A stretch of 64,000 nt of DNA from an uncultured Gammaproteobacteria bacterium (GCA_902556205.1 CACDVH010000003.1:1-64000); one strand, 5' to 3'; positions 1-64,000 are shown, numbered from the stretch's first letter. The notes: a model not told the origin generated them from the sequence alone. Numbers and translations are program-made.

Positions 1-1689
1 CCATCGGCCATTCAAGAGCAATGCATTACTCACCTTCTCAAAGGTCATGATGTAATTGGACAAGCCCAAACAGGAACAGGCAAAACAGCTGCATTTTCGC
101 TTCCTTTGATTGACAGAATTGATATCAAAAACATTCAAGTTCAACTTTTAGTCCTAACGCCAACTCGTGAACTGGCAATCCAAGTATCCGAAGCTATCCA
201 GACTTACTCCAGGCATATCAAAGGTTTTCATGTCCTTCCAATTTATGGCGGCCAATCTTATGATGTTCAATTAAGACCGCTCAAAAGAGGCGTTCATGCT
301 GTAGTTGGAACACCCGGGAGAGTTATGGATCACCTCAAAAGAGGCACACTTAAGCTTAATTCGCTTAAGGCTTTGGTATTAGATGAAGCAGATGAAATGC
401 TCAGAATGGGCTTCATTGATGACGTGAAGTGGGTCATGGAGAAGCTACCAGAAGAGCGTCAAATTGCCCTCTTCTCTGCAACCATGCCTGATGTCATTAG
501 AAGAGTAGCAGAAAAATTTTTAGACAAACCCAAAATAGTTAAAATTAAAACAAAAACTGCTACAGCCAAAACAATATCCCAAAGGTATTGGCTTGTTGGT
601 GGGGTTCATAAACTGGACGCATTGACTCGAATTCTTGAAGTTGAAGCATTTGACGCCCTTCTGATTTTTGTCAGAACAAAAACGGCAACGGTAGACCTTG
701 CAGAAAAGCTATCGGCCAGAGGCTTTACAGCAGAAGCAATTAATGGTGATATTGCGCAAAATCATAGGGAGCGAATAATTCAGCATCTTAAAAAAGGGAA
801 AATTGATATCCTTATTGCAACTGATGTTGCTGCAAGAGGTCTTGATGTTGATCGAATCTCTCATGTAGTGAATTATGATATTCCCCAGGACCCTGAGTCC
901 TACGTCCATAGAATTGGAAGAACTGGTCGCGCTGGAAGAGACGGAAAAGCAATACTATTCGTTGCGCCCCGAGAAAGAAGAATGCTGAAAACCATTGAAA
1001 GAATTACTCGACAACCAATTGAGCCAATGATGCTGCCGTCAGCAAAAATCATTAATGAACAAAGGATTTTAAACTTTAAGCAAAGGATTACCCAAACTCT
1101 TGAAAATCAAGATCTCTCAATTTTTTCCGATTTAGTCCTTAGCTATCAGAAAGAAAATGAAGTCGATCTATTTAAAATTGCATCCTCACTTGCACTAATG
1201 GCACAAGGAACAGAGCCCCTATTACTTAGTGAAAAAGAGATCATTCAACCCGAAATAGACTCTAGGGATAATAAAACCATTGCAATTTCAATCCATGCTG
1301 ACCCTCTCAAAGATAATCCATCCATTCAAATGAGAAGATACAAAATATCACTAGGGAGAAGGGACAACATCAAGCCAGGGAATATTTTGGGGGCAATCGC
1401 CAACGAGGCTGAAATAAGTAGCGCATTCATTGGTGCAATTCAAATCCATCAAGACTTTACAACAGTTGATTTACCTGATGAGATGCCTAAAGAAACTCTT
1501 CAAATCCTCAAGAATACTAGGGTATTTAACAAAAAACTCAATATGGAAGAGTTGACTGAAAAAAATAATAAAACCTCTCCGCGCGAATCATCGAGTCATT
1601 TTAAAAGGGAATCTCCGAAAAAAAGAAGAAGAGGTAAGCCAAAAACAAATAGAGACAAAAAATTCTCAAGAAATCGCTCAAGAAGATAG
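1..1689 (+). CDS. deaD: DEAD-box ATP-dependent RNA helicase (DeaD/CsdA type), 5' end outside window
   Basis: The frame is open from base 1, so the start codon lies upstream of the window; about 562 residues are visible. The remaining helicase core is complete in order: part of the Q motif (PSAIQEQ) at the edge, Walker A AQTGTGKT, PTREL, TPGR, DEAD in VLDEADEML, SAT, and the C-terminal RecA domain ending in HRIGRTGRAGR. About residues 400-475 match a DbpA/CsdA-type RNA-binding fold, followed by a very basic, Arg/Lys-rich tail. Family knowledge: CsdA/DeaD unwinds RNA in the cytoplasm during ribosome assembly and cold adaptation. A cold-shock protein gene follows on the same strand, which fits that role. 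The C-terminal extension makes DeaD more likely than RhlE or SrmB. Confidence 0.93.
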   Translation, partial: PSAIQEQCITHLLKGHDVIGQAQTGTGKTAAFSLPLIDRIDIKNIQVQLLVLTPTRELAIQVSEAIQTYSRHIKGFHVLPIYGGQSYDVQLRPLKRGVHAVVGTPGRVMDHLKRGTLKLNSLKALVLDEADEMLRMGFIDDVKWVMEKLPEERQIALFSATMPDVIRRVAEKFLDKPKIVKIKTKTATAKTISQRYWLVGGVHKLDALTRILEVEAFDALLIFVRTKTATVDLAEKLSARGFTAEAINGDIAQNHRERIIQHLKKGKIDILIATDVAARGLDVDRISHVVNYDIPQDPESYVHRIGRTGRAGRDGKAILFVAPRERRMLKTIERITRQPIEPMMLPSAKIINEQRILNFKQRITQTLENQDLSIFSDLVLSYQKENEVDLFKIASSLALMAQGTEPLLLSEKEIIQPEIDSRDNKTIAISIHADPLKDNPSIQMRRYKISLGRRDNIKPGNILGAIANEAEISSAFIGAIQIHQDFTTVDLPDEMPKETLQILKNTRVFNKKLNMEELTEKNNKTSPRESSSHFKRESPKKRRRGKPKTNRDKKFSRNRSRR

Positions 1690-1741
1690 CCTTATCAGGC
1701 CCAACTAAATAAATATACATTATTAGATTTTTAGGTTAAAA

Positions 1742-1770
1742 TTGACTTTGCTGGTTAATATTCAGCTAAT
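1742..1770 (+). promoter_or_regulatory. Probable sigma-70 promoter of the cold-shock gene
   Basis: TTGACT at 1742-1747 and GCTAAT at 1765-1770 are separated by 17 bases. Transcription would begin near 1777, leaving a leader of about 90 bases before the cold-shock ATG at 1866. Long structured leaders are usual for cold-shock mRNAs. The -10 box is imperfect, so this is a prediction only. Confidence 0.45.
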
Positions 1771-1865
1771 TTTGATGTTGTGTTGTTGCTTCATAGTATG
1801 TCGGTTTCACAGTGATTTGGGTTGGTTGCATCTTTTCCATGTTTTATTTTTTTTTAGGAGACTGC

Positions 1866-2072
1866 ATGTCTACAACTACAGGTCGCGTTAAATGGTTTGA
1901 CGCAAAAAAAGGTTTTGGTTTTATTGAGCAAGAAAGTGGTGACGACGTATTCGTTCACTTCAGAGCAATACAAGGCGATGGCTACAAAACTCTTGAGGAA
2001 GGTCAAGAGGTTGAGTTTGAACTTGAAGATGGCGCTAAAGGCCCTCAAGCAGCAAACGTCGTAGCAAAATAA
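1866..2072 (+). CDS. Cold-shock protein (CspA family)
   Basis: A 68-residue single cold-shock domain, the normal size for CspA-like proteins. RNP1 (KGFGFI) and RNP2 (VFVHF) are intact, with the N-terminal GRVKWFD strand. The frame is open further upstream to a non-family extension, but the ATG at 1866 is preceded by AGGAG at 1857-1861 and gives the canonical N-terminus, so it is chosen. Family role: a nucleic-acid chaperone that binds single-stranded RNA or DNA. It has its own predicted promoter and a strong terminator, so it is probably monocistronic. It follows the helicase gene, another cold-adaptation factor. Which E. coli Csp paralogue it matches cannot be told from sequence alone. Confidence 0.95.
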
Positions 2073-2091
2073 TTTAAAAGTTATTTATCTG

Positions 2092-2117
2092 AACCCAGCT
2101 TTTAGCTGGGTTTTTTA
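2092..2117 (+). terminator. Rho-independent terminator after the cold-shock gene
   Basis: The inverted repeat AACCCAGCT / AGCTGGGTT has a short T-rich loop and is followed at once by a run of six T, then further T-rich sequence. It lies 19 bases past the cold-shock stop codon. Confidence 0.9.
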
Positions 2118-2247
2118 CTTTTTTCCCTCTCTAGACTGTTTTAAGTTTAATCTTCGAGTAACGATCAGTTTAGTAATAAATCCTCTTATTCAATTAAGAC
2201 TTAAGTGAGTGTGTGTCTATTCAGTTTTAATTAATTTCTATTTATTC

Positions 2248-2281
2248 ACTTCTTTTACAAAGAAGTCAATCGCTATATAAT
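2248..2281 (+). promoter_or_regulatory. Inverted repeat and -10 box upstream of sbcB
   Basis: ACTTCTTT-TAC-AAAGAAGT is a perfect 8-bp inverted repeat at 2248-2266. It is followed by TATAAT at 2276-2281, about 20 bases before the sbcB ATG. The repeat overlaps where a -35 element would lie, so it could be an operator or a hairpin. No regulator is identified. The rest of the 228-base gap after the cold-shock gene shows nothing I recognise. Confidence 0.35.
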
Positions 2282-2301
2282 TGTTAGAAACTAAAGGCCC
2301 T

Positions 2302-3729
2302 ATGAAAACATTCTATTGGTATGATTATGAAACTTTTGGTCTTTCACCAAAAGTGCAAAGAATTGCTCAATTTGCTGGGATTAGAACGGATGAAAATCTT
2401 AATATTCTTGATGAGCATATGTTTTATTGTAAACCAACCTATGACAGCCTTCCAGCACCTGAAGCTTGTTCAGTAACCGGCATTACCCCGCAAATATGTG
2501 AAGAAAAAGGGTTTATTGAGCATGAGTTTATAAAAAAAATACATGCTGAGTTTTCACAGCCCGAAACCTGTATTGTTGGATATAACTCAATTGCTTTTGA
2601 TGATGAGTATACAAGGCATACTCTTTTTAGAAATTTTTTGGATCCATACTCTTGGCATTGGCAACATGGTAATTCAAGGTGGGATATTTTAAGCGTCGCT
2701 AGATTTTGCTATGCCCACAAGGAGAGAGATAGTCTTAACTGGGTAAAAAATGATAAAAATAGGCCTATTTTTAAGCTAGATAACCTTGCTCCTGCAAATA
2801 ATATTGAGCACAGCAATGCCCATGATGCTATGGCTGATGTAAGAGCAACAATTGGTATTGCCTCAATAATTAAGAATACTCAGCCTAAATTCTTTGAATA
2901 TGCATTGAGTCTTAGAAATAAAAAAGAAGTAGAAAATCTTATCAACCTTTTTTACCCTATGCTTTTAACTAACTCTAGCTTTGGTTATAAGTCATCTTTC
3001 ACAAGACTTGTAACTGCCATCTGCTATCACCCAGATTATTCAGACCGTGCAATTGTTTTTAACCTCAATCAAGACCCAGAAATGCTTTTAGAGCTTGATA
3101 CAGAGGAATTAAAAAAACTAACTTTCACCAGAAAATCTGACTTACCAAAAGGTATTGAAAAGCTTGATTTGAATGAAGTAGTATTTAACAAAAGCCCAAT
3201 GTTCGTCTGCAGTCCGAATGAAGATAGCTTTAAACTTTCGCCTGCTCTAATAGAAAAGTTTCAGATTGATATGGAGAATTGTTTAAAAAATTTATCATTT
3301 ATCCATCAAAATAAGTCAAAAATTGAAGAGAAAGTTAAATCAATCTATAAACTAACTTCAGAAAGACAACAAAGCCCTGATGTTGATCAATCTCTCTATG
3401 ATGGCTTTATTAGCAACCATGATAGAGCTATTTGTAATGAAATACAGGATCTTTCAAGTAAAGATTTTGCTATTTATAATCCAGCATTTGAAGACAAAAA
3501 ACTTTCAAAACTTTTTTTAAATTTTAAGGCAAGAAATTATCCTCAATATCTGAATGATATTGAACAAGATGAATGGTTTGAAATCGTTCAATCGAGAATT
3601 CAGAATGGTGAAAATGGATTCCTATCTATTGATAGCTTTGAAAGAAGCTTAAATCATTTAAAAGAAAGCTATCCAGATAGAAAAAAACTCTGGAAACAGC
3701 TTGAGGATTATGCAGATTCATTTATTTGA
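2302..3729 (+). CDS. sbcB: Exodeoxyribonuclease I
   Basis: Starting at the ATG at 2302 the protein is 475 residues, the same length as E. coli exonuclease I. The N-terminus carries the DnaQ-fold exonuclease motif I (FYWYDYETFG), with the acidic D and E that bind metal. Motif II is around YNSIAFDDE, and motif III ends in NAHDAMADV (DEDDh type). The SH3-like and helical C-terminal regions follow. The enzyme degrades single-stranded DNA 3' to 5' in recombination and mismatch repair. An in-frame TTG at 2281 would add seven residues absent from the family; the ATG is preferred. It stands between the cold-shock gene and nth with its own probable promoter. Confidence 0.95.
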   Translation: MKTFYWYDYETFGLSPKVQRIAQFAGIRTDENLNILDEHMFYCKPTYDSLPAPEACSVTGITPQICEEKGFIEHEFIKKIHAEFSQPETCIVGYNSIAFDDEYTRHTLFRNFLDPYSWHWQHGNSRWDILSVARFCYAHKERDSLNWVKNDKNRPIFKLDNLAPANNIEHSNAHDAMADVRATIGIASIIKNTQPKFFEYALSLRNKKEVENLINLFYPMLLTNSSFGYKSSFTRLVTAICYHPDYSDRAIVFNLNQDPEMLLELDTEELKKLTFTRKSDLPKGIEKLDLNEVVFNKSPMFVCSPNEDSFKLSPALIEKFQIDMENCLKNLSFIHQNKSKIEEKVKSIYKLTSERQQSPDVDQSLYDGFISNHDRAICNEIQDLSSKDFAIYNPAFEDKKLSKLFLNFKARNYPQYLNDIEQDEWFEIVQSRIQNGENGFLSIDSFERSLNHLKESYPDRKKLWKQLEDYADSFI

Positions 3730-3805
3730 AGATTGATTGGTTGTTGATAAATATATAAAAATTAAGTATAATATTTGACCCATAGTTAAACCAAAAAAGG
3801 TTCAA

Positions 3806-4438
3806 ATGAACGCAGAAACTAGAAGTGAAATGTTTGGTAGGCTTTTAAAGCAAATCCCTAATCCAACAACTGAGCTTAACTATTCAACATCATTCGAACT
3901 GCTTGTTGCGGTTACTCTATCAGCGCAAGCGACTGACAAGAGTGTTAATCAGGTAACAGACATCTTATTTCCTCTTGCAAACACACCTGAATCAATATTC
4001 GATCTGGGTGAAGACAAACTAAGAGATACAATTAAGTCTATAGGGTTATTTAACTCTAAGGCAAAGCATATTATTCAAACTTGTAGAATAATCATTGATA
4101 AGTATAACTCTGAAGTTCCCGAGACCAGAAAAGAATTAGAAGCTCTTCCTGGTGTCGGAAGAAAAACGGCCAATGTAGTTCTCAATACTGCATTTGGACA
4201 ACCTACAATTGCTGTTGATACTCATATCTATAGGGTAGCCAATAGAACAGCAATTGCTTCTGGAAAAACCGTGCTAGAGGTTGAAAAAAAATTAATCAAA
4301 TTCATACCTGATGAATTCAAAGTTCCAGCTCACCATCTAATGATCCTTCATGGCAGATATGTCTGTAAGGCAAGATCTCCGCATTGCACTGACTGCATAC
4401 TGCTAGATTTGTGCGAATACGAAGAGAAAAATATCTAG
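3806..4438 (+). CDS. nth: Endonuclease III, DNA glycosylase/AP lyase
   Basis: 210 residues, the usual length. The helix-hairpin-helix is seen at LPGVGRKTA, containing the catalytic lysine, and the catalytic aspartate follows in AVDTHIYRV. The C-terminus carries the four-cysteine [4Fe-4S] pattern C-x6-C-x2-C-x5-C, ending LDLCEY. The enzyme removes oxidised pyrimidines and nicks the abasic site in base-excision repair. The ATG at 3806 follows an AAAAGG-like ribosome site. The small DUF1841 gene starts six bases after the stop, so the two are probably co-transcribed. Confidence 0.97.
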   Translation: MNAETRSEMFGRLLKQIPNPTTELNYSTSFELLVAVTLSAQATDKSVNQVTDILFPLANTPESIFDLGEDKLRDTIKSIGLFNSKAKHIIQTCRIIIDKYNSEVPETRKELEALPGVGRKTANVVLNTAFGQPTIAVDTHIYRVANRTAIASGKTVLEVEKKLIKFIPDEFKVPAHHLMILHGRYVCKARSPHCTDCILLDLCEYEEKNI

Positions 4439-4443
4439 GCTAA

Positions 4444-4857
4444 GTGTTTACCTCTGACAGATCTGAGCAAAGAAAATATTTATCTGAAGCCTGGGATAAA
4501 TATAATTCTAATCAACCTCTAGAGCCCTTAGAACTTCAATTAGCAAAAATAATTGAAAGTCACTCTGAATATCAAAAAATTATTAACGATTTAGAAACTG
4601 AATACTTTCCAGAGCAAGGAAAAACTAATCCATATCTTCACATTAATCTTCACTTGTCATTACAAGATCAAATTAACTTGGACCAACCAAAAGGAGTCAA
4701 GGAGATATATACTAATTTGTTAAACAAATACAATGACTCTCATCAAGTCGAACACCTAATGATGGAACACTTAGCTGAAATGATTTTTAATTCTCAGAAA
4801 TACAACAAATCGATGGATCTTGAACACTATCTGAGATCTTTGCAAGAACTTAAATAA
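4444..4857 (+). CDS. DUF1841 family protein of unknown function
   Basis: 137 residues starting at GTG. The sequence has the family's hallmarks: an N-terminal region with AWDKYNSNQPLEPLE, an ESHSEYQ motif, and a central NPYLHINLHLSLQDQ motif. It ends near MDLEHYLRSL. It appears to be a soluble, mostly helical, acidic protein without a signal peptide. The family is common in gammaproteobacteria and betaproteobacteria and is often next to nth, as here; the function is not established. The GTG lies five bases after the nth stop, and no better ATG exists near the conserved N-terminus. Confidence 0.8.
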   Translation: MFTSDRSEQRKYLSEAWDKYNSNQPLEPLELQLAKIIESHSEYQKIINDLETEYFPEQGKTNPYLHINLHLSLQDQINLDQPKGVKEIYTNLLNKYNDSHQVEHLMMEHLAEMIFNSQKYNKSMDLEHYLRSLQELK

Positions 4858-4897
4858 AATCAATCAATCAATCATACAATAGTTCAATAAGACACTA

Positions 4898-5512
4898 TCA
4901 AGGCCAATTTACAAAGTTACTCAAAAGCTGTAAGCCATCCGATTGTGATTTTTCTGGATGAAATTGAACTGCGAATACATTGTCTAATGCGATCGCAGAT
5001 ACAAATTCATGTCCATAATTTGTAGTGCCAAAAACACAATCTTGATTAACTGGTTTCACATAATAACTATGAACGCTATAAAAACGACTATTATTTTCAA
5101 TATTAAACCAAAGTGGGTGATCTTTAGATTGATTTACATTATTCCAACCCATATGTGGAATTTTTAATTCATTATTCTTAAATTTAACTACTTCTCCTGG
5201 AACTATTGATAACCCGTTAGTTCCTTTATCCTCCTCGCTTGAGTCAAATAATAGCTGCAAACCTAAACAAATACCCAAGAATGGTTTGGATTGAAATGAA
5301 AATTTAATTTCATCAATTAACGAGTTTTCCTCCAGCGCGCTCATGCATGACCCCATTGCTCCTTGTCCTGGAAAAACAATTCGGTCAGAGTCTCTTATTA
5401 ATTTAGGATCACTAGTAAGTATGCAATTATCATTTGGCGCAACATGCTCAAGCGCCTTCTGAACGGAACGGACATTCCCCATTCCATAGTCCACAATTGC
5501 GATTGTTTGCAT
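4898..5512 (-). CDS. hisH: Imidazole glycerol phosphate synthase, glutaminase subunit HisH
   Basis: 204 residues of class I glutamine amidotransferase. The nucleophile cysteine is in GICLGLQLLF, and the catalytic His-Glu pair is in VQFHPEKSQSDG. The N-terminus IAVVDYG-like strand (IAIVDYGMGN) is typical of HisH. It supplies ammonia from glutamine to HisF for the fifth step of histidine synthesis. It is the last gene of an apparent asd-hisB-hisH transcription unit, 18 bases after hisB. The usual partner hisF is not in the window, and hisA is 33 kb away. Confidence 0.96.
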   Translation of the reverse strand: MQTIAIVDYGMGNVRSVQKALEHVAPNDNCILTSDPKLIRDSDRIVFPGQGAMGSCMSALEENSLIDEIKFSFQSKPFLGICLGLQLLFDSSEEDKGTNGLSIVPGEVVKFKNNELKIPHMGWNNVNQSKDHPLWFNIENNSRFYSVHSYYVKPVNQDCVFGTTNYGHEFVSAIALDNVFAVQFHPEKSQSDGLQLLSNFVNWP

Positions 5513-5530
5513 GATGCTATGCCTGGTTAA

Positions 5531-6112
5531 TTAGAGTGAACCCTTTGTTGATGGAATAACACCCGATTGTCTTTCATCTGGTGTTGTCGCCATTCTAAGC
5601 GCCCTACCAAATGCCTTAAAGACAGTTTCAGCTTGATGATGTGAATTTATGCCCTTCAAATTATCAATATGTAGAGTAACCAAAGAGTGATTAACAAATC
5701 CTTGAAAGAATTCTCTAATGAGATCCAGATCAAATGACCCAACTCTATCTCTTGTGAACTTAACTCCTAATTCTAACCCTGGTCGTCCAGATAGATCAAT
5801 CACGACTCTTGACAATGCCTCATCAAGTGGAACATAAGAATGCCCGTATCGTGTAAGGCCTTTTTTATCTCCAACGGCATCAGAGAATGCCTTTCCTAAA
5901 GTGATACCAACATCTTCAACAGTATGATGATCGTCTATATCTGTATCACCTTTACAGCTAATCGTTATATCCATTAAACCATGACGCGCAATTTGATCTA
6001 GCATATGGTCTAAAAATGGAACCCCGGTATCTATATTAGCTTTTCCAATACCATAGAGCTCAAGACTTACCTTGATATCAGTTTCATTTGTCTTTCTCTC
6101 TTTAATAACCAT
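5531..6112 (-). CDS. hisB: Imidazoleglycerol-phosphate dehydratase (monofunctional HisB)
   Basis: 193 residues, the size of the stand-alone dehydratase; it lacks the N-terminal phosphatase domain of the bifunctional E. coli HisB. Both manganese-binding histidine clusters are present: [11 protein letters not shown] and [10 protein letters not shown] in the N half, and HSLVTLH and [12 protein letters not shown] in the C half. It converts imidazole-glycerol phosphate to imidazole-acetol phosphate in histidine synthesis. It lies 14 bases after asd and 18 before hisH. A separate histidinol-phosphatase would be needed and is not seen in the window. Confidence 0.97.
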
Positions 6113-6126
6113 TTTTTGATTTTATC

Positions 6127-7152
6127 TTATGAAATATAGTCTTTGATTAGTATTTCAGCTATTTGAATTGTATTGAGTGCGGCTCCTTTTCGGATATTAT
6201 CCGAAACTACCCATAAATTTAGTCCATTTTCAAAACTAATATCTTCTCTAATTCTGCTGACATATGTTGCATCATTATTAGTTGCCTCAGAGAATGGAGT
6301 TGCGTAACCGCCGCTCTCTCTTTTATCCATGACCTCCACTCCATCAGCATTCTCAAGTAAATTACGGGCATCTTTAGCCGTTAATTTCTCTTTTGTTTCA
6401 ATATGTACCGCTTCCGAATGGCCATATACCACTGGTATTCTAACTGCAGTAGGGTTAACCAGAATTTCATCATCCTCAAAGATTTTTTGGGTCTCCCATA
6501 CCATTTTCATTTCCTCTCTTGTATAGCCATTTTCTTGAAATGTATCAATATGAGGTATAGCATTGAATGCGATTTGTTTTGGATAAACATCAACCTCTAC
6601 ATCATTGCCATTTAAGAGATTTGCAGTTTGGGTTGTCAGCTCAGTTATCGCCTCTTTACCACTTCCAGAGACTGCTTGATAGGTAGCAACATTGATTCTT
6701 GAAATACCTACAGCATCATAGATCGGTTTTAAAGCAACTAACATCTGAATAGTTGAACAATTTGGATTAGCAATAATATTACGATTTGTATACTCAGCTA
6801 TGGCATGCGGATTAACTTCTGGCACAACAAGGGGAATATCTGCATCACGCCTAAAATGAGACGTATTATCTATAACAATACAACCTTGTTCTGCAGCTAT
6901 AGGTGCATATTTTTCAGATATACTACCTCCAGCTGAAAATAATCCAATTTGAGCTTGTGAAAAATCAAAAGTATCTAAATCTTGAACGACCCATGACTTC
7001 CCTTGGCAAGAAACTTTAGTTCCTGCAGAACGTTTTGAAGCTAATGGATATAAGTTTTCAATAGGAAAGTTCCTCTGATCTAGAATTGAAATCAAAGTTT
7101 CACCAACTGCTCCAGTTGCTCCAACAATAGCAACGTTATATTTTTGACTCAT
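6127..7152 (-). CDS. asd: Aspartate-semialdehyde dehydrogenase
   Basis: 341 residues. The N-terminal NADP-binding loop is GATGAVGET, and the catalytic cysteine is in NPNCSTIQM. The active-site histidine is in YGHSEAVH. The shorter length and motif spacing resemble the non-E. coli type of Asd found in many gammaproteobacteria. It reduces aspartyl phosphate to the semialdehyde, feeding lysine, threonine, methionine and cell wall synthesis. An aspartokinase that would supply its substrate lies at 31.9-33.0 kb. It heads an asd-hisB-hisH unit, with a 125-base AT-rich gap upstream that should hold the promoter. Confidence 0.96.
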   Translation of the reverse strand: MSQKYNVAIVGATGAVGETLISILDQRNFPIENLYPLASKRSAGTKVSCQGKSWVVQDLDTFDFSQAQIGLFSAGGSISEKYAPIAAEQGCIVIDNTSHFRRDADIPLVVPEVNPHAIAEYTNRNIIANPNCSTIQMLVALKPIYDAVGISRINVATYQAVSGSGKEAITELTTQTANLLNGNDVEVDVYPKQIAFNAIPHIDTFQENGYTREEMKMVWETQKIFEDDEILVNPTAVRIPVVYGHSEAVHIETKEKLTAKDARNLLENADGVEVMDKRESGGYATPFSEATNNDATYVSRIREDISFENGLNLWVVSDNIRKGAALNTIQIAEILIKDYIS

Positions 7153-7277
7153 AATGCTCTAAGGCTTTAAAAAAACTATAGATTATAAAGTACTAGGCCT
7201 AAAATTCATGAATATATGCAACACTTTTACAAATTTAGTGCCATTTTAAAAGCGAAAATACTGAGAATTCTGATAAA

Positions 7278-8183
7278 TTATGGAAGTCGCCATGGCAGCT
7301 CACCATCATTAAATGATGCAGTATAAAGCTCAAACCAGGTCTCACGGTCCATCTTAACACTCATAGCATCAGAAATTTTTGCAATTCTATCTAAATTATT
7401 TGTACCCATAACAGGACAAATCTTTGCAGGATGGGCCAATATCCAAGCAACTGCCACGGCAGCTATATCAACATTTTGATTGGCTGCTATTTTCGACAAG
7501 ACCTTTGTGAGATTCCCCTTGCCCTTCACAAGTTTCCCCCCACCAAGAGGTGACCAAGCCATTATGGGTGTTGCTCGTTCTTGATGAAAAGTAAGGTCTC
7601 CATTTGTGAATGACTCAGTTGCAGCCAATGACATTTCAATTTGGTTCGTTACTAATTTACTTTTCATAGCAGATTGCAAAAGGCTAAAGTCCCAGGGTTT
7701 GAAATTTGACACGCCTACCTCTTTAACTTTCCCAGATAAAACAAGATCATCTAATGCCTTGCCAGTCTCTAAGTGGTCCATAAAAGGGTCTTGACGATGA
7801 ATTAATAACAAATCTAGGTGATCTATTGACATATTTTTTAAAGAGGCATCTACAGAATTAAAAATATGCTCCTTTGATGTGTCGTAGTGACTTACTGATG
7901 CATTAGAATATCTAGCAGAGGGATTTACTATTCCACATTTAGATATAATTTCAATCTGTTCTCTAAAGGATGGGTTTGCTTTTAAAGCCTCTCCAAATAA
8001 TGCTTCTGAAGTATATAGACCATAAACTGCAGCCTGATCAAATGAAGTAATTCCTTGATCTAAACATATATTAATTTTTTCACCAATATGTTGGGAAGAT
8101 ACATTGGTATCGTCAGCTAAACGCCACATTCCATAAACTATTCTACTAAGGCTTGTAGAATTAGATAAATTAACGCGTTCCAT
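7278..8183 (-). CDS. Aldo/keto reductase family oxidoreductase
   Basis: 301 residues of the AKR barrel. The catalytic tetrad is visible: Asp in SFDQAAVYG with its tyrosine, lysine in IISKCG, and histidine in LLLIHRQDP. The phosphate-binding end is near CPVMGTNNLDRI. It resembles YdhF-type NADPH reductases. The ATG at 8183 has GGAG five bases upstream, whereas the alternative GTG six bases earlier directly abuts that same GGAG, so the ATG is chosen. It is the last gene of the dsbA-thiD-hisC-NIF3 block, 24 bases after the NIF3 gene. The substrate is not predictable. Confidence 0.88.
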   Translation of the reverse strand: MERVNLSNSTSLSRIVYGMWRLADDTNVSSQHIGEKINICLDQGITSFDQAAVYGLYTSEALFGEALKANPSFREQIEIISKCGIVNPSARYSNASVSHYDTSKEHIFNSVDASLKNMSIDHLDLLLIHRQDPFMDHLETGKALDDLVLSGKVKEVGVSNFKPWDFSLLQSAMKSKLVTNQIEMSLAATESFTNGDLTFHQERATPIMAWSPLGGGKLVKGKGNLTKVLSKIAANQNVDIAAVAVAWILAHPAKICPVMGTNNLDRIAKISDAMSVKMDRETWFELYTASFNDGELPWRLP

Positions 8184-8207
8184 GAGCACTCCAAGTAGTA
8201 CTTTTGA

Positions 8208-8948
8208 TTAAACAGAATTGCTGACTTCAATAAATTGATGCTTCAATCTAAATTTAGAACAAAGATGGTCACAAAGAGCTTGAACTCCATACCTTTCAGT
8301 TGCATGATGACCGGCAGAAATAAATGTAATGTTATTCTCCTTAGCTACAGCAGGTGTCTTTTCTGAGACTTCTCCAGTCAAATACAAATCAACATTCAGA
8401 TTGATTGCATCCTCTATGAAGCCTTGGGCAGCACCAGTACACCAGGCAATTTTTTTAATCTGCCCCCTTTTATTACCAAATATTTGTGGAACTCGACCCA
8501 GTTTTTCTTCGATCAATCTTTCAAAATCACTCAAATTGATACTCAGCTCGCCTTGCCAAAGCAAACTATCTTCAACAGACTTCATCTTGGTAATGCCTAA
8601 ACGCTTTCCAAGCTCAATATTATTTCCAACCTTTGAATGATCATCTAGTGGGAGGTGGTAAGCAAATAGATTGATTTGATTTTTGATGAGTAATTCAATT
8701 TTTTTTCTCTTGGCACCAACGATAACTTTGGACTCATTATCCCAAAAGATACCATGATGAACAAAAATAGCATCTGCTTTCTCGACAACAGCTTGTTCAA
8801 TCAAATCTAAGTTTGCACTTACACCACTAACAATTTTATTTATAGTTTGACTTCCCTCTACCTGCAATCCATTAGGACCATAATCTTTGTATTTACTAAC
8901 ACTTAGATAATTATCACAATAATTATTTAGCTCATCTCTATCAACCAT
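8208..8948 (-). CDS. NIF3/YbgI-family dinuclear metal-binding protein
   Basis: 246 residues with the family's metal ligands: FVHHGIFW and YHLPLDDH in the first half, and SAGHHATERYG near the C-terminus. NYGPNGLQVEG-like sequence (YGPNGLQVEG) at the N-terminus is characteristic. Family knowledge: hexameric ring proteins with a two-metal site; some are described as GTP cyclohydrolase I type 2, but the general function is unsettled. The start overlaps the end of hisC by eight bases, so translation is probably coupled. The mix of neighbours (hisC, thiD, dsbA) does not point to one pathway. Confidence 0.92.
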   Translation of the reverse strand: MVDRDELNNYCDNYLSVSKYKDYGPNGLQVEGSQTINKIVSGVSANLDLIEQAVVEKADAIFVHHGIFWDNESKVIVGAKRKKIELLIKNQINLFAYHLPLDDHSKVGNNIELGKRLGITKMKSVEDSLLWQGELSINLSDFERLIEEKLGRVPQIFGNKRGQIKKIAWCTGAAQGFIEDAINLNVDLYLTGEVSEKTPAVAKENNITFISAGHHATERYGVQALCDHLCSKFRLKHQFIEVSNSV

Positions 8949-10002
8949 AATATTCCTTAATAGCAGCTAAAAGAGCATTATTTTCAATCGGCTCACTAAC
9001 ACTTATGCGAATAAAATTTGAAAGCTCGGAGTCTAAAGAAAATCCTTTAACCAGAATTCCATTTTCAATTAATGAACTATGCAGCGATTGAGCATCATCG
9101 CAATGAACGAGTAGAAAGTTAGTCTGAGATGGATAAACTTTTAACTGAGAAAAGAAAGATAGCTCTTCAAAAAGGCGCTGTCTTTCATTGGTCAATATTT
9201 CTGCGTTTTTTACAATACCCCGCTTATCCTGAAGTAAAAAATTGGCACTCGCTTGAGTGAGGATATTAATGTTATAAGGAAGTCGCAGCTTATTCAGTTG
9301 AGCAATCGTCTCTTTACTACCAATTAAAAGACCAAGCCTAAGTCCAGCAAAGCCTATTTTAGAGATAGTTCGCAGCACTACTAAATTTGAGAAATTAGAA
9401 ATCTCAGATAAAAAGCTTCTATCTGAGTAGGCATAATAGGCCTCATCAAGAACAACCAAGGCATCTGTAGTCCTAATAATTTCTATAATTGCATCATAGT
9501 CAAATGCATTTCCCGTAGGATTATTAGGATATGCAATAAATATAAGCTTAGGTTTTTTACTATTAATAGCCTCGATTGACTCGCTTAGATTAATGTCAAA
9601 ATTAGAATCAAGCTTAATGCCCTGATACCTTAAATGAGCATACTTTGATACCATTTCATACATCACGAAACTTGGCTCAAAACTCATAATAAGGTCGCCC
9701 TCATTACAAGCCAATGCCAATAACTGTATTAACTCATCTGAACCATTTCCTAGGAGCATTTCAAACTCTCCTGGGATTTCCATGAGAACTCTCAAAGTTT
9801 CCTTGAGCTGAGCTGATGCAGCGTCTGGATATCGGTTGACCTCTGCCTTAGCAATATACTCAAGAAACTCCTCTTTCAAATTACTTGGAACACCAAAAGG
9901 ACTTTCCATTGCATCTAACTTAAGCAAGTTCTTAGATTCAGGGACATGGTAAGCATTGATATTCTTGATATCTGATCTTAGCCATTTTTCAATAAAAGTC
10001 AT
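8941..10002 (-). CDS. hisC: Histidinol-phosphate aminotransferase
   Basis: 353 residues of the fold-type I PLP enzymes. Visible are LLGNGSDELIQ at the cofactor-phosphate site, YPNNPTGN, the aspartate in VLDEAYYAY, and the PLP lysine in RTISKIGFAGLRLG. The carboxylate-binding arginine is in FIRISVS near the C-terminus. It transaminates imidazole-acetol phosphate to histidinol phosphate. Its ATG overlaps the thiD stop by four bases, and its own end overlaps the NIF3 gene. It is separated from the asd-hisB-hisH unit by NIF3 and the aldo/keto reductase but runs the same way. Confidence 0.95.
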   Translation of the reverse strand: MTFIEKWLRSDIKNINAYHVPESKNLLKLDAMESPFGVPSNLKEEFLEYIAKAEVNRYPDAASAQLKETLRVLMEIPGEFEMLLGNGSDELIQLLALACNEGDLIMSFEPSFVMYEMVSKYAHLRYQGIKLDSNFDINLSESIEAINSKKPKLIFIAYPNNPTGNAFDYDAIIEIIRTTDALVVLDEAYYAYSDRSFLSEISNFSNLVVLRTISKIGFAGLRLGLLIGSKETIAQLNKLRLPYNINILTQASANFLLQDKRGIVKNAEILTNERQRLFEELSFFSQLKVYPSQTNFLLVHCDDAQSLHSSLIENGILVKGFSLDSELSNFIRISVSEPIENNALLAAIKEYYG

Positions 10003-10778
10003 TTTGATTGGTAAGGAGTTCTTATCGGATGATACTGCATTTTACCAAGCTTTTTCGCATTTAATAAACATTGGTAAGTGTAAGCAAGACCCTGATCACA
10101 GGCTTCTTCAATGGCAATTCCTTTTGCCAATAAAGCTGAAATTGCACTCGATAATGTGCACCCAGAGCCATGAAATTTATCGGGTAGTTTTTTATAATTA
10201 AACCTTCTAATCAAGCTTGATTTATTATAAAGACGATGCTCAATATCTATTTTAGAGGAGTCTGAGGTTGTAACAAGAACCCAAGGACAATTTAGACTTG
10301 AGACTGCTTCTTTCTCGCTCAAGCCAGGTGATAAAAGATTCAGCTCCTCTAAGTTAGGAGTTAGTATTGTACATTTTGGAAAAAGATATTTCTTCATAAC
10401 TCCCACCATCTTTATTGAACTCATGTTTTCTTGAGTTCCAGATATGAGTATTGGATCAACAACAACATTGAGTGTGTTCTTTTCTCCAATCAATCTAGAG
10501 ATAGTTTTTATTTGACTCACTGACCCCAATAAGCCAATTTTCACTGTGTTAAATGAAATATCCTCATCGAGTAGATTGAATTGCTTCTCTAACAAGCTAT
10601 CCTTTACTACGTCAATTGATTCCAATCTTTGAGTGTTTTGAGCAGTTAGTGAGGTCACTATTGGGAGAGGGTTGAGCCCAAATTGGTTAATCGTTTCAAT
10701 GTCTGCAGAAATCCCTGCAGCTCCAGATGGATCTAAACCTGAAAATAATAAAACTGAATCGGCTTTTGGCCTATCCAT
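9999..10778 (-). CDS. thiD: Hydroxymethylpyrimidine/phosphomethylpyrimidine kinase
   Basis: 259 residues of the ribokinase fold. The N-terminal signature SGLDPSGAAGISAD and the C-terminal anion-hole motif HGSGCTLSSAI, close to the conserved GxGCT, are intact. Central VVDPILISGTQ matches the substrate-binding loop. It phosphorylates HMP and HMP-phosphate to HMP-PP for thiamine synthesis. No TPP riboswitch-like sequence is apparent in front, and the gene is in an operon between dsbA (three bases upstream) and hisC (overlapping). Other thiamine genes are not in the window. Confidence 0.95.
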   Translation of the reverse strand: MDRPKADSVLLFSGLDPSGAAGISADIETINQFGLNPLPIVTSLTAQNTQRLESIDVVKDSLLEKQFNLLDEDISFNTVKIGLLGSVSQIKTISRLIGEKNTLNVVVDPILISGTQENMSSIKMVGVMKKYLFPKCTILTPNLEELNLLSPGLSEKEAVSSLNCPWVLVTTSDSSKIDIEHRLYNKSSLIRRFNYKKLPDKFHGSGCTLSSAISALLAKGIAIEEACDQGLAYTYQCLLNAKKLGKMQYHPIRTPYQSK

Positions 10779-10781
10779 GAA

Positions 10782-11420
10782 TTATTGTTTTTCTTTTTGA
10801 ATTAAATAGTCGATTACTTCAAAAATCTTCTCTTCACTTCCAGCACTTGTAGCGTTAACCATATACTTGCCATTAACAATAAAAGCAGGGACACCAGTAA
10901 TTCGATATTTATAAGTATTGGCTTTTGCTTTATTAACCGCAACTTTTACAGGGAATGACTTAAAAACCTTATCAGCTTTATCTTCATCTACGCCATTCAA
11001 TGAGAGCCAAGTCACAAAATCTTGCTGAGTTTTAAGGTTCAATTTCTCCACATGAATAGCATTAAATAGTGCAGAATGCAATCGATCTAGCTCACCTAAC
11101 TCCTCAAGAACATAATAAAAGGTAGAGCCGTACTCCCATCCAGGAAAGACAGCAGGTTGAAGAACTAATTGAGCTGAACTATCCATTGTCTGCATCCATT
11201 GCTCAAGCATTGGATGGACAGAGAAGCAATGAGGACAAAAATACCAAAATAGCTCTCTAACTTCTATCTGTTCGCCAGTTTCAGTCTCTACAGGCTTATC
11301 TAGAACAATATAATTTTTACCCGCAACAAACTCTGCTTGAGAAGTGTTGGCAAAGAATACAAAAATTGCTAGAGCAATTACAGAGGTCAGTGCAGTGATT
11401 TTTTTCATGTTATTAGTCAT
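10782..11420 (-). CDS. dsbA: Thiol:disulfide interchange protein DsbA
   Basis: 212 residues with a cleavable signal peptide: a basic start (MKKI), a hydrophobic core, and a probable cut after NTSQA. The thioredoxin-fold active site is CPHC in YFCPHCFSVHP, the same dipeptide as E. coli DsbA. The cis-proline region is in ITGVPAFIV. It introduces disulfides into proteins in the periplasm. Two ATG codons, at 11420 and 11408, are possible; neither has a clear ribosome site and the second gives the more typical signal peptide. It appears to head a dsbA-thiD-hisC-NIF3-reductase unit. DsbB is not in the window. Confidence 0.94.
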   Translation of the reverse strand: MTNNMKKITALTSVIALAIFVFFANTSQAEFVAGKNYIVLDKPVETETGEQIEVRELFWYFCPHCFSVHPMLEQWMQTMDSSAQLVLQPAVFPGWEYGSTFYYVLEELGELDRLHSALFNAIHVEKLNLKTQQDFVTWLSLNGVDEDKADKVFKSFPVKVAVNKAKANTYKYRITGVPAFIVNGKYMVNATSAGSEEKIFEVIDYLIQKEKQ

Positions 11421-11512
11421 TTTTTGTTCAAAATAAAATTATAGAGAAATTCACTTAAGCTCACTCATTATTTGATGAAAAATTCTATTGCAATATACGA
11501 GTTTCAATGCTA

Positions 11513-12007
11513 TTAATTATAGAGTTTTTCTATATTATACTGATTCAAATCAAAAGCCTTATGACTCTCAAAATCTTCCCAAAGCTTAAGATATGAAACA
11601 CCTTTTTCGGGATGAATTCCATCAGGGTTCAGCTCTAAGAGTGGAGCAAGGACAAATGCATATCTGAGTATATCTTTTCGAGGAACATTTATTTTTTCAT
11701 CGATCATATCGTCATAAATAACAAGATCGAGATCTATAATTCTTGATGAAAATTTTGGCATTGTTCTATTTCTACCGAGCGAGTCTTCAATTTTATGCAG
11801 AATCTCTAGGACTTCAGAAGCTGTTTTGGGCGTTTCAACATTGACTCCAACATTATAAAAATCTTGTCCTTCAAACCCCTCCGAAGGACTCTCATAAAGT
11901 GAAGAAATCTTAATTTTTTCAAAAAAATTCTCAAGCTGATTTAATGCAGAACGAATATTTTTTCGTCTATCTTGGTTTGATCCGATATTAAAATGCAGAA
12001 TACTCAC
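11513..12007 (-). CDS. folK: 2-amino-4-hydroxy-6-hydroxymethyldihydropteridine pyrophosphokinase
   Basis: 164 residues, the usual HPPK length. Visible are the N-terminal FNIGSNQDRR, the ESPSEGFEGQDFYN stretch that contacts the pterin, the metal-binding DLDLVIYDD, and PRKDILRYAFVLAPLLE. It transfers pyrophosphate from ATP to the pterin alcohol in folate synthesis. Its first base overlaps the last base of folB, so the pair is translationally coupled. The order folB-folK fits consecutive pathway steps. Confidence 0.96.
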   Translation of the reverse strand: MSILHFNIGSNQDRRKNIRSALNQLENFFEKIKISSLYESPSEGFEGQDFYNVGVNVETPKTASEVLEILHKIEDSLGRNRTMPKFSSRIIDLDLVIYDDMIDEKINVPRKDILRYAFVLAPLLELNPDGIHPEKGVSYLKLWEDFESHKAFDLNQYNIEKLYN

Positions 12008-12360
12008 TAACTCTTGGTCCTTTCTATAACAACTCCAACGCCACTAGCTCCAGTAATTGCTTCGCCTTTATTAAGCGTTAGCTTTACCCAATTTACATCA
12101 AACTCAGTAAGGATAATCTGACAAATTTTCTCTGCCAAAGTTTCAACTAGCTCGAACTTAGAATCCCTTACAAAGCTTGCAATTCGTTTGCAAACACTCT
12201 TATAGTTAAGGGCCTGATCAATATGATCAGTCTCTGCTGCTGCAGCTATATCTGATGACATTTCAATATCAAGCACTATGTCCTGACGAATTTTCTTTTC
12301 CCAATCATAAATACCTATAACAGTATCCACTTTTAGGCCTTCAACAAAAACAATATCCAT
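12007..12360 (-). CDS. folB: Dihydroneopterin aldolase
   Basis: 117 residues, the normal size. The N-terminal GLKVDTVIGIYDWEK motif carries the conserved Glu/Asp-Trp-Glu region. The catalytic lysine is in VKLTLNKGEAI, and LVETLAEKI is the helical signature. It cleaves dihydroneopterin to the pterin alcohol used by FolK, which is encoded next. The 139-base gap upstream separates it from the divergent plsY and should hold both promoters. FolX/FolB assignment within the family is by length and by the folK neighbour. Confidence 0.95.
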   Translation of the reverse strand: MDIVFVEGLKVDTVIGIYDWEKKIRQDIVLDIEMSSDIAAAAETDHIDQALNYKSVCKRIASFVRDSKFELVETLAEKICQIILTEFDVNWVKLTLNKGEAITGASGVGVVIERTKS

Positions 12361-12499
12361 ATTTCAAGTATTTTTAAGAAAAAGTATTATGATACCTTTG
12401 TGATATGAACTTAAAACCACAATAAAATGTTTTCATTGATATAATTTGCAGCTGAATCTGAACAAGATTTACATTTTGAAAATAATTTAGGAGTGCTGC

Positions 12500-13081
12500 T
12501 TGTTTTACTTTTTAATTGGTAGTTATTTATTGGGATCGATTTCTAGCGCTATCATTATTTGTAAAATGTGCAACCTACCAGATCCCAGAACAAAAGGTTC
12601 AAAAAATCCTGGTGCTACTAATGTTTTGAGAATTGGCGGAAAGTTTGTGGCTGCATTTGTTCTCATATTTGACGGACTTAAGGGTGCTGTGCCGGTTCTA
12701 CTTGCCCATTATTTCGGTTACGATTTATTTGATTTAACCATTATTTTACTATGTGCTTTTCTTGGCCATGTGTTTCCAATTTATTATGGATTCAAGGGAG
12801 GCAAAGGAGTAGCAACTTACCTAGGCGGACTGATAGGTCTTAGCTTTTTTGTTGGGTTGACGTTCTCAATTATCTGGCTCATTGTTGCAAAAGTAATGAA
12901 AGTGTCGTCAATAGCTGCATTAACAGCGACTGTACTATCCCCAATTTATTTTTATTTCATTACAACTCATGATGTACGGGCCACAATGGTTATTTTTCTT
13001 ATTAATCTTTTTATTTACTTCACTCATCGCGAAAATATTAGAAGAATTATGAATGGCGAAGAGGGAGTTATAGGTTCCTAA
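12500..13081 (+). CDS. plsY: Acyl-phosphate:glycerol-3-phosphate acyltransferase PlsY
   Basis: 193 residues with about five membrane segments. The three conserved loops are visible: GSISSAI with PDPRTKGSKNPGATN, then HVFPIYYGFKGGKGVAT, and HRENIRRI near the end. It makes lysophosphatidic acid from acyl phosphate in the inner membrane. The start is TTG: AGGAG at 12489-12493 sits six bases before it and the protein then aligns from residue 1 with the family. It is convergent with an ABC transporter permease, with only five bases between the stops. Confidence 0.95.
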   Translation: MFYFLIGSYLLGSISSAIIICKMCNLPDPRTKGSKNPGATNVLRIGGKFVAAFVLIFDGLKGAVPVLLAHYFGYDLFDLTIILLCAFLGHVFPIYYGFKGGKGVATYLGGLIGLSFFVGLTFSIIWLIVAKVMKVSSIAALTATVLSPIYFYFITTHDVRATMVIFLINLFIYFTHRENIRRIMNGEEGVIGS

Positions 13082-13086
13082 GTCAA

Positions 13087-13848
13087 CTACTCTGTTTTAA
13101 TACTTACGCCGCGATTTAATAGTGCATTGGCAACAATAGCCAATACAATTATCATTGAAATGGGCACTAAAAAAGCCTTCCATAGTTCGACGGAGCCTAT
13201 GCCCAGAAACCCAAGTCTAAATGCATCCATCATATAATAAATTGGATTAAATGCTGACAACGCCCTCCAAAAGCTTGGCAATATATCAATACTATAAAAC
13301 ATCCCTCCCAAATAAGTCAGCGGCAATAAAACAAAGTTTGGAATTATTGAAATATCATCAAAAGTTCTAGCAAAAACAGCATTAATAAAGCCAGCCAATG
13401 CAAACATAATTGATGTTAGGAAAAAAGTGATGGTAATTATTAAGAGACTAAATATTTTTATTTCAACAAAAAAAGAAATTGTAAAAGTTACAGCTAAACC
13501 GACACAAAAACCTCTTGCGATTCCTCCGCTAACGAATCCCAGCAAAATAATCCAATTGGGTGTTGTTGAGACAAGAAGCTCTTCAAAACTATTGTTGTAT
13601 TTGGTCATAAAAAAAGATGACACAGTGTTAGCGTAAGATTGCATAATGACTGTCATTAATATAATCCCAGGCACAATAAAATCGATATATTCAATCCCCT
13701 GCATCTGACCTATTCTGCCTCCCATTAATCCACCAAAAATAAGGAGATATAATGAGGTTGTGATTACTGGAGGCACTATCGTTTGAACCCAAATCCTTAT
13801 AAACCTGAGTATTTCCTTTATGACAATAGTTTTATAGGCAATCCACAT
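13087..13848 (-). CDS. ABC-2 type exporter permease (YadH-like)
   Basis: 253 residues with about six hydrophobic segments and the ABC-2 permease pattern. The loop YIDFIVPGIILMTV and the C-terminal LGGMFYSIDILPSFW motif are characteristic of the YadH/NodJ group. It lies six bases after the ATPase gene, so the two subunits form one exporter. Family knowledge: E. coli YadG-YadH has no firmly established substrate. The protein lies in the inner membrane. Confidence 0.9.
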   Translation of the reverse strand: MWIAYKTIVIKEILRFIRIWVQTIVPPVITTSLYLLIFGGLMGGRIGQMQGIEYIDFIVPGIILMTVIMQSYANTVSSFFMTKYNNSFEELLVSTTPNWIILLGFVSGGIARGFCVGLAVTFTISFFVEIKIFSLLIITITFFLTSIMFALAGFINAVFARTFDDISIIPNFVLLPLTYLGGMFYSIDILPSFWRALSAFNPIYYMMDAFRLGFLGIGSVELWKAFLVPISMIIVLAIVANALLNRGVSIKTE

Positions 13849-13854
13849 ATTAAT

Positions 13855-14763
13855 TTAACTGGTAAGTGATAAAAAAAGTGCCTCAAGGCGATTTTGCGAA
13901 CTCCTAAGATGAGAGACATTAATATTCTGTTCAGATAACGCTGACACGACATCAGATATTGAAACTTCTTCGCGCCGTGAAACCTGCAAAGTATTTTCAT
14001 CTAACACCACACAGTCACAATGACTAATCTCTATGGGATTTGATACTTTTTCTATTGTATCGATAATAATAACCTGTCTCTTAGCCCTGGCAAGAAGCTT
14101 TTTCATATTGGACTGCAAGACTAGTTCACCATTACTAAGAATGGCAATGTTTCTGCACAGGGATTCGGCCTCCTCTAGATAATGCGTTGTCAAAATAATA
14201 GTCATGCCATCATCATTCAACTGAGTTAGGTAGTGCCACATTGATTGACGTATTTCAACATCAACTCCTGCAGTTGGCTCGTCAAGTATCAAAATTTTTG
14301 GTCTATGAATTAAAGCTCTTGCAAGCATTAATCGTCTTTTCATCCCACCAGATAATGACTGAGCAACATCAAAGCGCCTATCCCAAAGCTCCATTTTTTT
14401 TAATAAAAGCTCAGCTTGTAATTTGGCATCTTTACGGGGGATACCAAAGTAACCGGCCTGATTTATAAGGATTTCAATGTTGGGCTCATGAGGATTAAAG
14501 TTAAACTCTTGTGGCATCAACCCGATCATTTTCTTGACTTCGTTAGAATGATTTTTTTGATTTAAACCATTAATCTCAACCTCACCGGAGGTACTCTTTA
14601 ATAACCCTGAAATAATTCCAATTGCAGTTGTTTTACCGGCGCCATTAGAGCCTAGTAAGGCAAAAAAATCACCCTCTTCAACCTTTAAATTTATCCCCTT
14701 TAAGGCCTCAAGATTGTTAGAGTAAGTTTTGGCTAAATGATTGGTAGAGAGAGCAAGAGGCAT
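13855..14763 (-). CDS. ABC transporter ATP-binding protein (YadG-like)
   Basis: 302 residues from the ATG at 14763. A longer open frame upstream encodes 24 residues of non-family sequence and is not used. Walker A GSNGAGKTT, the Q loop in LMPQEFNF, signature LSGGMKRRLMLARAL, Walker B ILDEPTAGVD and the H loop in LTTHYLEEA are all intact. The last 80 residues are the C-terminal extension common in YadG/CcmA-type exporter ATPases. It pairs with the permease six bases downstream. The 156-base gap to the divergent aceF probably holds both promoters. Confidence 0.92.
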   Translation of the reverse strand: MPLALSTNHLAKTYSNNLEALKGINLKVEEGDFFALLGSNGAGKTTAIGIISGLLKSTSGEVEINGLNQKNHSNEVKKMIGLMPQEFNFNPHEPNIEILINQAGYFGIPRKDAKLQAELLLKKMELWDRRFDVAQSLSGGMKRRLMLARALIHRPKILILDEPTAGVDVEIRQSMWHYLTQLNDDGMTIILTTHYLEEAESLCRNIAILSNGELVLQSNMKKLLARAKRQVIIIDTIEKVSNPIEISHCDCVVLDENTLQVSRREEVSISDVVSALSEQNINVSHLRSSQNRLEALFLSLTS

Positions 14764-14919
14764 AGTATCTAGAATATAGGCACTGAAAAAATAAACATGA
14801 TAACAATAAAAATAAATCAGGGTTTTACAATTCAATTAAATTTTCATATTCGCCGCCTTTATCACATTAAATTTGGGATAATTACATGGTTCAGATTTTA
14901 AGCTTTTTAAACAGTCCAT

Positions 14920-16461
14920 ATGACTACTCAAAAAAACGTAGAGTTGCCCGATATAGGCGATTTTGACGCAGTAGATATTATTGAAGTTCTTGTTAAGGTT
15001 GGGGATTCTGTCAATGAAAATGACAGCATCATTACCCTCGAGACGGATAAAGCTACCATGGAAATTCCAGCCCCATTTGCTGGAAAGGTAAGCGCACTCT
15101 CAGTAAAGGTAGGTGATAAAGTTGCAAAAGGCGACCTCATTTTAACTCTTGATAGTGAATCAGAAAATTCAGAAGATGATGAAGAAGTTCAAATTGACAA
15201 ATCAAAATCACCTGATTCTGTTGACAAGAATTCTAAATCAACTCCTTCTCAAAAAAACGTAGAGTTGCCCGATATAGGCGATTTTGACGCAGTAGATATT
15301 ATTGAAGTTCTTGTTAAGGTTGGGGATTCTGTCAATGAAAATGACAGCATCATTACCCTCGAGACGGATAAAGCTACCATGGAAATTCCAGCCCCATTTG
15401 CTGGAAAGGTAAGCGCACTCTCAGTAAAGGTAGGTGATAAAGTTGCAAAAGGCGACCTCATTTTAACTCTTGATAGTGAATCAGAAAATTCAGAAGATGA
15501 TGAAGAAGCTTCAAACTCGCCTGAAACAGTAATTCAAGCCAGCAATGATGTTGCTTCTGAAATTATCTCTGATTCAGCGAATGAGAATGAAATTCCTAAA
15601 GAAGAAATTTCATTAAACCCTGATTCGAATTACCATGCATCGCCATCTATTCGAAAATTAGCAAGGGAGCTTGGTGTTAGCCTTTCTGGGATAAATGGAA
15701 CCGGTAAAAAAGGTAGAATACTTGAAGAAGACCTTAAATCTCATGTTAAAAATATTCTTAAGAATGGAAATGCACTTGAAGAAGTCGAGGTCATTCCTTT
15801 ATCTAGAATTAAAAAGCTTTCTGGAAAACATCTATCCAAATGCTGGAGTACGATTCCTCATGTCACACAATTTGATGAGGTAAATATCGACCAACTAGAA
15901 AAATTTCGAAAACATCAAAAAGAAAAAAATATCAAATTGAGCCCTCTTGTTTTCATTATGAAAGCAGTTGTGCAAGTATTAAAGCGCCATCCAAACTTTA
16001 ATGCTTCGTTAGATGAGACAGCTGAAAATCTTGTATTAAAAAAATACTTCAATCTTGGGATTGCAGTTGATACGCCTAATGGTCTAGTTGTCCCAGTCAT
16101 TAAAGATGTAGGTAAAAAATCCCTCATGGAACTTTCTGAAGAGCTTTCGGAGATATCACAAAGGGCGAGAGAAGGAAAGCTTGATGCAAATGAAATGAAG
16201 GGGGCGGGTTTTACAATTTCAAGCTTAGGCGGTATAGGTGGAACTCAATTCACGCCTATTATTAACTCGCCAGAAGTCGCAATTCTTGGAGTATCAAGAA
16301 CTCAAATTAAGCCTGTATGGAATGGTAGCTCATTTGAGCCTACAGCCATGATTCCACTTGCTCTTTCATATGACCATAGAGTCATCGATGGAGCTGAAGG
16401 TGCAAGATTTATGGCAGAATTAAACCAGGTCTTAAGTAATATAATGGAGATGTTGTTATGA
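14920..16461 (+). CDS. aceF: Pyruvate dehydrogenase E2, dihydrolipoyl acetyltransferase with two lipoyl domains
   Basis: 513 residues. Two lipoyl domains (about residues 3-89 and 110-196) each contain the lipoylated lysine in TDKATMEIP and are identical in amino acids and DNA. Acidic linkers follow. An E1/E3-binding domain is at about 238-275 (SPSIRKLARELGV), and the catalytic acyltransferase domain ends with the His/Asp motif SYDHRVIDGA. The enzyme forms acetyl-CoA in the cytosolic pyruvate dehydrogenase core. lpdA overlaps by four bases. The E1 gene aceE, usually just upstream, is absent here; the upstream neighbour is a divergent ABC transporter. Confidence 0.95.
   Translation: MTTQKNVELPDIGDFDAVDIIEVLVKVGDSVNENDSIITLETDKATMEIPAPFAGKVSALSVKVGDKVAKGDLILTLDSESENSEDDEEVQIDKSKSPDSVDKNSKSTPSQKNVELPDIGDFDAVDIIEVLVKVGDSVNENDSIITLETDKATMEIPAPFAGKVSALSVKVGDKVAKGDLILTLDSESENSEDDEEASNSPETVIQASNDVASEIISDSANENEIPKEEISLNPDSNYHASPSIRKLARELGVSLSGINGTGKKGRILEEDLKSHVKNILKNGNALEEVEVIPLSRIKKLSGKHLSKCWSTIPHVTQFDEVNIDQLEKFRKHQKEKNIKLSPLVFIMKAVVQVLKRHPNFNASLDETAENLVLKKYFNLGIAVDTPNGLVVPVIKDVGKKSLMELSEELSEISQRAREGKLDANEMKGAGFTISSLGGIGGTQFTPIINSPEVAILGVSRTQIKPVWNGSSFEPTAMIPLALSYDHRVIDGAEGARFMAELNQVLSNIMEMLL
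14927..15187 (+). repeat. Perfect 261-bp direct repeat, copy 1 (first lipoyl domain)
   Basis: Compared base by base, this stretch is identical to 15248-15508; the two are offset by 321 bases (107 codons) and separated by 60 unique bases. It covers almost the entire lipoyl domain plus the acidic ESENSEDDEE tail. The identity includes all silent positions. Confidence 0.97.
15248..15508 (+). repeat. Perfect 261-bp direct repeat, copy 2 (second lipoyl domain)
   Basis: Identical to 14927-15187 at every base, including third codon positions. The flanking bases differ at once on both sides. This indicates very recent duplication or ongoing gene conversion between the two lipoyl domains. Confidence 0.97.
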
Positions 16462-17864
16462 TTAAAACTCAAGTTTTAGTTATTGGTTCAGGACCTGGGG
16501 GCTATACTGCTGCTTTTAGGGCTGCTGACTTAGGAAAAGACGTTACCCTTATCGAGCGCCATGAATCTCTGGGCGGGGTTTGTTTGAATGTTGGCTGCAT
16601 ACCCTCGAAGTCACTTCTTCATACAGCAGAAGTGATCAATGAAAGTAAACACGCTAGCGAACTTGGAGTAACTTTTTCAAAACCAAAGATTGATCTCAAG
16701 GGAGTTAAACAAAACAAAGATAATATTGTCAATAAACTCACCGGTGGAATTCAGGCGCTTGCAAAAGCCAGAAAAGTTAATGTGATTAATGGCTATGGAA
16801 AATTTATTTCAAAAAATCAAGTAGTACTTGATGGTTCAGATGAGGTTATTGAATTTGAACAATGCATTATTTCTGTTGGATCTCGAGTTACCAAGTTCCC
16901 AATGTTCCCATTCGAAGACGAGCGAGTCATGGACTCGACTGATGCTCTCTTGCTGGATGATATACCCAAGAGAATGCTGGTAGTTGGAGGTGGAATAATC
17001 GGCCTTGAGATGGCAACAATTTATGATGCTCTTGGAAGTGAAATTACAATCGTTGAGCTCGGAGGTCAAATTATTCCGGCTGCTGATAAAGATATTGTAA
17101 ATCCTCTTTTTAAGAAAGCTAAGAAAAACTATGCTAATGTTTTCCTAAATACTAAGGTTACTTCTATGAGCACCCTTAAAAAAGGCATTAAAGTTGAGTT
17201 TGAAGGTAAAGATGCCCCTAAAAATGATACCTTTGATAAAGTCTTAGTTGCTGTTGGAAGGACTCCTAATGGAAACTTAATTGACGCAGATAAAGCCGGG
17301 GTTGAAGTTAATGAAACTGGATTTATTGAGACTGATAGGCAGATGAAAACAAATGTTGAAAACATTTTTGCAATAGGAGATGTTGTTGGTCAACCGATGC
17401 TCGCCCACAAGGCGGTTCATGAAGCTAAAGTTGCAGCAGAGGTTATCTGTGGAGAAAAATCAGGCTTTGATGTACTAACTATACCGTCAGTTGCTTATAC
17501 GGATCCAGAGGTGGCATGGACAGGAAAAACTGAAAAAGAGTTAAAGGAGGAGGGAGTTGATTTTAATAAAGGTGTTTTTCCTTGGGCAGCATCAGGAAGA
17601 AGCCTCAGTATAGGTAGAAGCGAAGGGGTATCTAAAGCTCTTTTTGATTCAAAATCGGGTAAGATTCTGGGCATGGGAATTTGCGGAACTAATGCAGGTG
17701 ATTTGATATCAGAAGCTAGCCTAGCAATTGAGATGGGTTGTGATATGAGTGATATAGCCCTAACAATTCATGCGCATCCAACTCTATCTGAAACTACCGC
17801 TTTCGCAGCAGAAATGGCTGAAGGAACAATTACTGATTTAATGCCACCAAGGAAAAGAAAATAG
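16458..17864 (+). CDS. lpdA: Dihydrolipoyl dehydrogenase (E3)
   Basis: 468 residues. FAD-binding GSGPGGYTAA is at the N-terminus, the redox disulfide is in GGVCLNVGCIPSK, and NAD-binding is GGGIIGLEMA. The FAD aspartate is in FAIGDVVG, and the active-site His-Glu pair is in HAHPTLSET near the C-terminus. It reoxidises dihydrolipoyl groups of the pyruvate dehydrogenase and possibly other 2-oxoacid complexes or the glycine cleavage system. The ATG overlaps the aceF stop (ATGA), so the two are translationally coupled. It has no N-terminal lipoyl domain, unlike some E3 proteins. Confidence 0.96.
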   Translation: MIKTQVLVIGSGPGGYTAAFRAADLGKDVTLIERHESLGGVCLNVGCIPSKSLLHTAEVINESKHASELGVTFSKPKIDLKGVKQNKDNIVNKLTGGIQALAKARKVNVINGYGKFISKNQVVLDGSDEVIEFEQCIISVGSRVTKFPMFPFEDERVMDSTDALLLDDIPKRMLVVGGGIIGLEMATIYDALGSEITIVELGGQIIPAADKDIVNPLFKKAKKNYANVFLNTKVTSMSTLKKGIKVEFEGKDAPKNDTFDKVLVAVGRTPNGNLIDADKAGVEVNETGFIETDRQMKTNVENIFAIGDVVGQPMLAHKAVHEAKVAAEVICGEKSGFDVLTIPSVAYTDPEVAWTGKTEKELKEEGVDFNKGVFPWAASGRSLSIGRSEGVSKALFDSKSGKILGMGICGTNAGDLISEASLAIEMGCDMSDIALTIHAHPTLSETTAFAAEMAEGTITDLMPPRKRK

Positions 17865-17872
17865 GTTCAATT

Positions 17873-18526
17873 ATGGATATTAAACAAGCAAGAAAAAACG
17901 TTATTGAACAGCAAATAAGGCCATGGGGAGGCCTTAATGTAAGAGCCAACCAAGCGCTTGCAGAAATCCCTAGGGAAAAGTTTGTACCTGAAGAGTATCA
18001 AAAGCTTGTCTTTGCAGACATTGAAATACCTCTTAATGGTGTTGATAAGATGTTATCTCCTAAAATCGAAGGAAGAATTCTAGATTGCCTTAACCTTCAA
18101 GGAAATGAAGAGATTCTTGAGGTTGGAACAGGAAGTGGCTACTTAACATCTGTTCTTGCAAAATTATCAAAGTCAGTTCAATCTATTGAAATTGAAAAAG
18201 AGCTCTATGAGAGTGCAAAAGCAAGTATCAAAAAATTAAAACTCAAAAATGTCGAGCTTACAAATGATGATTTTATTTGTTCAAATTTTAAAGAAGAAGA
18301 GTTTGATGCTATTGTAATTAGCTCTGCACTTACTTCTATTGATGAGGATTTAAAAAAACTGCTAAAGGTTGGTGGCAGTTTATTTGTTGTAGTTGGATCC
18401 AAAAATCATATGCATGCAACTATAGTTTCAAGGTCATCTAAAATTGATTGGCAAACAAAATCTCTTTTTGAAACGCGTCTTGAATTTATGAAGGGTCATG
18501 AACCAGTCGAACAATTCTCTTTTTAA
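17873..18526 (+). CDS. Protein-L-isoaspartate O-methyltransferase family protein
   Basis: 217 residues with the PCMT pattern. The N-terminus has REKFVPEEYQ; the SAM-binding motif I is LEVGTGSGYLT; and the acidic end of strand beta-2 is in QSIEIEKEL. Family role: SAM-dependent methylation of isoaspartyl residues for protein repair. It lies eight bases after lpdA and 17 before the MMPL-type exporter. The residues before the core are divergent from E. coli Pcm, so it may be a Pcm-like protein with another substrate. Confidence 0.85.
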   Translation: MDIKQARKNVIEQQIRPWGGLNVRANQALAEIPREKFVPEEYQKLVFADIEIPLNGVDKMLSPKIEGRILDCLNLQGNEEILEVGTGSGYLTSVLAKLSKSVQSIEIEKELYESAKASIKKLKLKNVELTNDDFICSNFKEEEFDAIVISSALTSIDEDLKKLLKVGGSLFVVVGSKNHMHATIVSRSSKIDWQTKSLFETRLEFMKGHEPVEQFSF

Positions 18527-18543
18527 ATATGAAATAGGCGTTC

Positions 18544-20829
18544 ATGCTTAATTCAATATTAAATTTTATAATTAAAAAGCCGGTTTGGTCATTAATTGCT
18601 TTTTTGATTATTGTTGGCTCTTCCGTTACACAGATTCAAAATTTTTCTCTTGATGCCTCTTCAGAATCATTATCTCTAGATGGTGATAACAATCTTGAAC
18701 TTTACTTCGCCACACAAGAAACCTTTGGTTCAGATGAATCTTTAGTAATAAGTTATTCAGTAAAAGATGGGACTATTCTCTCAAAAAATCAGTTAATTTC
18801 TTTAAGGTCACTGAGAGATGATTTACTTGAATTGGAGGGTGTAAACTCTGTCATTTCAATTCTAGATGTGTCACTTTTCCAATCTCCGCCACTCTCTTTA
18901 GTTGAGCTTGTAAGTGATGTTTATACGATTGATAATGGAAAAGTAGATCAAAGTCTCATAGCAGACGAGTTTAAAAATAGTCCGCTATATGCAAATAATC
19001 TAGTCAGTGCGGACCTTAAAACAACTGCCTTACTCATTCCTCTAGCAACTGATAATCCAAGAGATTTAATTGATGAAGAGCTTCTCAATAGATTGATAAG
19101 TGATATTCGTTTGACAATGGATACTTACAGAGACAATGCTAATCTTTTCTTGGGAGGTGTCCCCATGATTAGGAATGATGTTATCGACTTCATTAAAAAT
19201 GATTTGATTGTATTCAGTCTTGCAGTAATTCTTTCAATGTCATTAATGCTTTCAATCTTATTTCGAAAAATAAGATGGGTCTTAGTTCCTATAAGTATTA
19301 GTATTATAGGTGCTCTCTTTATGACTGGTCTTATAAGTGCAATTGGTTGGAAAGTGACAGTTATTTCAGCCAATTTTTTCTCACTTTTATTGGTCATGAC
19401 TTTGTCGGCCATAATTCATTTAGTTGTTCGTTATAGAGAAATTTCGAAACAGAGTCCTGATTATAATAATTCAGATACTGTTAGACTGACCTTAAGTCAG
19501 ATGATCAGGCCTTGTTTATATACTGTAATTACAACAATAGCTGCATTTGCTTCACTCACAGCGAGTCAAGTCCAGCCTGTGATTGACTTTGGCTTAATGA
19601 TGAGTATTGGAGTGACGGTTGCCTTTGTATTGTCATTTATTGGCTTTGCTATAGTCATGATGTTGCTGGATAAACCCAAATCAGTTGATCAATCTGAGAA
19701 TAACCTGGTACTAAAAAAGCTTGCATTCTTTTCAGAAAAAAAGGGTGGATCAATAATAGTAAGTTTTGTAGTTGTTGCTCTGATTTCCATTGTTGGCTTG
19801 AGCAAGCTCTCTGTAGAAAATAGTTTCATTAATTATTTCAAAAAAGATACAGAAATATATCAAGGACTTAATTTTATTGATAAAGAGCTTGGGGGAACTA
19901 TTCCTTTAGAAATTGTCTTTAATGATTTAGCTAGTGCATATTGGGCTGATGCTGGGTTACGAGATGAATTTCATGAGGTTCATAATTATCTTGATAATTT
20001 ACCAAGTATTGGAAAAGTGCTTTCAATCGATACTTTCATGCAAGTGCTCAAAGAGTCTAATGAAGGCAAAGCCCCTAATGGTTTTTTACTCATTTTAGGT
20101 AAAAATAATATGCCAGATTTTGCCAAGTCTCAAGTTTTGAGGCCGCATATCTCAGATGAAACTGATCAAATAAGAATGGTCGCTAGAGTGAAAGAGACAA
20201 CTGCTGATCTTGAAAGAAATCAGCTCATAATGGATATACAAAAAACATTAGTTGAAGATTTTAATTTTGATGATGATGATTTTTATTTCACTGGAACCTT
20301 CTCACTTTACAATAACCTTCTTCAGAGTTTATTTTCATCACAAATAAAAACTATCTTTACTGTCTTTACTATTATTTTTATACTATTTTTGATTGTTTTC
20401 AGATCTATTTCCATTGCAGTTATTGCAGTTATCCCCAATATTCTTCCATCACTTGTAATTCTCGGACTGATGGGCTGGGCTGGAATCCCACTAGACATTA
20501 TGACTATTACTATAGCAGCAATTGCTATCGGTATTGGAATTGATAATGCTATTCACTACATCAGTAGATTTAAATCTGAATTGTTGCTGGATGATGATTA
20601 TGTATCATCCATGCATCGAGCTCATAACTCGATTGGAGTATCCATGTTTTATACTGCAGCAACGGTTGCGATTGGATTTCTTGTATTAATATTATCAAAC
20701 TTTATTCCAAGTATCTATTTTGGAATTTTTATGGCTATAGCAATGCTGAGTGCAGTAATCGTAAATCTCACTTTACTCCCTAAATTACTAATAATTTTTA
20801 AACCCAGAATGAATAGGAAAGTCTTATAA
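18544..20829 (+). CDS. RND/MMPL-family exporter
   Basis: 761 residues arranged as two repeats. Each has one membrane helix, a large periplasmic loop, and then about five helices, with sterol-sensing-like helices in the first (around residues 215-375) and second (around 600-755) blocks. The second block carries IAIGIGIDNAIHYISRF, the functional aspartate region typical of the family. Relatives move hydrophobic molecules (hopanoids, lipids). No hopanoid genes are nearby, so the cargo is unknown. It ends the apparent aceF-lpdA-pcm-exporter unit. Residues between 400 and 570 form the second periplasmic domain. Confidence 0.85.
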   Translation: MLNSILNFIIKKPVWSLIAFLIIVGSSVTQIQNFSLDASSESLSLDGDNNLELYFATQETFGSDESLVISYSVKDGTILSKNQLISLRSLRDDLLELEGVNSVISILDVSLFQSPPLSLVELVSDVYTIDNGKVDQSLIADEFKNSPLYANNLVSADLKTTALLIPLATDNPRDLIDEELLNRLISDIRLTMDTYRDNANLFLGGVPMIRNDVIDFIKNDLIVFSLAVILSMSLMLSILFRKIRWVLVPISISIIGALFMTGLISAIGWKVTVISANFFSLLLVMTLSAIIHLVVRYREISKQSPDYNNSDTVRLTLSQMIRPCLYTVITTIAAFASLTASQVQPVIDFGLMMSIGVTVAFVLSFIGFAIVMMLLDKPKSVDQSENNLVLKKLAFFSEKKGGSIIVSFVVVALISIVGLSKLSVENSFINYFKKDTEIYQGLNFIDKELGGTIPLEIVFNDLASAYWADAGLRDEFHEVHNYLDNLPSIGKVLSIDTFMQVLKESNEGKAPNGFLLILGKNNMPDFAKSQVLRPHISDETDQIRMVARVKETTADLERNQLIMDIQKTLVEDFNFDDDDFYFTGTFSLYNNLLQSLFSSQIKTIFTVFTIIFILFLIVFRSISIAVIAVIPNILPSLVILGLMGWAGIPLDIMTITIAAIAIGIGIDNAIHYISRFKSELLLDDDYVSSMHRAHNSIGVSMFYTAATVAIGFLVLILSNFIPSIYFGIFMAIAMLSAVIVNLTLLPKLLIIFKPRMNRKVL

Positions 20830-20865
20830 AATAAAAAACCCCGCCTCGAATAAGAGTGCGGGGTT
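20827..20865 (-). terminator. Rho-independent terminator reading on the minus strand
   Basis: AACCCCGC (20837-20844) pairs with GCGGGGTT (20858-20865), with an inner CTC/GAG extension. The run TTTTTTATTTT follows the hairpin only when read on the minus strand; on the plus strand it is followed by AGTCTACT. It may still slow plus-strand transcription after the exporter gene, but the asymmetry points to a minus-strand RNA. Confidence 0.65.
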
Positions 20866-20914
20866 AGTCTACTATTAAAAGGAGAAATAAGTTAAATATA
20901 GTAGTTTTTAACTT
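20827..20914 (-). ncRNA. Candidate small RNA, antisense orientation, upstream of nadB
   Basis: On the minus strand, TATAAT at 20927-20922 could start a transcript near 20914. It would begin with a hairpin (arms 20914-20907 and 20896-20889, 8 bp, 10-base loop). The loop holds CUACUAU, which is complementary to AUAGUAG at 20875-20869 downstream, so a pseudoknot is possible. Between them lies an exposed UUUCUCCUUUU, complementary to ribosome-binding sites. It ends in the GC-rich hairpin at 20865-20837 followed on this strand by a T-rich run. No -35 box is obvious. It is an inference from structure only. Confidence 0.4.
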
Positions 20915-20981
20915 GCCGGAGATTATATATAAAAATAGTTTTTATATTTTTTCATTTTGTGTCTTTTTGTAACAATTAAAT

Positions 20982-22541
20982 ATGTCTAACGATTATCAAT
21001 TTGATGTCCTCATTATTGGCTCAGGAGCAGCAGGGTTAATGAGTGCAATTCAACTCTCTGACAATCTATCTATTGCAGTAATTGCAAAAGATAAGATACT
21101 AGAGGGCTCTTCTTATTACGCTCAAGGGGGGATCTCTGCTGTCTTGGATCCAGAAGATAATTTTGAGTCACATATAACTGACACAATGAATACTGGATTT
21201 CATCTTGGAAATGAGGCTAGTATTAGATTCATGGTTGAAAAGGCTCCTCAGGCTATTATTGACCTCGAAAAGACTGGCGTCAAATTCTCAAATATTGATA
21301 ATAAATATGACCTTACTACTGAGGGGGGCCATAGCTCAAATAGAGTTGCACATGTTGCTGACAAAACAGGCCAGTCCATTCAAGTTAATCTTCTAGCTCA
21401 CGCCCAAAAGCATAATAATATTAAGTTGTTCGAAGAATATGTAGCAGTTGATCTAATTGTCACTGATAATAGATGCCATGGCACATATGTCTTAGATAAA
21501 AACTCTAAAGAAATACTTACTTTTAGCTCAAAGAAAACTATTTTGGCCACAGGTGGCGCCTCAAAATCATATCTTTATACTTCGAATCCAGATACTTCAA
21601 CGGGTGATGGCATTGCAATGGCATATAGGGCTGGATGCAAAATAGCCAATATGGAATTTACTCAATTTCATCCAACATGCCTATTTCATCCTCACGCTAA
21701 GTCTTTTTTAATTTCAGAGACTCTTAGAGGAGAGGGCGCTAAGCTTATTCTCCCTGACGGTCAGGAATTCATGCATAAATATGATGAACGACTTGAACTT
21801 GCACCGAGAGATATTGTTGCCCGAGCGATTGATAACGAAATGAAAATTCATGGGTTTGATTGTGTTTACCTTGATTTTTCTTTTAAGGATGCAGAATGGA
21901 TCAAGTCTCGCTTTCCTACAATTACTCAGCGCTGTAAAGAACTCGGTATTGACATATCTAAAGAGGCGCTTCCAGTTGTCCCTGCAGCTCACTATACTTG
22001 TGGCGGAGTAGATACGAACATAGATGCGCAAAGCAATATTAAAAACCTTTATGCTGTCGGCGAGGTAGCACATACAGGTGTTCATGGAGCGAATAGAATG
22101 GCAAGCAACTCATTGCTTGAATGCATTGTTTTTGCCAAATCTTGTGCTCAGCATATCAATGAAAATACACTTGAAAACTCGTCATACGTTATTCCTAAGT
22201 GGGACGACTCAAGAGTAGCGCCATCTAAAGAAAAAGTAGTCATAGCTCATTTATGGCATGAAATCAGACTCATAATGTGGAATTTTGTTGGCATTGTTCG
22301 AAGCAATAATCGCCTTAAGTCAGCTTATTTGAAGATCCAACAAATAAACAAGGAAGTTGATGAATATTATCAGGTTTATACAGTAACAGAAGACCTAATT
22401 GAACTAAGAAACTTGGCTCAAACATCTAAAATTATTGTAGAATCTGCCCTTGCTAGAAAAGAAAGCAGAGGGCTGCACTTTAATCAGGACTTTCCAAACC
22501 AACTTAACGAAACTGAGAACACAGTATTAACTAAAGCATGA
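20982..22541 (+). CDS. nadB: L-aspartate oxidase
   Basis: 519 residues of the fumarate reductase/succinate dehydrogenase flavoprotein family. The FAD-binding [10 protein letters not shown] is at the N-terminus; [12 protein letters not shown] is the substrate loop; and the catalytic arginine region is in [21 protein letters not shown] and [13 protein letters not shown] are strongly NadB-like. It oxidises aspartate to iminoaspartate, the first step of NAD synthesis. def overlaps its end by four bases. It starts a nadB-def-dusB-fis unit with overlapping or adjacent genes. NadA and NadC are not in the window. Confidence 0.96.
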
Positions 22542-23035
22542 TATTAGAAATCTTAAAATATCCCGATAAACGCCTAAGAACGATTGCTAAACCCGTTCAA
22601 GAGGTCAATAGTGAGATTAAGCAACTCGTTAAAGATATGTTTGAAACTATGTACGCTGCTCCAGGAATTGGGCTTGCTGCTACGCAGGTTGATTTTCATC
22701 AACGCCTCATAGTGATAGACGTTTCAGATGAGGGTAATCAACCACTATGCTTTATTAATCCTGAAATTATTAAAAAAAGTGGGGAGATAGAATATGAAGA
22801 GGGATGCCTATCTGTTCCAAATTACTATGAAAATGTTAAACGAGCAAATGAGATTAAGGTTAGTGCCTTGAATGAGCTTGGTCAGCCATTTGAAATTGAT
22901 GCTGATGAGATGCTTTCTATATGTATTCAGCATGAAATGGATCATCTTAAAGGAATACTTTTTGTAGACCATTTATCAAAGCTTAAGCAAAAACGACTTA
23001 GAAAAAAAACAGAAAAGCAATCAAAAAAACTTTAG
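22538..23035 (+). CDS. def: Peptide deformylase
   Basis: 165 residues. All three motifs are intact: [15 protein letters not shown] with the metal cysteine, and HEMDH with the two metal histidines and catalytic glutamate. The enzyme removes the formyl group from new proteins. The C-terminal tail is lysine-rich. The ATG overlaps the nadB stop. Usually def is paired with fmt (methionyl-tRNA formyltransferase); here fmt is absent and dusB follows instead. Confidence 0.97.
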
Positions 23036-23039
23036 ATTT

Positions 23040-24008
23040 GTGAACATAGGAAAATACAAACTCTATTCGAAGGTCTTGCTTGCGCCGATGGCAGGAACTA
23101 GCGATAAACCTTTCAGGATGATTTGCAGAGATCAAGGTGCTGGACTTACAACCTCAGAAATGGTTGTTATTCAAAGTCATTTAATGAACTCAAATAAATC
23201 AAAGCATCGCCTTGACTTTAGCTCTGAGAAATCTCCTATAAGCGTTCAAATCGCTGGCTCAGAGGCAGGTGAACTTGCCAGTTCTGCAAAGAAAGCTCTT
23301 GAGTTTGGTGCGGACATTGTCGACATCAATATGGGGTGTCCAGCAAAAAAAGTTTGCAACAAGGCCGCTGGATCAGCGCTGATGCAGAATGAAAAGTTGG
23401 TTGAAGAAATAATAAAATCTGTCGTCAACTCAGTCGATGTTCCGGTTACTCTGAAAATGAGGACAGGCTGGGATGATGAGAATAAGAACGCGCCAACTAT
23501 TGCCAGAATTGCTGAAGATCATGGCATCCAAATGATTGCAATTCACGGAAGAACAAGAACGCAGAAGTTTAAAGGCAATGCTGAATTTGCAACAATTAAA
23601 AAAATTGTGAAGCAAGTTTCAATTCCGGTTGTCGCAAATGGTGATATTGACTCTCCACAAAAAGCTAAAGACATAATTAACTTCACCGGAGCAGATGCCG
23701 TCATGCTGGGAAGAGCGACCCAAGGAAATCCATGGCTAATAGGCCAGATCAATGAGTTCCTAACCAAGGGAAGCAATACAGAAGAGCCGTCTCTAGAAAA
23801 AAAAATACCCCAAGTCTTAAAGCACATTAAGCAGATTCATGAATTTTATGGACATAAAATGGGAACACAGCTTTCCAGAAAGCATATTTTTTGGTATTCT
23901 ATGCACCTTGACCGTGAAAAAGGCTCTGCCTTTTGGCCAAACATTAATAGAGTGACAGATCACTCTGAGCAATATTCAAAATTTCATGATTTTTTGTATT
24001 CGATATGA
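23040..24008 (+). CDS. dusB: tRNA-dihydrouridine synthase B
   Basis: 322 residues of a TIM-barrel flavoprotein. LAPMAGTSDKPFR at the N-terminus binds FMN. The catalytic cysteine is in NMGCPAKKV, and VTLKMRTGWD and IAIHGRTRTQ are hallmark motifs; the FMN phosphate site is GDIDSP and MLGRATQGNP. It reduces uridine in tRNA D-loops. The start is GTG, two bases past an in-line def stop. The 3' end overlaps fis by four bases; dusB-fis is the classic gammaproteobacterial arrangement. Confidence 0.96.
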   Translation: MNIGKYKLYSKVLLAPMAGTSDKPFRMICRDQGAGLTTSEMVVIQSHLMNSNKSKHRLDFSSEKSPISVQIAGSEAGELASSAKKALEFGADIVDINMGCPAKKVCNKAAGSALMQNEKLVEEIIKSVVNSVDVPVTLKMRTGWDDENKNAPTIARIAEDHGIQMIAIHGRTRTQKFKGNAEFATIKKIVKQVSIPVVANGDIDSPQKAKDIINFTGADAVMLGRATQGNPWLIGQINEFLTKGSNTEEPSLEKKIPQVLKHIKQIHEFYGHKMGTQLSRKHIFWYSMHLDREKGSAFWPNINRVTDHSEQYSKFHDFLYSI

Positions 24009-24235
24009 AACAAAGGGGTATACAGGATTGCATCAAAGATAATCTTGAGAAGTATTTCTCTGACTTGAATGGTGAGTCATCGAATGGTGTTTTTAAGATG
24101 GTCACTCAACAAGCTGAGTCAGCTACTATTAAGTTTGTCCTTGATAAAGTCAATCAAAATCAAAGCGAAGCAGCTAGAATTCTTGGCATAAATCGTGCAA
24201 CCCTAAAGAAAAAAGCAAGCCTGTACAATCTCTAA
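24005..24235 (+). CDS. fis: Fis-family nucleoid-associated DNA-binding protein
   Basis: 76 residues, shorter than the 98 of E. coli Fis because the N-terminal beta-hairpin arm is reduced. The C-terminal helix-turn-helix is clear: [19 protein letters not shown]. Fis binds and bends DNA, activates rRNA transcription and organises the chromosome. It overlaps dusB (ATGA) as in enterobacteria. The reduced N-terminal arm may weaken the recombination-stimulating role, by analogy with E. coli. purH follows after 47 bases. Confidence 0.94.
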
Positions 24236-24282
24236 GAGTCTATAATTTAACTCTTGAGTTCCTTCACCAAAAAACCCTAAAA

Positions 24283-25824
24283 ATGTCAATCAAAAGAGCC
24301 TTAATCAGCGTTTCAGATAAATCTGGAATTGCTGAGTTTGCAAGAAGTTTATCCCTACTCAAAATAGAAATTATATCAACTGGTGGCACTGCAAAACTTC
24401 TTCAAGAGATGAACATCCCAGTGACAGAGGTGTCAGATTTTACGGGCTATCCTGAAATGATGTCAGGAAGAGTAAAGACACTCAACCCTAAAATTCATGG
24501 TGGCATTTTAGCGAGAAGAGGTAAGGATGAAGAGATAATGTCACAAAATGGAATCAAACCAATTGACCTTGTAGTTGTAAATTTATACCCTTTTCAAGAA
24601 ACAGTTAATAATCCAAACGCTTCTGATGAAGAAATTATTGAAAATATTGACATTGGTGGGCCCGCTATGCTTCGGTCTAGCGCAAAAAACCACGTTTCGG
24701 TCACGGTGGTCGTTGATAGCGAGGACTATCAGAAAGTATTAGATGAAATAAATGATAATGGAGACACATCCCTCTTAACCAGACGGTCACTCGCAATGAA
24801 AACATTTGAGCACACAGCTCAATATGATGGCGCTATAGCAAACTATCTAGGAAGAATGGATGATGGGTTTTCAAATACAATCAATCTCCAATTTATCAAG
24901 TCTCAAACGATGCGATATGGAGAAAATCCTCATCAAAGTGCTGCCTTTTACAAAGAAAAAAATCTTTTTGAGGCGTCTGTTTCTTCTAGTCATCAAATAC
25001 AAGGCAAGCCGCTTTCATATAACAATTTGGCAGATGCCGATGCAGCACTTGAATGTGTGCGAGATTTTGAAGAGCCAAGCTGCGTTATTATTAAGCATGC
25101 AAACCCCTGCGGAGTAGCCACTAGAACAAATATTTATGAAGCCTATCAGAGCGCTTACCTTACAGACCCAACATCTGCCTTTGGTGGAATCATAGCCTTT
25201 AACCGCGAGCTAGATAAAGAGACCGCTCAAAGAATAATTGATCAACAATTCGTCGAAGTCATCATTGCACCAAAGATTAATGACAGAGCGAAAACAGTTT
25301 TGTTTAGTAAGGAAAATGTTAGAGTTCTCGAGTGCGGGGATCTAAAGAAAGCTGAGTCAGCATTTGATTATAAAAAAATTTCTGGCGGGCTTCTCATACA
25401 AGATAAAGACTTACTCACACTCCACTCTGATGATATGAAATGCGTCTCTTCCTCTGAGCCTTCAGACTCACAGATGAAGGACTTATTGTTTGCCTGGAAA
25501 GTTGCAAAGTATGTCAAGTCAAATGCTATTGTTTATGCCAAAAATCAAATGACAATTGGAGTTGGTGCTGGCCAAATGTCCAGAATTTATTCAGCCAAGA
25601 TCGCAGGTATCAAAGCAGCAGATGAAAATCTAGAAGTTAAAGGCTCAGTGATGGCTTCTGATGCATTCTTTCCATTTAGAGATGGAATAGATGCTGCCGC
25701 TGAAGCAGGAATCAAAGCAATCATTCACCCTGGCGGTTCAATGCGGGATGATGAAGTGATTGCTGCAGCCAATGAGCACGGCATCGCTATGATTTTTACC
25801 GGGATGCGTCATTTTAAGCACTAA
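24283..25824 (+). CDS. purH: Bifunctional AICAR formyltransferase/IMP cyclohydrolase
   Basis: 513 residues, the usual length for the bifunctional enzyme. The IMP cyclohydrolase domain (about 1-195) has STGGTAKLL and [15 protein letters not shown]. The transformylase domain has the catalytic KHANPCGVA, and the end has [16 protein letters not shown] and HPGGSMRD. It does the last two steps of IMP synthesis, using 10-formyl-THF. Its position after fis resembles pseudomonads, where fis-purH-purD occurs; purD is not adjacent here. Confidence 0.97.
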
Positions 25825-25847
25825 GTTTATTCTAGGAGGTTGTTGAT

Positions 25848-26198
25848 ATGATAAAAACGGCAGGTGAGCTGATAACTCAAGCACAGAAACAAATCGATTG
25901 CGTAAATCCGGTTGAAGCTAAAACTTTATTTGATAGTTCAGATGATGCTGTGATTATTGATGTTCGTGAAGCCAAAAATTATGATGAGTCTAGTCTTAAT
26001 GATTCAATTAGTATTCCTAGGGGACTCATAGAGATGTTAATTGAAAAAAATTGTCAAAATGCTGATACATTAATCCTAACTCACTGTGCTGGAGGAGGTC
26101 GCGCTTCACTTGCTGCTCTGACAATTCAGGAGATGGGCTACTCAAATGTTCACGCCATTACAGCAACTTTTGCAGAGATCAAAGAGTCATTCGACTAG
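25848..26198 (+). CDS. Rhodanese-domain protein
   Basis: 116 residues of a single rhodanese domain. The DVREAKNYDES motif is at the N-terminal half and the catalytic cysteine is in the loop HCAGGGRA. Glycine-rich loops like this occur in single-domain rhodaneses of unclear substrate. It carries no signal peptide, so it should be cytosolic. AGGAGG lies ten bases before the ATG, a strong ribosome site. It follows purH by 23 bases and is convergent with the FetB-like gene. Confidence 0.87.
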   Translation: MIKTAGELITQAQKQIDCVNPVEAKTLFDSSDDAVIIDVREAKNYDESSLNDSISIPRGLIEMLIEKNCQNADTLILTHCAGGGRASLAALTIQEMGYSNVHAITATFAEIKESFD

Positions 26199-26209
26199 CT
26201 CAACTCTTT

Positions 26210-26905
26210 CTACTTAAATTGTCCTCTGACCGACTGAAGGAACATAGTAACTGAAATTCCTGTTGAGCCAAAAAACATACACATGACCATAATCTGATAT
26301 CGAACTGCTATCATAGGCGAAACTCCTGACAAAATTTGACCTGTCATCATTCCTGGTAATGAAACAAGACCTACAGCAAGAAGCATATTAGTAATGGGGA
26401 TTAATGATGTCTTAAGTGCAATGACTTTGGCTTCTTTGAAGGACTTACCTTGACTTAATTCGCTCTCTAATCTTTCAGCAGCAAGACTGATACCATTCAT
26501 ACAGTTGGCAAAAATCATTCCTGCTAGTGGTATCAAGTAGCTTGGTGAATACCATGGATCGATCATTAAGACTGCTTGGGTCATGATGATTAGAACGGTA
26601 ACGCCGCCAATTACCATTGCGCTAACAGCATTAATAAATAAAATCTTCCTGGGTAAAGAAGTGGTTCTTAAAGAAATCCAACTGGCTGATAGCAGCATAA
26701 TTGAGAGAACTGCAATTACAACATAGTTACTATTGGTTTCAAATATATAGGTAAGCACATATCCAATCAATAGAAGTTGAATAATCATTCTAAAAATGGC
26801 ATAGAGGGACGACTTAAGTCCAATATTCCATCGCCAAATGATAATTAAGACTACGAAAACTGGGATAAATGCTATAGCTAAATTTGAGAGAGGTATGGTG
26901 ACCAT
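26210..26905 (-). CDS. FetB/YbbM-family membrane protein (UPF0014)
   Basis: 231 residues with about six or seven membrane helices. LPGMMTGQILSGVSPM and AVRYQIMVM near the C-terminus are the family signature; a central AGMIFANCMNGISLA motif also fits. In E. coli FetA (ATPase) and FetB form an iron-related exporter. No FetA-like ATPase is adjacent; the gene instead ends an operon of methylated-nitrogen genes, 56 bases after the dimethylargininase. Its cargo here is therefore uncertain. Confidence 0.85.
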   Translation of the reverse strand: MVTIPLSNLAIAFIPVFVVLIIIWRWNIGLKSSLYAIFRMIIQLLLIGYVLTYIFETNSNYVVIAVLSIMLLSASWISLRTTSLPRKILFINAVSAMVIGGVTVLIIMTQAVLMIDPWYSPSYLIPLAGMIFANCMNGISLAAERLESELSQGKSFKEAKVIALKTSLIPITNMLLAVGLVSLPGMMTGQILSGVSPMIAVRYQIMVMCMFFGSTGISVTMFLQSVRGQFK

Positions 26906-26961
26906 CTAGCTTTACCTAAAAAAAGAAAATTTAGAAATTTAATTTTAAAAGAAAAAATATC

Positions 26962-27726
26962 TTAGTATCTAAGGGATAGACAACTTAAGCCACCGTCAAG
27001 CTTTTTAAACTCAGAGACATCCACCTCTAGAATGTTGTATCCAGCCCTGCTTAGATTATTTTTTGCCAAGGGATATCCAGAAGGTATGATTACGTTATCG
27101 TTGACCCATATACAGTTTGCAGCGTAACTCTCTGATTCTGGAATTTCAATTTGATCAAACCCTTCGAAGGCAGGATCACTTGTAAATTCACCACAAATAG
27201 CAAGAAAATTATTTTCTAAATAAGATAACCCAGTCTTAAGATGAAGAACCTCTTTCAATTCAATGGTTGAACCTGTATAGCCATGTTTTTGAAGTAATCC
27301 AATTAACTGCTTTGCACCATGAATGTTAGTTCTATCTGATAAGCCAATATAGTAGTGACTTCCAACCATCATTATATCCCCAGCCTCTATTGTTCCTGGA
27401 GCTTCAATAACCTCAATATTTCCAAACTGACTCTTTAAAACATCTATTATTTTTTCAACTTCACCCCTTCTAGACTCGGCTCCAGGACGAGTAATGAACG
27501 CACAACTCGGCGTAATTAACGCAACATCCTCAACAAAAGTTGAATCTGGATAATCTTCACAAGGATCTAGGACAGTAACCTCAAGGCCACACAATTGAAG
27601 AGCCTCTATATAAGATTGATGCTGCATGAGTGCTCTTGAATAGTTGGGTGAGCCTAAATGTTTTGAGTCAGTTAACCCATTAATGAGGCTTTTTCCGGGT
27701 GTCCTAACAATTGCCTTAGAGAACAT
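26962..27726 (-). CDS. N(G),N(G)-dimethylarginine dimethylaminohydrolase (DDAH)
   Basis: 254 residues of the guanidino-modifying superfamily. Matching DDAH: FVEDVALI with the substrate-binding acidic residues, TRPGAESRRGE, EAGDIMMVG, the catalytic histidine in LHLKTGLSYL, and the nucleophile cysteine in GGLSCLSLRY at the C-terminus. DDAH hydrolyses asymmetric dimethylarginine to citrulline plus dimethylamine. Upstream in the same operon are an M20 amidohydrolase (18 bases away) and a dimethylglycine dehydrogenase-like flavoprotein. A plain arginine deiminase is less likely, given the short length. Confidence 0.88.
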   Translation of the reverse strand: MFSKAIVRTPGKSLINGLTDSKHLGSPNYSRALMQHQSYIEALQLCGLEVTVLDPCEDYPDSTFVEDVALITPSCAFITRPGAESRRGEVEKIIDVLKSQFGNIEVIEAPGTIEAGDIMMVGSHYYIGLSDRTNIHGAKQLIGLLQKHGYTGSTIELKEVLHLKTGLSYLENNFLAICGEFTSDPAFEGFDQIEIPESESYAANCIWVNDNVIIPSGYPLAKNNLSRAGYNILEVDVSEFKKLDGGLSCLSLRY

Positions 27727-27744
27727 AAGTCGAACCTTAAAGAT

Positions 27745-28923
27745 TTACGTAAGAATTGATCGCACTAACTTCACCCAGTAACTACTTCCGATAGGCAGAA
27801 TTTCATCATTAAAGTCGTACTGAGTGTTATGGAGCATGCAACCTCCTTCAGGACTATCTTCTGGAACTAGTCCATTTCCAATCCATATATAAGCGCCTTC
27901 TGACGCGTTTAGTAAAAAAGAAAAATCTTCAGAGCCCATGCTTGGCTTTTCATTTCTTAATACGTTATCCTTTCCTACCAATGTTTCAGCAGCTTGAGCG
28001 CAAAGCTGAGCATGCTTTGGCGTGTTGACTGTTGCTGGATAGTTTGGAACTGAACTAAATGAAGCTGTCGCCCCCATTGATTCACTTATACCTTTTGATA
28101 TATTTTTAATTTTTTCCTTTACTTCGTTACCTACCTCAGACCTAAAGTATCTAAGAGATCCAGTTAGATTCATTTCGTTTGGAATGACGTTTGATACAAA
28201 GCCAGCATCAACCATAGTAATACTGACCACAGCTGAATCTAAAGGCGCTACACTTCTTGAGACGACACTTTGAATAGCAGAAATAACTTGGGCGCCTATC
28301 ATTATTGGGTCGACACACTGATCAGGCATTGCGGCATGTCCGCCCTTTCCTTTAATGGTAATTTTTAGTGTTTCATTCGCAGCCATAACGGCAGTATCAT
28401 GGACAGCAAAATGGCCTTCGGCAAGTCCAGGCCAATTATGCATACCATAGACCGCTTCACAAGGAAACTTTTCAAAAATACCTTCTTCAACCATAACTCG
28501 ACCACCACCCCCACCTTCTTCAGCTGGCTGAAAAATAAAATGAACAGTACCGGCAAAATTATTGTTCTGTTTTAAATAAACTGCAGCGCCTAAAAGCATT
28601 GTTGAATGGCCATCATGGCCACAAGCATGCATTTTCCCATCGTGAACAGATTTATGACTAAACTCATTCCTCTCTTGTATTGGGAGAGCGTCCATATCAG
28701 CACGAAGACCAATGACTTTACCTTTTTTTGTACCATGAATAGTAGCTACTATTCCAGTCACAGCCAAGCCACGATGCATTTCAATATTATTTGATTCAAG
28801 AACAGAGGCGATATAGTCACTGGTCATATCCTCCTTGAAACTCAGCTCAGGGTGCTTATGAATATGGTGACGCCATTCCACCATTTCTTCATGAAGCTTA
28901 GAGTTATGTTTGATTTCTGACAT
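27745..28923 (-). CDS. M20-family amidohydrolase (hippuricase/N-acyl amino acid hydrolase type)
   Basis: 392 residues. Visible are GLRADMDALP and HACGHDGHSTMLLG with metal ligands, the catalytic glutamate in QPAEEGGGG, the histidine in GMHNWPG, and GSEDFSFLL near the C-terminus. Relatives cleave N-acyl amino acids (hippurate, acetyl amino acids, IAA conjugates). It lies six bases after the flavoprotein and 18 before the dimethylargininase, so it could free a methylated amino acid from an acyl derivative. That link is inference from the operon only. Confidence 0.88.
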   Translation of the reverse strand: MSEIKHNSKLHEEMVEWRHHIHKHPELSFKEDMTSDYIASVLESNNIEMHRGLAVTGIVATIHGTKKGKVIGLRADMDALPIQERNEFSHKSVHDGKMHACGHDGHSTMLLGAAVYLKQNNNFAGTVHFIFQPAEEGGGGGRVMVEEGIFEKFPCEAVYGMHNWPGLAEGHFAVHDTAVMAANETLKITIKGKGGHAAMPDQCVDPIMIGAQVISAIQSVVSRSVAPLDSAVVSITMVDAGFVSNVIPNEMNLTGSLRYFRSEVGNEVKEKIKNISKGISESMGATASFSSVPNYPATVNTPKHAQLCAQAAETLVGKDNVLRNEKPSMGSEDFSFLLNASEGAYIWIGNGLVPEDSPEGGCMLHNTQYDFNDEILPIGSSYWVKLVRSILT

Positions 28924-28929
28924 TATTTT

Positions 28930-31455
28930 TTATGACCTTAAACATTGGTTATTTGGATCAAAAGGTGATTCATCAATGACAATCGATTTGTATTTCTCAC
29001 CTAAAATCTCAATCTCAAGCTCTGTTCCAACAGCGGTTAGATCTTTTCTAACAATGCCCAGAGCTAGTGACTTACCACAGCGCCATCCGTAGCCCCCAGA
29101 AGTACCCCTTCCCACAACCATTCCATCTTTGTAAATGGCCTCCGATCCTCGTGCATCAGCATCAACTACATCTAAAACTTCCATTGTCACAAAACCATTT
29201 ACAGCGCCTCTCTCTTGCCAATCTGTAAGAGCTTCTTTACCAATAAAATCACTCTCTTTATCGAGCCTCACAAATCGATCTAGACCAGACTCATATGCTG
29301 AATATTCAATTGACATTTCTCTAGGAATTAAACGATAAGACTTTTCTAGTCGCATACTGTCCATTGCGCGAATTCCAAAGGGTTTAATGTCAAACTCTGC
29401 TCCAGCCTCCATGACTTGATCAAAAATATAGTTTTGCATTTCGATTGGGTGGTGCAGCTCCCAGCCAAGTTCTCCAACAAAATTAACACGCAGTGCCTCT
29501 GCAGTTGCATAACCAACATTTATTTTCTTACCAGTAAGCCACTTAAAATTTTCATTGGACAAATCAGTATCTGTAAGCTTCTGAAGAACATCTCGAGATC
29601 TAGGTCCTGCTAGAACCAATACACCCGTTTGAGTTGTGACTCGCTGAATACTAACGCTCCCATCTTTTGGAGCAAGTTTAAATAGATAGTCATGGTCATG
29701 CGTTTCAAATGCACCTGCTGAAACCAAATAATAGCTTTGAGGGCCAGTTTTATAAACAGTAAACTCAGCCCTAACTCCTCCATTAAGGGATAGCATATGG
29801 ACTAGACTTATTCTGCCAATCGTTTGGGGCATTTTATTGGCAAAAATAGACTCCAACCATTCCTCTGCTCCAGGACCCTTGATAATACATTTGGCAAAAG
29901 CGGACATATCAAGCAGTCCAACCTTCTCATTAACGTGCTTACATTCGTTTCCAACATGTTCAAAGTAATTCGAACGTCTAAATGAATTTTTCTCAACAAT
30001 TCGACCATCCTCTAAAGCCTTTGAATGGTTTTTATTTAAAAATACTTTTTCAGGATCCTCTTGATTCAACTCTTCAGCACTGAGAGAATAATCGAGGCTT
30101 GGCATGAACCAATTAGGTCGTTCCCAGCCATAAACTGATCCAAATACAGCGCCCAATGATTTCATTCGGTCATAGCATGGCGCAGTTTTAAGAGGTCTAG
30201 CAGCACTCCTTTCTTCATCAGGATAATGAGTTGTGAAAACATTTGCATAGGCCTCTTCGTTTTTTTCTTTTAGGTAGCCTCTAGTAGCGTAAGGACCGAA
30301 TCGCCTTGGATCAACTCCCATCATGTCAACTGTAGGCTCTCCGTCAACAATCCATTCCGCTAATTGCCAACCTGCACCGCCAGCAGCCGTTATTCCAAAG
30401 CTGTGTCCCTCATTAAGCCAGAAATTTTTTAAACCAGGAGCCGGGCCAACTATCGGATTACCATCTGGGGTATAGGCGATAGCACCATTGTAGATATCTT
30501 TTATTCCGACTTCACCAAAGGCTGGAACTCGACTAATACAGCGATCAATATGCGGCATAATACGATCCAATTCTCCATTGAATAATTCATATTGACAGTC
30601 TTTACTAGGACCATCAACATAGCACGCTGGAGCTCCTTTCTCATAAATACCAAGAATCATTCCTCCCGCCTCTTCTCGTAAATAATATGCTGAATCAGAT
30701 TCACGGAGAACGGCCATTTCAGGCAACCCTTGCTTTTTTCTTTCCATTATCTCTGGGTGTTGTTCTGTGACTAAGAATTGATGCTCTACTGGAATTACTG
30801 GAACATCAAGACCAACCATCTCACCTGTTTTTCGGGCAAAACTACCAGTACAGGATACAACATGTTGACATGAGATACCACCCTTGTCAGTTGAAACAAC
30901 CCAGCTCTGATCTTTTTGCTGCTGAATACCCTCTACCAGAGTGTGCTCATATATCTCAGCACCTCTGTTTCTTGCCCCTTTGCAAAGAGCTTGAGTTAAG
31001 TCTGCTGGCTGAATGTAACCATCATCGGGATGCTGAATTGCCCCTATGAGTCCTTCAGTATTACATAGCGGCCAAACTTCTTTCACTTCATCTGGTGTCA
31101 AGAATTTAACATTGACTCCCACTGTACTTCCAACACCCGAGTAGTATTTATATTCGTCCATTCTGTCTTGAGAATTAGCAAGACGAATATTAGAAACAAC
31201 ACTAAAACCCACATTCATGCCAGTCTCTTCTTCAAGTTCATGATAAAAGTCAACGGAATATTGGTGAAGCTTTCCTACCGAGTAACTCATATTGAATAAT
31301 GGCAGAAGTCCAGCAGCATGCCAAGTTGAGCCTGATGTTAGATCTTTTCGCTCAACCAAGACCACATCAGTCCAACCTTTTTTAGCTAAATGATAGAGCG
31401 TTCCAGCACCAACAACACCACCACCAATGACAACGACTTGCGCTTTATTTTTCAT
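28930..31455 (-). CDS. Dimethylglycine/sarcosine dehydrogenase-like flavoprotein with GcvT domain (copy 1)
   Basis: 841 residues. The N-terminal DAO-type domain has GGGVVGAGTLYHLA and the probable covalent-flavin histidine at residue 46 (SGSTWHAAGL). A middle FAO domain is at about 375-425. The C-terminal half is a GcvT-like folate-binding domain with VLAGPRSRDVL, VGELGWELHHP and GRGTSGGYGW. Such enzymes demethylate dimethylglycine or sarcosine and pass formaldehyde to tetrahydrofolate. It heads an operon with the M20 hydrolase, dimethylargininase and FetB-like genes. A paralogue is at 54.8-57.2 kb. The exact substrate of each copy cannot be read from sequence. Confidence 0.88.
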   Translation of the reverse strand: MKNKAQVVVIGGGVVGAGTLYHLAKKGWTDVVLVERKDLTSGSTWHAAGLLPLFNMSYSVGKLHQYSVDFYHELEEETGMNVGFSVVSNIRLANSQDRMDEYKYYSGVGSTVGVNVKFLTPDEVKEVWPLCNTEGLIGAIQHPDDGYIQPADLTQALCKGARNRGAEIYEHTLVEGIQQQKDQSWVVSTDKGGISCQHVVSCTGSFARKTGEMVGLDVPVIPVEHQFLVTEQHPEIMERKKQGLPEMAVLRESDSAYYLREEAGGMILGIYEKGAPACYVDGPSKDCQYELFNGELDRIMPHIDRCISRVPAFGEVGIKDIYNGAIAYTPDGNPIVGPAPGLKNFWLNEGHSFGITAAGGAGWQLAEWIVDGEPTVDMMGVDPRRFGPYATRGYLKEKNEEAYANVFTTHYPDEERSAARPLKTAPCYDRMKSLGAVFGSVYGWERPNWFMPSLDYSLSAEELNQEDPEKVFLNKNHSKALEDGRIVEKNSFRRSNYFEHVGNECKHVNEKVGLLDMSAFAKCIIKGPGAEEWLESIFANKMPQTIGRISLVHMLSLNGGVRAEFTVYKTGPQSYYLVSAGAFETHDHDYLFKLAPKDGSVSIQRVTTQTGVLVLAGPRSRDVLQKLTDTDLSNENFKWLTGKKINVGYATAEALRVNFVGELGWELHHPIEMQNYIFDQVMEAGAEFDIKPFGIRAMDSMRLEKSYRLIPREMSIEYSAYESGLDRFVRLDKESDFIGKEALTDWQERGAVNGFVTMEVLDVVDADARGSEAIYKDGMVVGRGTSGGYGWRCGKSLALGIVRKDLTAVGTELEIEILGEKYKSIVIDESPFDPNNQCLRS

Positions 31456-31590
31456 TACTTCTCCAATTCAAACTCTAACTTAAAAAACGTGAATTATATA
31501 CTTAAATTATAGCAATTACATCAATAACTTAATGGTAGAATTTTTCGAAATTTATTTGGTTAAATGTTTAATATTTTCTTGGAGAACAAA

Positions 31591-31890
31591 ATGAAGCTGA
31601 CAGTAATTAAGTGGCGTGATATACCCACACAGGTGATGATAAAAAAAAGCAGGAGAGAGGTTGAGAAAGTTCAGCTCGATAATCGCTTTATGGAGGCCGT
31701 TGACTCTGCAGCAACGGTAGGAGACTCAACAGATGCAGACGCCTATCTAACAGATTGGCATAACGAAGTCACTGAAATTGAGGATGGCGACCTAAAAGAA
31801 CCAGTTGAAAAGAAAGCTGCAGAACTTGAGGCCGAGTTTACAGATGAAATACTTCTAAGTTATGTAAATAATTCTGGCTATAAACCTTAA
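31591..31890 (+). CDS. Small 'virulence factor'-domain protein (PF13769-like)
   Basis: 99 residues from the ATG at 31591, which has GGAG eight bases upstream; an earlier in-frame start at 31564 would add nine non-family residues. The N-terminus KLTVIKWRDIPTQV and the ATVGDSTDADAYLTDW segment match a small acidic family annotated 'virulence factor'. From memory, in alphaproteobacteria that family sits beside folate-dependent one-carbon and methyltransferase genes. Here it is divergent from the dimethylglycine dehydrogenase-like gene, which fits a role in methylated amine use. Its biochemical function is unknown. Confidence 0.65.
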   Translation: MKLTVIKWRDIPTQVMIKKSRREVEKVQLDNRFMEAVDSAATVGDSTDADAYLTDWHNEVTEIEDGDLKEPVEKKAAELEAEFTDEILLSYVNNSGYKP

Positions 31891-31891
31891 C

Positions 31892-33019
31892 TTAGCTAGT
31901 ATATCTTCCGTGTAAAAATTTTAGAGTCTCTCTAATCTTCGGCTCCTTAAGAAGATATCTGATGATCGTGTCTGGGGAATCTAACAACTCAGCATAGTCT
32001 AGTTCGGCCGGTTTTTTTGAAACTTTATTATTGCAAACTACAGATATTGTTGCCCAGTGTCTACTCAACTTATAAAACCCAAGTTTCTCTTCAAGCTGAG
32101 CCAACTTGTCACTTAAATACACATCGTCATTCAGTAGAAGTCTTTTTGAGTCAATGTTGACGACACCATTGACATGACTCGCAGCTTTGTGTTCAAGAGC
32201 AAACTCAATCAGAACCATGCTTTCTCGATGTGCAATTGCAACAACCTCTTCTTTTTTTGATTCGTCATGATGTATTAAAGTACCCTCAGAATTATTAAAG
32301 TTATTTTTTGCAATAATTGGTGTTTTGGTTTTTAATGAAGCCTTGATAGCTCTTGGATGAATCACTCTGGATCCCTCATCTGCCATAGCCAGCATTTGAT
32401 TCACACTTATGGACTCTAGATAGCTTGAACCTTCTACCTGTCTTGGATCACAGTTAGCAATTCCATCAACATCAGAGAAAATTTCAACTTTTTCTGCACC
32501 GAGTGCAGAAGCAAGAGCAACTGCAGAGGTATCGCTTCCGCCTCGACCTAGAGTTCGAATATCTCCCTTATCATTAACCCCTTGAAAGCCAGCTACTACC
32601 GCAATAAAGCCGTTATCAAGAGCTTCGACAATTCGAGATGGATTGATATCCAAAATCTCTGCATTGCCTGCATTGTCATCTGTCAGAATTCCAGATTGCC
32701 TTCCATTAAATGATTCGGCTGGCATCCCGTTGTGACTTAATAGATGAGAAAAATAGGCAGAGCTTAAAGTCTCACCAACACTCATCACAAGATCTAGCTC
32801 TCTTGGATTGATGTTGTGCCCTACGTCTCTAAGCAGTGCGACTAGAGTATCTGTAGCGTATGGCTCACCTTTTCGTCCCATAGCAGAGACGACAACCACA
32901 ATTCTTTCTCCAGACTCATGGTAGCGTTTAATATGCTCTAAAGCATGCGCACGACAATCCTCATCTCTGAGACTTGTACCCCCAAATTTCATCACTATAG
33001 GTGCCAAATTATTCGCCAT
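31892..33019 (-). CDS. Aspartokinase, short form
   Basis: 375 residues, shorter than E. coli LysC (449) and lacking a clear pair of ACT domains. The kinase core is clear: VMKFGGTSLRD, VVSAMGRKGEPYATDTL, MSVGETLS, LGRGGSDTSAVAL and EIFSDVDGI. The remaining 100 residues are divergent and may be a reduced regulatory region. It makes aspartyl phosphate for the Asd enzyme encoded at 6.1-7.2 kb. Feedback control by lysine or threonine may differ. The stop is one base from that of the small virulence-factor-domain gene on the other strand. Confidence 0.88.
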   Translation of the reverse strand: MANNLAPIVMKFGGTSLRDEDCRAHALEHIKRYHESGERIVVVVSAMGRKGEPYATDTLVALLRDVGHNINPRELDLVMSVGETLSSAYFSHLLSHNGMPAESFNGRQSGILTDDNAGNAEILDINPSRIVEALDNGFIAVVAGFQGVNDKGDIRTLGRGGSDTSAVALASALGAEKVEIFSDVDGIANCDPRQVEGSSYLESISVNQMLAMADEGSRVIHPRAIKASLKTKTPIIAKNNFNNSEGTLIHHDESKKEEVVAIAHRESMVLIEFALEHKAASHVNGVVNIDSKRLLLNDDVYLSDKLAQLEEKLGFYKLSRHWATISVVCNNKVSKKPAELDYAELLDSPDTIIRYLLKEPKIRETLKFLHGRYTS

Positions 33020-33112
33020 TAAGTTGTTAAAAAGGCGCCATTATAGTCTTTTCAGGGCTACATAGCAAATATGAATTGACGAGTAAAGGTTATTGGTTTT
33101 TGAAAATTAATT

Positions 33113-33700
33113 TTAAATATTGAATGTTTGTTTAATGCCATCAAGAATAAAATCAACTGAAATCATTATTAAAAAAATTCCCATTAATCTTTCAATGGCA
33201 GTTAGAGCCCTGTTGCCAAGCTTCCTTCCAAGTGCTTCTGATGAAACTAATATGATTCCTGAGATGAGGCTTGCTACAAATACTACAATCGTCCATTCTG
33301 TCCACCTGCTAGGCTCTTGGGCCATTAACAAAATTACTGCTGCAATTGCAGAAGGTCCTGCAATCATTGGTATAGCAAGGGGCACTACTAAAGGTTCTGA
33401 CTCTTCATCATGACTGAACATTGGCTTTGTTCCAGGAAAAATCATTCTAATTGCAATAATAAAAAGTATGATTCCACCCGCAATTCCAAGTGATGACTGC
33501 TCAATTTGAAGGAGTTGAAGTAGGAACCTTCCAATAAACATAAAAAATATCAAAATCAAAAAAGCGATAATTAACTCCCTGATAATGATTATTTTTCGTC
33601 TCTCCATTGGAATATTTTTAAGAATACTTAAAAATACAGGCACATTGCCTATAGGGTCCATAATTATTACAAGTAATAATATTGCAGCTAATACAGTCAC
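33113..33700 (-). CDS. MarC-family inner-membrane protein
   Basis: 195 residues with six membrane helices. The family pattern IMDPIGNVPVFLSIL near the N-terminus and VVPLAIPMIAGPSAIA in the centre are clear; the end has RLMGIFLIMISVDFILDGI. The family was once thought to control multiple antibiotic resistance, but its function is not established. It stands alone between the aspartokinase gene and the 6S RNA promoter region. Confidence 0.93.
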   Translation of the reverse strand: MTVLAAILLLVIIMDPIGNVPVFLSILKNIPMERRKIIIIRELIIAFLILIFFMFIGRFLLQLLQIEQSSLGIAGGIILFIIAIRMIFPGTKPMFSHDEESEPLVVPLAIPMIAGPSAIAAVILLMAQEPSRWTEWTIVVFVASLISGIILVSSEALGRKLGNRALTAIERLMGIFLIMISVDFILDGIKQTFNI

Positions 33701-33823
33701 TTAGATAACCTATTTTGAAAATTGAAAAATGGATTTTATAGCAATAGGTTTTTGAAAGTACCTAATTTGAAATATTTATACTCTTAAAGAATAATTAAAT
33801 TTACCCAAAAAGAAGAAAATGCA

Positions 33824-33852
33824 TTGCAAAAAAACCACCAAAAGGAGATAAT
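33824..33852 (+). promoter_or_regulatory. Sigma-70 promoter of 6S RNA
   Basis: TTGCAA (33824-33829) and GATAAT (33847-33852) are spaced by 17 bases, predicting a start at about 33859, which matches the 5' end expected from the 6S closing stem. Confidence 0.65.
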
Positions 33853-33858
33853 TTACCC

Positions 33859-34032
33859 ATCTGTTGTGTTCGTGGTTGATTTATTTCCCTGAGCCGATTA
33901 AGTATAGAAAAGGAGATGAGATTGGGTGCTTTTGTGTAAGCCCACCTTGAAGTGGGAAACCTACGGTAAACATCGAACTTCCGCCTTGAACCAGAATGGT
34001 TCAGGACCATGTCAACGCGGCACAACGGACCC
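33859..34032 (+). ncRNA. ssrS: 6S RNA
   Basis: CCTGAGCCGAT at the 5' side of the central region and a CCTTGAACC ... GGTTCA hairpin on the 3' side match E. coli 6S RNA. The two ends pair: GTTGTG (33863-33868) with CACAAC (34021-34026), extended by three further pairs. Length is about 174 bases (E. coli 184). Its place immediately before the ygfA homologue is the conserved gammaproteobacterial synteny. 6S RNA binds the sigma-70 RNA polymerase by imitating an open promoter and lowers its activity in stationary phase. The exact ends are estimated from the stem and from the promoter. Confidence 0.9.
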
Positions 34033-34109
34033 ATCACTCGTCGAAGAATTATCTATTCTTTCATTTTTTTGTACTGCTAAAATTAGAACAAACCTCTTCA
34101 CAATGAAAC

Positions 34110-34664
34110 ATGAAAGAACTTAGAAAAGAGCTGAGAAAAATTAGGCGATCGATTGACTTGCCCTCCAGAAAAAAGTTAGGTAGAAAGCTTCTATATCAGT
34201 GCCAGAAAAATGCAGTCTTTAGGAACGCTAAACATATTGCAATTTTTCTCCCTAATGACGGCGAGATTGAGACAACAGACACAATAAACTTTTTATTAAG
34301 TCAGGGGTATATTGTCTATTTGCCAAAACTTGCAGGTGAAAAGCTAAAGTTTATGAAGATGGGTAAATTTTTCAGAAAAAATAGGTTCGGTATTGAAGAG
34401 CCAATCTTTAGCCCTCTTCTGGGTGCTCACAGAATGGACGTCATTCTTATGCCGCTAGTGGGTTTTGATAAGCATAAAAATCGCCTAGGTATGGGTGGTG
34501 GTTTTTATGACAAAACTCTGAGCTTTCATAATAAATTAAAAAAATTTAGAGTTCCTAAACTTTTTGGGTTGGCGTTCGACTCTCAAGAGGTTGATCGCCT
34601 GACTTCTCAGCCTTGGGATGTTAAGGTTGATGGAATAGTTACTCCATCAAGATTTATTAAATGA
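34110..34664 (+). CDS. ygfA: 5-formyltetrahydrofolate cyclo-ligase (YgfA)
   Basis: 184 residues. The N-terminal KELRKELRKIRRSI, the ATP/folate-binding LPNDGEIETTD, and the C-terminal LGMGGGFYDKTL, FGLAFDSQEV and DVKVDGIVTP motifs are diagnostic. It turns 5-formyl-THF into methenyl-THF. It is probably transcribed with the 6S RNA, which ends about 77 bases upstream and from which its mRNA is usually processed. It suits a cell with active one-carbon folate metabolism such as the dimethylglycine-type enzymes here. Confidence 0.95.
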   Translation: MKELRKELRKIRRSIDLPSRKKLGRKLLYQCQKNAVFRNAKHIAIFLPNDGEIETTDTINFLLSQGYIVYLPKLAGEKLKFMKMGKFFRKNRFGIEEPIFSPLLGAHRMDVILMPLVGFDKHKNRLGMGGGFYDKTLSFHNKLKKFRVPKLFGLAFDSQEVDRLTSQPWDVKVDGIVTPSRFIK

Positions 34665-35834
34665 TTAGTTTTTCTTAATCTTACCTAGCGCCTGTCTTTG
34701 AAAAAAGGATTTCAGTGCAGGAGTATGATCAATTAAATTCATTCCATAACCCCTAACCCATCTAATAGGCTCCATATTCTCTTTGTATATCCAATCCAGA
34801 CCCGTCATTGTTTTAGCCATGACTTCGTTATCAAGCCTTCTGGCTCTTGCGTATTTTCTAAGAACCAAGAAATCGCCTAGGGCATTTGGTTTGCTATCTT
34901 GTAATTGTTGACTGAGCTCCATTACATCAGAAAACCCTAAATTTACACCCTGTCCTGCCAATGGGTGAATATTATGAGCTGCATCACCAATCAAGGCGAG
35001 ACTCTCAAGAACGTATTGATTTGCACTTCTTGACACCAAAGGAAAGTATTTCCTAGCGCTTTGAAGTTCTAGTGAGCCAAATCGATATTCGGATGCATCT
35101 GTAATCCGTTTATTGAATTCAATATCATCGAGTTTTTCAAGCATATTAGCTAAAGAATTTTTACAAGACCATACAATCGATGCCTGGTTATCTGATAGCG
35201 GTAAAAAAGCAAGAATGCTATCCGATAAAAACCTCTGCCAAGTCGTTTGTTTGAGAGGTTTCTCTGTTAAAACATTTGCAATGATGGCCTTTTGATCGTA
35301 GTTATGCTCTTTGAAATCAATGTTAGCCAAGCTTCTCACTTTAGATTGAGGACCATCTGCACCTATCAATAGCTTACAAGACAAAGTTTGGCCATTATCA
35401 AGAACAACTTTATAGCCAATTTTATTAGCATTTAGCTTCACTAAACTGGCCTGAATCATTGTGGCATTTGAAGTTTCAATCCCCCTGAAAAGAGCAGATT
35501 GAATCACATCGTTCTCAATAATGTAGCCCAAGTTCTTTAAGTCTTCATCGCTGGCATGAAAGTTGAGGTGGCCATGAGAATTCTGATCCCAAACTTTGGT
35601 TGCTACAAAAGCATTCTTTCTCTCAAGCTCATTCCATACATTGATTGATTTCAAAAAATCTTTTGTGGTTGGTGTTATTGCACTGACTCGAGTATGGAAA
35701 CTTTCATTGACTGTCGGATTACAATTATTTGGGTCAATGACTGCAATGCTGAGACTCATCTTATTAGAGATCTCTACGGCCATAGATAGACCAACAATGC
35801 CACCACCTATTATGACGACATCAAAATTATTGAT
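34665..35834 (-). CDS. UbiH/UbiF/VisC-family FAD monooxygenase, probable ATC start
   Basis: From ATC at 35834 the protein is 389 residues, the family's length, and begins with the FAD-binding strand FDVVIIGGGIVGLSMA. The first ATG (35783) would cut off this essential motif. No ATG, GTG or TTG occurs between the upstream in-frame stop and 35783. Other motifs are intact: the DG motif LLIGADGPQSKVR and the second FAD motif LIGDAAHNIHPLAGQGVNLGF. These enzymes hydroxylate the ubiquinone ring. The ATC overlaps the pmbA TAA by one base, the spot where TAATG would be expected. GGGGAAGGG lies just upstream. Which ring position it acts on is unclear. Confidence 0.87.
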   Translation of the reverse strand: MNNFDVVIIGGGIVGLSMAVEISNKMSLSIAVIDPNNCNPTVNESFHTRVSAITPTTKDFLKSINVWNELERKNAFVATKVWDQNSHGHLNFHASDEDLKNLGYIIENDVIQSALFRGIETSNATMIQASLVKLNANKIGYKVVLDNGQTLSCKLLIGADGPQSKVRSLANIDFKEHNYDQKAIIANVLTEKPLKQTTWQRFLSDSILAFLPLSDNQASIVWSCKNSLANMLEKLDDIEFNKRITDASEYRFGSLELQSARKYFPLVSRSANQYVLESLALIGDAAHNIHPLAGQGVNLGFSDVMELSQQLQDSKPNALGDFLVLRKYARARRLDNEVMAKTMTGLDWIYKENMEPIRWVRGYGMNLIDHTPALKSFFQRQALGKIKKN

Positions 35835-37150
35835 TACCCTTCCCCAGCAATGGTCATTTCGTTAATGAGTGTAGAGCCAACCTTAAGATTACTTCTCAGA
35901 TCAATGTCATTTCCTACATAGGAAATATTTTTTAACATTGTTTTCAGATTCCCAGCAATCGTAACACCTGATACAGGATATTGAATTTGTCCTTCTTCGA
36001 CCCAGAAACCACTTGCACCTCTGGAGTAGTCACCCGTAGTGGCATTGATGCCATGTCCCATCAAATCCGTCACAATAAGGCCCTTATTCATGGTCTTAGT
36101 TAAATCTTCTAGTCCACCATCAAAATTAGATTTGACCATGCCATTACTAACACCGCCAGCGTTTGCAGTTGACTTGAGTCCAAGTTGGTTAGCAGAATAT
36201 TGCCCCATCAAGTAGCTAATAACTTTTCCATCTTGAACGAAGAATTGTTTCTTTTTTAACACCCCATCAAGATCAAAAGCTCTCGAGCCTAGTGTTTTCA
36301 ACTGAAGTGGATCTTCATAAATACTGATCGAATCTGTCACAACTGATTGACCTATCGAGTCAAGTAAAAATGATGTTTTCTTAAATTGCCTTGATCCACT
36401 GAGTGCGCCTAATAATTGAGAAAAGAGCCCTGAAGCTTGTCTTGGAATAAAGATAACTGGACATTTTTGTGATTTTAGGTTGCGTGAACCCAATTTATTT
36501 TGTGCAAAATCAGCAGCATTCTCTCCAACCTTAGAGGGACTCATTAAATCATTTGAATCGAGACTCATTGTGTATTCATAAGCAGTTTGCATTTCAGAAT
36601 CTCTCTTGGCAATTAAAGAGCAATGCAACGAATGTCTCGTATTTTTTAAATTGGTTACTAATCCATTTGAATTTGCATAATAAGTTTCGCCTTCATGGCT
36701 TGATAATTCAGCGCCATCAGAGTTATCGATTTCGTCCTGCTCTAGAGCAACTTGCTCACACTCTTTAGCAATTTCAATACTCTCTTTAGCATCCAGGCTC
36801 CAGGGGTGATAAAGATCTAAATCGGGAGCATCCCAAGCCATTCTTTCTTTGGGAGCAAGGCCATTAAATGGATCAGCTTGGGTATATTTAGCAATCATGC
36901 AGGCAGATTCAATCGCTTTTTTTATGCTGTTCAGACTAAGGTCGACACTCGAAGCTTGGCCTTTATTTTTACCGAAATAAACACTGACATCAAAGCTGGT
37001 ATCTAAATGATATTGCAAGGTTTCGACCTTAGATAATCGAACTGCAGTTGAAACCCCAGAGCTCCTTCCAAGTGAAAATTCAAAATCTGTTGCTTTATTT
37101 TTCTTAATTAAGTCTATGACTAATTGGGTTGTTTGGTCTAAGGGATTCAT
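35834..37150 (-). CDS. pmbA: PmbA/TldE metalloprotease-family protein
   Basis: 438 residues with the TldE pattern: N-terminal DFEFSLGRSSGVSTAVR, EGETYYANSNGLV, a central RQASGLFSQLLGALSG motif, and the late GATTGDYSRGASGFWVE-like stretch (NATTGDYSRGASGFWVE). TldE partners TldD to form a protease that acts on unfolded peptides such as microcin precursors and CcdA. TldD, not TldE, carries the zinc HExxxH motif; no TldD gene is in the window. Its stop overlaps the next gene's start. Confidence 0.93.
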   Translation of the reverse strand: MNPLDQTTQLVIDLIKKNKATDFEFSLGRSSGVSTAVRLSKVETLQYHLDTSFDVSVYFGKNKGQASSVDLSLNSIKKAIESACMIAKYTQADPFNGLAPKERMAWDAPDLDLYHPWSLDAKESIEIAKECEQVALEQDEIDNSDGAELSSHEGETYYANSNGLVTNLKNTRHSLHCSLIAKRDSEMQTAYEYTMSLDSNDLMSPSKVGENAADFAQNKLGSRNLKSQKCPVIFIPRQASGLFSQLLGALSGSRQFKKTSFLLDSIGQSVVTDSISIYEDPLQLKTLGSRAFDLDGVLKKKQFFVQDGKVISYLMGQYSANQLGLKSTANAGGVSNGMVKSNFDGGLEDLTKTMNKGLIVTDLMGHGINATTGDYSRGASGFWVEEGQIQYPVSGVTIAGNLKTMLKNISYVGNDIDLRSNLKVGSTLINEMTIAGEG

Positions 37151-37202
37151 AAAGAAGGATTATACTAAGTGATTTAAATTAATCAAAGCTTCAATGATTG
37201 CT

Positions 37203-38057
37203 TTATTTTTCTTTAGGCTTTTCTTTAGAGGCTTGATACTGCACTTCCAATAGATGCAGCCTGCGATTATCAGTTTTTAAGACTTTAAATTGAAATCCAT
37301 GAAGGCTAATCTCACTGAGCTGTTCTGGTAAGTAACTAAAGCCTGAAATAACTAATCCAGCCACTGTGTCATAATCATCACTCGTTATATTTGAGTCAAA
37401 AAATTCATTAAATTCACTCAGAGTAGTATTGGCTTGTAACAAGAATCGACCGTCGCCGTAATCGATGATGTTGTCCTCCTCCTTGTCATGCTCATCCTCT
37501 ATTTCACCAACAATTTGCTCAATTACATCCTCAAGCGTGACTAGTCCTGCGATTTCTCCGTACTCATCTAAGACAATTGCCATATGAGATTTATTCTGTT
37601 GAAATTCCCTCAACAAAGCGCCCAATGGTTTGCTTTCAGGAACTGATAAAGCATCTCTCAAGTACTCTCTGTAGTTAAACTCATCATCTTGATTGTTTGC
37701 TAAATGTGCAAGTAAATCTTTAGCCAGAACAACTCCTAAAATGGAATCTTGTTCTTCATTGTGTATGGGAAACCTAGAGTGTGAAGAGGCCACCATCACT
37801 TGAAGCAGATTTCTCGTACTTGCCTCAGAGTTGATCATGATCATCTTAGAGCGTGGAACCATGACATCCCTTACCTTGAGGCTCTCAACCTGTAATGCAC
37901 CTTCAATGACTGACCTACTATAGGGATCAATAACAAGGTTTTCCTCAGCCTCCTCTAGGGCTTGCATCAGTTGAGCTCTTGGTTTTAAAGTTTTAGGGAA
38001 AAGCTTATCAAATATCTTGAATAAAGATGATCTACTCGGAGGTTTGTCTTCGCTCAT
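37203..38057 (-). CDS. corC: CorC/HlyC-type CBS-domain protein
   Basis: 284 residues. Two CBS domains occupy about 60-200 (VRDVMVPRSKM at the start, HMAIVLDEYGEIAGLVTLEDV for the second), and the C-terminal transporter-associated (CorC_HlyC) domain ends near the stop. There is no membrane DUF21 region, so it matches the short cytosolic CorC. It is thought to take part in magnesium and cobalt efflux. In E. coli corC precedes lnt and follows ybeY; neither is adjacent here. Confidence 0.9.
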   Translation of the reverse strand: MSEDKPPSRSSLFKIFDKLFPKTLKPRAQLMQALEEAEENLVIDPYSRSVIEGALQVESLKVRDVMVPRSKMIMINSEASTRNLLQVMVASSHSRFPIHNEEQDSILGVVLAKDLLAHLANNQDDEFNYREYLRDALSVPESKPLGALLREFQQNKSHMAIVLDEYGEIAGLVTLEDVIEQIVGEIEDEHDKEEDNIIDYGDGRFLLQANTTLSEFNEFFDSNITSDDYDTVAGLVISGFSYLPEQLSEISLHGFQFKVLKTDNRRLHLLEVQYQASKEKPKEK

Positions 38058-38097
38058 ATAATTTATAAATATATTTTGTTATCTATTTTACCTTGGT

Positions 38098-38394
38098 TTA
38101 GGCTTTTTTAATACCTCGCATTGCCTTAACCTGGGCGGCTCTCTCTTTACGAACCTCCTTTGGGTCAGCGACAAGGGGGCGATAGATCTCTACTCTGTCT
38201 TTTTCTCTTAAAACTGTGTCAAGACTAGCAAACTTAGAAAAAATTCCAACTTGTTGCTTTGACAAATCTATTTGATTGTATATCTCTAGAATGCCTGAGG
38301 CCTCTATGGCCTCTTTGAGTGTAGTTCCTTCTTTAACTTCTAAACTAATAAGACTCTGTTTGTCAGCCAAAGCATAGGCAACTTCAACTATCAT
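38098..38394 (-). CDS. rnfH: RnfH-family small beta-grasp protein
   Basis: 98 residues from the ATG at 38394 (a GTG at 38403 would add three). The ubiquitin-like fold motifs are clear: [32 protein letters not shown], and [19 protein letters not shown]; a basic tail follows. In other gammaproteobacteria it usually pairs with the ratA toxin gene next to smpB. Here ratA is absent and the gene instead overlaps hisA by 11 bases. Function is not settled. Confidence 0.92.
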
Positions 38395-39121
38395 AAATAT
38401 CACTCATTGCTTGCGCATCTCTAAAGTTAAGTTGGCCCTCATAAATTGCTCGACCAGTGATTGCTCCAATTATTCCATGATGTGCCTTCTTTAGAAGTGC
38501 TGCTATATCATCAAGATTGGTTACACCTCCAGAAGCAATAATAGGGATCGAAGTTTGATCAGCCAGACTGGCTGTAGCATCTACATTAACACCCTGCATC
38601 ATTCCATCTCGGGCTATATCAGTGTAAATAATCGAACTGACTCCATACTGTTCATACTTTTTAGCTAGGTCAACGACACTAATATTTGTTTGCTCTGCCC
38701 AGCCATCTGTTGCCACAAAACCATTGTTTGCATCAAGACCCACAATGATTTTATTTGGAAACTCAAAACAGAGCTCTTCGACAAATTCTGGGTTTTTAAC
38801 AGCCATAGTTCCAATAATTAGATAACTTATTCCTGCCTCAACATAGGCACTTGCAGTTTTAAGGTCACGAATACCACCCCCAATCTGAACTGGCAACTTT
38901 GGGAATGATTTTGTGATCTCATTGATGCATTCTGCATTGATGGGTCTTCCTTCAAATGCCCCATTCAGATCTACCAAATGTAATCTTCTTGCACCCTCAT
39001 CAACCCATTTAGCAGCCATCTCAGTTGGGTTGTTTGAAAATACGGTTGTGTCCTCCATGACTCCTTTACGAAGCCTGACGCACTGACCATCTTTTAAATC
39101 AATTGCAGGAATAATAATCAT
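38384..39121 (-). CDS. hisA: Phosphoribosylformimino-5-aminoimidazole carboxamide ribotide isomerase
   Basis: 245 residues from the ATG at 39121; the open frame runs 27 bases further but adds a non-family stretch. The N-terminal [15 protein letters not shown] carries the catalytic aspartate, and the second is in [14 protein letters not shown]. Phosphate-binding GGIRD and SGGVTNL are intact. It performs the Amadori isomerisation in histidine synthesis. It is isolated from hisB, hisH (5 kb) and hisC (9 kb), with rnfH overlapping downstream. Confidence 0.96.
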
Positions 39122-39211
39122 AAATTCTAGTTTATTTGATAACTTCAACTCACTGAAGTAATTATACTCTATGAGCTTTTAGCCTGAATGTATTCCCTGC
39201 TCCTGATTTGA

Positions 39212-40246
39212 CTAAACTGGAAGTAACTCTTCAAGACTCCATCTTGGCTTAATCGATATTTCGTAATTTTCGTTAGACTGTCCAGCAAGAAATCGATAAT
39301 GTCCAACAAGTGCAATCATAGCGCCATTATCTGTGCAGAAATTGAGTGCTGGATAAAAAACACTTGTATCATTCTCAGCGCCCATCTTGTTCAACGACTC
39401 ACGCAGTGATAGGTTTGCGCTAACCCCACCAGAGACCACCAGAGTTTTATAGCCAGTCTGTTTGAGTGCTCGATTGCATTTGATTGTCAACGTTTCTGTA
39501 GCAGCAACTTCAAATGCTTTGGCAATGTTAGCTTTTTCATCAGGAAAATCAAAATATGTATTTCTTGCAAAGGTCTTTAAGCCACTGAAGCTAAAATCAA
39601 GACCAGGCCTATCGGTCATTGGCCTCGGAAAAGTAAACCTATTCTTATCTCCTTCTTTTGCAAGATTTGCTAAAGCAGGACCTCCTGGATAACCTAATCC
39701 AAGAATCTTAGCAGTCTTATCAAAACCCTCACCCACTGCATCGTCAAGTGACTCTCCAAGAATTTTATATTCTCCTATCCTGGGAACGTCAACAAGTAAC
39801 GTGTGGCCTCCTGAGACTAGTAGCGCAACAAATGGAAACTCGGGCTTTTTTTGCTCAAGTAACGGAGCTAATAGATGCCCCTCCATATGATGAACACCAA
39901 GAGCTGGAATACCTAAACCCCAAGCTAAGCTTTGTGCTATTGAGCTTCCCACCAAGAGTGCGCCTGAGAGTCCAGGCCCTGCAGTGTATGCAATACCAGT
40001 AAGTTCATTTAATTTGACATCACTCTCTTTGAGCGCATCTTTGATCAGAGGTATAGTTTTCTGAATATGGTCTCTTGATGCCAGTTCAGGGACTACTCCA
40101 CCATACTCTGCATGCAGCTTGACTTGAGAAAATAGCTTATGCGATATGAGACCATATTTGCTAGTATAGATTCCAATTCCAGTTTCATCACAAGAAGACT
40201 CAATCCCTAATGTGATCAGATTTTTATTAGATACCAACCGTCTCAC
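39212..40246 (-). CDS. tsaD: tRNA N6-threonylcarbamoyladenosine synthase TsaD
   Basis: 344 residues. [21 protein letters not shown] with the metal histidines, [27 protein letters not shown] and VSGGVSANL are all diagnostic. It joins threonylcarbamoyl to adenosine 37 of ANN-decoding tRNAs. The start is uncertain: GTG at 40246 overlaps the lptB end by 20 bases; TTG at 40237 is also possible and has AGGTG upstream. Both precede the conserved motif by a few residues. The other TsaB/TsaE partners are not in the window. Confidence 0.95.
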
Positions 40247-40958
40247 CTAAGTAAACCTTTTTCACTTCTTCATTTGCTAGAATTTCATCCTTGCCGCCTT
40301 GAGCAATAATTTTTCCAGCACTCAATACGTAGGAATGGTTACAAGTATCTAACATTTCCCTGTAGTTATGATCTGTAATTAGAATACCAATTCCTTTATC
40401 TCTTAATTGATAAATAATTTCTTGAATATCACCAACAGAAATCGGGTCTATCCCAGCAAATGGCTCATCGAGTAAAATGAATTTTGGGTCCATTGCCAAA
40501 GCTCGAGCAATCTCTACTCTTCTTCGCTCACCGCCAGAGAGGGTAATGCCCTTAATGTGACGAACATGCTCAACCTTGAATTCAGATAAAAGTTCTTCTA
40601 ATCGAGCAGGCCTTTCTTTTGCAGTTATTGATTTATTCATTTCTAAAACAGCCAAGATGTTATCTTCAACGCTTAACTTACGAAAAATAGAAGGCTCTTG
40701 AGGCAGATAGCCAAGACCTAGATTAGCCCTTTTATGCATCGGCATGTGACCAATACTTTTATTGTCTAAAGTCACCTCACCTCTGCTTGATCTCACAAGG
40801 CCGCATGCAATATAGAAGCAGGTTGTTTTGCCAGCTCCATTTGGGCCTAGCAAGCCAACAATTTCCCCACCTTTAACAGAAAATGAGACATCGTTCACAA
40901 CCTCACGTCTTGCATATTTTTTATAAAGATTTTTTACTTCTAGTTGATGATCTAACAT
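40227..40958 (-). CDS. lptB: LPS export ABC transporter ATP-binding protein LptB
   Basis: 243 residues. Walker [14 protein letters not shown] loop in [12 protein letters not shown], signature [15 protein letters not shown], Walker [14 protein letters not shown] and the H loop [10 protein letters not shown] match LptB closely. It powers lipopolysaccharide transport through LptFG from the inner membrane to the outer membrane. In many gammaproteobacteria lptC-lptA-lptB-rpoN form a block; here only lptB is present, between tsaD and birA. Confidence 0.95.
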
Positions 40959-40996
40959 TCAATTTCAATGCCTTTATGTTGTGAAACTATCTTACC

Positions 40997-41752
40997 CTAA
41001 ATGTATTCTATATGCATGGAGCTATAGAGCTCTTTGACGCCATCTTTTGTGATAACTTTCAATGCTCCTTGTTCAGAAATTCCATCAATCCGACCTTCAA
41101 ACTCTATGTTTGATTCCCTTAATTTAATTCTGACCCCCTTCAACATATCATAATGATCCCACTGAGACAAAAGTCTTGTAAGACCATTGAGTTGAAAATC
41201 CTCCGAGAGCATTAGGATGTTATTAATTATTGCAGCTGTTAATTTTTGAAAGCTTGGCAACTTAGTGAGGATTCTAGACAAGTCTACCCAAGATGTTTCA
41301 ATCTCATGTTTGTCAACCAATTGAAAATTCACACCAACCCCAATCAAGACAAATTGATTGCCTTTATAAGAATTATTTTCCATTAAGATACCTGCTAGTT
41401 TTTTGTCGCCAAAATATACATCATTTGGCCATTTGATTTTCAATCCACTCAATTGGCATTCATCTTCGATAGATTTAATGATGGCCATTCCGACAACTAG
41501 ACTAAGCCCATTGAGATTAATGCCTTCATTAAAGCATTTACGAATTGAAAAAATAATACTCCCATCTTTTTGAGATACCCAGCTTCTACCATACTGGCCT
41601 TTGCCCATAGTCTGCTCTCTAGCAATACATAGCTGAGGCTTCGTTGTGAAGGGTGTGTTCGCTAGAAAAGAGTTTGTACTATCAATAGAGTCAAAGAAAT
41701 AACACTCTATATCATTCTTAAGCTGCTTCTTTAGAGGAGAATAATAATCCAT
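40997..41752 (-). CDS. birA: Biotin-[acetyl-CoA carboxylase] ligase, no HTH domain
   Basis: 251 residues. The catalytic core begins near residue 20: FFDSIDSTNSFL, EQTMGKGQYGRSW (biotin-adenylate loop, usually GRGRRGR-type), KWPNDVYFGDKKLAGIL, and the SH3-like C-terminal domain. E. coli BirA has about 60 extra N-terminal residues forming a repressor helix-turn-helix; these are missing, so it is a ligase only. It biotinylates the BCCP subunit. It overlaps dgkA by 22 bases. Confidence 0.93.
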   Translation of the reverse strand: MDYYSPLKKQLKNDIECYFFDSIDSTNSFLANTPFTTKPQLCIAREQTMGKGQYGRSWVSQKDGSIIFSIRKCFNEGINLNGLSLVVGMAIIKSIEDECQLSGLKIKWPNDVYFGDKKLAGILMENNSYKGNQFVLIGVGVNFQLVDKHEIETSWVDLSRILTKLPSFQKLTAAIINNILMLSEDFQLNGLTRLLSQWDHYDMLKGVRIKLRESNIEFEGRIDGISEQGALKVITKDGVKELYSSMHIEYI

Positions 41753-42093
41753 GTGACTAAGAAAATGATTAATGAGATCAGAACAGCTGCAGAGGCAACA
41801 TCTTTGGCAAAGCCAGAGAGCTCATGATGCTCAGTTCCAACTCGATCAACAACAGCCTCGATCGCAGAGTTTATCATTTCAATAATCAGTACCAAAAAAA
41901 TTGGGATGATTAATAAAACTTTTTCAACTGCATTTTCTCCCAGCCAATATCCCAGTGGGAGTAATACGACTGCCAGCCAAACCTCAAGGCGAAATGCATA
42001 TTCAGATTGATAACATGCCTTTAAGCCTTTTGCAGAATATACAGAGGCAGACCAAAGTTTTTTTATACCCGTTGGTTTTTGATTTTCTCTCAT
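41731..42093 (-). CDS. dgkA: Diacylglycerol kinase (DgkA type)
   Basis: 120 residues with three membrane helices. The signature EMINSAIEAVVDRVGTE with its catalytic and metal-binding glutamates, then HELSGFAKDVASAAVL, is clear. It phosphorylates diacylglycerol in the inner membrane, recycling lipid after periplasmic glucan or LPS decoration. The end overlaps birA and it is divergent from truA (95-base gap). Confidence 0.96.
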   Translation of the reverse strand: MRENQKPTGIKKLWSASVYSAKGLKACYQSEYAFRLEVWLAVVLLPLGYWLGENAVEKVLLIIPIFLVLIIEMINSAIEAVVDRVGTEHHELSGFAKDVASAAVLISLIIFLVTWIIILL

Positions 42094-42188
42094 TAATTAA
42101 TTTCCTTTTAGAGACTCACTAGGAGAGTCATAATACTTTGCTAAAATATTAACATCAATTTTACAATAAATAAAATTAATGGTTGATT

Positions 42189-42932
42189 ATGAAAATTGCT
42201 CTGGGTGTTGAATATTTTGGAAAGAATTTTCATGGTTGGCAAATTCAGAAATCTGGCCTCAGAACTGTTCAAAGTGTTGTTGAGTCGGCCTTATCTCAGG
42301 TAGCAAATCATCCAGTTCGAGTCTTCTGTAGTGGAAGGACAGACTCTGGTGTGCATGCAATTGAACAAGTCATTCATTTTGAAACTGAAACGATTCGAAC
42401 AGATCGGGCTTGGCTTTTTGGTGGCAATGTCAATCTCCCGAGTGATGTGAATTTCAAGTGGGTTAAGGTTGTCAGTGATGACTTTCATGCAAGGTTTAGT
42501 GCTTTTGCTAGATCATATAAATACAAAATCCATCACGACCCAGTAAGGTCGTCTTTGAAAGCTGATTACTTCTTATGGGAGCCAAGACCTCTTAACATTG
42601 ATGATATGAAGAAAGCAGCAGCATCATTAGTTGGTGAACATGATTTTTCTTGCTTCAGAGGAAGCTTATGCCAAGCCAAGTCGCCCATTAAAACGATTGA
42701 ATATATTGAGATTGAGTCATCTAGAGATGAGTTAATAATCAATATCAAAGCGAATGCTTTTCTGCATCACATGGTACGAAATATCGTTGGAACTCTTTTA
42801 AAAATTGGACGGGGTGAGAAGGATGTTGACTGGATGACCTCAGTGTTAGACAGTAAAGATCGAAAAAAAGCAGGGCCAACTGCAGAGCCTCAAGGGCTAT
42901 ATTTCATAAAAGCTTTCTATAAGGAGATCTAG
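42189..42932 (+). CDS. truA: tRNA pseudouridine synthase A
   Basis: 247 residues from the ATG at 42189 (TTG at 42183 adds two residues). GVEYFGKNFHGWQIQ, the catalytic aspartate in FCSGRTDSGVHA, and FLHHMVRNIVGTLL are signature motifs. It modifies positions 38-40 of many tRNAs. The last four bases overlap the end of the sulfate-permease-family gene on the opposite strand. Confidence 0.97.
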   Translation: MKIALGVEYFGKNFHGWQIQKSGLRTVQSVVESALSQVANHPVRVFCSGRTDSGVHAIEQVIHFETETIRTDRAWLFGGNVNLPSDVNFKWVKVVSDDFHARFSAFARSYKYKIHHDPVRSSLKADYFLWEPRPLNIDDMKKAAASLVGEHDFSCFRGSLCQAKSPIKTIEYIEIESSRDELIINIKANAFLHHMVRNIVGTLLKIGRGEKDVDWMTSVLDSKDRKKAGPTAEPQGLYFIKAFYKEI

Positions 42933-44797
42933 CTAGGCTCTAGTTCAGAATTTTGTATGTCAAAATCTTGCTCGGCTTCAGTAAGATTATCGTCCTCGAT
43001 TTCATTTTCAAGGTTTTCTATCTCCTGCCAAACATACTTTAGGGCGTCAGCTCTGAGATCAAAGAATCGATTGTCACCGAAGCGCTTCTTGAAACCCGAT
43101 CTAAATAATTCCGCCTCTAGCCTTTCTGTTCTAGCAAAAAGTATCTCAACACCTGAATTTGAACATGTCTCAACCAAGCTTGACAATACCTGCTCACCAC
43201 TCGCATCAACCTGAACAATGGAGGCAACATCAACTATTATGTACTTCAAGTCATCGTTATGTCTTGCGATTAAATCCAGCAACTTTGTCTCAAAATATGC
43301 AGCATTAGCAAAATAAAGTGAGCCACTCCATTTTGCAACTTTAACAGATGGGCTGACCTCCACTGATTCATCAGCAAACCTTGAAGCTATGATCGAGCCA
43401 TGCTCAACTGACAACTCTGAAAAGTTTGGTTCCATAGTTCGATATAGAAATAATCCAAGAGACATAATGACCCCAAAAGCAATACCGTTCTCAAGGTGTG
43501 GTGCAAAAGTCAGAGTCATTATAAAAGTCAGAAGGCCAACTAGCCCATCGTGCTTCTCGACCTTCCATGCATGCCTCAAAGGTGAAAAATGAATTAAATT
43601 AACAACTGCCATTAAGATGATTGCTGCTAGAGTAGCTTGTGGCAGGTGGAAGAGCAAGGGGGTCAACCAGATGATGGTAAGACCAACAATAACAGCGGTC
43701 ACTACAGAAGAAAAACCAGTCACCGCACCCGCGGTCAAGTTAACTGCAGATCTTGAAAAGGAGCCTGAGACAGCATAGCCTTGAAAGAAGCTTGAGGTTA
43801 CATTAGATAGTCCCTGACCAATAAGCTCTTGGTTTACATCTAAGCGCTGCTTCGTAGTTGCAGCCATTGATTTAGCAACAGAGATGGCCTCCATAAAACC
43901 AATTAAAGATATTGTTATAGCATAGATAAATAATGTACCAATTGCATTAAAATCAAAGCTTGGCAATTTAAAACTAACCAATCCCTCAATATTAATTGAA
44001 CTGACTATTGCGCCTCCCATGCCTTGATAGTCAATCAAGAAGGATGCTGCAGTTGAAAGCACAGCGACCGACAAGATCGCTGGCAATCTTGGGAAAAAAC
44101 GCTGAAAAATGATGATTCCTAGAACGCCAGCAATGGCCATAGCCAGAGTTGGAAGATGGGTGTAGTAGAATGCAGCCTCAAAAAGTCTAGCAATCGTCTG
44201 ATAGCTCTGATCAGCATTACAAATTGTATGAAGCCCATTGGCATCAATATTTTCAATTCTTTCTATAATCGTCAATGGTTGACAAGCGTTAGCCCAATCA
44301 CTGTCGTTTGAATTAATCACCCTTATTCCAAAAACTTTAGGAAGCTGAGAGGCTCCAATAATAATTGCAGCAGCATTTGTAAAGCCAGTGACAACAGGGA
44401 GTGAAAGGAAGTTAATGACAAAACCCAATCTAAGAACTCCTAGCGAAAACTGAAACACGCCAACGATTAAAGCCAGCAGTGCAGCATAGATCGCATAACT
44501 CGAAGGGTCAGTCACAATTTCACCTAGCGCTGCTGCAGTTAACAAAGAAACTACAGCGACTGGTCCTGTTGAGAGCTGCCTTGATGAGCCCATCATTGCT
44601 CCAATTAAAACAGGCAAAAATGAGGCATAAAGACCGTACTCGGGTCCAAGTCCAGCAAGCTGTGCATAGGCCATTGATTGAGGAATTAAAACAAATGCAA
44701 CGGTTGCACCGGCCACAACATCGGCTTTTAAAATTTTTGGGCTACTAAGGTCTTTAATCCATAACAAAAATGGAAATAGTCGTGTTAACCAAGTCAT
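42929..44797 (-). CDS. SulP-family anion transporter with STAS domain
   Basis: 622 residues. About 12-14 membrane helices with the SulP hallmarks MAYAQLAGLGPEYGLYAS, GSSRQLSTGPVAVVSLL and GFMEAISVAKSMA; a cytosolic STAS domain at about 475-585 (YFANAAYFETKLL, IVDVASIVQVDASG); and an acidic tail. It could carry sulfate, bicarbonate or another anion; the substrate cannot be told. No carbonic anhydrase is fused or adjacent. It stands alone between truA and rimM. Confidence 0.92.
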   Translation of the reverse strand: MTWLTRLFPFLLWIKDLSSPKILKADVVAGATVAFVLIPQSMAYAQLAGLGPEYGLYASFLPVLIGAMMGSSRQLSTGPVAVVSLLTAAALGEIVTDPSSYAIYAALLALIVGVFQFSLGVLRLGFVINFLSLPVVTGFTNAAAIIIGASQLPKVFGIRVINSNDSDWANACQPLTIIERIENIDANGLHTICNADQSYQTIARLFEAAFYYTHLPTLAMAIAGVLGIIIFQRFFPRLPAILSVAVLSTAASFLIDYQGMGGAIVSSINIEGLVSFKLPSFDFNAIGTLFIYAITISLIGFMEAISVAKSMAATTKQRLDVNQELIGQGLSNVTSSFFQGYAVSGSFSRSAVNLTAGAVTGFSSVVTAVIVGLTIIWLTPLLFHLPQATLAAIILMAVVNLIHFSPLRHAWKVEKHDGLVGLLTFIMTLTFAPHLENGIAFGVIMSLGLFLYRTMEPNFSELSVEHGSIIASRFADESVEVSPSVKVAKWSGSLYFANAAYFETKLLDLIARHNDDLKYIIVDVASIVQVDASGEQVLSSLVETCSNSGVEILFARTERLEAELFRSGFKKRFGDNRFFDLRADALKYVWQEIENLENEIEDDNLTEAEQDFDIQNSELEPS

Positions 44798-44883
44798 GAA
44801 ATATGTTTCAGAAGTTAAGTTTTAATTCACTATTAAGTGTACCTAACTAGAAGGGCTTAAGCGCAGATTTTTTTTAATTCTGA

Positions 44884-45405
44884 TTAAAAATCTTTGTCCC
44901 AGTCAACCAAAATTACTTGATTTTTAGAGTCAATAGAAACTAAAAATGGCTCAATGTATGGAATCCAGTGTTCCTTTTTACCTTTAACGACTAAAACATT
45001 ATTTGAGCCTGTCTCAACAAAGTAATCTACTATGCCAAGCTTTTCTTGATCTTTATTAATTACATTAAATCCAATCAGCTCATGCCAATAATATTTTCCA
45101 TCTTGGAGCTCAGGAAGCTGTTTCTTATCTATGAAAATATTATGACCAATAAATTTTTGTGAGTCCTCTCGATTATCTACATCTTTAATGTGGGCGACAA
45201 TTGTTTTCGACTGTTCACGCCCATTCGTAATGTCAATTGTTTGGAAACTTCCATCAATCTTAATAGACCAAGGTGAGTAATTTAGAATATTGGACCTAGG
45301 CTTGGTGTATGAGAAAACTTTTACCCAGCCCTGTAAACCAAAAAAGCCATTAATCTTTCCGACTAATAGCTTTTTATCGTTTTCTTGAGGTGCTGATGAC
45401 ACCAA
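44884..45405 (-). CDS. rimM: Ribosome maturation factor RimM
   Basis: 173 residues. The N-terminal GKINGFFGLQGWVKVFSYT and the C-terminal PRC-barrel with KYYWHELIGFNV, ETGSNNVLVVKG and EHWIPYIEPFLV are diagnostic. It binds S19 in 30S assembly. It follows rpsP by one base, as in the conserved rpsP-rimM-trmD-rplS operon, but trmD and rplS do not follow here: the next gene is the SulP transporter. Confidence 0.95.
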   Translation of the reverse strand: MVSSAPQENDKKLLVGKINGFFGLQGWVKVFSYTKPRSNILNYSPWSIKIDGSFQTIDITNGREQSKTIVAHIKDVDNREDSQKFIGHNIFIDKKQLPELQDGKYYWHELIGFNVINKDQEKLGIVDYFVETGSNNVLVVKGKKEHWIPYIEPFLVSIDSKNQVILVDWDKDF

Positions 45406-45406
45406 A

Positions 45407-45928
45407 TTATTTTTCTTCAGACTCTTCAGCTGGCTTTTCTTCTGCTGCGGCTTCTTCTACTGGAGCTTCTGCTGCGGCTTCTTCTGCTGGAGCTTCTGCT
45501 GCGGCTTCTTCTACTGGAGCTTCTGCTGCGGCTTCTGCTGCGGCTTCTTCTGCAGCCAAAGCTGCTGCTGCTTCAGCAGCTTCCTTAGCCTCTAAGTCTG
45601 CCTTTGCTTTTTCTTCAGCAGCAATCTTTTTAGCTTTTTCGTCAGCCTTTTCTGCTTGCTTCGCTAATTGCTTTTCACGAATAGATGGATCTCTGTACTC
45701 TTTAACAAGTTGCTTTACGCGATCTGAAATCTGTGCTCCTTGCGAAATCCAGTGTGACAGTCTGTCTTCTTCAAGTTGAAGCCTGACTTCTTGTCCGCGA
45801 GCGACAGGATTAAAGTATCCAATGCGCTCGATGTAACCACTGTCTCTTCTTTTTCTAGAGTCTGTCGCTACAATCGAATAAAAAGGGTTTTTCTTGGCTC
45901 CACCTCGGGCTAGTCTAATCTTAACCAT
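45407..45928 (-). CDS. rpsP: 30S ribosomal protein S16 with long Ala/Glu-rich C-terminal extension
   Basis: 173 residues, about twice the usual 80-90. Residues 1-83 are ordinary S16 ([30 protein letters not shown]). Then comes about 90 residues of low-complexity sequence: first lysine-rich with [18 protein letters not shown], then Ala/Glu blocks EEAAAEAPV repeated in a 27-base period. The tail is strongly acidic and probably helical or disordered on the ribosome surface. The stop is directly before rimM. Confidence 0.95.
45440..45545 (-). repeat. 27-base tandem repeat in the rpsP extension
   Basis: On the minus strand it encodes EEAAAEAP followed by V or A. Equivalent positions recur at 45458, 45485 and 45512, a period of 27 bases. 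The repeats are nearly identical at the DNA level, so their number may vary by slippage. Confidence 0.88.
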
Positions 45929-45986
45929 GGGTTTTTTGCTCCTCTTTTAGATTGTTGAATTATTAAGGCGGCAAATTATATCAGTT

Positions 45987-47411
<1,425 letters not shown>

Positions 47412-47445
47412 CTATTTATTTAATCACCTAATAGCCAGTACAGTT

Positions 47446-50004
47446 ATGAAAGAAGCTTACCTAAAGCATTGCGATGAAAGAAAGTCAGAAAATCTTCCCC
47501 CTTTGGCGCTTGACGCCAAACAAACAAAATCAGTTATCGAAAGCCTTTTAGAAGGGAATGATGATGAATTTAATTTAAATCTTCTTACACACAGAGTACC
47601 GCCAGGGGTCGATGAAGCCGCCTATGTCAAGGCTGGTTTTCTTACTAGTGTCGCTAAGGGTGATGAAGCTTGTAATGCTATTTCGAAGAAACACGCTACT
47701 TTCTTATTAGGAACGATGCTGGGTGGATACAGTATTGCATCGTTAATCGACCTTCTTGATGACGAGGAAACTGCTGAAGCAGCCTGCGAAGCGCTCTCTC
47801 ATACAATTCTGATTTACGAGGCGCACCAACAAATCCTAGAAAAGTCCTCAAGCAACTCTTACGCTAAAAAAATAGTTGATTCATGGGCATCTGCTGACTG
47901 GTTCACATCGAAAGAGCCGCTCCCTGAAAGTATCAAGGTAACTGTTTTTCGTGTAGATGGGGAAACTAATACAGATGATCTGTCTCCAGCAACCGAGGCT
48001 TGGTCACGTCCTGATATTCCGCTTCATGCAAAAGCGATGCTCATCAAGAAAATGGATAAACCCCTTGAAAAAATTGAGGAACTCAAACAAAAAGGACTCC
48101 CTTTAGCCTATGTTGGTGATGTTGTCGGCACTGGATCTTCAAGAAAATCAGCTATCAACTCAGTATTATGGCACATGGGAGAGCCAATAGACTATATCCC
48201 AAACAAAAATAGTGGTGGAATAGTCCTTGGAGGGAAAATCGCACCAATCTTTTTTAATACGGCTGAGGACTCGGGCGCGCTTCCGATTCAGTGTGACGTT
48301 TCTGAACTAAAGATGGGTGATGAAATTACAATTTACCCATACGAGGGAATCATCAAAGACTCTTCTGGAGAAATCATCTCGAAATTTGACCTCGCCCCAA
48401 GCACAATGCCTGATGAAGTGAGAGCAGGCGGAAGAATCCCGCTAATTATTGGTAGAGGTCTAACCGACAAAACGAGATCAGAGTTGGGTTTAAAGGTCAG
48501 TGATGTATTTCTTCGTCCTATTGATCCAAAAAATAGCTCATTAGGTTTTACGCTGGCTCAAAAAATTGTCGGTAAAGCTTGTGGAGTAAAAGGAATCAGG
48601 CCAGGAACTTATTGTGAGCCTAGAATGAGTACCGTTGGTTCGCAAGATACAACTGGCGCAATGACTCGTGACGAGCTAAAAGAACTAGCCTGTCTAGGCT
48701 TTTCAGCGGACCTTGTAATGCAAAGTTTTTGTCATACAGCGGCTTACCCAAAACCAATTGATCTGGAACTTCAGCACACACTTCCAGACTTCATGCACTC
48801 TCGAGGCGGAGTGTCTCTCAAACCTGGAGATGGCATCATCCATTCTTGGTTAAACCGAATGTTGCTTCCGGACTCAGTTGGAACAGGAGGAGATTCGCAT
48901 ACACGCTTCCCAATAGGAATCAGCTTTCCAGCAGGCTCTGGCTTAGTTGCCTTTGGAGCGTCCATTGGCGTTTTACCTTTAGACATGCCAGAATCGGTTC
49001 TAGTCAGATTTAAAGGCGAAATGCAGCCGGGCATCACACTGAGAGACCTTGTCAACGCTATCCCTTATGTTGCTATTCAAAAAGGGTTATTGACGGTTGA
49101 TAAATCGAATAAAAAAAATATATTCTCTGGTCGTGTTCTAGAGATTGAAGGCCTTGGTGACCTTAAAGTCGAGCAGGCATTTGAGCTTGCGGATGCAACT
49201 GCAGAGCGTTCAGCAAATGGCTGCACGGTTAAGCTCAATAAAGAGCCTATTCAGGAATATCTTAACTCTAACATTATACTTCTTGGCTCAATGATTGACT
49301 CTGGCTATGACGATAAAAAAACAATAGCGAAGAGGATCCAGGATATGAAAAAATGGCTTGATAATCCTGAGCTTCTTGAGGCTGATGAAGATTGCGAATA
49401 TGCAGAAGTAATTGAAATTGATCTTTCAGAAATTAAAGAACCAATTTTGGCGTGCCCTAATGATCCAGATGATGTCAGGCTTCTTTCATCGGTAGCCAAA
49501 ACCTCTATTGATGAAGTCTTTATAGGGTCTTGTATGACGAATATTGGGCACTTTAGAGCAGCAGCTCAACTTCTTAAGGATAAATCTGAGCTGAATACTG
49601 TCTTGTGGGTAGTTCCGCCAACAAGGATGGACGAAAAACAATTAAGGGCAGAGGGAATTTACGAGACATTCGAGCGCCTGACAGACAAAACTGAAGTCCC
49701 TGGCTGCTCTCTTTGTATGGGTAATCAAGCTAGGGTAGAAGAAGGTGCATCAGTTGTATCTACTTCAACAAGAAATTTTCCAAATCGACTTGGTGATAAT
49801 AGTGATGTCTTTTTGGCATCTGCTGAGGTTGCTGCAATCTCAGCAAAATTAGGTTACATTCCCACTCCTGAGGAGTATCTATCATTAATGAAAGATATTG
49901 AACCTTTGTCTGGTGAAATTTATCAATACCTTAACTTTGATCAGATTGCAGATTATCAAGAATCTTCATCTAATGTCGCACTCGAAGTAATCCTCCAAAG
50001 CTAA
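47446..50004 (+). CDS. acnB: Aconitate hydratase B
   Basis: 852 residues in the AcnB order: HEAT-like N-terminal domain, swivelling domain ([27 protein letters not shown]), then the three cluster-binding domains. The [4Fe-4S] cysteines are in [10 protein letters not shown] and GCSLCMGNQ, with the first in [10 protein letters not shown]. It isomerises citrate in the TCA cycle and, in E. coli, can act as an iron-sensing RNA-binding protein. It ends in a strong bidirectional terminator. It is divergent from purB, with a 95-base gap. Confidence 0.97.
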
Positions 50005-50016
50005 AAACTGGGCAAT

Positions 50017-50044
50017 AAAAAAGCCGCTTTATGCGGCTTTTTTT
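50017..50044 (+). terminator. Bidirectional Rho-independent terminator between acnB and rpmG
   Basis: AAAAAGCCGC-TTTAT-GCGGCTTTTTTT. The A run upstream also provides a T run on the minus strand, so it can stop both acnB and the rpmB-rpmG pair. Confidence 0.92.
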
Positions 50045-50063
50045 AATTCTGTCAAAAAAAGAA

Positions 50064-50219
50064 TTACTTGATCTTAGCTTCTTTATACATCACGTGTTTT
50101 CTAACTACTGGATCAAATTTTTTAACTTCAACCTTTTCTGGATGAATTCTCTTATTTTTTGTTGTAGTGTAATAGTGACCTGTGTCAGCTGAAGAAACTA
50201 GTTTAATTTTCTCTCTCAT
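50064..50219 (-). CDS. rpmG: 50S ribosomal protein L33
   Basis: 51 residues starting at ATG with AGGAG upstream. [19 protein letters not shown] is the classic L33 start, and it has [19 protein letters not shown] in the middle. The zinc cysteines of some L33 proteins are absent (C- type), as in E. coli. It lies ten bases after rpmB, the normal rpmB-rpmG pair. It was found by reading the strand directly. Confidence 0.96.
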
Positions 50220-50229
50220 AAATTACTCC

Positions 50230-50466
50230 TTATACCTTTTCACCGCGACCACGGATCTCTTCTAGAACAGCGTCGATACCCTTCTTATCAATGACACGAA
50301 GGCCACGCGCAGATAATTTAAGCTTTACAAAGCGATTTTCCGCCTCAACCCAAAAACGATGAGTATGAAGGTTAGGATAAAAACGGCGACGTGTTTTATT
50401 ATTGGCGTGCGAGACGTTATTTCCGCTTATTGGTCTCTTACCAGTTACTTGACATACTTTAGACAT
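50230..50466 (-). CDS. rpmB: 50S ribosomal protein L28
   Basis: 78 residues, as in E. coli. [20 protein letters not shown] at the N-terminus, and [10 protein letters not shown] and [16 protein letters not shown] in the middle, match L28. Together with rpmG it is a two-gene ribosomal operon ending in the terminator shared with acnB. Confidence 0.97.
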
Positions 50467-50579
50467 TACGACTACCTAATGAAATTTCTAAAAAGTGAGA
50501 ATTATACGCAAAAAAATGGAGTTTTTTTAAATAAATTTTATATACTTTATTCATAAAAACGGTATCATACCAATCTTTT

Positions 50580-50669
50580 GGAGGGATGGCAGAGCGGTTG
50601 AATGCACTGGTCTTGAAAACCAGCAAGGGCTAATACCCTTCCAGGGTTCGAATCCCTGTCCCTCCACCA
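50580..50669 (+). tRNA. tRNA-Ser (anticodon UGA)
   Basis: The acceptor stem GGAGGGA pairs with TCCCTCC, and CCA is encoded (50667-50669). The anticodon loop is CTTGAAA within the CTGGT/ACCAG stem, reading UCA codons. The long variable arm GGGCTAATACCC is a serine (class II) feature, and the T arm has GGTTCGAATCC. Length is 90 bases. The discriminator base is A instead of the G usual for E. coli tRNA-Ser. The 167 bases after it hold no gene that I can support. Confidence 0.96.
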
Positions 50670-50836
50670 CGCAAACACCTCAATTAGAACAGTTCTTTTT
50701 ATTAAGATTTCAATGGTAATTAATTTATAATTGTTTAAGTAGTAATGTTTTTATTCACTAAACAAAATTTAAACATCTACCCTCTAAAATATTTAAGCTA
50801 ATTAATCAAATTTTAAACTAACTAAAGAATGAAACA

Positions 50837-51448
50837 ATGAAGGCAGTGGTTATTATTGCATCTTGGAGTAGTGGGTCAACTGCAGTTACAGGCTATCTAG
50901 ATAAATGTGGCGCATATTCTTGCCCACCTCATCTTAATACTATTGATAAACGCACGCCCAATTCATATGAGTCGATAGAATATGGTACTGAGCTTGCAAA
51001 GCTATTTGATAAATATACTTTTAAGGAGATAGGAAAATCTGAAGATTTTGTAAATTTTTTTGAAGCCTGGTGGGCAGAGGAGTGTTCTAAGGCAGAGAAA
51101 CTAGATTGCAACTCTATAGTTCTTAAGCACCCACTTCAAACATTTGTTCTTCCGTATCTTAAAAAAAAATTAAATCCCTCGTTCATTTTTGTTACACGCC
51201 CATTTGAAGAAATAGGAAGAACACAGATTCGAAGAAACTGGCACCCAATTATGGGTGAGGATGGAGCCAAACATATATATTCCGTAGCCTATAATTTTTT
51301 TACTTTAAGCTCAAGTCCTTTTATTTCAGTTCCATTTAATGCTTTCAAAACTGATGCAGAATTGAGAAATAAGATGCTTGATTTTATTGGACTTTCGCCA
51401 TCAGAAAAACAAATCCAGAGTGCTGAATCATTTCTTCGTAAAGAATAG
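50837..51448 (+). CDS. Sulfotransferase-like P-loop protein
   Basis: 203 residues. A glycine/serine-rich phosphosulfate-binding loop near the start (ASWSSGSTAVTGYLD) and a central strand VTRPFEEIGRTQIRRNW, which resembles the 3'-phosphate-binding loop of sulfotransferases, point to this family. It ends with LDFIGLSPSEKQI, as in related proteins. No signal peptide. It is isolated between tRNA-Ser and the HAD gene. The acceptor is unknown; members in marine bacteria often modify surface sugars. A kinase-like reading of the loop cannot be excluded. Confidence 0.6.
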   Translation: MKAVVIIASWSSGSTAVTGYLDKCGAYSCPPHLNTIDKRTPNSYESIEYGTELAKLFDKYTFKEIGKSEDFVNFFEAWWAEECSKAEKLDCNSIVLKHPLQTFVLPYLKKKLNPSFIFVTRPFEEIGRTQIRRNWHPIMGEDGAKHIYSVAYNFFTLSSSPFISVPFNAFKTDAELRNKMLDFIGLSPSEKQIQSAESFLRKE

Positions 51449-51597
51449 CTCATTAATTAACTTTTCTAACTCAGCTAATAAGTCTAGCCATAGTAATATT
51501 CCCTCATACTCAAAAATATTAATTTTTAATAGAATCAAAACTCCTAATCTTCATTTAATCTCCATCTTAAGAACTTATCGTTGATTAAAATAAAGTT

Positions 51598-52272
51598 ATG
51601 TCAATAATAACAAAAGCAATACTCTTCGGATCCATTGGGACAATAGTTGAAACTTCTGAGCTCCAGCGCAGATCATTTAATCAAGCCTTTTCTGAAGCAG
51701 GTCTTGACTGGAATTGGACACTTGAGGAATATCAAAAAATGCTCACCAAGTCTGGTGGACGAAATCGTATAAATGATTTTGCAAATCAGCGTGGAATTAA
51801 GGTCAATGCCGATGCACTTCATCTAAGAAAAACTGAGATCTTCGATAAGATGATGAGCGATGAAAAAATCTCTCCTCGCCCTGGAGTCGCTAATTTAATT
51901 ACTTATGCTCTCGATAATGGTATTCATCTGGCATTCGTAACGAGTACATCCACAGCCAACATTGACGCTATGTTCTTTGCACTGAATAACCAAATTAAAA
52001 AAAGTGACTTTAGTTTCATTGGCAATGACAAGCTTGTCTCTCAGCCAAAACCCAATTCAGAGATTTACCTCAAAGCTCTCTCTGAGCTTAAACTTAACGC
52101 AGAGGATTGTATTGCAATAGAGGACACCGAAGTCAGCATGAGATCAGCTATTGATGCCAACTTGAAATGCATTGCATTTCCTGGGGCAATGGCTCATGAA
52201 AACGACTTTAGCGATGCTTACCTTGAAACCAGAGACCTTTCTCCAAGTCATTTATTTGAAAATCAGATTTAA
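51598..52272 (+). CDS. HAD-superfamily protein (CbbY/beta-phosphoglucomutase-like) lacking motif I aspartates
   Basis: 224 residues with the CbbY-type layout: cap region around residues 18-85 (LQRRSFNQAFSEAGLDWNW), motif II in AFVTSTSTAN, the motif III lysine in SQPKPNSEIYLKAL, and the motif IV acidic pair in CIAIEDTEVSMRSAID. Motif I, normally FDLDGT, is FGSIGT: both catalytic aspartates are gone. Codons GGA TCC ATT encode the change, so it is not an end-of-read effect. It is unlikely to work as a phosphatase or mutase by the usual mechanism; a binding or regulatory role is possible. Confidence 0.8.
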   Translation: MSIITKAILFGSIGTIVETSELQRRSFNQAFSEAGLDWNWTLEEYQKMLTKSGGRNRINDFANQRGIKVNADALHLRKTEIFDKMMSDEKISPRPGVANLITYALDNGIHLAFVTSTSTANIDAMFFALNNQIKKSDFSFIGNDKLVSQPKPNSEIYLKALSELKLNAEDCIAIEDTEVSMRSAIDANLKCIAFPGAMAHENDFSDAYLETRDLSPSHLFENQI

Positions 52273-52295
52273 CGCCAAAAAAAAATCAAATTATC

Positions 52296-52318
52296 TATAA
52301 TGTATTTGCAGTTGCAAA
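52296..52318 (+). promoter_or_regulatory. TATAAT box and adjoining palindrome upstream of glnK
   Basis: TATAAT (52296-52301) is followed by the perfect palindrome TTTGCA-GT-TGCAAA (52305-52318), which would lie just around the transcription start and might be an operator. A consensus sigma-54 or NtrC site is not evident. It precedes the glnK-amtB pair. Confidence 0.3.
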
Positions 52319-52358
52319 GAAGTGACTGTTTTATAGCAATGTAGCTTCCAAGGAGCCA

Positions 52359-52400
52359 ATGTCGGATATTATTTCCAAGATGTCTACGGAAGATATTTAA
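52359..52400 (+). CDS. Possible 13-residue leader peptide upstream of glnK
   Basis: AAGGAG, three bases before the ATG, gives a very short frame of 13 codons (MSDIISKMSTEDI) ending 16 bases before glnK. The ribosome site is stronger than that of glnK itself, so the peptide could be translated and couple to glnK. It may also be chance; no attenuator hairpin is obvious. Confidence 0.25.
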   Translation: MSDIISKMSTEDI

Positions 52401-52416
52401 AGTTCAAGGAAGAAAA

Positions 52417-52755
52417 GTGAAATTAGTTACAGCAATTTTAAGGCCAGAGAATCTAGATAAAGTTAGAGAGGCGCTTTGTGATGTCGATATACCAGGCATG
52501 ACAGTAACTGAAGTTAAAGGCTTTGGAAAACAAAAAGGCCACACGGAGTTGTATCGTGGCACTGAGTTTACCGTTGAGTTTGTTCACAAAGTGAAACTTG
52601 AAATCGCAATTTCAAATAAAAATTTGGATCTGCTAATTAATACAATTAGCGATATCGCTCGTTCCGGAAAAAAAGGTGATGGCAAAATCTTTGTCACTGA
52701 CATCGAAAAAGTAGTTCGTATTCGCACAGGCGAAACGGACCACGACGCACTTTAG
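52417..52755 (+). CDS. glnK: Nitrogen regulatory protein PII (GlnK type) with Phe at position 51
   Basis: 112 residues, the standard PII length, from a GTG start. VTEVKGFGKQKGH, the T-loop ELYRGTEF, and the C-terminal GDGKIFVTDIEKVVRIRTGE are diagnostic. Residue 51 is the tyrosine that GlnD uridylylates in most proteobacteria; here the codon is TTT (Phe). Tyr46 and the ATP/2-oxoglutarate-binding residues are kept. It sits nine bases upstream of amtB. The T-loop should still bind AmtB, but nitrogen signalling by uridylylation should be lost at this site. Confidence 0.93.
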   Translation: MKLVTAILRPENLDKVREALCDVDIPGMTVTEVKGFGKQKGHTELYRGTEFTVEFVHKVKLEIAISNKNLDLLINTISDIARSGKKGDGKIFVTDIEKVVRIRTGETDHDAL

Positions 52756-52764
52756 GAGAGCTCA

Positions 52765-54036
52765 ATGAAAAAATTTATACTATTGGCTTTATTGCCAATG
52801 ACTGCTTTTGCGGACGTCATAAATGGCGCCGATACGGCCTGGATCATGACATCTACTGCCCTAGTCTTGTTTATGACGCTTCCAGGACTGGCACTTTTCT
52901 ATGGCGGACTTGTCCGCTCAAATAATATTTTATCTGTCCTGATGCAATGTTTTGCTATTGCTGGAATTGTTAGCATCTTATGGTTTGTTGCTGGATACAG
53001 CCTTGCATTCTCAGGCGACAACCCATTTATAGGCAATCTATCTAACTTTATGCTAGCTCAAGTCAGTATCGATAGTGTGAGTGGCTCAATTCCAGAGTCG
53101 CTCTTTGCAATGTTTCAGATGACATTTGCCATTATAACGCCGGCCCTCATCGTGGGTGGTTTTGCAGAGAGAATGAAGTTCTCTGCTGTACTATTGTTTA
53201 GTAGCATTTGGTTATTTGTCGTTTATGCTCCAATTACTCACTGGGTATGGGGCGGAGGATGGCTTGGCGATACCCTTGATTATGCTGGAGGAACAGTCGT
53301 TCACATCACTGCAGGAGTTGCTGCTTTGGTCGCAGCTATTGTGCTTGGCCCAAGACAGGAGTTTCTTAAAAAGCCAATTCCCCCTCACAACATGACGATG
53401 ACTTTTATAGGCGCTGCAATGCTTTGGGTTGGATGGTTTGGATTTAATGGTGGATCTGCTCTCTCTGCTGGTGGAGATGCTGCAATGGCAATTCTTGCTA
53501 CTCATATATCTGCAGCAGCAGGTGCTATGACCTGGATGTTCTATGAATGGGTCAAATTTGGAAAACCAACCGCACTCGGTTCAGTAACGGGTATGGTTGC
53601 AGGACTTGGAACCATTACTCCTGCCTCTGGCTTTGTGGGCCCTGCTGGAGCCTTAGTGATTGGAATTATTGCTGGTGCTGTATGTTTCAATGCAGTCATC
53701 ATGATCAAACAAAAGTTCAAAATTGATGACTCGCTTGATGTATTTCCAGTTCATGGAGTTGGTGGCATATGCGGAACAATTTTGGTTGGATTTTTTGCAT
53801 CAAAAGAACTTGGAATTTTTTCAGGCCAAGGCGGCTGGAGTCATGAAGCAATTGTTATCAGTGACCAATTACAGATTCAATTAACTGCTGTAGTGGCTAC
53901 CGCAGCATACACTGCATTAGCAACATTCGTGATTCTTAAAATTGTTGATGTAGTGACTGGATTGAGAGTGGATTCACAGACTGAAACTCAAGGTCTTGAC
54001 CTTGATAGTCATGGAGAGACGGGATACAACCTTTAA
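52765..54036 (+). CDS. amtB: Ammonium transporter AmtB
   Basis: 423 residues with a cleavable N-terminal signal peptide (KKFILLALLPMTAFA) followed by 11 helices. DTAWIMTSTALVLFMTLPGL, LFYGGLVRSNNILS, the twin-His region HITAGVAALVAA and PVHGVGGICG are signature motifs. It imports ammonium across the inner membrane and is controlled by GlnK binding; the genes are adjacent. A strong terminator follows. Confidence 0.97.
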   Translation: MKKFILLALLPMTAFADVINGADTAWIMTSTALVLFMTLPGLALFYGGLVRSNNILSVLMQCFAIAGIVSILWFVAGYSLAFSGDNPFIGNLSNFMLAQVSIDSVSGSIPESLFAMFQMTFAIITPALIVGGFAERMKFSAVLLFSSIWLFVVYAPITHWVWGGGWLGDTLDYAGGTVVHITAGVAALVAAIVLGPRQEFLKKPIPPHNMTMTFIGAAMLWVGWFGFNGGSALSAGGDAAMAILATHISAAAGAMTWMFYEWVKFGKPTALGSVTGMVAGLGTITPASGFVGPAGALVIGIIAGAVCFNAVIMIKQKFKIDDSLDVFPVHGVGGICGTILVGFFASKELGIFSGQGGWSHEAIVISDQLQIQLTAVVATAAYTALATFVILKIVDVVTGLRVDSQTETQGLDLDSHGETGYNL

Positions 54037-54061
54037 TCCTAGCCTCTTAAGTAAAGAAATT

Positions 54062-54087
54062 AAAAGCCGGCATTTGCCGGCTTTTTT
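54062..54087 (+). terminator. Rho-independent terminator after amtB
   Basis: AAAGCCGGC-ATTT-GCCGGCTTTTTT: 8-bp GC-rich stem and a run of six T. It lies about 25 bases after the amtB stop. Confidence 0.93.
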
Positions 54088-54159
54088 ACTATGAAAAAAA
54101 ATTAATGGAATGATAAAAAAACCTATAATAAAATTTCCTTGAAAATTCATTACTTATTT

Positions 54160-54762
54160 ATGTACTCTAAATCAATTTATAAAAATAAATTAAATCATTT
54201 TTTAACTCTAGTTCTCATGTCTTTATTAATGCTCGCATTCAATACAAAGACTTTTGCAGATGAGGAGACTCTCTCTTACCCATTTAATGCTGATAGTGGG
54301 AGATACTGGCAGTACGTTAGTGACCGCGTTATGGGTGGAGTCTCAGATGGTCAAGTGGCACTTGAGCAAGACGGAGAAATGTATTATGCAAGACTTACAG
54401 GGAACGTTAGCACCGCAAATAATGGCGGCTTCATACAGTTGCGCGCCAGTGTCTCTTTTGCAAACTCAGAAAAAGAGGGAAAAAACCTCCAAGGTGTTCG
54501 TCTCAATGTAAGAGGAAATGGAGAAACCTACTACATACATATTAGAACCAATGAAAGCTGGTCTCCCTCTGACTATTATGCTACAACTTTCAAAGCTGAT
54601 GCAGATTGGAAAATGATTGACCTACCTTTTAAAACATTTAAAAGGAGATGGTCAAAGGGCTCAGTTCTTGATCCACAAAAAATTAGAAGCTTTGGTATTG
54701 TTGCCTATGGCAGAGATCATATTTCAGATGTTTCAGTATCCACCATAGAGTTTTACTATTGA
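54160..54762 (+). CDS. CIA30-domain protein, secreted or periplasmic
   Basis: 200 residues from the ATG at 54160 (an in-frame TTG at 54139 is also possible). An N-terminal signal segment (about residues 12-30, ending near TKTFA) is followed by the CIA30 core: WQYVSDRVMGGVSDG, NNGGFIQLRA, GVRLNVRGNGETYYIHI, and an FGIVAYGR motif near the end. CIA30 in eukaryotes assists complex I assembly; in bacteria it is a carbohydrate-binding-like fold of unknown role. It lies six bases before the second dimethylglycine dehydrogenase-like gene, so they are probably co-transcribed. Confidence 0.8.
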   Translation: MYSKSIYKNKLNHFLTLVLMSLLMLAFNTKTFADEETLSYPFNADSGRYWQYVSDRVMGGVSDGQVALEQDGEMYYARLTGNVSTANNGGFIQLRASVSFANSEKEGKNLQGVRLNVRGNGETYYIHIRTNESWSPSDYYATTFKADADWKMIDLPFKTFKRRWSKGSVLDPQKIRSFGIVAYGRDHISDVSVSTIEFYY

Positions 54763-54768
54763 TAATAA

Positions 54769-57204
54769 ATGAAAACAAGAACTAGAGCAGTTGTTATTGG
54801 TGGTGGTATTGCTGGCTGCTCGACCTTGTATCATCTGACTAGAGAGGGCTGGACAGATATTGTTCTTCTTGAGCGCAATGATCTCACCAGCGGAACGACT
54901 TGGCACTCAGCAGCCCAGGTCACTAATTTTGGAATGAATCAGACCATGGTGGGTTTAAAAACACATTCCATTAATCTATACAAAGAACTTGCTGAAGACC
55001 CAGATCATCCGATTAACTACAATCATGGCGATGGAGGAATAAGGCTTGCAAACACTAAAGAGCAAATGCAAGGCTATCACCACTTCGCTTCAATGGCTAG
55101 AGGTATGGATGTTCATTTTGAAGTCATAGATGCCAAAGAGTGTCAACGACGTCATCCATTAATTTCAACAAATAATTTAATTGGTGGGTTGTGGGATCCG
55201 CATGATGGTGACATAGATCCCTATCAATTGTGCCACTCTTTGACGCGAAAAGCACGACAGGCTGGCGCTGAGGTTTACACAAATACTCCAGTCACTGCTC
55301 TAGAGCAATACCAGGATGGGACCTGGAAAGTAACCACCGAAAATGGTGAGATTGATTGTGATGTCGTCGTAAATGCCTGCGGATACAGGGTCAATGAGGT
55401 TGGGGCAATGATGGGTGTTCATCACCCAGTAGCCTCAATGGAGCATCAGTACTTTCTGACCGAAGATATTCAGGAGATTATAGATGCAGGTCATCGAATG
55501 CCTCTTTTAAGGTGCCCAATATCTGACTATTATTGTCGACAAGATAAAAATGGACTTTTGATTGGATTCTATGAACAGAATTGTAAACCATGGGGAATGG
55601 ATGGGATTGATCCAAACTTTGTCAATGCTCTTTGTCCGGATGATTTAGAGAGAGTTACAGATGTATTAGAGGGAGCATTTGATCGAATGCCTGCGTTAAT
55701 GAATGCTGGAATAAGAAGTGTTATTAATGGCCCAATTACTTATACAATTGATGGAGCCCCGCTAGTTGGAAAAATTCCTGGAAAAGAAAACGCATTCTGC
55801 ATCATAGGTCTAAGAGCAGGCCTTGGTGAAGGTGGCGGACATGGCTGGCTCCTTGCTCAGCAGATTGTTCATGGTGAAGCGTGTTATGACACATGGTGCC
55901 TGGATCCTCGAAGATTTACTTCACACACAAATGTTGAAATGACTTCTTTAAAGGCTATCGAAGACTATCAAAACGAATTTCGTTTTCACTTTCCACACGA
56001 GCACCGTCCGGCAGCTCGACCTGCCAAAACCACTCCTCTAACATTAGTCATGGCGAATAAAAATGCTGAATTTACTGTGATTAATGGATGGGAGCGTATT
56101 GAATATATTAAGCCCTCAAAAAACTTCCACTATTCTCCATCCTTTCACTTTGATGAAACATTTGATATTGTCGCAAACGAAGTAAAAAATATCCAAAATA
56201 ATGTAGGGCTTACCGAAGTGAATGGCTTTAATCGATTTGAAATTACTGGCTCAAATGCCAATAGTTTTGTTGACCGAATGTTTTGTGGCAATGTTACCCA
56301 GAAGTCAGGTAGGGTTGGATTGGGTTATCTCCTCAATGAGTTTGGAATGATCAAAAGTGAAGCCACTATATCCAATATTCCAGCTACAGACCGTGGCCCA
56401 AAAAGAATGTGGTATGGCTCAGCTGCGGCCTCTGAGTTTCACGATATGGATTGGCTAATGCAGCACTTAAAAGATGAAGAAAATGTTGTAATCAAAAGCC
56501 TAACAAATGAACAAACAATACTCCTTTTAGCTGGACCAAAAGCGAGAGAAGTTCTCTCCAAATGTAGTCGCGAAGATTGGAGCAAGAAGTCATTTCCATG
56601 GCTCAGTGTTAGAGAATGTTTCATTGGCTTTTCTCCAGCCACCGTATTGTCAGTTAGTTTCTCTGGTGAGCTCGCTTATGAAGTGCATGTACCCAATGAA
56701 TCTCTATATGCTGCATACCTAGCACTCACTGAAGCAGGAGAAGAGTTTGGAATGAAGATCTTTGGGTCTAGAGCTGTAGAGTCCATGAGAATGGAAAAAG
56801 GGTTTCTGGGATGGAAGTCCGATTTAATCACTGAGTTTGATCCTTTTGAAACTGGCCTTGATCGCTTTGTGAATCTAAAGAAAGATAACTTTATTGGCAA
56901 AGAGGCATTAAAAAAACGAATTAAACAAAGCCCAAATCAAAAACTTGTCTGTCTAAAAGTAGCTTGCAAACATGCCCCTGCATACGGTGGAGCCTCACTT
57001 ATGGAGGATGGAAAAGTAGTTGGAACAATTACATCAGGAGAATGGGGCCATAGAGTTAATTTCAACCTTGCCTATGCATTTGTAAACATAGACAAATCAA
57101 AGTTGGGGACACAAATGCATTTAGATTTATTGGGAGAAATGATCTCTGTAGAAGTTATCCCATTTAGTCCCTATGATGAAAGCAATAGTAGAATATTAGT
57201 TTAA
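54769..57204 (+). CDS. Dimethylglycine dehydrogenase-like flavoprotein with GcvT domain (copy 2)
   Basis: 811 residues. FAD-binding GGGIAGCSTLYHLT, the probable flavin-linking histidine at residue 46 (SGTTWHSAAQ), a short FAO region at about 370-420, and the GcvT-like C-terminal half (LLLAGPKAREVL, FSGELAYEVHVP, GKEALKKRI). It is clearly a diverged paralogue of 28930-31455. With the homocysteine methyltransferase 20 bases downstream, it could take dimethylglycine (from glycine betaine) to sarcosine and onward. Fits the pathway described under findings; the substrate is inferred. Confidence 0.88.
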   Translation: MKTRTRAVVIGGGIAGCSTLYHLTREGWTDIVLLERNDLTSGTTWHSAAQVTNFGMNQTMVGLKTHSINLYKELAEDPDHPINYNHGDGGIRLANTKEQMQGYHHFASMARGMDVHFEVIDAKECQRRHPLISTNNLIGGLWDPHDGDIDPYQLCHSLTRKARQAGAEVYTNTPVTALEQYQDGTWKVTTENGEIDCDVVVNACGYRVNEVGAMMGVHHPVASMEHQYFLTEDIQEIIDAGHRMPLLRCPISDYYCRQDKNGLLIGFYEQNCKPWGMDGIDPNFVNALCPDDLERVTDVLEGAFDRMPALMNAGIRSVINGPITYTIDGAPLVGKIPGKENAFCIIGLRAGLGEGGGHGWLLAQQIVHGEACYDTWCLDPRRFTSHTNVEMTSLKAIEDYQNEFRFHFPHEHRPAARPAKTTPLTLVMANKNAEFTVINGWERIEYIKPSKNFHYSPSFHFDETFDIVANEVKNIQNNVGLTEVNGFNRFEITGSNANSFVDRMFCGNVTQKSGRVGLGYLLNEFGMIKSEATISNIPATDRGPKRMWYGSAAASEFHDMDWLMQHLKDEENVVIKSLTNEQTILLLAGPKAREVLSKCSREDWSKKSFPWLSVRECFIGFSPATVLSVSFSGELAYEVHVPNESLYAAYLALTEAGEEFGMKIFGSRAVESMRMEKGFLGWKSDLITEFDPFETGLDRFVNLKKDNFIGKEALKKRIKQSPNQKLVCLKVACKHAPAYGGASLMEDGKVVGTITSGEWGHRVNFNLAYAFVNIDKSKLGTQMHLDLLGEMISVEVIPFSPYDESNSRILV

Positions 57205-57224
57205 CCTATGCCTCAAGGCTACCT

Positions 57225-58118
57225 ATGAGTCAATATACTAAATTAATAAAAAGAGCTCAGCAAGGCGAATGCATCTTGATTGATGGAGCAACTGGAACCG
57301 AAGTTGAAAGAAGAGGCGTACCTCAACTTAACAATGCATGGAATGGGGGAGGCGCTTTAAGTCACCCTGAAATTGTAAAACAAATTCATAAAGACTATAT
57401 CAACTCAGGTGCTGAAATTATCATCAGTAATACCTTTGCAACAACCAGGCATGCGCTCAGAGATGCCAATCAAGAACACAACTTTGAAGCTTTCAATAGG
57501 CGAGGTGTGGAGCTTGCCATCCAGGCTAGAGAGGAACTGAGTAATAATAGCATTCTTGTCGCTGGAGGAATATCATATTGGACTTGGACTGGCAATAAGC
57601 CCTCACAGAAAGAGCTAACACTATCAGTAACCAAACAAGCGCAAGTTATGAAAGATGCGGGTGCTGATCTTATTATGCTGGAAATGATGATTGACATAGA
57701 GCAAATGATTACAACAATTGAGGCTGCAAAATCTTCAGGACTTCCACTTTGGATTGGGCTGACCTGCGAGCCTAATGAGTCAAATGAGATGTGTTTGCGT
57801 GATGGAGACAGACTTGAAACAGTTATTAATGAAATTAAACCTTACAATCCGGATGTAATTAGCATTATGCATACTGAGGTTGAGTTTGTTGAGCGGTGTT
57901 TAGAGATTCTTCAAAGTCAATGGAGTGGCTTGATTGGGGTATATGCTCATTCAGGTAAATCGGTTAATGGAGAATGGACATTTAATAACGTCATTTCAAC
58001 TCAAGACTACTGTGAATATTCTTCGCAATGGAAGAAAAAAGGCGTAAGTTTCATTGGTGGTTGCTGTGGCGTCCACCCTGAACATATTAACTTAATGCAC
58101 AAAAATCTATTTAAGTAA
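57225..58118 (+). CDS. Homocysteine S-methyltransferase family protein (possible betaine-homocysteine methyltransferase)
   Basis: 297 residues of the PF02574 barrel. The zinc cysteines are in GLTCEP and GGCCGVHPEHI; N-terminal LIDGATGTEVERRG and NTFATTRHAL are typical. It moves a methyl group to homocysteine, making methionine. The donor may be glycine betaine (as BHMT) or S-methylmethionine. Next to a dimethylglycine dehydrogenase and opposite a TmpAB-like pair that would make betaine, the betaine donor is favoured. It lacks the cobalamin parts of MetH. The stop is one base from that of aroQ on the other strand. Confidence 0.85.
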   Translation: MSQYTKLIKRAQQGECILIDGATGTEVERRGVPQLNNAWNGGGALSHPEIVKQIHKDYINSGAEIIISNTFATTRHALRDANQEHNFEAFNRRGVELAIQAREELSNNSILVAGGISYWTWTGNKPSQKELTLSVTKQAQVMKDAGADLIMLEMMIDIEQMITTIEAAKSSGLPLWIGLTCEPNESNEMCLRDGDRLETVINEIKPYNPDVISIMHTEVEFVERCLEILQSQWSGLIGVYAHSGKSVNGEWTFNNVISTQDYCEYSSQWKKKGVSFIGGCCGVHPEHINLMHKNLFK

Positions 58119-58119
58119 G

Positions 58120-58563
58120 CTAATTAACCTTGATTGGTAACTCAGACAACAAGTCGATGACTTGAATGTAGCCGTCTGGTCCAAGACCAGCAACAACAGA
58201 ATCAACTGCGGAAGAAATAAAAGAAACATGACGAAAAGACTCTCTTAAGTGTGGATTAGAAATATGCAATTCAACCTTATATCCTGAATATGACTTTAAT
58301 GCATCATGAATCGCAATTGATGTATGAGTATAAGCAGCGGCATTTATTACAATTGCGTCAACTTTATTTATGATTGCATCTTGAATCCATTCAACAATCT
58401 CACCCTCGTAATTAGACTGCATAAATTTAACGGAATGTCCAACTTTTGATGCCTTTTCTTGGCACTCTTTAGAAATACCTTCTAAAGTCTCTTTTCCGTA
58501 AATTTCAGGCTCTCGAGTACCTAAGAGGTTTATATTGGGACCATTGATTACGTAAATATTCAT
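58120..58563 (-). CDS. aroQ: 3-dehydroquinate dehydratase, type II
   Basis: 147 residues, the usual length. INGPNINLLGTREPEIYG has the catalytic Arg and Tyr; VINAAAYTHTSIAIHDAL and ELHISNPHLRESFRH carry the Asn, His and Arg active-site residues. It dehydrates 3-dehydroquinate in the shikimate or quinate path. No accBC genes follow, unlike many gammaproteobacteria; it lies one base from its own degenerate tandem copy. Confidence 0.95.
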   Translation of the reverse strand: MNIYVINGPNINLLGTREPEIYGKETLEGISKECQEKASKVGHSVKFMQSNYEGEIVEWIQDAIINKVDAIVINAAAYTHTSIAIHDALKSYSGYKVELHISNPHLRESFRHVSFISSAVDSVVAGLGPDGYIQVIDLLSELPIKVN

Positions 58564-59028
58564 CTAATTATTACTTAGTTTCTTGTTAATCGAATTGATA
58601 GCAAGCACATAACCATACTTACCGAGTCCGCTGACCAAGCCCACTCCACTATCATTCCCCCTTAAAGGCTTACTGCTTCCCTGTATGAATATATTTTCAA
58701 TACGAACTTCAATAACTGACTTGCCTTGATTAGTAATTTTATTTATTGCTGCGCTAAAAGCATCATAATCTATAAATGAAGATTTTGAGAGCCCAGCTGG
58801 ATTAATTATGAATGCATCAAAATTACTATTATCATCAACCAAGACTCTCAAAAGCTCAGATTCATCATCATTTTGACGAAAATCCACTTCGAGACCAAAT
58901 TCGCCTGAAGTCTCAATGCATTTTTGCTCTATAACAGACAAAGATAAGTCATCATTAGCTACCTCATTATGATCAGTTAAATCTGATAATCCAGGTCCAT
59001 TTATTATTAATAATTTACCGTTACTCAT
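58564..59028 (-). CDS. AroQ-like paralogue without catalytic residues
   Basis: 154 residues aligning with AroQ along its length: LLIINGPGLSDLT at the start, AFIINPAGLSKSSFIDYDAF in the middle, VIEVRIENIF and GLGKYGYVLAI near the end. The catalytic Arg/Tyr segment (TREPEIYG in AroQ) is replaced, the NAAAYTHTS loop has lost its Thr-His, and ELHISN has become EVRIEN (no His). The reading frame is intact, so selection may keep it for a non-enzymatic role. It is immediately upstream of the active aroQ and one base apart. Confidence 0.75.
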   Translation of the reverse strand: MSNGKLLIINGPGLSDLTDHNEVANDDLSLSVIEQKCIETSGEFGLEVDFRQNDDESELLRVLVDDNSNFDAFIINPAGLSKSSFIDYDAFSAAINKITNQGKSVIEVRIENIFIQGSSKPLRGNDSGVGLVSGLGKYGYVLAINSINKKLSNN

Positions 59029-59185
59029 TTATTGATTTAGTCGATCATTTTATAAAATTAACAAATATTTCGTGCAATATGGCCTATCTAACACTCTGGG
59101 ATATTATATATACCTCAAGGTTTAATGTATATGGGCTTAATCTTACTCTTTTGAAAGAGTCTAGTTAAGAACTAAATTTATATAG

Positions 59186-59749
59186 TTAATTTTTTACTAA
59201 AGAGTCAATTAATGGGCGGTAGTATGAAAATGGAGGATGTTCTCTATCTGGATCTTTCCCCTCTTCATCCCAATATCTTAAATTTATGCAGTGATCTAAA
59301 TAATCATTATTTTCAAATTCTTCTATTTCCTTCTCATTCATTGGTCCACCCTGAAGATCAAGAGTATGAACTGAGGCTGCAGATAGGCGCTTAAAATAAT
59401 CTGCTTTAACTGCACACAAATAACGTTTTGCTGCAACATGCTGACGAATCGGTTCAACAACGGATGCTGGAAAATAATCCTCAAGAAAATTAGCGCCCGC
59501 CTCCTCATGAAAGTTGTTCACTCCCTTTGCCAAAGATGACTCAGGAATTTCGTTTTTGTAATGACCTATGTCATGAAGAAGGGCTGACACTATTTGAGCA
59601 CTATCAGCACCAGCCTCTTCAGCACATTGGGCTGTTTGAAGCATGTGTTGCGCCATCGTGACCCGCTCACCAAGGTAAGATTCGGCACCGCGTCGAAGAA
59701 AAATATCTTCAATAAGGTCTACAACATTTTGCGAAGTAATCTCAGTCAT
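59186..59749 (-). CDS. HD-domain mixed-valent diiron oxygenase (PhnZ/TmpB-like)
   Basis: 187 residues. The iron ligands fit PhnZ numbering closely: His35, His59-Asp60 (ALLHDIGHY), His81, His104 (RQHVAAKRYL) and Asp161 (LRYWDEEGKDP). Tyr25 and Glu28 (SYLGERV) match the PhnZ residues that close on substrate. Such enzymes cleave the carbon-phosphorus bond of 1-hydroxyphosphonates with O2, releasing phosphate. The gene overlaps the TmpA-like oxygenase by eight bases, as expected for a TmpA-TmpB pair, whose product is glycine betaine from a trimethylammonioethyl-phosphonate. PhnZ proper acts on the non-methylated amine; the neighbour makes TmpB more likely. Confidence 0.88.
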   Translation of the reverse strand: MTEITSQNVVDLIEDIFLRRGAESYLGERVTMAQHMLQTAQCAEEAGADSAQIVSALLHDIGHYKNEIPESSLAKGVNNFHEEAGANFLEDYFPASVVEPIRQHVAAKRYLCAVKADYFKRLSAASVHTLDLQGGPMNEKEIEEFENNDYLDHCINLRYWDEEGKDPDREHPPFSYYRPLIDSLVKN

Positions 59750-60875
59750 TTTTTTTATTTTCTAGTGTATTTAGGAGACTGTAAAGTCCATCTAAATCCG
59801 TATAAGCTCCCTGAAGATGGCGCTTTCCAGTTTTTGAAAACTTAGTTCTGGCGTGCATAACTCGAGTGTTATCAAACAGCATCAAGTCCCCCTCAGAGAG
59901 CTTGAATTGAATCTTCAATTCGTCTCTCTCAATAACCTCACTCCAGTGACGGTAGGCCTTATAAAAGAGCCTTACTTTATCTTTTGGGACATTAATTGTA
60001 TCGATAGACCGGTTGTTGTATCTGACCTTGATGATTTCATGATTGTCATTTAACTCGATCATCAGGACCCTGGAGCGAAGATCAGTTTTAGAGTCAGAAA
60101 ATCGATAATTGATCCAGCTACTTGTCAAAGTCAGAAAGTTCTCTTCATTTTCATCACGAAGAATTGAGGCCGCCTTAAAGCCATCCACCAAGATTGAATC
60201 ACCGCCCTCAGTAGAGCTCTCGAGACAATGAAGCAGCTGCACCGTTGGGACCGGGTCTCGGTATGGGTTGTCGGTGTGGGACCCAAGCCCTAGATTGGTA
60301 TAGGCCAGATTATTTGGGTTGATTTCAGTTCTCACCTCAAACAATGCTCCATAGTTGGTCTCCCGAGTATAGCCCATTGCACTGATGACTTTTAATACTT
60401 GTCCTTCAACTGTCGGGACACCCGTTAAAACAAAAAAACCTATGTCTCTCAAAGAGCAAAGCGCTTTTAATTTTGTGTCATCCTTGGACATTGAATCATA
60501 GTCAATAATTGGTAGTCCATTCTCAAAACTATTTTTTTGCCAGAGCGTTTTTTGTTTCTCGCTCCTGTCATCAAAGTGGTTATTGAGTTCATAGCAATTA
60601 GAGCGCAGCCAATGTTGCGTGAAGACTGACAGGTGGTCTTCAGGTTTAAATAGTACACAGACATTTCCCTCGTCATCCATGTAAGCCTTGTCTATTGATA
60701 TACTAGAGGGTAGATCTTTAACACTGAAGAGTCTTTGTCCGTTATTCTTATTTCTTGACTCAGGCATCTGGCAGTGATCCCTAAGCCAGTAGCTGAAGAG
60801 AGAGCTTATATTTCCATCTTTCCAGTCAATCACCAACTCGTCGCCGACTATAGAAATTTTTTTGATTAAATCGAT
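59742..60875 (-). CDS. Fe(II)/2-oxoglutarate oxygenase, TmpA/gamma-butyrobetaine hydroxylase-like, probable ATC start
   Basis: 377 residues from ATC at 60875; from the first ATG-like codon (TTG at 60836) it would lack the first strand of the N-terminal domain. AAGGGG lies five bases before the ATC. An N-terminal GBBH-type domain (WKDGN, YWLRDHC) precedes a TauD-fold domain: iron ligands in GLGSHTDNPYRD and VMHART, and the 2-oxoglutarate arginine in KRHLQGAYTD. TmpA hydroxylates 2-(trimethylammonio)ethylphosphonate before TmpB cleaves it. Of the zinc cysteines seen in human BBOX1 only one remains (DHCQMPES). A true gamma-butyrobetaine hydroxylase is the alternative, but it would not need the HD partner. 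Confidence 0.83.
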   Translation of the reverse strand: MDLIKKISIVGDELVIDWKDGNISSLFSYWLRDHCQMPESRNKNNGQRLFSVKDLPSSISIDKAYMDDEGNVCVLFKPEDHLSVFTQHWLRSNCYELNNHFDDRSEKQKTLWQKNSFENGLPIIDYDSMSKDDTKLKALCSLRDIGFFVLTGVPTVEGQVLKVISAMGYTRETNYGALFEVRTEINPNNLAYTNLGLGSHTDNPYRDPVPTVQLLHCLESSTEGGDSILVDGFKAASILRDENEENFLTLTSSWINYRFSDSKTDLRSRVLMIELNDNHEIIKVRYNNRSIDTINVPKDKVRLFYKAYRHWSEVIERDELKIQFKLSEGDLMLFDNTRVMHARTKFSKTGKRHLQGAYTDLDGLYSLLNTLENKKND

Positions 60876-60918
60876 TGTATCCCCTTCATGAATGAAGCTT
60901 TAACAGTTCGCAATGACT

Positions 60919-61794
60919 CTACATTGCCATATTTGTACTTTTAGATTGTTGTCCAAAGAATGAGACCTCTTTAGGGTACTCTGGCAACTCAACACTATAG
61001 CTTGTACACCTTACAGTTCCAGTTTCTTTTCCTCTAACAACCATTCCAACAAGCTCACTAGGAAGGTGGTTTGGTGATAGAGCCACTGCATCCTCAGCCT
61101 TATAGGTCACAATAAAGAGTGATCTTGAATGCTGCGATAAATTAGGCGCAGACCCGTGCAGTAACTTTGAATGCATGAGGCAAGCCGAGCCCGCCTTTCC
61201 AGTGCAGCTCAATGCCTTATCCTTATTCGACTCCATAACCTTATCATCCACTGCCCCTGTAAAAACACCGTTCTGCCAATGGGAGTGAAGCGGTCCGTTA
61301 TGTGTCCCTGGGACCACCTCTAATGGCCCATTATCCAGAGTCACGTCATCCAAAAAATAAAGAACTGTCATAATGTCCTCATTTGAATGCGGCTCAAAAG
61401 GAAAGTCTTGGTGGAACTTGACTTCCGTTCCAGCACCAGGCAACTTGAGATTTATTTTGTTACCCAGGTGAGTGATATTTGGACCAAAGATCTCAGTAAC
61501 CAGATCCAGTGCGTTATTGTCTTTGATAACATCAAGGCATATATCAGAAATCTCTGCTGGAGAGGTGATCCTTCTCACCGCAGGCGTTTCTGGGGAGTGA
61601 GTGGTTGGCTCGAGATCAAAACGAGGCCTTCCATCCATGATTCTGCCAAAAGGCTCTTTATGTTTTTTACTCTCCTCAACCCACTTGGCCAGTTCAGAAT
61701 TCAATGCTGTCAATTGTTCGCTAGAAATGGCATTCTCAAAGAAGAGATAGCCGTCTCTATGAAAATTGTCAATCAAACCTATATCGTCTTGCAT
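60919..61794 (-). CDS. Phytanoyl-CoA dioxygenase (PhyH) family Fe(II)/2-oxoglutarate oxygenase
   Basis: 291 residues from the ATG at 61794, which has GGAGG seven bases upstream; an open frame further out adds 12 residues. Iron ligands are in KFHQDFPF (His-x-Asp) and LLHGSAPN (distal His), and the 2-oxoglutarate arginine is in SRSLFIVTY. It is the first gene of the operon, 43 bases before the TmpA-like gene. PhyH relatives include the phosphonate hydroxylase PhnY and the ectoine hydroxylase. A role in hydroxylating a second phosphonate or another methylated solute is possible; substrate unknown. Confidence 0.85.
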   Translation of the reverse strand: MQDDIGLIDNFHRDGYLFFENAISSEQLTALNSELAKWVEESKKHKEPFGRIMDGRPRFDLEPTTHSPETPAVRRITSPAEISDICLDVIKDNNALDLVTEIFGPNITHLGNKINLKLPGAGTEVKFHQDFPFEPHSNEDIMTVLYFLDDVTLDNGPLEVVPGTHNGPLHSHWQNGVFTGAVDDKVMESNKDKALSCTGKAGSACLMHSKLLHGSAPNLSQHSRSLFIVTYKAEDAVALSPNHLPSELVGMVVRGKETGTVRCTSYSVELPEYPKEVSFFGQQSKSTNMAM

Positions 61795-61884
61795 ATCAAG
61801 CCTCCAAATCGCATTATGAACCAAACTCAAGAAAAAATAAAGAAAAATTTAATAGCTGATTAGAAAGAATATAAAATTATTGCC

Positions 61885-62319
61885 ATGGAAATGCTATTTG
61901 AAAATTTAAATTTTATGCACTGGCTAGTTCTCGGGCTTTCACTTATAATCCTTGAGCTTTTTTTGTGGACCGTCTTTCTGCTCTGGATTGGGGCCTCTGC
62001 TATTACAGTTAGCATCTTTTTCTATCTTATGCCAGATACCTCATGGCCAATACAACTTCTCATTTTCGTTGCCCTATCTTTAACTTCAACCAGTCTTGCG
62101 AAACGTTACTACCCCGTTAAAACGGTTGACGATGAACTGCACGAGAAAGTCAAAACCTTTATCGGAAAGGAGTGTAGGGTTGACTCAATTGAGGATGGCA
62201 TTATCAAGGTTAAGATAGGGAAATCGCTTTGGTTTGCAAGAGGTACTGGACTGAGCGTGGGTCAGGCAGTAAAAATAGTGGGTGTCGATGACTCAACTTT
62301 CATCGTGGAACTAATTTAA
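61885..62319 (+). CDS. NfeD-family membrane protein (YbbK type)
   Basis: 144 residues. Two to three membrane helices lie in the first 65 residues (MHWLVLGLSLIILELFLW), and an OB-fold NfeD domain follows (IGKECRVDS, GIIKVKIGKSLWFARG). It is the short form without the protease domain. Usually a stomatin-like gene (ybbJ/qmcA) sits next to it and the pair works on membrane quality; no such gene is in view downstream: the following 147 bases hold no gene, and the next genes are on the other strand. Confidence 0.88.
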   Translation: MEMLFENLNFMHWLVLGLSLIILELFLWTVFLLWIGASAITVSIFFYLMPDTSWPIQLLIFVALSLTSTSLAKRYYPVKTVDDELHEKVKTFIGKECRVDSIEDGIIKVKIGKSLWFARGTGLSVGQAVKIVGVDDSTFIVELI

Positions 62320-62466
62320 ATTAATATCTTGTTCTCAAATCAAATTTGGTGGCACTTGCAATCATAAATAATAATTTAAGCCGGAGAAAGGGCAGCCAAT
62401 AGTAAATTCCTTACTGTAATTGAAATGGCCTATCACTAAGGAGTTGACTGCAAGTTACCAAAAAAA

Positions 62467-62874
62467 TTAACCGTAATGATTCATTAAATCAGCAATTCGT
62501 TTCAAAAAAATTGCATGCTCACATGCTTCTTCAGAAGAATAAACCTCATCAAACATTTCAACTGGTTTACCTCTTATTCCAGAGGCAATTCCAATTTTGT
62601 ACTGCTCAAACATTCGTATACAGACGCTTACATACTTTCCTGCCATAGGCGCCCTTCGCATTTTGTCTAAAACAGTTCTAAGTTCATGACTATGTTCAAC
62701 TGCAACTCTTCCATTTGAAGGAGCTTTTCCAACTGGACTGTTTCTATGCTCAGCAATAAGACGATGACGAGACTCATCATCAAACAGAAGTGGCATCACA
62801 TATGTTTTAGTTATATAATCATCAGTCTCAGTATGTGATAGATTTTCTTTAACACCTTTAGTTTTATCTAGCAT
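62467..62874 (-). CDS. Dimethylformamidase small (alpha) subunit-like protein, copy 1
   Basis: 135 residues, about the 132 of the known N,N-dimethylformamidase small subunit. The C-terminal half matches that family: a basic RRAPMAGKYV segment, YKIGIASG, and EEACEHAIFLKRIADL near the end. It is the last gene of a three-gene unit, 30 bases after a second, diverged copy and about 420 bases after the large subunit. DMFase splits dimethylformamide into dimethylamine and formate. The match is by recalled motifs, not by a search. Confidence 0.65.
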   Translation of the reverse strand: MLDKTKGVKENLSHTETDDYITKTYVMPLLFDDESRHRLIAEHRNSPVGKAPSNGRVAVEHSHELRTVLDKMRRAPMAGKYVSVCIRMFEQYKIGIASGIRGKPVEMFDEVYSSEEACEHAIFLKRIADLMNHYG

Positions 62875-62904
62875 AATTAATCCTCATAGTTTCCATGAAT
62901 ACAA

Positions 62905-63273
62905 TCAGTGGTTTCGACATGGCACTGATTCTCCTCGTTCTTCCTTGAGGCGTAATGCCTCGTTTTGAGCCTCCTCAGGCGTACTGAAGACTTTCTCTTC
63001 AAATAGTATTAAGGGTTTTGCTCTATCAGCATTTAACTGGCCAACACACCATTCTTTACCCTCAATAGTGCAGACTGCCACATACGCCCCTGCAATAGGT
63101 CCATATTGCCTATTATTAAGAGTAAATAAGCATTCAGCTAAATCATTAACTTTATCTTCATCTAGATCACTAATCACAGACTTTTCTAATTCATTCATTG
63201 GCTCAGTACTTGAACCTAATACTGATTTTCCTGTTGGTGGATCCATCATTTCAGTTTGTTCATTTAAAATCAT
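62905..63273 (-). CDS. Diverged dimethylformamidase small-subunit paralogue, copy 2
   Basis: 122 residues. Its second half shares a pattern with the neighbour at 62467-62874: a GAYVAVC strand (GKYVSVC there), KPLILFEEKVFSTPEEA (KPVEMFDEVYSSEEA there), then a helix EALRLKEE. The N-terminal 45 residues are unrelated and acidic. The gene lies 22 bases after the large subunit gene. Two small subunits in one operon is unusual for this enzyme. Confidence 0.55.
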   Translation of the reverse strand: MILNEQTEMMDPPTGKSVLGSSTEPMNELEKSVISDLDEDKVNDLAECLFTLNNRQYGPIAGAYVAVCTIEGKEWCVGQLNADRAKPLILFEEKVFSTPEEAQNEALRLKEERGESVPCRNH

Positions 63274-63295
63274 AGCAAATCACTCCTAATAGTTA

Positions 63296-64000
63296 TTATG
63301 GTAATGGCTCATCTTTCAAGAAGCCTCTTATTGCATTTTCAGTAATTCTCGAAACATTATTGTTGTAATTATTATGAGAGAGACTTCCACACCATGATAA
63401 TGAACCTGGCGCGAATACTGCACCACCCTGATCAGTCTTGTAATAAATCATATCAGCACGCACCATAGGGTTTTCCGTACCACCGCCATGGTATCCACGA
63501 ACTGAAAAATGTATTTCCTCATTAACCTGAAGCATCAAGTTTGTATGACCTTCTGAGTGAGCCAACAAGTATGCATCATGAGGGGTTCCAAACTCTAAAT
63601 CATAACGATCTAGCTCTAGACCAGCCGCACCACCTCCAACTAAACCAAAATCACCAATCTTTTCACCATTACCAACCCCTTCCATAATCCAAGCAGCCTC
63701 AGGTCTCTCACTATCCTTATCTCTAACATAGTAGGAAGAAACATCAAAGCCGTATGCTGTAAAGGTTAGACCACATAATTTACTTGGTATTCTTCCTCTA
63801 GCTCTCCACATGCCTCCAAACTTTCCATCAAAAGCATTGTTATACTCTCCTGGATTCGCTGTCCAAGCCCTTGTTCCAGCTTCACCTTTTCGAACCTCAA
63901 TAATATTTGTGTTATCTGGATGATACTCACTGCACCAGTAGAAACCATTAGCACCCAAATAAATCCATCTTCCGCCATCCTGCTGATATTTTTCATAGGC
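63296..64000 (-). CDS. Dimethylformamidase large (beta) subunit-like protein, 5' part outside window
   Basis: The frame is open to the right edge at base 64000, so only the last 234 residues of a protein expected to be about 760 long are seen. Motifs match the DMFase beta C-terminal region: IYLGANGFYW, EVRKGEAGTRAW, FGGMWRARGRIPSKL, GFDVSSYYVRD, FGLVGGGAAGLELDRYD, GTPHDAYLLA and GGAVFAPGSLSW followed by NVSRITENAI. The known enzyme uses a mononuclear iron held by two tyrosines and a carboxylate; most of these lie upstream, outside the window. The substrate may be a different N-substituted formamide or amide. Confidence 0.75.
   Translation of the reverse strand, partial: AYEKYQQDGGRWIYLGANGFYWCSEYHPDNTNIIEVRKGEAGTRAWTANPGEYNNAFDGKFGGMWRARGRIPSKLCGLTFTAYGFDVSSYYVRDKDSERPEAAWIMEGVGNGEKIGDFGLVGGGAAGLELDRYDLEFGTPHDAYLLAHSEGHTNLMLQVNEEIHFSVRGYHGGGTENPMVRADMIYYKTDQGGAVFAPGSLSWCGSLSHNNYNNNVSRITENAIRGFLKDEPLP

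Follow-up and report, generated by a model that had tools for sequence, protein, structure and literature searches.

A Predicted Overlapping tmpA–tmpB Pair for Phosphonate Cleavage in a Ca. Pseudothioglobus Genome and Its Facultative Methyl-Handling Neighbours

Gene Organization of the Locus

The window analysed here, a stretch of 64,000 nucleotides, corresponds to positions 1–64000 of contig C3 in a gammaproteobacterial genome of 1.65 Mb that is 92% complete. In a search among named genomes, the nearest TmpB carriers were Ca. Thioglobus, Ca. Pseudothioglobus and gammaproteobacterial single-cell genomes. The host is therefore read as a Ca. Pseudothioglobus, the sister lineage of SUP05.

On the minus strand, a gene of a TmpA-like oxygenase and that of a TmpB-like HD-domain protein overlap by 8 nt. 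The pair is preceded by a PhyH-family oxygenase gene, and two type II dehydroquinase genes separate it from a plus-strand set coding for a homocysteine S-methyltransferase-family protein (SMT) and a flavoprotein of the dimethylglycine dehydrogenase (DMGDH) family (Table 1). An earlier note on this DNA, made from the sequence alone, was silent on the PhyH gene and on both dehydroquinase genes. The usual order of genes across the genus is NfeD–PhyH–tmpA–tmpB–aroQ-like–aroQ. Genus-wide counts (n = 29 genomes) take in incomplete genomes, and the presence figures are lower bounds. The host genome outside the window was searched family by family.

Table 1. Features of the tmp locus and a related gene in the window (positions counted from its first nucleotide)
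Feature	Position	Strand	Evidence
TmpB, HD-domain mixed-valent diiron oxygenase, predicted (187 aa)	59186..59749	-	6NPA, NF049941, residues
TmpA, predicted 2-oxoglutarate/Fe(II) hydroxylase (364 aa from TTG)	59742..60836	-	6NPB, NF049936, residues, tree
PhyH-family 2-oxoglutarate oxygenase (303 aa)	60919..61830	-	PF05721
Divergent AroQ paralogue (154 aa)	58564..59028	-	PF01220
aroQ, type II 3-dehydroquinate dehydratase	58120..58563	-	NF003806, 198 bits > cut-off 171
Homocysteine S-methyltransferase-family protein (297 aa), facultative neighbour	57225..58118	+	PF02574
Flavoprotein of the DMGDH family, folate-binding domain included (811 aa), facultative neighbour	54769..57204	+	DAO+FAO_M+GCV_T, 4P9S
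Second DMGDH-family paralogue, outside the tmp locus	28930..31455	-	Human DMGDH 5L46, 610 bits

The TmpA-Like Oxygenase

The closest solved relative of the oxygenase is TmpA 6NPB (E 1.5e-92); the human gamma-butyrobetaine (GBB) hydroxylase, GBBH, is matched with E 1.1e-53. The structures 6NPB and 6NPA are those of TmpA and TmpB of Leisingera caerulea (Rajakovich et al. 2019). The protein passes the curated TmpA model NF049936 with 418.5 bits against a cut-off of 400. It also passes the older GBB dioxygenase model TIGR02409 with 478 bits against 415, above its own NF049936 score, which was counted against the TmpAB reading. In the alignment, the iron triad H, D, H (2-His-1-carboxylate) is kept, and the motifs HTDNPYR and NNR are present, while human GBBH has HTDYPAL and NNA at the same pocket positions. 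HTDNPYR and N(N/A)R are kept in all 29 TmpB-linked oxygenases, the window TmpA included; eight unlinked homologues of the class do not have both. The pocket Tyr and Arg are of the TmpA type, with the numbering derived from the PDB sequence.

In the tree, the window TmpA falls into one group with all the TmpB-linked rows (28 others), with GBBH outside. The support of this group, 94/89, is just short of the 95/80 rule of the program and was also held against the assignment; the drawn root is a midpoint. Clustering with GBB hydroxylases, the outcome by which the earlier note would have given up its proposal, was thus not seen. That the oxygenase is a GBB or trimethyllysine hydroxylase lying beside an unrelated HD protein is hardly credible. 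Its TIGR02409 score would agree with such a function, but 6NPB is far ahead of GBBH, the pocket residues and the tree position are of the TmpA type, the gene overlaps that of TmpB and is fused to it in relatives, and a separate trimethyllysine-dioxygenase-like gene is found on contig C15 (TIGR02410, 284 bits > 268). The minus-strand TmpA-like oxygenase of the earlier note is upheld by the best match, the pocket residues, the tree and the consistent pairing with TmpB.

At position 60875, given earlier as the start of tmpA, stands an ATC codon, and no ATG, GTG or TTG occurs between the upstream stop and TTG 60836. The frame is open to about 60890, and relatives, starting at TTG or GTG, have these N-terminal residues in their proteins as well. 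The true start probably lies a little upstream of TTG 60836. The lack of an ordinary start codon where the relatives begin is a further point counted against the TmpAB reading.

The TmpB-Like HD Oxygenase

For the HD protein, the closest solved relative is TmpB 6NPA (E 2.5e-55), with PhnZ next (E 1.4e-34); its identity is 50.5% to the characterised TmpB vs. 39.8% to PhnZ. The YxxE loop (YLGE) and the metal ligands H...HD...H...H...D, aligned with 6NPA and 4MLM, are kept; the definition and roles of both have been described (PMC8177086). These matches and the 8-nt overlap bear out the TmpB/PhnZ-like HD protein overlapping a TmpA-like oxygenase that had been noticed earlier. Alignment with the characterised TmpA, TmpB and PhnZ, proposed as a check in the same note, showed all the catalytic residues tested to be kept and TmpB to be nearer to TmpB than to PhnZ.

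The protein scores 257 bits with the curated model NF049941 and does not reach its cut-off of 300; it is also under the curated Phn-HD cut-off. Both scores were weighed against the TmpAB reading. The NF049941 cut-off is passed by none of the 83 genomes of the host family and may be too strict for the Pseudothioglobus lineage. The protein, being under it, is therefore called TmpB-like by function and not filed as a curated TmpB.

Pairing, Fusion and Distribution of tmpA and tmpB

It is likely that the two genes are a translationally overlapping tmpA–tmpB pair of a Ca. Pseudothioglobus, predicted from the sequence to cleave a phosphonate. By analogy with the Leisingera enzymes, TmpA, with 2-oxoglutarate and Fe, would introduce a hydroxyl group at C1 of 2-(trimethylammonio)ethylphosphonate, and TmpB as a mixed-valent diiron HD oxygenase would convert the hydroxyphosphonate into glycine betaine and phosphate by oxidation. 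The substrate of TmpB would be (R)-1-hydroxy-2-(trimethylammonio)ethylphosphonate.

TmpB was found in at least 23 of the 29 genomes of the genus and hardly occurs elsewhere in the family. In three genomes (G028, G030 and G014), TmpA and TmpB are fused in one frame of 569–587 aa with a join of about ten residues. An assembly error is unlikely, because three separate species-level genomes show the fusion. The fused frames suggest that both enzymes act together. No earlier report of a TmpA–TmpB fusion was found in a partial search of the open literature. A fusion of a hydroxylase with an HD domain is known in PhoF of a fungus (PMC10574752), which the fused proteins of the three relatives resemble in this respect.

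The predicted system is similar to TmpA/TmpB of Leisingera caerulea in being a two-gene pair with the same domains and active-site residues and a TmpB about 50% identical. It differs in the gammaproteobacterial host, the overlap of the genes, the PhyH, aroQ-like and aroQ neighbours, the score of TmpB under the curated cut-off and the fused protein of the three relatives. With PhnY*/PhnZ of HF130_AEPn_1 and fungal PhoF, it would share the cleavage of the C–P bond by a mixed-valent diiron HD enzyme after 2-oxoglutarate-dependent hydroxylation. Unlike in those systems, the hydroxylase is of the GBBH/TmpA type, and the HD protein is nearer to TmpB than to PhnZ.

The lineage Ca. Pseudothioglobus is abundant in the ocean, and the predicted TmpAB would be a new representative there of a known pathway, fused into one protein in three relatives. 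The distribution of TmpB within the genus suggests choline-like phosphonates as a phosphorus source for Ca. Pseudothioglobus; no link of SUP05 to phnZ or tmpB was found in the open literature searched. In surveys, the tmpB form of Pseudothioglobus would be missed on its score under the curated cut-off, or its TmpA would be named a GBB dioxygenase. The fused proteins might serve as a ready single-protein reagent for studies on the transfer of the intermediate.

Facing Methyltransferase and Flavoprotein Genes

In the earlier note, the facing genes were taken to continue the pathway: a betaine–homocysteine methyltransferase (BHMT)-type enzyme would demethylate the betaine formed by TmpAB, the flavoprotein would take the dimethylglycine, and the paralogue at 28.9–31.5 kb would complete the conversion to glycine. 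A PF02574 methyltransferase and a flavoprotein with the DAO, FAO_M and GCV_T domains are indeed present on the plus strand, but the designation of the former as BHMT-type was not confirmed. SMT scores 87.5 bits with the curated BHMT model NF005718, for which the cut-off is 338. With BHMT it shares the fold (PF02574) and the motif GGCC, but it differs in its score (87 bits vs. 338) and zinc site, and MmuM and MetH are equally near to it. In all nine orthologues, the first zinc Cys is aligned with His, while the other two Cys (GGCC) are kept. Judged by score and zinc site, SMT is not a recognisable betaine methyltransferase.

The facing flavoprotein is similar over its full length to mammalian DMGDH (rat 4P9S, E 3.7e-153). 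Its score to human DMGDH is 511 bits vs. 577 and 610 for two other paralogues of the same genome, and by this measure it is the least DMGDH-like of the three tested. The paralogue with 610 bits adjoins genes of an M20 amidohydrolase and a dimethylargininase (NF045658 DDAH), and SoxA is encoded on contig C22. The role of that paralogue as the final step to glycine, like the rest of the chain, is not supported.

In favour of a single chain, SMT and the flavoprotein are adjacent to tmpAB on the facing strand. SMT occurs in at least nine of the 29 genomes, all nine with tmpB, and adjoins it in eight; the flavoprotein orthologue occurs in at least 13 and adjoins tmpB in eight, and in G011 it occupies the corresponding position, where the contig ends. 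Elsewhere the orthologue is located beside sarcosine oxidase genes (G007) or an MttB-type gene (G028 and G014). A PhnD-like protein near the orthologue in the latter two genomes was considered and set aside, having no connection to tmpAB.

Against the chain, genomes that retain tmpAB, close relatives among them, have lost the two genes independently. G018, whose TmpB is 95% identical, is without both; G019 and G006 have SMT only, and G005 and G008 the flavoprotein only. In G030, SMT stays beside NfeD and pyrE, and the fused tmpAB is located elsewhere. The association with tmpB is not significant for SMT (Fisher p 0.08) or for the flavoprotein (p 0.14), both values being computed as if the genomes were unrelated. 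Neither gene was found within the stretch fetched around any of 20 tmpAB loci of other families and phyla (16 proteobacterial and four of Rhodococcus). Since SMT and the flavoprotein are lost independently and are absent from these outside loci, their adjacency is best taken as synteny inherited at a variable chromosomal location and not as a demonstrated pathway. The facing genes are probably not the next steps after TmpAB, because betaine-using enzymes lie elsewhere in the genome, and the single chain is, all in all, unlikely. The flavoprotein and SMT may instead form a facultative methyl-handling module, acting probably on another N- or S-methyl substrate.

Betaine Utilization and Phosphonate Uptake

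The genome has an MtgBCD-type module for betaine demethylation; at 172.5–179.6 kb of contig C3, an MttB (PF06253), scoring 720 bits, is encoded together with the corrinoid reactivator RACo and with pterin-binding and B12-binding proteins. MttB also adjoins DMGDH paralogues at 171.7 kb and 259.9 kb of contig C1, forming two MtgB–DMGDH pairs, the former together with a choline-dehydrogenase-like gene. SoxA (1299 bits) and SoxG of sarcosine oxidase are located on C22. A protein encoded at 81.4 kb of contig C4 passes NF005718 with 464 bits (cut-off 338). It was considered as a true BHMT, but is better read as part of an MtgE-type module after a 2025 study, in which bacterial 'Bhmt' of this type was reinterpreted as MtgE (PMC12478193). 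In that study, MtgC and MtgD were needed for betaine demethylation in Ruegeria, mtgC homologues were found in SUP05, and MtgBCDE homologues were given as the SUP05 betaine route.

The host thus resembles the marine bacteria with MtgBCD(E), including SUP05, in its MttB, B12-binding, pterin-binding and MtgE-type genes and in MttB lying beside DMGDH paralogues. It differs in that these genes lie off the tmp locus, and their tie to phosphonate-derived betaine is putative. Betaine from TmpB likely has a route in this cell other than the one first proposed. It would most likely enter the general osmolyte route, being converted into dimethylglycine by MtgB/MtgC/MtgD, and then into glycine by one of the several DMGDH paralogues and SoxBDAG.

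No phosphonate transporter was detected by the Pfam scan of 20 further open reading frames of the window, in agreement with the earlier note. Its suggestion to look for phosphonate uptake genes in the rest of the genome yielded no PhnD-type binding protein over the cut-off in the 92% complete assembly. Four betaine-type OpuAC binding proteins are over the cut-off in the host genome. In Rhodococcus, the tmp pairs adjoin an AEP-SBP-like ABC transporter and a GntR/UTRA regulator; in one other proteobacterium (G495), the pair adjoins a betaine-type (OpuAC-type) ABC transporter. Uptake of the phosphonate by a quaternary-amine transporter is plausible because of the four OpuAC proteins and the transporter beside this latter pair. 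Matches to the Pho box in the window were not above chance (seven vs. 6.75 expected), and one of them lies inside the PhyH gene. The lack of an enriched Pho box and of a PhnD-type protein was also counted against the TmpAB reading.

PhyH, AroQ-Like and Other Neighbours

The PhyH oxygenase occurs in most of the genus and lies directly upstream of tmpA in most loci; it is also found in two genomes without detected tmpB. Among NCBIfam models, its best match is ectoine hydroxylase (60 bits), far under the cut-off, as is PhnY. The protein was considered as PhnY and rejected by its score (30 bits vs. a cut-off of 500).

TmpAB chemistry on a neighbouring substrate, such as dimethyl- or monomethyl-AEP or a betaine-like phosphonate, with PhyH possibly feeding a second hydroxyphosphonate to TmpB, is unlikely. 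The identity of about 50% to the characterised TmpB, the score under the TmpB equivalog cut-off and the position of PhyH upstream of the pair would be consistent with it. However, the oxygenase agrees with TmpA at the pocket positions tested, and PhyH scores far under the PhnY cut-off and occurs without detected tmpB in the two genomes mentioned. The action of TmpAB on the trimethylammonio compound remains the preferred reading.

The aroQ-like paralogue is under all the aroQ cut-offs, and an alignment of nine such paralogues shows no conservation at the positions of the catalytic Arg/Tyr of AroQ and of the Arg of FRH. Judged from these residues, it is not a working dehydroquinase. Inside the genus, it occurs only with tmpB (16 of the 23 carriers; Fisher p 0.004 with relatedness ignored); G048, from another genus, has the paralogue without tmpB.

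It is quite improbable that SMT and the flavoprotein demethylate the phosphonate itself and not betaine, and that PhyH, TmpA and TmpB form a broader locus for the degradation of N-methylated phosphonates, to which some relatives would add a UroD/MtaA-fold enzyme and a fused TmpA–TmpB. A UroD-like protein is encoded beside tmpB in some relatives; its structure model is of moderate quality (pLDDT 71) and matches the UroD fold with E 2e-4.

Genes associated with tmpA and tmpB

TmpA and TmpB are joined in single-frame proteins in three Pseudothioglobus genomes. About 5 kb from the fusion, a separate TmpA-like paralogue (32% identity) carries HTDNPYRQPVP but has SPR instead of the N(N/A)R of TmpB-linked oxygenases. 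In G015, another genome compared, an additional 2OG oxygenase lies between tmpA and the PhyH gene.

A 432-aa protein directly behind tmpB, also present in stretches L052, L053, L054, L055 and L056, occurs at this position in seven of the family's genomes and was not seen anywhere else, apart from one 46% paralogue in G006. A Pfam search with it gave no match; its fold is predicted to be UroD/MtaA-like, and inspection by eye showed no His-x-Cys zinc motif of MtaA. Within the genus, the divergent AroQ paralogue was seen only in tmpB-bearing genomes; it lacks the catalytic Arg/Tyr of AroQ while having its own conserved motifs, e.g. NGPGL(S/A)DL.

Features by location
Feature	Location	Strand	Remark
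432-aa protein	L060:2594-3892	+	immediately 3' of tmpB
TmpA-TmpB fusion	L054:9625-11376	-	one reading frame
TmpA-TmpB fusion	L055:9929-11692	-	one reading frame
TmpA-TmpB fusion	L056:9664-11373	-	one reading frame
Extra 2OG oxygenase	L066:11530-12318	-	weakly similar to halogenase HalD
AroQ paralogue	window 58564-59028		adjoins aroQ
DMGDH-family paralogue, M20 amidohydrolase, dimethylargininase	window 26962-31455		adjoining genes
Trimethyllysine-dioxygenase-like	L183:3999-5102 (G000:C15)		TIGR02410, 284 bits, above cut-off
DddP-like	L115:8177-9493 (G000:C1)		476 bits, below 600 cut-off

Other genes in the window and its genome

The M20 amidohydrolase and dimethylargininase adjoining the DMGDH paralogue suggest that methylated arginines, or amides related to them, are used. 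Elsewhere in the window's genome, G000, the DddP-like protein adjoins an MttB-DMGDH pair, and the trimethyllysine-dioxygenase-like protein represents a bacterial occurrence.
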